NCBI GenBank assembly: GCA_016650435.1
Contig: JAENVT010000482.1
Location: 1-6,981 of the forward strand
Direction: 5' to 3'
Source: Ilumatobacteraceae bacterium
GTDB taxonomy: Bacteria > Actinomycetota > Acidimicrobiia > Acidimicrobiales > Ilumatobacteraceae
Length of the DNA stretch: 6,981 nucleotides
Both the position numbers and the translations under genes were made by a program. A model generated the notes under the pieces. That model saw only the letters and a list, made by a program, of their open reading frames with translations. It made no database searches and was not told the origin of the DNA. Every line of letters begins with the position of its first letter. Position 1 is the stretch's first letter. Positions 1-6,981 of the stretch are shown here, piece after piece.

Positions 1-1
1 A

Positions 2-277
2 TGGTGCGCGGCTCGGACACAGGACGAGGTCATGGAAGCCTTCACGGCCGCAGAGGCGGCGATCGGGCCGGTGATGTCGATGGCCGATATCTCGGCCGAT
101 CCGCACTACGCGGCGCGCGGGGCCATCGCCGAGGTAGATGGCACACCGATGCAAGGCCTGATCGCCCACCTCAGTGCAACACCTGGTGAGTTGCGGTGGC
201 AAGGACGGGCCCTCGATGCCGATGGCGATGAGATTCGCGCCACCGGTTGGGGCGATGCGGCGAGCGAAGATCGGTGA
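2..277 (+). CDS. Family III CoA-transferase (CaiB/BaiF type), C-terminal end, 5' truncated by the window
   Basis: This is the last 91 codons of a gene that begins left of the window; the frame is open from base 2 and stops with TGA at 275-277. The fragment reads as the C-terminal part of the CaiB/BaiF (family III) CoA-transferases, which move CoA between acyl-CoA thioesters and free acids in the cytoplasm, or of the related racemases such as alpha-methylacyl-CoA racemase. The recognisable stretch is AEAAIGPVMSMADISADPHY followed by AARGAIAEVDG and a LSATPGELRW segment, matching the usual family ending in which a 'DPHYxARG' motif precedes a final beta-rich section. The catalytic Asp lies upstream and cannot be seen, so substrate cannot be assigned. 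The next gene starts 4 bp after the stop on the same strand, so the two are probably co-transcribed. Confidence 0.85.
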   Translation, partial: WCAARTQDEVMEAFTAAEAAIGPVMSMADISADPHYAARGAIAEVDGTPMQGLIAHLSATPGELRWQGRALDADGDEIRATGWGDAASEDR

Positions 278-281
278 ATCT

Positions 282-704
282 GTGAAGGCGTACGTGGCCG
301 GCCCGTTGTTCGACGAGGGCGAGCGGTGGTGGATCGAGCGTGTCGAAGAGACCGTGGCGGCAGCCGGGTTCACCACCTTCTTGCCGCATCGCGACAACCC
401 ACCCAAAGACGAAAGCAATGTGGCAGCGATCTTCGCAAACGATCGTCGTGGCATCGATGAATGCGATGTCGTGGTGGCCAGTCTGAACGGGCTGATGACA
501 GACGACGGGACCGCGTGGGAGTTGGGGTACGCGTTTGCACACGCCAAGCCGATCATCGGATTGCACACCGACTGGCGCCGCCGGTTCGACCACGAGGTGA
601 TCAACTTGATGATCGAATGTTCGCTGACCTTGCTGATCCGCTCCCTGGACGAAGTGCCGAACGCGTTGCGAACAGTGTTCGAGTCGGGGCCCTCTACGCG
701 GTGA
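282..704 (+). CDS. Nucleoside 2-deoxyribosyltransferase-fold protein
   Basis: A 140-residue cytoplasmic protein resembling the nucleoside 2-deoxyribosyltransferase family, which transfers or hydrolyses (deoxy)ribosyl groups of nucleosides or nucleotides. The N-terminus (KAYVAGPLF, residues 2-10) is the typical first strand and loop. PHRD (35-38), [19 protein letters not shown] (52-70) and [17 protein letters not shown] (74-90) follow in the family order. E80 in the GTAWELG motif is the expected nucleophile, with D74 six residues before it. The length is normal for a small family member. I chose GTG 282 because it begins exactly at the conserved strand and lies 4 bp after the CoA-transferase stop; ATG 255 would add nine residues and overlap that gene. 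The 3' end overlaps the convergent msrA by 11 bp. Substrate cannot be told from sequence. Confidence 0.82.
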
Positions 705-1341
705 GGCCGATGGGGCAGCTGACCCCAGTGCCGCCGATGCCGCAGTAACCGTTGGGGTTCTTCGCCAGATACTGCTGGTGATATGGCTCGGCGTAGTAGA
801 AGTCGCCGAGCGGCTTGACCTCGGTCGTGATCTCGCCGAAGCCGGCGGCGTTGAGCCGCTCCTGGTACATCGCCAAGGAATTGTCGATCGCAGTGCGCTG
901 CGACTCGGTCGTGTAGTAGATGGCGCTTCGGTATTGAGACCCCATGTCGTTGCCCTGGCGCATCCCTTGCGTCGGGTTGTGGTTCTCCCAGAACACCTTG
1001 AGCAACTGGTCGAAACTGACCACGGAAGGATCGAACACCACCTGAACCACCTCGGCGTGGCCGGTGAGACCACTGCATGCCTCCTCGTACGTCGCGTTGG
1101 GCGTGAAACCACCGGCGTAGCCAACGGACGTCGAATAGACGCCATCGGTTTCCCAAAACTTTCGCTCGGCGCCCCAGAAACATCCGAGCCCGAATACGGC
1201 AGTGTCGAAATCTTCTGGCCACGGCCCAACGAGCGGCTTGCCGTTGACGAAGTGCTTGTCGGGGACCGGCATCGCCTGATCGGTGCGCCCTGCCAGCGCC
1301 TCGTCGGCGCTGACCATCTGCTGCTTCTTTTGAAAGATCAT
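694..1341 (-). CDS. msrA: Peptide-methionine (S)-S-oxide reductase MsrA
   Basis: A 215-residue enzyme that reduces free and protein-bound methionine-S-sulfoxide to methionine, using thioredoxin as reductant in the family. The catalytic motif GCFWGAE gives Cys54. [12 protein letters not shown], then [20 protein letters not shown] and YRSAIY, form the conserved core. The C-terminal [13 protein letters not shown] supplies Cys200 and Cys209, equivalent to the recycling cysteines of the E. coli-type three-Cys enzyme; their spacing is one residue longer than in E. coli. Length and N-terminus (an early [12 protein letters not shown] stretch) match the long E. coli-like MsrA class, which supports ATG 1341. 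No Shine-Dalgarno precedes the ATG, but TATCCT ends 6 nt before it, suggesting a leaderless message. The start codon overlaps the divergent acetyltransferase ATG by 2 bp, and the stop lies inside the deoxyribosyltransferase 3' end. Confidence 0.97.
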
Positions 1342-1873
1342 GATTCAAGGATACGACGTAACGCCGCCGTCGAATACCGTGGACGTGGTGAACATTCGAG
1401 AAACGATTGCCGACGATTTGCCTGCTGCCCTGGCGTTGAACAACGGCAGCGTTCCTGGCCTGAACGAGCTCGACGCTGCCGAGATCGAGCGGTTGCTCGG
1501 CATGGCTGCGGTCGCTCTTACCGCCGAAGTCGATGGCGCCTTTGCAGGTTTCTGCATCACCTTCCCCCCGAGCGTCGACTATGCCAGCTTGAATTACGGC
1601 TGGTTCAGTCGCAACTACGACGATTTCGTCTACCTCGATCGAATTGCCGTCGACCCCGCCTATCGCCGCCTTGGCATTGGCAAGGCGTTCTACGACCACG
1701 TCATAGACCGTTTCACCGGCGTGTTTCCACGCCTGCTGTGCGAAGTCAACGTACGGCCACGCAACGAAGCCTCGTTGTTGTTCCATCACTCGATCGGGTT
1801 CCGCGAAGTCGGCCAGCAAGACACCGACGGCGGCAACAAGACGGTCAGCCTCTTGGCCCTGCCCCTCGGCTGA
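1340..1873 (+). CDS. GNAT-family N-acetyltransferase (COG3818-like)
   Basis: A cytoplasmic Gcn5-related acetyltransferase of 177 residues if it starts at ATG 1340. The fold is clear: an N-terminal strand [19 protein letters not shown] (17-35), a mid-domain [20 protein letters not shown] (76-95), and the acetyl-CoA pyrophosphate-binding motif [21 protein letters not shown] (98-117), with R109-x-x-G112-x-G114. [19 protein letters not shown] (132-150) and GFREVG (153-158) form the C-terminal half. The order resembles the uncharacterised group I know as COG3818, whose substrate is unknown. The start is uncertain: ATG 1340 overlaps the msrA start codon, while GTG 1385 or 1388 would begin right at the conserved domain (MNIRET) and leave room for promoters. 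A TACCGT hexamer at 1375-1380 would fit a leaderless GTG 1388. Confidence 0.88.
1348..1353 (-). promoter_or_regulatory. Candidate -10 element of a leaderless msrA promoter
   Basis: On the minus strand TATCCT fits a TAnnnT -10 hexamer and ends exactly 6 nt before the msrA ATG, so transcription would begin at or next to the A of the start codon. No clear -35 hexamer sits 16-18 nt upstream, and no Shine-Dalgarno precedes the ATG. The same spacing occurs before the Rrf2 regulator start. This is a short motif and only suggestive. Confidence 0.3.
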
Positions 1874-1900
1874 GTCGAGACCACGGGCGCCGTTCATGCT

Positions 1901-1919
1901 GCCCACGCCGTCGGTGGGC
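1901..1919. repeat. Hairpin 1 of the 1874-2091 intergenic region
   Basis: Perfect 6-bp inverted repeat, gcccac at 1901-1906 and gtgggc at 1914-1919, with a 7-nt loop, 28 bp after the acetyltransferase stop. No T-run follows on either strand, so it is at best part of a termination zone. Confidence 0.4.
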
Positions 1920-1934
1920 CATCGCTGGCACCGC

Positions 1935-1957
1935 AATGGGCGCCGGCGGCCCATTTT
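1935..1957 (+). terminator. Probable rho-independent terminator after the GNAT gene
   Basis: Perfect 7-bp inverted repeat: left arm aatgggc 1935-1941, right arm gcccatt 1949-1955, with a GC-rich 7-nt loop. The right arm runs into a TTTT tract at 1954-1957, of which two T lie beyond the stem. It lies 61 bp past the stop of the plus-strand acetyltransferase, and no gene begins between. The U-tract is short, so termination may be partial. It could also stop read-through from the opposite strand. Confidence 0.45.
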
Positions 1958-1970
1958 GCGACCAGCGTTG

Positions 1971-1990
1971 CACGCTGTTCCATCAGCGTG
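1971..1990. repeat. Hairpin 3 of the intergenic region
   Basis: Perfect 7-bp inverted repeat, cacgctg at 1971-1977 and cagcgtg at 1984-1990, with a 6-nt loop (ttccat). No T-run follows. It sits between two convergent genes, so a role in RNA 3'-end formation or stability is more likely than an operator. Confidence 0.4.
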
Positions 1991-2011
1991 AGCGAACAAA
2001 GACGCGGAAGC

Positions 2012-2029
2012 TCTGTGCGAACGCACAGA
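2012..2029. repeat. Hairpin 4 / near-perfect 18-bp palindrome in the intergenic region
   Basis: tctgtgcg at 2012-2019 and cgcacaga at 2022-2029 are exact reverse complements separated by two bases; as RNA this gives a 7-bp stem with a 4-nt loop. It lies 62 bp downstream of the minus-strand Rid-family gene stop and is the first strong hairpin that transcript would meet, so it may end the minus-strand operon. No T-run follows on either strand, so intrinsic termination is doubtful. Confidence 0.4.
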
Positions 2030-2091
2030 AGTCTGGCCTCGCCCGACACCCTCGACCCATTGTCTGGCGACCTGATCCGCCCGGTGGCGAG

Positions 2092-2511
2092 CTAGACCTC
2101 GCGTTCGACAACGGCGTCGATCTCGACGACCTGTTCTCGGTATCCGAGGAAGGTCACGCCGAGCAGCGTCGCAGGTGGCACGTTGTTCTGGAAATACGAC
2201 GTCACCTCTCCCCATGCGTCGATCAGGTTCGAGTGCGGACCGACGACGTACACGGTCAACTGGTGAATGTCGGCTTTCGAAAACCCATGATGCGTGATCA
2301 GCGTGAGGAGATTGTCGAGGCACTGCCGAGTTTGCGCGACGGGACCGCCGGGCGCCACGAGAATCGCAGACGAGTCACGAGGAACTTGGCCGGCGATGAA
2401 GAGCCGACCACCAACGCGATCGGCGTATCGGTAGTTCGATGTCTGCGCCAGGCCCGCACCCAGTTCGCCTTCGTTCATCGTTTGGTTCATCGCCCAGAAC
2501 TTACTGTTCAC
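2092..2511 (-). CDS. Rid (YjgF/YER057c/UK114) family protein lacking the canonical RidA arginine
   Basis: A 139-residue soluble protein of the Rid superfamily, trimeric chorismate-mutase-like folds. True RidA members deaminate reactive enamine/imine intermediates. Here NYRYADRVGGRLFIAGQVP (26-44), GGPVAQTRQCLDNLLTLITHHG (55-76), DIHQLTVYVVGP (81-92), VPPATLLGVTFLGY (111-124) and the ending QVVEIDAVV cover the whole domain. By alignment from memory with E. coli RidA, the catalytic Arg105 position is Leu122, with R125 three residues on. It therefore belongs with Rid-like subgroups that lack the imine-deaminase arginine, and the ridA symbol is not justified. The start is unsure: GTG 2511 as given, ATG 2490 or ATG 2478; TAAGTT ends 7 nt before ATG 2490. 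It follows the membrane-protein gene by 32 bp on the same strand and is probably the last gene of that operon. Confidence 0.88.
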   Translation of the reverse strand: MNSKFWAMNQTMNEGELGAGLAQTSNYRYADRVGGRLFIAGQVPRDSSAILVAPGGPVAQTRQCLDNLLTLITHHGFSKADIHQLTVYVVGPHSNLIDAWGEVTSYFQNNVPPATLLGVTFLGYREQVVEIDAVVEREV

Positions 2512-2543
2512 GGCCCAATTCGGATCTCGAATATCGCCGGGCG

Positions 2544-2999
2544 CTACTCCACGACAGCGCCGCTATCCGGTGCCACTTGCACTCCCGGAACGGGGAACCG
2601 GTTGCTCACCATGATGAGCGCGATCGGCAGCACGGCGAACAGTGCCAAACCACCGAGGCTGATCGCGATGTCGCTATTCGCCAGCCCGTCGGTGTTGGCG
2701 ATGTGGAACACGAGATGCGGGATCCCGTACAGCAATGACGCAACCGACGCGGCGATGATGGTCGGTCGTGAGAGCGTGATGAAGGCAACGATCAACACCG
2801 CGGCAAGGCCAAGGTTGAGTCCGCCCACGTCGCGTACGAGATGCTCGTTGTACGGGCCGTTGACGCTGACCCAGGCTCGACCCAGTCCTGGGAAGTGGTC
2901 GTAGAACGATCGTGGCGCAAGCTGTGCCCAGACACCGATCTCGAGCGAGACGAGCGCGAGATACGACAGGGCGATGCGCGTCCAACGTTGGTACGTCAT
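2544..2999 (-). CDS. Uncharacterised four-helix integral membrane protein
   Basis: A 151-residue protein with four predicted membrane segments at about 8-28, 57-76, 79-100 and 111-131. Between the first two is a conserved-looking extramembrane stretch, APRSFYDHFPGLGRAWVSV followed by NGPYNEHLVRDVGGLNLG, and helix 3 carries YGIPHLVFH with histidines inside or at the edge of the membrane. I recall similar uncharacterised membrane proteins in actinobacteria but cannot name a function. The start is well fixed: ATG 2999 overlaps the SDR stop as ATGA and follows AAGGAG with a 6-7 nt gap; an earlier in-frame start at 3044 would overlap the SDR gene by 49 bp and adds non-family sequence. Translational coupling to the SDR implies joint expression under the Rrf2 regulator. 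Paired histidines and charged loops would be compatible with a redox or ion role, but that is speculation. Confidence 0.88.
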   Translation of the reverse strand: MTYQRWTRIALSYLALVSLEIGVWAQLAPRSFYDHFPGLGRAWVSVNGPYNEHLVRDVGGLNLGLAAVLIVAFITLSRPTIIAASVASLLYGIPHLVFHIANTDGLANSDIAISLGGLALFAVLPIALIMVSNRFPVPGVQVAPDSGAVVE

Positions 3000-3898
3000 T
3001 GGAGCTCCTTCCATCGGTCGACGCAGTGGATGGTAGGCGACCATGTCCCCACGTCTTGTAGGTGTTGCGAAGTGATGCGATGCGACCTGGCGATGCTCGC
3101 CGTAGCGTCGCCTCCAGCTCGTTCAACAAGGGTCGGTATCGGCCGAAGTCGTGACCGACCGACGACCTCGCCAAGCATGTCGCAGTGCGTCGACCGGCGG
3201 ACTGGATCGGGCTCTGCGACGTTGTACGTGCCAGCGGGTGCTTCGAGCGCGACGATCACCGCTGCAGCAGCGTCGTCGATGTGGATGAACGAGATGTAGC
3301 TGTCCGGGGCCCCCAGCAAAGCGACCAGACCGCGCCTCGCCGCGCCGAAGATGCTCTGCATGTGCGCGCTATCGGGCGCCATGAACATCGCGAATCGCAG
3401 CACGATCCCCGTGCCGCCAGCGGCAGTGACAGACGCAGCCGCCGCTTCGGCATCGACCGTGCTCTGATTGCCCCAGTAGTAGACGCGCTCCCAGCTCTCG
3501 TCGATCCATTGGTCACCGCCGGCGACATATGGAAAGGTGATCGATTCCTGGATCAGGCGGCCGATCCCGGCATCGACGACTGCGCCGGCGATAGCTGCCG
3601 CTGCATCGCGGCGCAGCGTGTCGTTGATGCGCCACGCAGCTTTGCGTACTGCCGATGGCCCGCTTGGAATGTGGGTCGCCAAATGGGCGACACAGTCGTG
3701 ACTTGCGATCGCGGCGCGGATCGCGTCGCGATCGAAGAGATCGACGTGCACGGGCGTTGCTCCAGCAGCACGCGCCGCCGAAGCTTTTGCCTCCGATCGC
3801 ACTACAGCTGTCACTGCGTGCCCGGCACCTACGAGTGCCGGCACCACCCGCCGGCCGAGAACTCCAGTGGCTCCGGTCACGAACACTTTCTGGCTCAC
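2996..3898 (-). CDS. Atypical SDR / NmrA-like NAD(P)-binding protein
   Basis: A 300-residue Rossmann-fold protein of the extended or atypical short-chain dehydrogenase group. The nucleotide-binding motif TGATGVLG (8-15) is intact. VVRSEAKA (32-39) ends strand 2 with a basic residue, which favours NADP. ESITFPYVAGG (118-128) and LRFAMFMAPDS (168-178) are usual SDR segments, and the end, RITSQHLQDVGTWSP (274-288), is like NAD-dependent epimerases. The expected YxxxK is not intact: the tyrosines at 140-141 are followed by W-G-N-Q, so the catalytic lysine is missing. It may therefore be a redox-sensing NmrA-like binder or a divergent oxidoreductase. GTG 3898 is chosen because AGGAGG lies 7 nt before it and it overlaps the regulator stop as GTGA; GTG 3919 is less likely. 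In Streptomyces the RsrR regulator controls an NmrA-type gene, so the pairing is meaningful. Confidence 0.9.
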   Translation of the reverse strand: MSQKVFVTGATGVLGRRVVPALVGAGHAVTAVVRSEAKASAARAAGATPVHVDLFDRDAIRAAIASHDCVAHLATHIPSGPSAVRKAAWRINDTLRRDAAAAIAGAVVDAGIGRLIQESITFPYVAGGDQWIDESWERVYYWGNQSTVDAEAAAASVTAAGGTGIVLRFAMFMAPDSAHMQSIFGAARRGLVALLGAPDSYISFIHIDDAAAAVIVALEAPAGTYNVAEPDPVRRSTHCDMLGEVVGRSRLRPIPTLVERAGGDATASIARSHRITSQHLQDVGTWSPTIHCVDRWKELQ

Positions 3899-4383
3899 TG
3901 CAGCACCTCCTGGAACCACTCGATCGCCTTGGCGATCTGCACGGGATCAACGCTCGTGGCGAGTTCGCCGTTGATGTCGTCGATGGTGACGGCTGCGAGC
4001 TCGGCCCTCCAGGCATCCTCGGCGCGCCACATCGCCCGCGCGATCCCGCACGGACGTGGGTACCGCGGCGCGTCGATAGCGGTCGGGCCCTGTTGGCGAA
4101 TCTCTGTACACCGGAACGCCGGCTCGCTGCCCTCGAGCGCCAGAACTATGTCGAGCAAGCTGATCTTGTTTGCCGGGCGGGCCAAGCGGTAGCCGCCGTT
4201 GCGGCCGGCCACCGCCTCGACGATGCCAGCCTGGGAGAGTTTCTGCAGTTGCTTGACGAGATACGGCGCCGGCACACCGTGGAACTCGGCCAGCCGAGCG
4301 CCCGAAACCGTCAGTGGGTGGGGTACCGCGCCCAGCACGGTGCAGCAATGCACTGTCCACTCGACGCCTTCGCTGAGTCGCAT
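3895..4383 (-). CDS. rsrR: Rrf2-family redox-sensing transcription regulator, RsrR type
   Basis: A 162-residue winged-helix regulator. The DNA-binding domain is canonical Rrf2: LAEFHGVPAPYLVKQLQKLS (31-50), then GIVEAVAGRNGGYRLARPAN (53-72), with the GRNGGYRL wing. The cysteine pattern is not that of IscR or NsrR, which have three. There are only C92 and C112 in the sensor loop (C13 and C14 are elsewhere), while E8, W9 and H12 are present. In S. venezuelae RsrR the [2Fe-2S] cluster is held by Cys90 and Cys110 of one subunit and Glu8 and His12 of the other, with Trp9 close by, so the ligand set matches with the same 20-residue Cys spacing. The likely role is a redox-switch repressor of its own operon. 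The ATG abuts a palindrome and lacks a Shine-Dalgarno, consistent with leaderless translation. The stop overlaps the SDR start. The symbol is by homology of motifs, not a search. Confidence 0.88.
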   Translation of the reverse strand: MRLSEGVEWTVHCCTVLGAVPHPLTVSGARLAEFHGVPAPYLVKQLQKLSQAGIVEAVAGRNGGYRLARPANKISLLDIVLALEGSEPAFRCTEIRQQGPTAIDAPRYPRPCGIARAMWRAEDAWRAELAAVTIDDINGELATSVDPVQIAKAIEWFQEVLQ

Positions 4384-4407
4384 ACTCGGATACTAAGTAT
4401 CCGGGTT
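4383..4407. promoter_or_regulatory. Putative RsrR operator (11-3-11 inverted repeat)
   Basis: The core is a perfect 15-bp palindrome with a single central base, ggatact-a-agtatcc (4388-4402). One more pair, c4387/g4403, extends it to 17 bp, and pairs at 4385/4405 and 4384/4406 extend it further with one mismatch. Read as two 11-nt arms around a 3-bp centre (4383-4393, 4397-4407), 9 of 11 positions pair. That is the 11-3-11 architecture reported for RsrR class 1 sites. It overlaps the -10 and the first transcribed base of the regulator gene, so autorepression is the simple reading. Which protein binds is inferred from position. Confidence 0.65.
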
Positions 4408-4419
4408 ACGGTCGGTCAA
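4390..4419 (-). promoter_or_regulatory. Promoter of the rsrR-SDR-membrane protein operon
   Basis: On the minus strand TTGACC (4419-4414) resembles a -35 element, followed after 18 nt by TAGTAT (4395-4390), a TAnnnT -10. The -10 ends 6 nt before the ATG at 4383, so the predicted transcript starts at the start codon itself and would be leaderless. The -10 lies inside the operator palindrome, so a bound regulator would block it. The promoter occupies the 45-bp gap after the monooxygenase-like gene, which shows that rsrR can be transcribed independently of that gene. Confidence 0.55.
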
Positions 4420-4428
4420 ACAGGACCG

Positions 4429-4722
4429 CTATCCATGCCAGTGGTGCACGATGGAAATCGGTGTCCGCTCGGGCTCCGGCGGCAGGTTGTCGCCGAAGAT
4501 CTCACTCAGCAGACCGTGCACAACTGGGTGCAGACGTTCCTCTGCGAACCGGTTGCAGTCCTCCTCCGACTCCCAGATGTCGAGGTATCGAAGCCCGCCC
4601 TCAGGTCGTTCGAACGCGAGGTGAGTGATGAGACCCTTGGGCAGCTCGTCGCCGAGACCATCGGTGATGCGTTTGTAGAACGCTGCGTCGATCGGCACAT
4701 CTTGAGTGAACGCGAAGGTCAT
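4429..4722 (-). CDS. Small ferredoxin-like (alpha/beta-barrel) protein, antibiotic-biosynthesis-monooxygenase-like
   Basis: A 97-residue soluble protein with no signal peptide. The layout of strand (MTFAFTQDVP), helix (11-25), strand (KGLITHLAFERP, 29-40), strand (GGLRYLDIWES, 42-52), helix (53-75 region) and final strand (ISIVHHWHG, 89-97) suggests a dimeric alpha/beta-barrel domain like the antibiotic biosynthesis monooxygenase or stress-responsive barrel families. 'GLRYxDIWxS' with a following helix starting at E53 is typical of actinobacterial members. Catalytic residues of true cofactor-free monooxygenases cannot be confirmed, so activity is open. The start at ATG 4722 is well supported by AGGAG 8 nt upstream. 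It ends 45 bp before the Rrf2 gene on the same strand and may read through into it. The upstream gap, shared with the divergent serine hydrolase gene, contains a 29-bp inverted repeat. Confidence 0.75.
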   Translation of the reverse strand: MTFAFTQDVPIDAAFYKRITDGLGDELPKGLITHLAFERPEGGLRYLDIWESEEDCNRFAEERLHPVVHGLLSEIFGDNLPPEPERTPISIVHHWHG

Positions 4723-4735
4723 GGGGGGTTCTCCT

Positions 4736-4764
4736 ATTTCATACGAATGTCTCTCGGATGAAAT
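4736..4764. promoter_or_regulatory. 29-bp inverted repeat in a divergent promoter region, putative operator
   Basis: Left arm atttcatacga (4736-4746) and right arm tcggatgaaat (4754-4764) match as an inverted repeat in 10 of 11 positions across a 7-nt spacer. The element lies between the divergent monooxygenase-like gene (start 4722) and the serine hydrolase gene (start 4786 or 4828), directly upstream of the former's Shine-Dalgarno. It differs from the ggatact/agtatcc palindrome before rsrR, so a different regulator is likely. No -10/-35 pair can be placed with confidence on either strand. Confidence 0.5.
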
Positions 4765-4785
4765 GATGGCCCAGCGAGATCAAGA

Positions 4786-5844
4786 ATGTCAAGCCATGTG
4801 CCGACGACGGCTATGTACTGTTCGAAGGTGGACACGTTGGAGAATGAGGTCGATCGGATCGCACAGGAGACAGACTTCGCCGGTGTCGTTCGCGTCGATC
4901 GCGGCGACGACCTCGAGCTCGCCAAGGCGTATGGAATGGCGCACCGGGGATTGCAGGTCGCCAACACGATCGATACCCAGTTCGGTATCGCCAGCGGCGT
5001 GAAAGGAATGACAGCGCTCGCAATCGTCAGCCTGATCGTCGACGGAGCGCTCGAGCTATCGACGCCGGCGCGCACCGTGCTCGGACACGACCTGCCACTG
5101 ATCGACGATGCCGTTACCGTCGAACATCTGCTGTCGCACCGATCAGGCATCGGTGACTATCTCGACGAGGACGCCCACCCCGACATCAGCGACTATGTGA
5201 TGCCGGTTCCCGTACACCAGTTGGCCGACACCGAGCAATATCTCGTGGCCCTCGACGGTCATCCCACCAAGTTCAAACCCGGTGAAGACTTTTCGTATTG
5301 CAACGGTGGGTTCATCGTGCTTGCTCTGATCGCGGAACGCGTCAGCGGTGTGCCGTTTCACGAGTTCGTGCAACAACGCGTGTGCCAACCCGCGGGGCTG
5401 AGCGACTCCGCGTTTCTGCGGTCCGACGAACTCCCAGGTCGTGCTGCGCTCGGATACCTAGAGGTCGACGGCGTCATGCGCAGCAACATCCTTCACCTGC
5501 CGGTGCGCGGCAACGGCGACGGCGGCATCTATACGACGGTGGCGGACGTTCGGCGATTGTGGATGGCGTTCTTCGACGGCAGGATCGTCCCCGAAGCATG
5601 GGTTGCTGAAATGGTGCAGCCGCGCAGCATCGTGTCGGAGGACGAGCGATACGGCCTCGGCTTCTGGCTCGCTGGTTCCGGCGACGCCGTCAGGCTGGAG
5701 GGCTATGACGCCGGCGTGTCGTTCCGCACCTGGCATCACCCGAGGTCGCGACTGACGCACACCGTGATCTCCAACACGTCGGAAGGCGTCTGGCCCGTGA
5801 CCCGCGCGCTGTACGCGAGGTTGTCGACCGACCAGCCCGGGTGA
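4786..5844 (+). CDS. Serine beta-lactamase-fold hydrolase (class C / penicillin-binding protein-like family)
   Basis: A 352-residue protein of the beta-lactamase/transpeptidase-like family, which includes esterases, DD-peptidases and AmpC. The catalytic Ser-x-x-Lys is S70-G-V-K73 in FGIASGVKGMTAL, and the second motif Y-x-N is Y171-C-N173 in FSYCNGGF. LLSHRSGIGDY (115-125) and FKPGEDF (163-169) are the usual family markers. The third motif is not KTG or HxG; EGYDAGVSF (305-313) stands in its place. No signal peptide or lipobox is visible, so it should be cytoplasmic and is unlikely to be a cell-wall or antibiotic-resistance enzyme; esterase or peptidase activity is more plausible. The start is uncertain: ATG 4786 has a poor Shine-Dalgarno, while GTG 4828 begins where the family usually does and has TACTGT ending 6 nt before it. 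The gene converges with the downstream hydrolase gene, 5 bp apart. Confidence 0.88.
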   Translation: MSSHVPTTAMYCSKVDTLENEVDRIAQETDFAGVVRVDRGDDLELAKAYGMAHRGLQVANTIDTQFGIASGVKGMTALAIVSLIVDGALELSTPARTVLGHDLPLIDDAVTVEHLLSHRSGIGDYLDEDAHPDISDYVMPVPVHQLADTEQYLVALDGHPTKFKPGEDFSYCNGGFIVLALIAERVSGVPFHEFVQQRVCQPAGLSDSAFLRSDELPGRAALGYLEVDGVMRSNILHLPVRGNGDGGIYTTVADVRRLWMAFFDGRIVPEAWVAEMVQPRSIVSEDERYGLGFWLAGSGDAVRLEGYDAGVSFRTWHHPRSRLTHTVISNTSEGVWPVTRALYARLSTDQPG

Positions 5845-5849
5845 GGTGG

Positions 5850-6668
5850 TTACGGAGCTGGTAGGAAGTCGAGGAGCAGCGCGTTCACCTTGTCGGGAGC
5901 TTCGAGCTGCATCCAGTGACCAGGCCCATCGATGCGCTCGTAACGCCACGGTCCATCGATGAATCGGTTCGACGAGGTCATGCCGGACTCCTCGAGCGCG
6001 AAATCGCCGGAGCTCCAGATCCCCATCGTTGGTGATTGGATCTGCGGGAACACCAATGGCGGTTCGATCAACGTTCGTGGATGGACGTTGGCCCGATACC
6101 AGTTGAGCGCCGCGGTGAGTGCGCCCGGACGAGCGAGGTCGACCAGGACCTGATCCGTATCAGGGTGCCGTGCCCAGGCCCGCATGTTGGCGAAGTCGTC
6201 GGCCGACAGCCAGGTCTCGGCGATGCCCTCGAACTGGAACAGCAGCATGTACCACGACTTCTCGCGTTGGGCGAACCCGGCATCGCGAAACGCTGCGGGA
6301 TGGCCGACCGAAAGAGCAACGAGATGATCGACGCGGTCGGGTACGAACGCTGTCATCGCCCACGCCAAAGCTGCGCCCCAGTCGTGGCCGACAACGTGGG
6401 CGCGCTGTACGTCGAGAGCATCGAGAATGCCAAGCACGTCGCCAACGAGATCGAGGATGCCGTAGTGATCGGCTCCATCGGGCATCGATGATTCCCCGAA
6501 GCCGCGCAGATCGGGGGCGATCACTCGGTATCCAGCATCGACCAGAGCTGGCACCTGGTGACGCCATAGAGCATGCGAATCGGGGAAGCCGTGCAGCAGC
6601 ACGACTGCTGGACCTTCCCCCTCGTCCTGTACAGCAAACGTCAGATCGCCGACGGTGATGTTCTTCAT
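5850..6668 (-). CDS. Alpha/beta-fold hydrolase, probable epoxide hydrolase
   Basis: A 272-residue cytoplasmic hydrolase. It has HGFPDS (26-31, oxyanion hole), DLRGFGES (53-60), the nucleophile elbow GHDWGA (94-99) with nucleophile D96, an acid candidate D222 in SSGDFAL, and the base H251 in GPGHWMQ. An aspartate nucleophile followed by Trp, with cap-domain tyrosines (Y140 and Y191 in NWYRAN), is the pattern of soluble epoxide hydrolases, which open epoxides to diols through a covalent ester. Haloalkane and haloacetate dehalogenases share the Asp elbow, and I cannot exclude them, though NWYR in the cap favours epoxide hydrolase. ATG 6668 is preceded by AAGGA with a 5-nt gap. It lies 14 bp after the stop of a probable flavin monooxygenase on the same strand, so they form one transcript. 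Confidence 0.9.
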   Translation of the reverse strand: MKNITVGDLTFAVQDEGEGPAVVLLHGFPDSHALWRHQVPALVDAGYRVIAPDLRGFGESSMPDGADHYGILDLVGDVLGILDALDVQRAHVVGHDWGAALAWAMTAFVPDRVDHLVALSVGHPAAFRDAGFAQREKSWYMLLFQFEGIAETWLSADDFANMRAWARHPDTDQVLVDLARPGALTAALNWYRANVHPRTLIEPPLVFPQIQSPTMGIWSSGDFALEESGMTSSNRFIDGPWRYERIDGPGHWMQLEAPDKVNALLLDFLPAP

Positions 6669-6682
6669 GGGTGTCCTTTTTC

Positions 6683-6981
6683 TCAGGCGCCGACGAGAGT
6701 CAGCAACTCAGCTCGATCGGGACCGGGCAGGGGAGTGGGGTCAGCGAGTGCGATCGCTTTCTCGGCGATTCCAGGGCGCGACATCACGCCGACGCCGGTG
6801 TCGAGCAGCGAGACCACCTCGATGAAGCCGCGGAGAAGATCTGGGTCGCGCATGATCGAAGCGGCCAGGGCTTGGCCCAGTGCCCAACCTGGATCGTCGG
6901 TTTCGTACGGTCGACCGTCGATCGTCGCTTCTATTTCCGCAAGGCGATGGCGATCGAACGCCAACGTGTCGACGAACAACG
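6683..6981 (-). CDS. Probable FAD-dependent aromatic-ring-type monooxygenase, C-terminal end, 5' truncated
   Basis: The last 98 codons and stop (TGA, 6685-6683) of a gene whose 5' part lies right of the window; the frame is open to the edge. The readable end, FVDTLAFDRHRLAEIEATID then GRPYETDDPGWALGQALAAS and RDPDLLRGFIEVVSLL, is what I recall as the C-terminal helical tail of actinobacterial FAD-dependent (PHBH/UbiH-like) oxidoreductases. The FAD-binding motifs are outside the window, so the call rests on the tail alone. It sits 14 bp upstream of the epoxide-hydrolase-like gene, consistent with an oxygenase-hydrolase pair. Confidence 0.6.
   Translation of the reverse strand, partial: LFVDTLAFDRHRLAEIEATIDGRPYETDDPGWALGQALAASIMRDPDLLRGFIEVVSLLDTGVGVMSRPGIAEKAIALADPTPLPGPDRAELLTLVGA

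What the first reader, a model, noticed from the sequence alone, without database searches (positions are those of the whole stretch)
3895..4383. RsrR-type [2Fe-2S] redox regulator with Glu/His/Cys/Cys ligand set outside Streptomyces
The Rrf2 protein has E8, W9, H12, C92 and C112 and lacks the third loop cysteine of IscR/NsrR. In S. venezuelae RsrR the cluster is bound by Cys90, Cys110, Glu8 and His12 with Trp9 beside it; here the Glu-Trp-His positions are identical and the cysteine spacing (20) is the same. Few members of this class have been characterised, and this one heads an operon that includes an NmrA-like gene, echoing the known target.
Basis: partly seen in the sequence, partly recalled or inferred. 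Interest (0 to 1): 0.7.

Follow-up and report, generated by a model that had tools for sequence, protein, structure and literature searches.

The report
RsrR-type iron-sulfur redox repressor, ordinary relative
This gene encodes a close relative of the Streptomyces redox sensor RsrR, with the same four presumed cluster-binding residues and the same kind of DNA operator, at the head of a small oxidoreductase operon; it is a new member of a known regulator class that turns out to occur in several bacterial phyla.

Summary
ORF 4383-3895(-) encodes a 162-aa Rrf2 protein with E8, W9, H12, C92 and C112 and no third loop cysteine. S. venezuelae RsrR is by far its nearest solved relative (E 1e-43; next 3e-7), and a tree puts both on one side of a 98/98 branch, apart from 18 other Rrf2 proteins.

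Independent support: a 23-bp operator (4384-4406) abuts the start codon and matches two published RsrR class 1 sites in core and spacing (16 and 18 of 23 letters). The core recurs upstream of 78 of 81 related genes (shuffled 3.4), but of 3 of 23 other loci.

Two corrections. The class is not a Streptomyces speciality: relatives occur in Actinomycetota, Pseudomonadota and Chloroflexota, and a published network already holds an RsrR cluster. The 'NmrA-like' gene is not the known target: it is a different atypical SDR, directly after rsrR at 22 of 80 relatives.

Best reading: a [2Fe-2S] redox switch repressing its own rsrR-SDR-DUF4345(-Rid) operon. Cluster and redox response were not measured.

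The parts
3895..4383 (-). rsrR-type gene, 162 aa Rrf2 regulator; presumed cluster ligands E8 and H12 (one subunit), C92 and C112 (other subunit), switch residue W9
4384..4406 (.). operator ACTCGGATA-N5-TATCCGGGT, abutting the ATG; perfect 8-1-8 inverted repeat 4387-4403, core 4388-4402
   Evidence: same architecture as RsrR class 1 EMSA sites printed in PMC5015018, 16/23 and 18/23 identical
4390..4395 (-). putative -10 element TAGTAT, inside the operator, 6 nt before the ATG (leaderless transcript inferred)
   Evidence: sequence; (motif not specific: see report)
4414..4419 (-). putative -35 element TTGACC, 18 nt from the -10
   Evidence: sequence as printed
2996..3898 (-). atypical SDR / NmrA-like NAD(P)-binding protein; likely GTG start at 3898 overlapping the rsrR stop (GTGA), with AGGAGG at 3906-3911; the mechanical ORF runs to 3919
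   Evidence: start choice is inference from the sequence
2544..3044 (-). DUF4345/DoxX-like small protein, third gene of the cassette (Pfam scores below cut-off)
2092..2511 (-). Rid family (Ribonuc_L-PSP) protein, same strand, about 30 nt further on; possible fourth operon gene
   Evidence: a relative also lies in the same order at L001 (1 of 80 loci)

Best explanation
The gene encodes an RsrR-class Rrf2 repressor of an Ilumatobacteraceae-like actinobacterium. By homology each dimer would hold two [2Fe-2S] clusters, each bound by C92 and C112 of one subunit and E8 and H12 of the other. In the oxidised state it sits on the 23-bp operator that abuts its own start codon and covers a likely -10 element, and blocks transcription of rsrR, the atypical SDR, the DUF4345-like protein and perhaps the Rid protein; when the cluster is reduced, W9 moves and the protein lets go, so the operon is expressed. 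Shown here: residues, clade, operator and gene order. Inferred: cluster, redox switching, repression, leaderless promoter.
For: Nearest solved structure RsrR 6hsd, E 1.3e-43, against 2.7e-7 for the next Rrf2 protein. AF2 model mean pLDDT 90.9; Foldseek ranks 1-11 are all RsrR entries, E 1.2e-16 to 8.3e-15, 48-51% identity; next CymR and IscR from 2.5e-8. Same side of the tree as S. venezuelae RsrR. E8, H12, C92, C112 invariant in 67 of 67 rows of A2 and in 38 of 38 profile-found class loci, of which 27 are new and 11 re-find earlier loci. Operator matches the class 1 probes printed in PMC5015018; its core scores 9-10 of 10 in 78 of 81 upstream regions against 3.4 of 81 after shuffling, and in 20 of the 27 new profile-found loci against 3 of 23 other loci.
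Against: No biochemical data. PMC5015018 (passages) describes 630 RsrR sites in S. venezuelae, whereas near-perfect sites in two relatives of the window lie only at rsrR itself, so the biological role may differ. 7 of the 27 new profile-found class loci lack a good operator core. The 80 loci were found with two patterns, one of which includes the EW motif, so their W9 figure is biased. The -10-like hexamer is also present in 27 of 57 upstream regions whose operator is not at -22..-18.
Confidence: 0.82

Rival explanations
1. It is an RsrR-class protein by descent and binds the cluster, but senses something other than general redox state (for example quinones, electrophiles or NO) to control a dedicated SDR operon.
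For: In two relatives the near-perfect operator lies only at rsrR itself, suggesting a local, dedicated circuit; neighbour genes differ between loci: SDR, Sven6562-type NmrA, FAD amine oxidase, CMD, 2-hydroxyacid dehydrogenase, MFS.
Against: W9 and all ligands of the redox switch are conserved; no sequence mark of another signal was found, though none was searched for specifically.
Confidence: 0.12
2. It is an NsrR/IscR-like regulator that binds a [4Fe-4S] or three-Cys cluster.
For: Same Rrf2 superfamily; weaker NCBIfam matches to RirA, NsrR and IscR models, all far below their cut-offs.
Against: Only two cysteines in the loop; other side of the tree from the other Rrf2 rows; position 108 is Cys in 0 of 120 near homologues.
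Confidence: 0.03
3. It is a cluster-free thiol sensor using C13/C14 or C92/C112.
For: C13 and C14 are common (116 and 112 of 120 near homologues); thiol-based Rrf2 sensors exist (SaiR, HypR, named in PMC9218516, passages).
Against: C13/C14 vary over the 80 loci while E8, H12, C92, C112 do not in 67 of 67 rows; E8 and H12 have no evident role in a thiol switch.
Confidence: 0.03

Closest known systems
RsrR (Sven6563) of Streptomyces venezuelae, PDB 6hsd, 6hse, 6hsm, 6y42
   Same: Fold, E8/W9/H12, two ligand cysteines 20 apart, 55% identity to the 141-residue stretch compared, 23-bp ACTCGGATA-N5-T(A/G)TCCG operator in front of its own gene, same clade
   Different: No third loop Cys (Y108 in place of C106); linked gene is a co-directional atypical SDR plus DUF4345, not the divergent 248-aa NmrA Sven6562; one operator abutting the ATG instead of two in a 107-bp divergent region
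Q9 subclade of Rhizobium/Agrobacterium (P0241-P0360; L062, L069, L070, L076, L077)
   Same: E8, H12, C92, C112 (119 of 120; one has P12) and the operator core
   Different: Switch residue 9 is Gln, not Trp; downstream gene is a CMD-family protein in the locus scanned (L062), with like N-termini at the four others
Y9 sister clade (P0121-P0240), mostly proteobacterial names
   Same: E8, H12, C92, C112 in 120 of 120
   Different: Tyr at 9, longer loop and an extra Cys seven residues after C92 in the rows printed, so it may bind a different cluster; operator core weaker (4 of 10 loci at score 9, none at 10)
NsrR, IscR, RirA, CymR
   Same: Rrf2 fold
   Different: Three-Cys loop or no cluster (recalled and PMC9218516, passages); in the other Rrf2 loci examined helix 1 is mostly D8/Y9/R12, on the other side of the tree

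Membership tests
RsrR class of Rrf2 regulators | Rrf2 winged-helix protein with RsrR as nearest solved relative | tested here: met
RsrR class of Rrf2 regulators | Ligand residues Glu8, His12 and two Cys 20 apart | tested here: met
RsrR class of Rrf2 regulators | Switch residue Trp9 | tested here: met
RsrR class of Rrf2 regulators | Same clade as S. venezuelae RsrR, apart from other Rrf2 proteins | tested here: met
   (98/98; bootstrap not fully settled); without ligand columns (100/98 for the W9/Q9 clade)
RsrR class of Rrf2 regulators | Class 1 operator at its own promoter | tested here: met
   (by sequence; binding not tested)
RsrR class of Rrf2 regulators | [2Fe-2S] cluster bound across the dimer, redox-dependent DNA binding | not testable with these tools
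   needs purified protein; only a monomer could be modelled
RsrR class of Rrf2 regulators | Linked Sven6562-type nmrA (as in S. venezuelae; not a defining mark of the class) | tested here: not met
   a different SDR family instead. Sven6562-type divergent gene at 12 of 80 loci
NsrR/IscR type | Three loop cysteines | tested here: not met

The most novel reading that the evidence does not exclude
The Glu/His/Cys/Cys Rrf2 switch is an old module that carries its own operator core (RGAYA-N5-TRTCY) across at least three phyla and has been put, by turns, in front of different oxidoreductase cassettes; the window shows one such cassette (rsrR-SDR-DUF4345) as a one-operon local circuit. The site was built stepwise: Glu8/His12 came before Trp9, and Trp9 was later replaced by Gln in Rhizobium/Agrobacterium, which would mean a natural RsrR that switches without its tryptophan.
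Probability: 0.4. Interest if true: 0.55.

Novelty: new member of a known kind. Interest (0 to 1): 0.35.

Why it matters
RsrR is described as perhaps the first example of an iron-sulfur cofactor bound by three kinds of side chain (PMC11138216, passage), and its role in vivo is unclear (the S. venezuelae mutant showed no phenotype; PMC5015018, passage). A distant relative with a single, clean operator on a small operon gives a simpler system in which the redox switch and its target can be tested. That E8, H12, C92 and C112 stay fixed in proteins without the third loop cysteine independently supports the crystallographic ligand set, and natural Gln9 and Tyr9 variants offer a direct test of the tryptophan-switch model.

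Tried and rejected
NmrA echo as homology: rejected; window SDR against Sven6562 aligns over 29 residues, plus two shorter matches of no significance. SDR as a classical YxxxK reductase: no Y-x3-K occurs in any of the 28 SDR rows (24 distinct; window plus tblastn segments), while S126 and Y131 are invariant in 28 of 28; its chemistry is left open. PDB sequence search of the SDR gave weak, mixed hits, best E 2.6e-6, cinnamoyl-CoA reductase. ORF 4429-4722(-), upstream of rsrR: no Pfam or NCBIfam family. Leaderless promoter: a TANNNT hexamer at the right place is found in 15 of 24 upstream regions with the operator at -22..-18 (shuffled 3.3 of 24), but also in 27 of 57 others, so it is suggestive only. 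Genome-wide regulon by pattern: near-perfect sites (up to 1 mismatch) counted in five genomes, reversed control pattern in brackets: G001 1 (0), G007 2 (3), G166 0 (2), G148 3 (0), S. venezuelae-like G023 4 (0). The test is insensitive: it misses the rsrR site of G166, whose core is present with other flanks, and finds 4 sites where ChIP gave 14 class 1 peaks. The two further sites in G148 and in G023 were not examined. The structure superposition was loose (rmsd about 3 A), so I make no claim on ligand geometry. Rows left out of the tree: 12 loci named in the script, being repeats or unclear. Y9 sister clade as RsrR-type: not claimed, because of its extra loop cysteine.

Full report
OBSERVATION. 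The ORF at 4383..3895(-) is real and is as described. It has 162 residues, Pfam Rrf2, cysteines only at 13, 14, 92 and 112, and E8, W9, H12. The 120 listed of 3340 homologues at E <= 1e-10 keep E8-W9-H12-C92-C112 in 117 cases; two of the exceptions are N-terminally short records, one has A8. The nearest named sources are Ilumatobacteraceae MAGs at 81 and 84% identity, so the window most likely comes from such an actinobacterium; no genome is held for it.

CLASS. The nearest solved structure is S. venezuelae RsrR (E 1.3e-43); the next Rrf2 protein is at 2.7e-7. The AF2 model (67-row alignment, mean pLDDT 90.9) matches RsrR entries at Foldseek ranks 1-11 (E 1.2e-16 to 8.3e-15) and other Rrf2 proteins from 2.5e-8 on. 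A tree of 109 rows puts the window, 80 related loci and ten further class members, S. venezuelae RsrR among them (91 rows), on one side of a 98/98 branch, against 18 other Rrf2 rows from eight genomes. The tool warns that the bootstrap had not settled and of long branches among the other rows.

LIGANDS. In A2 (67 rows) E8, H12, C92 and C112 are invariant and W9 is present in 90% or more. Loci found by profile give E8, H12, C, C in 38 of 38, W9 in 36 and Q9 in 2; 11 of the 38 re-find earlier loci and 27 are new, 25 with W9 and 2 with Q9. In 23 loci scoring under 115 bits the pair E8+H12 does not occur; the commonest letters are D8, Y9, R12, but 7 have a gap at position 8 and four are doubtful Rrf2 matches. 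The third loop cysteine of S. venezuelae RsrR (C106) is Tyr in the window, and Cys at that place is found in 16 of the 38 class loci: it is dispensable in evolution, as the crystal structure would predict (structure as described in PMC11138216 and PMC9218516, passages; the JACS 2019 paper is not held).

OPERATOR. Next to the start codon lies ACTCGGATACTAAGTATCCGGGT (4384-4406). Of perfect inverted repeats with arms of 8 or more and a spacer of 0-7 the window has two, and this is one of them. It holds the only exact GGAYA-N5-TRTCC in the window. The EMSA probes printed in PMC5015018 for the RsrR sites contain ACTCGGATACCCGATGTCCGAGA and ACTCGGATAGTCTGTGTCCGAGT: same length, core and spacing, 16 and 18 of 23 letters identical. 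Upstream of the window gene and the 80 loci the core RGAYA-N5-TRTCY scores 9 or 10 of 10 in 78 of 81 cases against 3.4 of 81 in shuffled sequence; the strict core GGAYA-N5-TRTCC occurs in 47 of 81 against 0.025. In the profile-found class loci a score of 9 or 10 is reached in 31 of 38 (26 at 10), or 20 of the 27 new ones (16 at 10), against 3 of 23 (none at 10) for the other loci. Seven new class loci therefore lack a good core. The shuffles keep base content only, start codons of the profile-found loci were chosen by rule, and related loci are not independent.

MECHANISM. On the coding strand the window reads TTGACC-N18-TAGTAT-N6-ATG, so the operator covers a plausible -10 element and would overlap the start of a leaderless message; oxidised RsrR bound there would block transcription. 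This promoter is inferred. The rsrR stop and a GTG start of the SDR overlap (GTGA) behind AGGAGG, which points to coupled translation (sequence). Oxidised RsrR binds and reduced RsrR releases DNA in S. venezuelae (PMC5015018, PMC11138216, passages); that the window protein does the same is inference.

NEIGHBOURS. The gene after rsrR is an NAD(P)-binding SDR/NmrA-like protein that is not an orthologue of Sven6562: 29 residues, E 2.6e-4. The same SDR family follows rsrR co-directionally at 22 of 80 loci (Actinomycetota, mostly Acidimicrobiia; Alphaproteobacteria; one Ktedonobacterales; one 'Acidobacteria' MAG); a 23rd, very weak match at L031 was not counted. DUF4345 lies downstream at 14 of 80. 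Sven6562-type genes lie divergent at 12 of 80, and one further relative lies downstream at L031; no locus has both families, not counting weak matches (35-45 bits) of Sven6562 to the SDR itself at five loci. Other loci show FAD amine oxidases, CMD-family, 2-hydroxyacid dehydrogenase or MFS genes (10 proteins scanned). In the genomes of L003 (G001) and L001 (G007) the near-perfect operator occurs only at rsrR itself, which suggests a local circuit, with the limits told under Tried and rejected.

DISTRIBUTION. The class is patchy: 36 of 121 genomes of the genus of a Streptomyces genome at E <= 1e-15 with the RsrR query; 4 of 150 in the family of the Ilumatobacter genome; and at E <= 1e-25 with A2 15 of 289 in the class of a Robiginitomaculum genome (9 of these 15 are of the Y9 or C9 sister type), 9 of 346 in the phylum of a Streptomyces genome (one of them with H9) and 6 of 251 in the phylum of Ktedonobacter. 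In some searches at most 33, 12, 10 and 14 candidates per genome were scored, so the counts are lower bounds. Each count includes the genome used as centre.

POSITION 9. Around the class lies a sister clade with E8, Y9, H12, C, C in 120 of the 120 listed of 1291 homologues, and a Rhizobium/Agrobacterium clade with Q9 in 120 of the 120 listed of 3252 (one of them has P12). In a tree without columns 8, 9, 12, 92 and 112 the W9+Q9 rows form one clade (100/98), the Y9 rows another (96/97), and Q9 is nested inside W9; the branch joining the Y9 and W9/Q9 clades is weak (86/44). With the other Rrf2 rows as outgroup, the simplest reading is that Trp9 is younger than Glu8/His12 and was lost once. The Y9 clade has a further loop cysteine and may bind another cluster.

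PRINT. PMC9218516 (passages) reports RsrRs as network cluster 7 with highly conserved E8, H12, C90, C110 and W9 as the switch; so the class as such is known. Five searches of an open-access library (rows shown 20 of 70, 3 of 3, 20 of 133, 5 of 5, 10 of 10) showed, by titles and abstract starts, no paper on RsrR proteins outside Streptomyces, on the conserved operator or on the SDR cassette; supplements and subscription papers were not read. PMC5015018, PMC9338935, PMC11138216, PMC9218516 and PMC9973013 were seen as passages (the first also as abstract and opening).

VERDICT. A well-supported new member of the RsrR class, with an operator that makes the prediction directly testable; cluster and redox response remain unmeasured.

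Noticed in passing
L062, L069, L070, L076, L077; P0241-P0360: RsrR-type proteins of Rhizobium/Agrobacterium have Gln instead of Trp at the switch position 9, with ligands and operator core kept.
   Followed up: partly
P0121-P0240; L137-L145: A large, mostly proteobacterial Rrf2 clade has E8, Y9, H12 and C92/C112 plus an extra loop Cys in the rows printed; I have no name for it.
   Followed up: partly
L111:651-1394(-): The gene divergent from rsrR in the S. venezuelae-like genome encodes 248 residues with NAD_binding_10/NmrA matches and no HTH family in Pfam, although PMC5015018 calls it a LysR family regulator.
   Followed up: partly
G023:C1:3846033-3846449(-): The S. venezuelae-like genome holds a second RsrR-like match, 55% identical over 1-137; its residues were not read.
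   Followed up: no
window 3895-4383, residues 13-14: A Cys-Cys pair next to His12 is common in near homologues (116 and 112 of 120) though not among the four ligands; role unknown.
   Followed up: no
L008, L009, L012, L014, L022, L028, L032, L033, L038, L050, L057: In these alphaproteobacterial loci the longest ORF after rsrR starts with a like stretch that looks membrane-spanning (LHKLSALVL...VHLGNHL type); the one scanned (L008) had no Pfam match.
   Followed up: no
window 2012-2029: The other perfect arm-8 inverted repeat (TCTGTGCG-AA-CGCACAGA) lies between the converging Rid and GNAT genes, perhaps a terminator.
   Followed up: no
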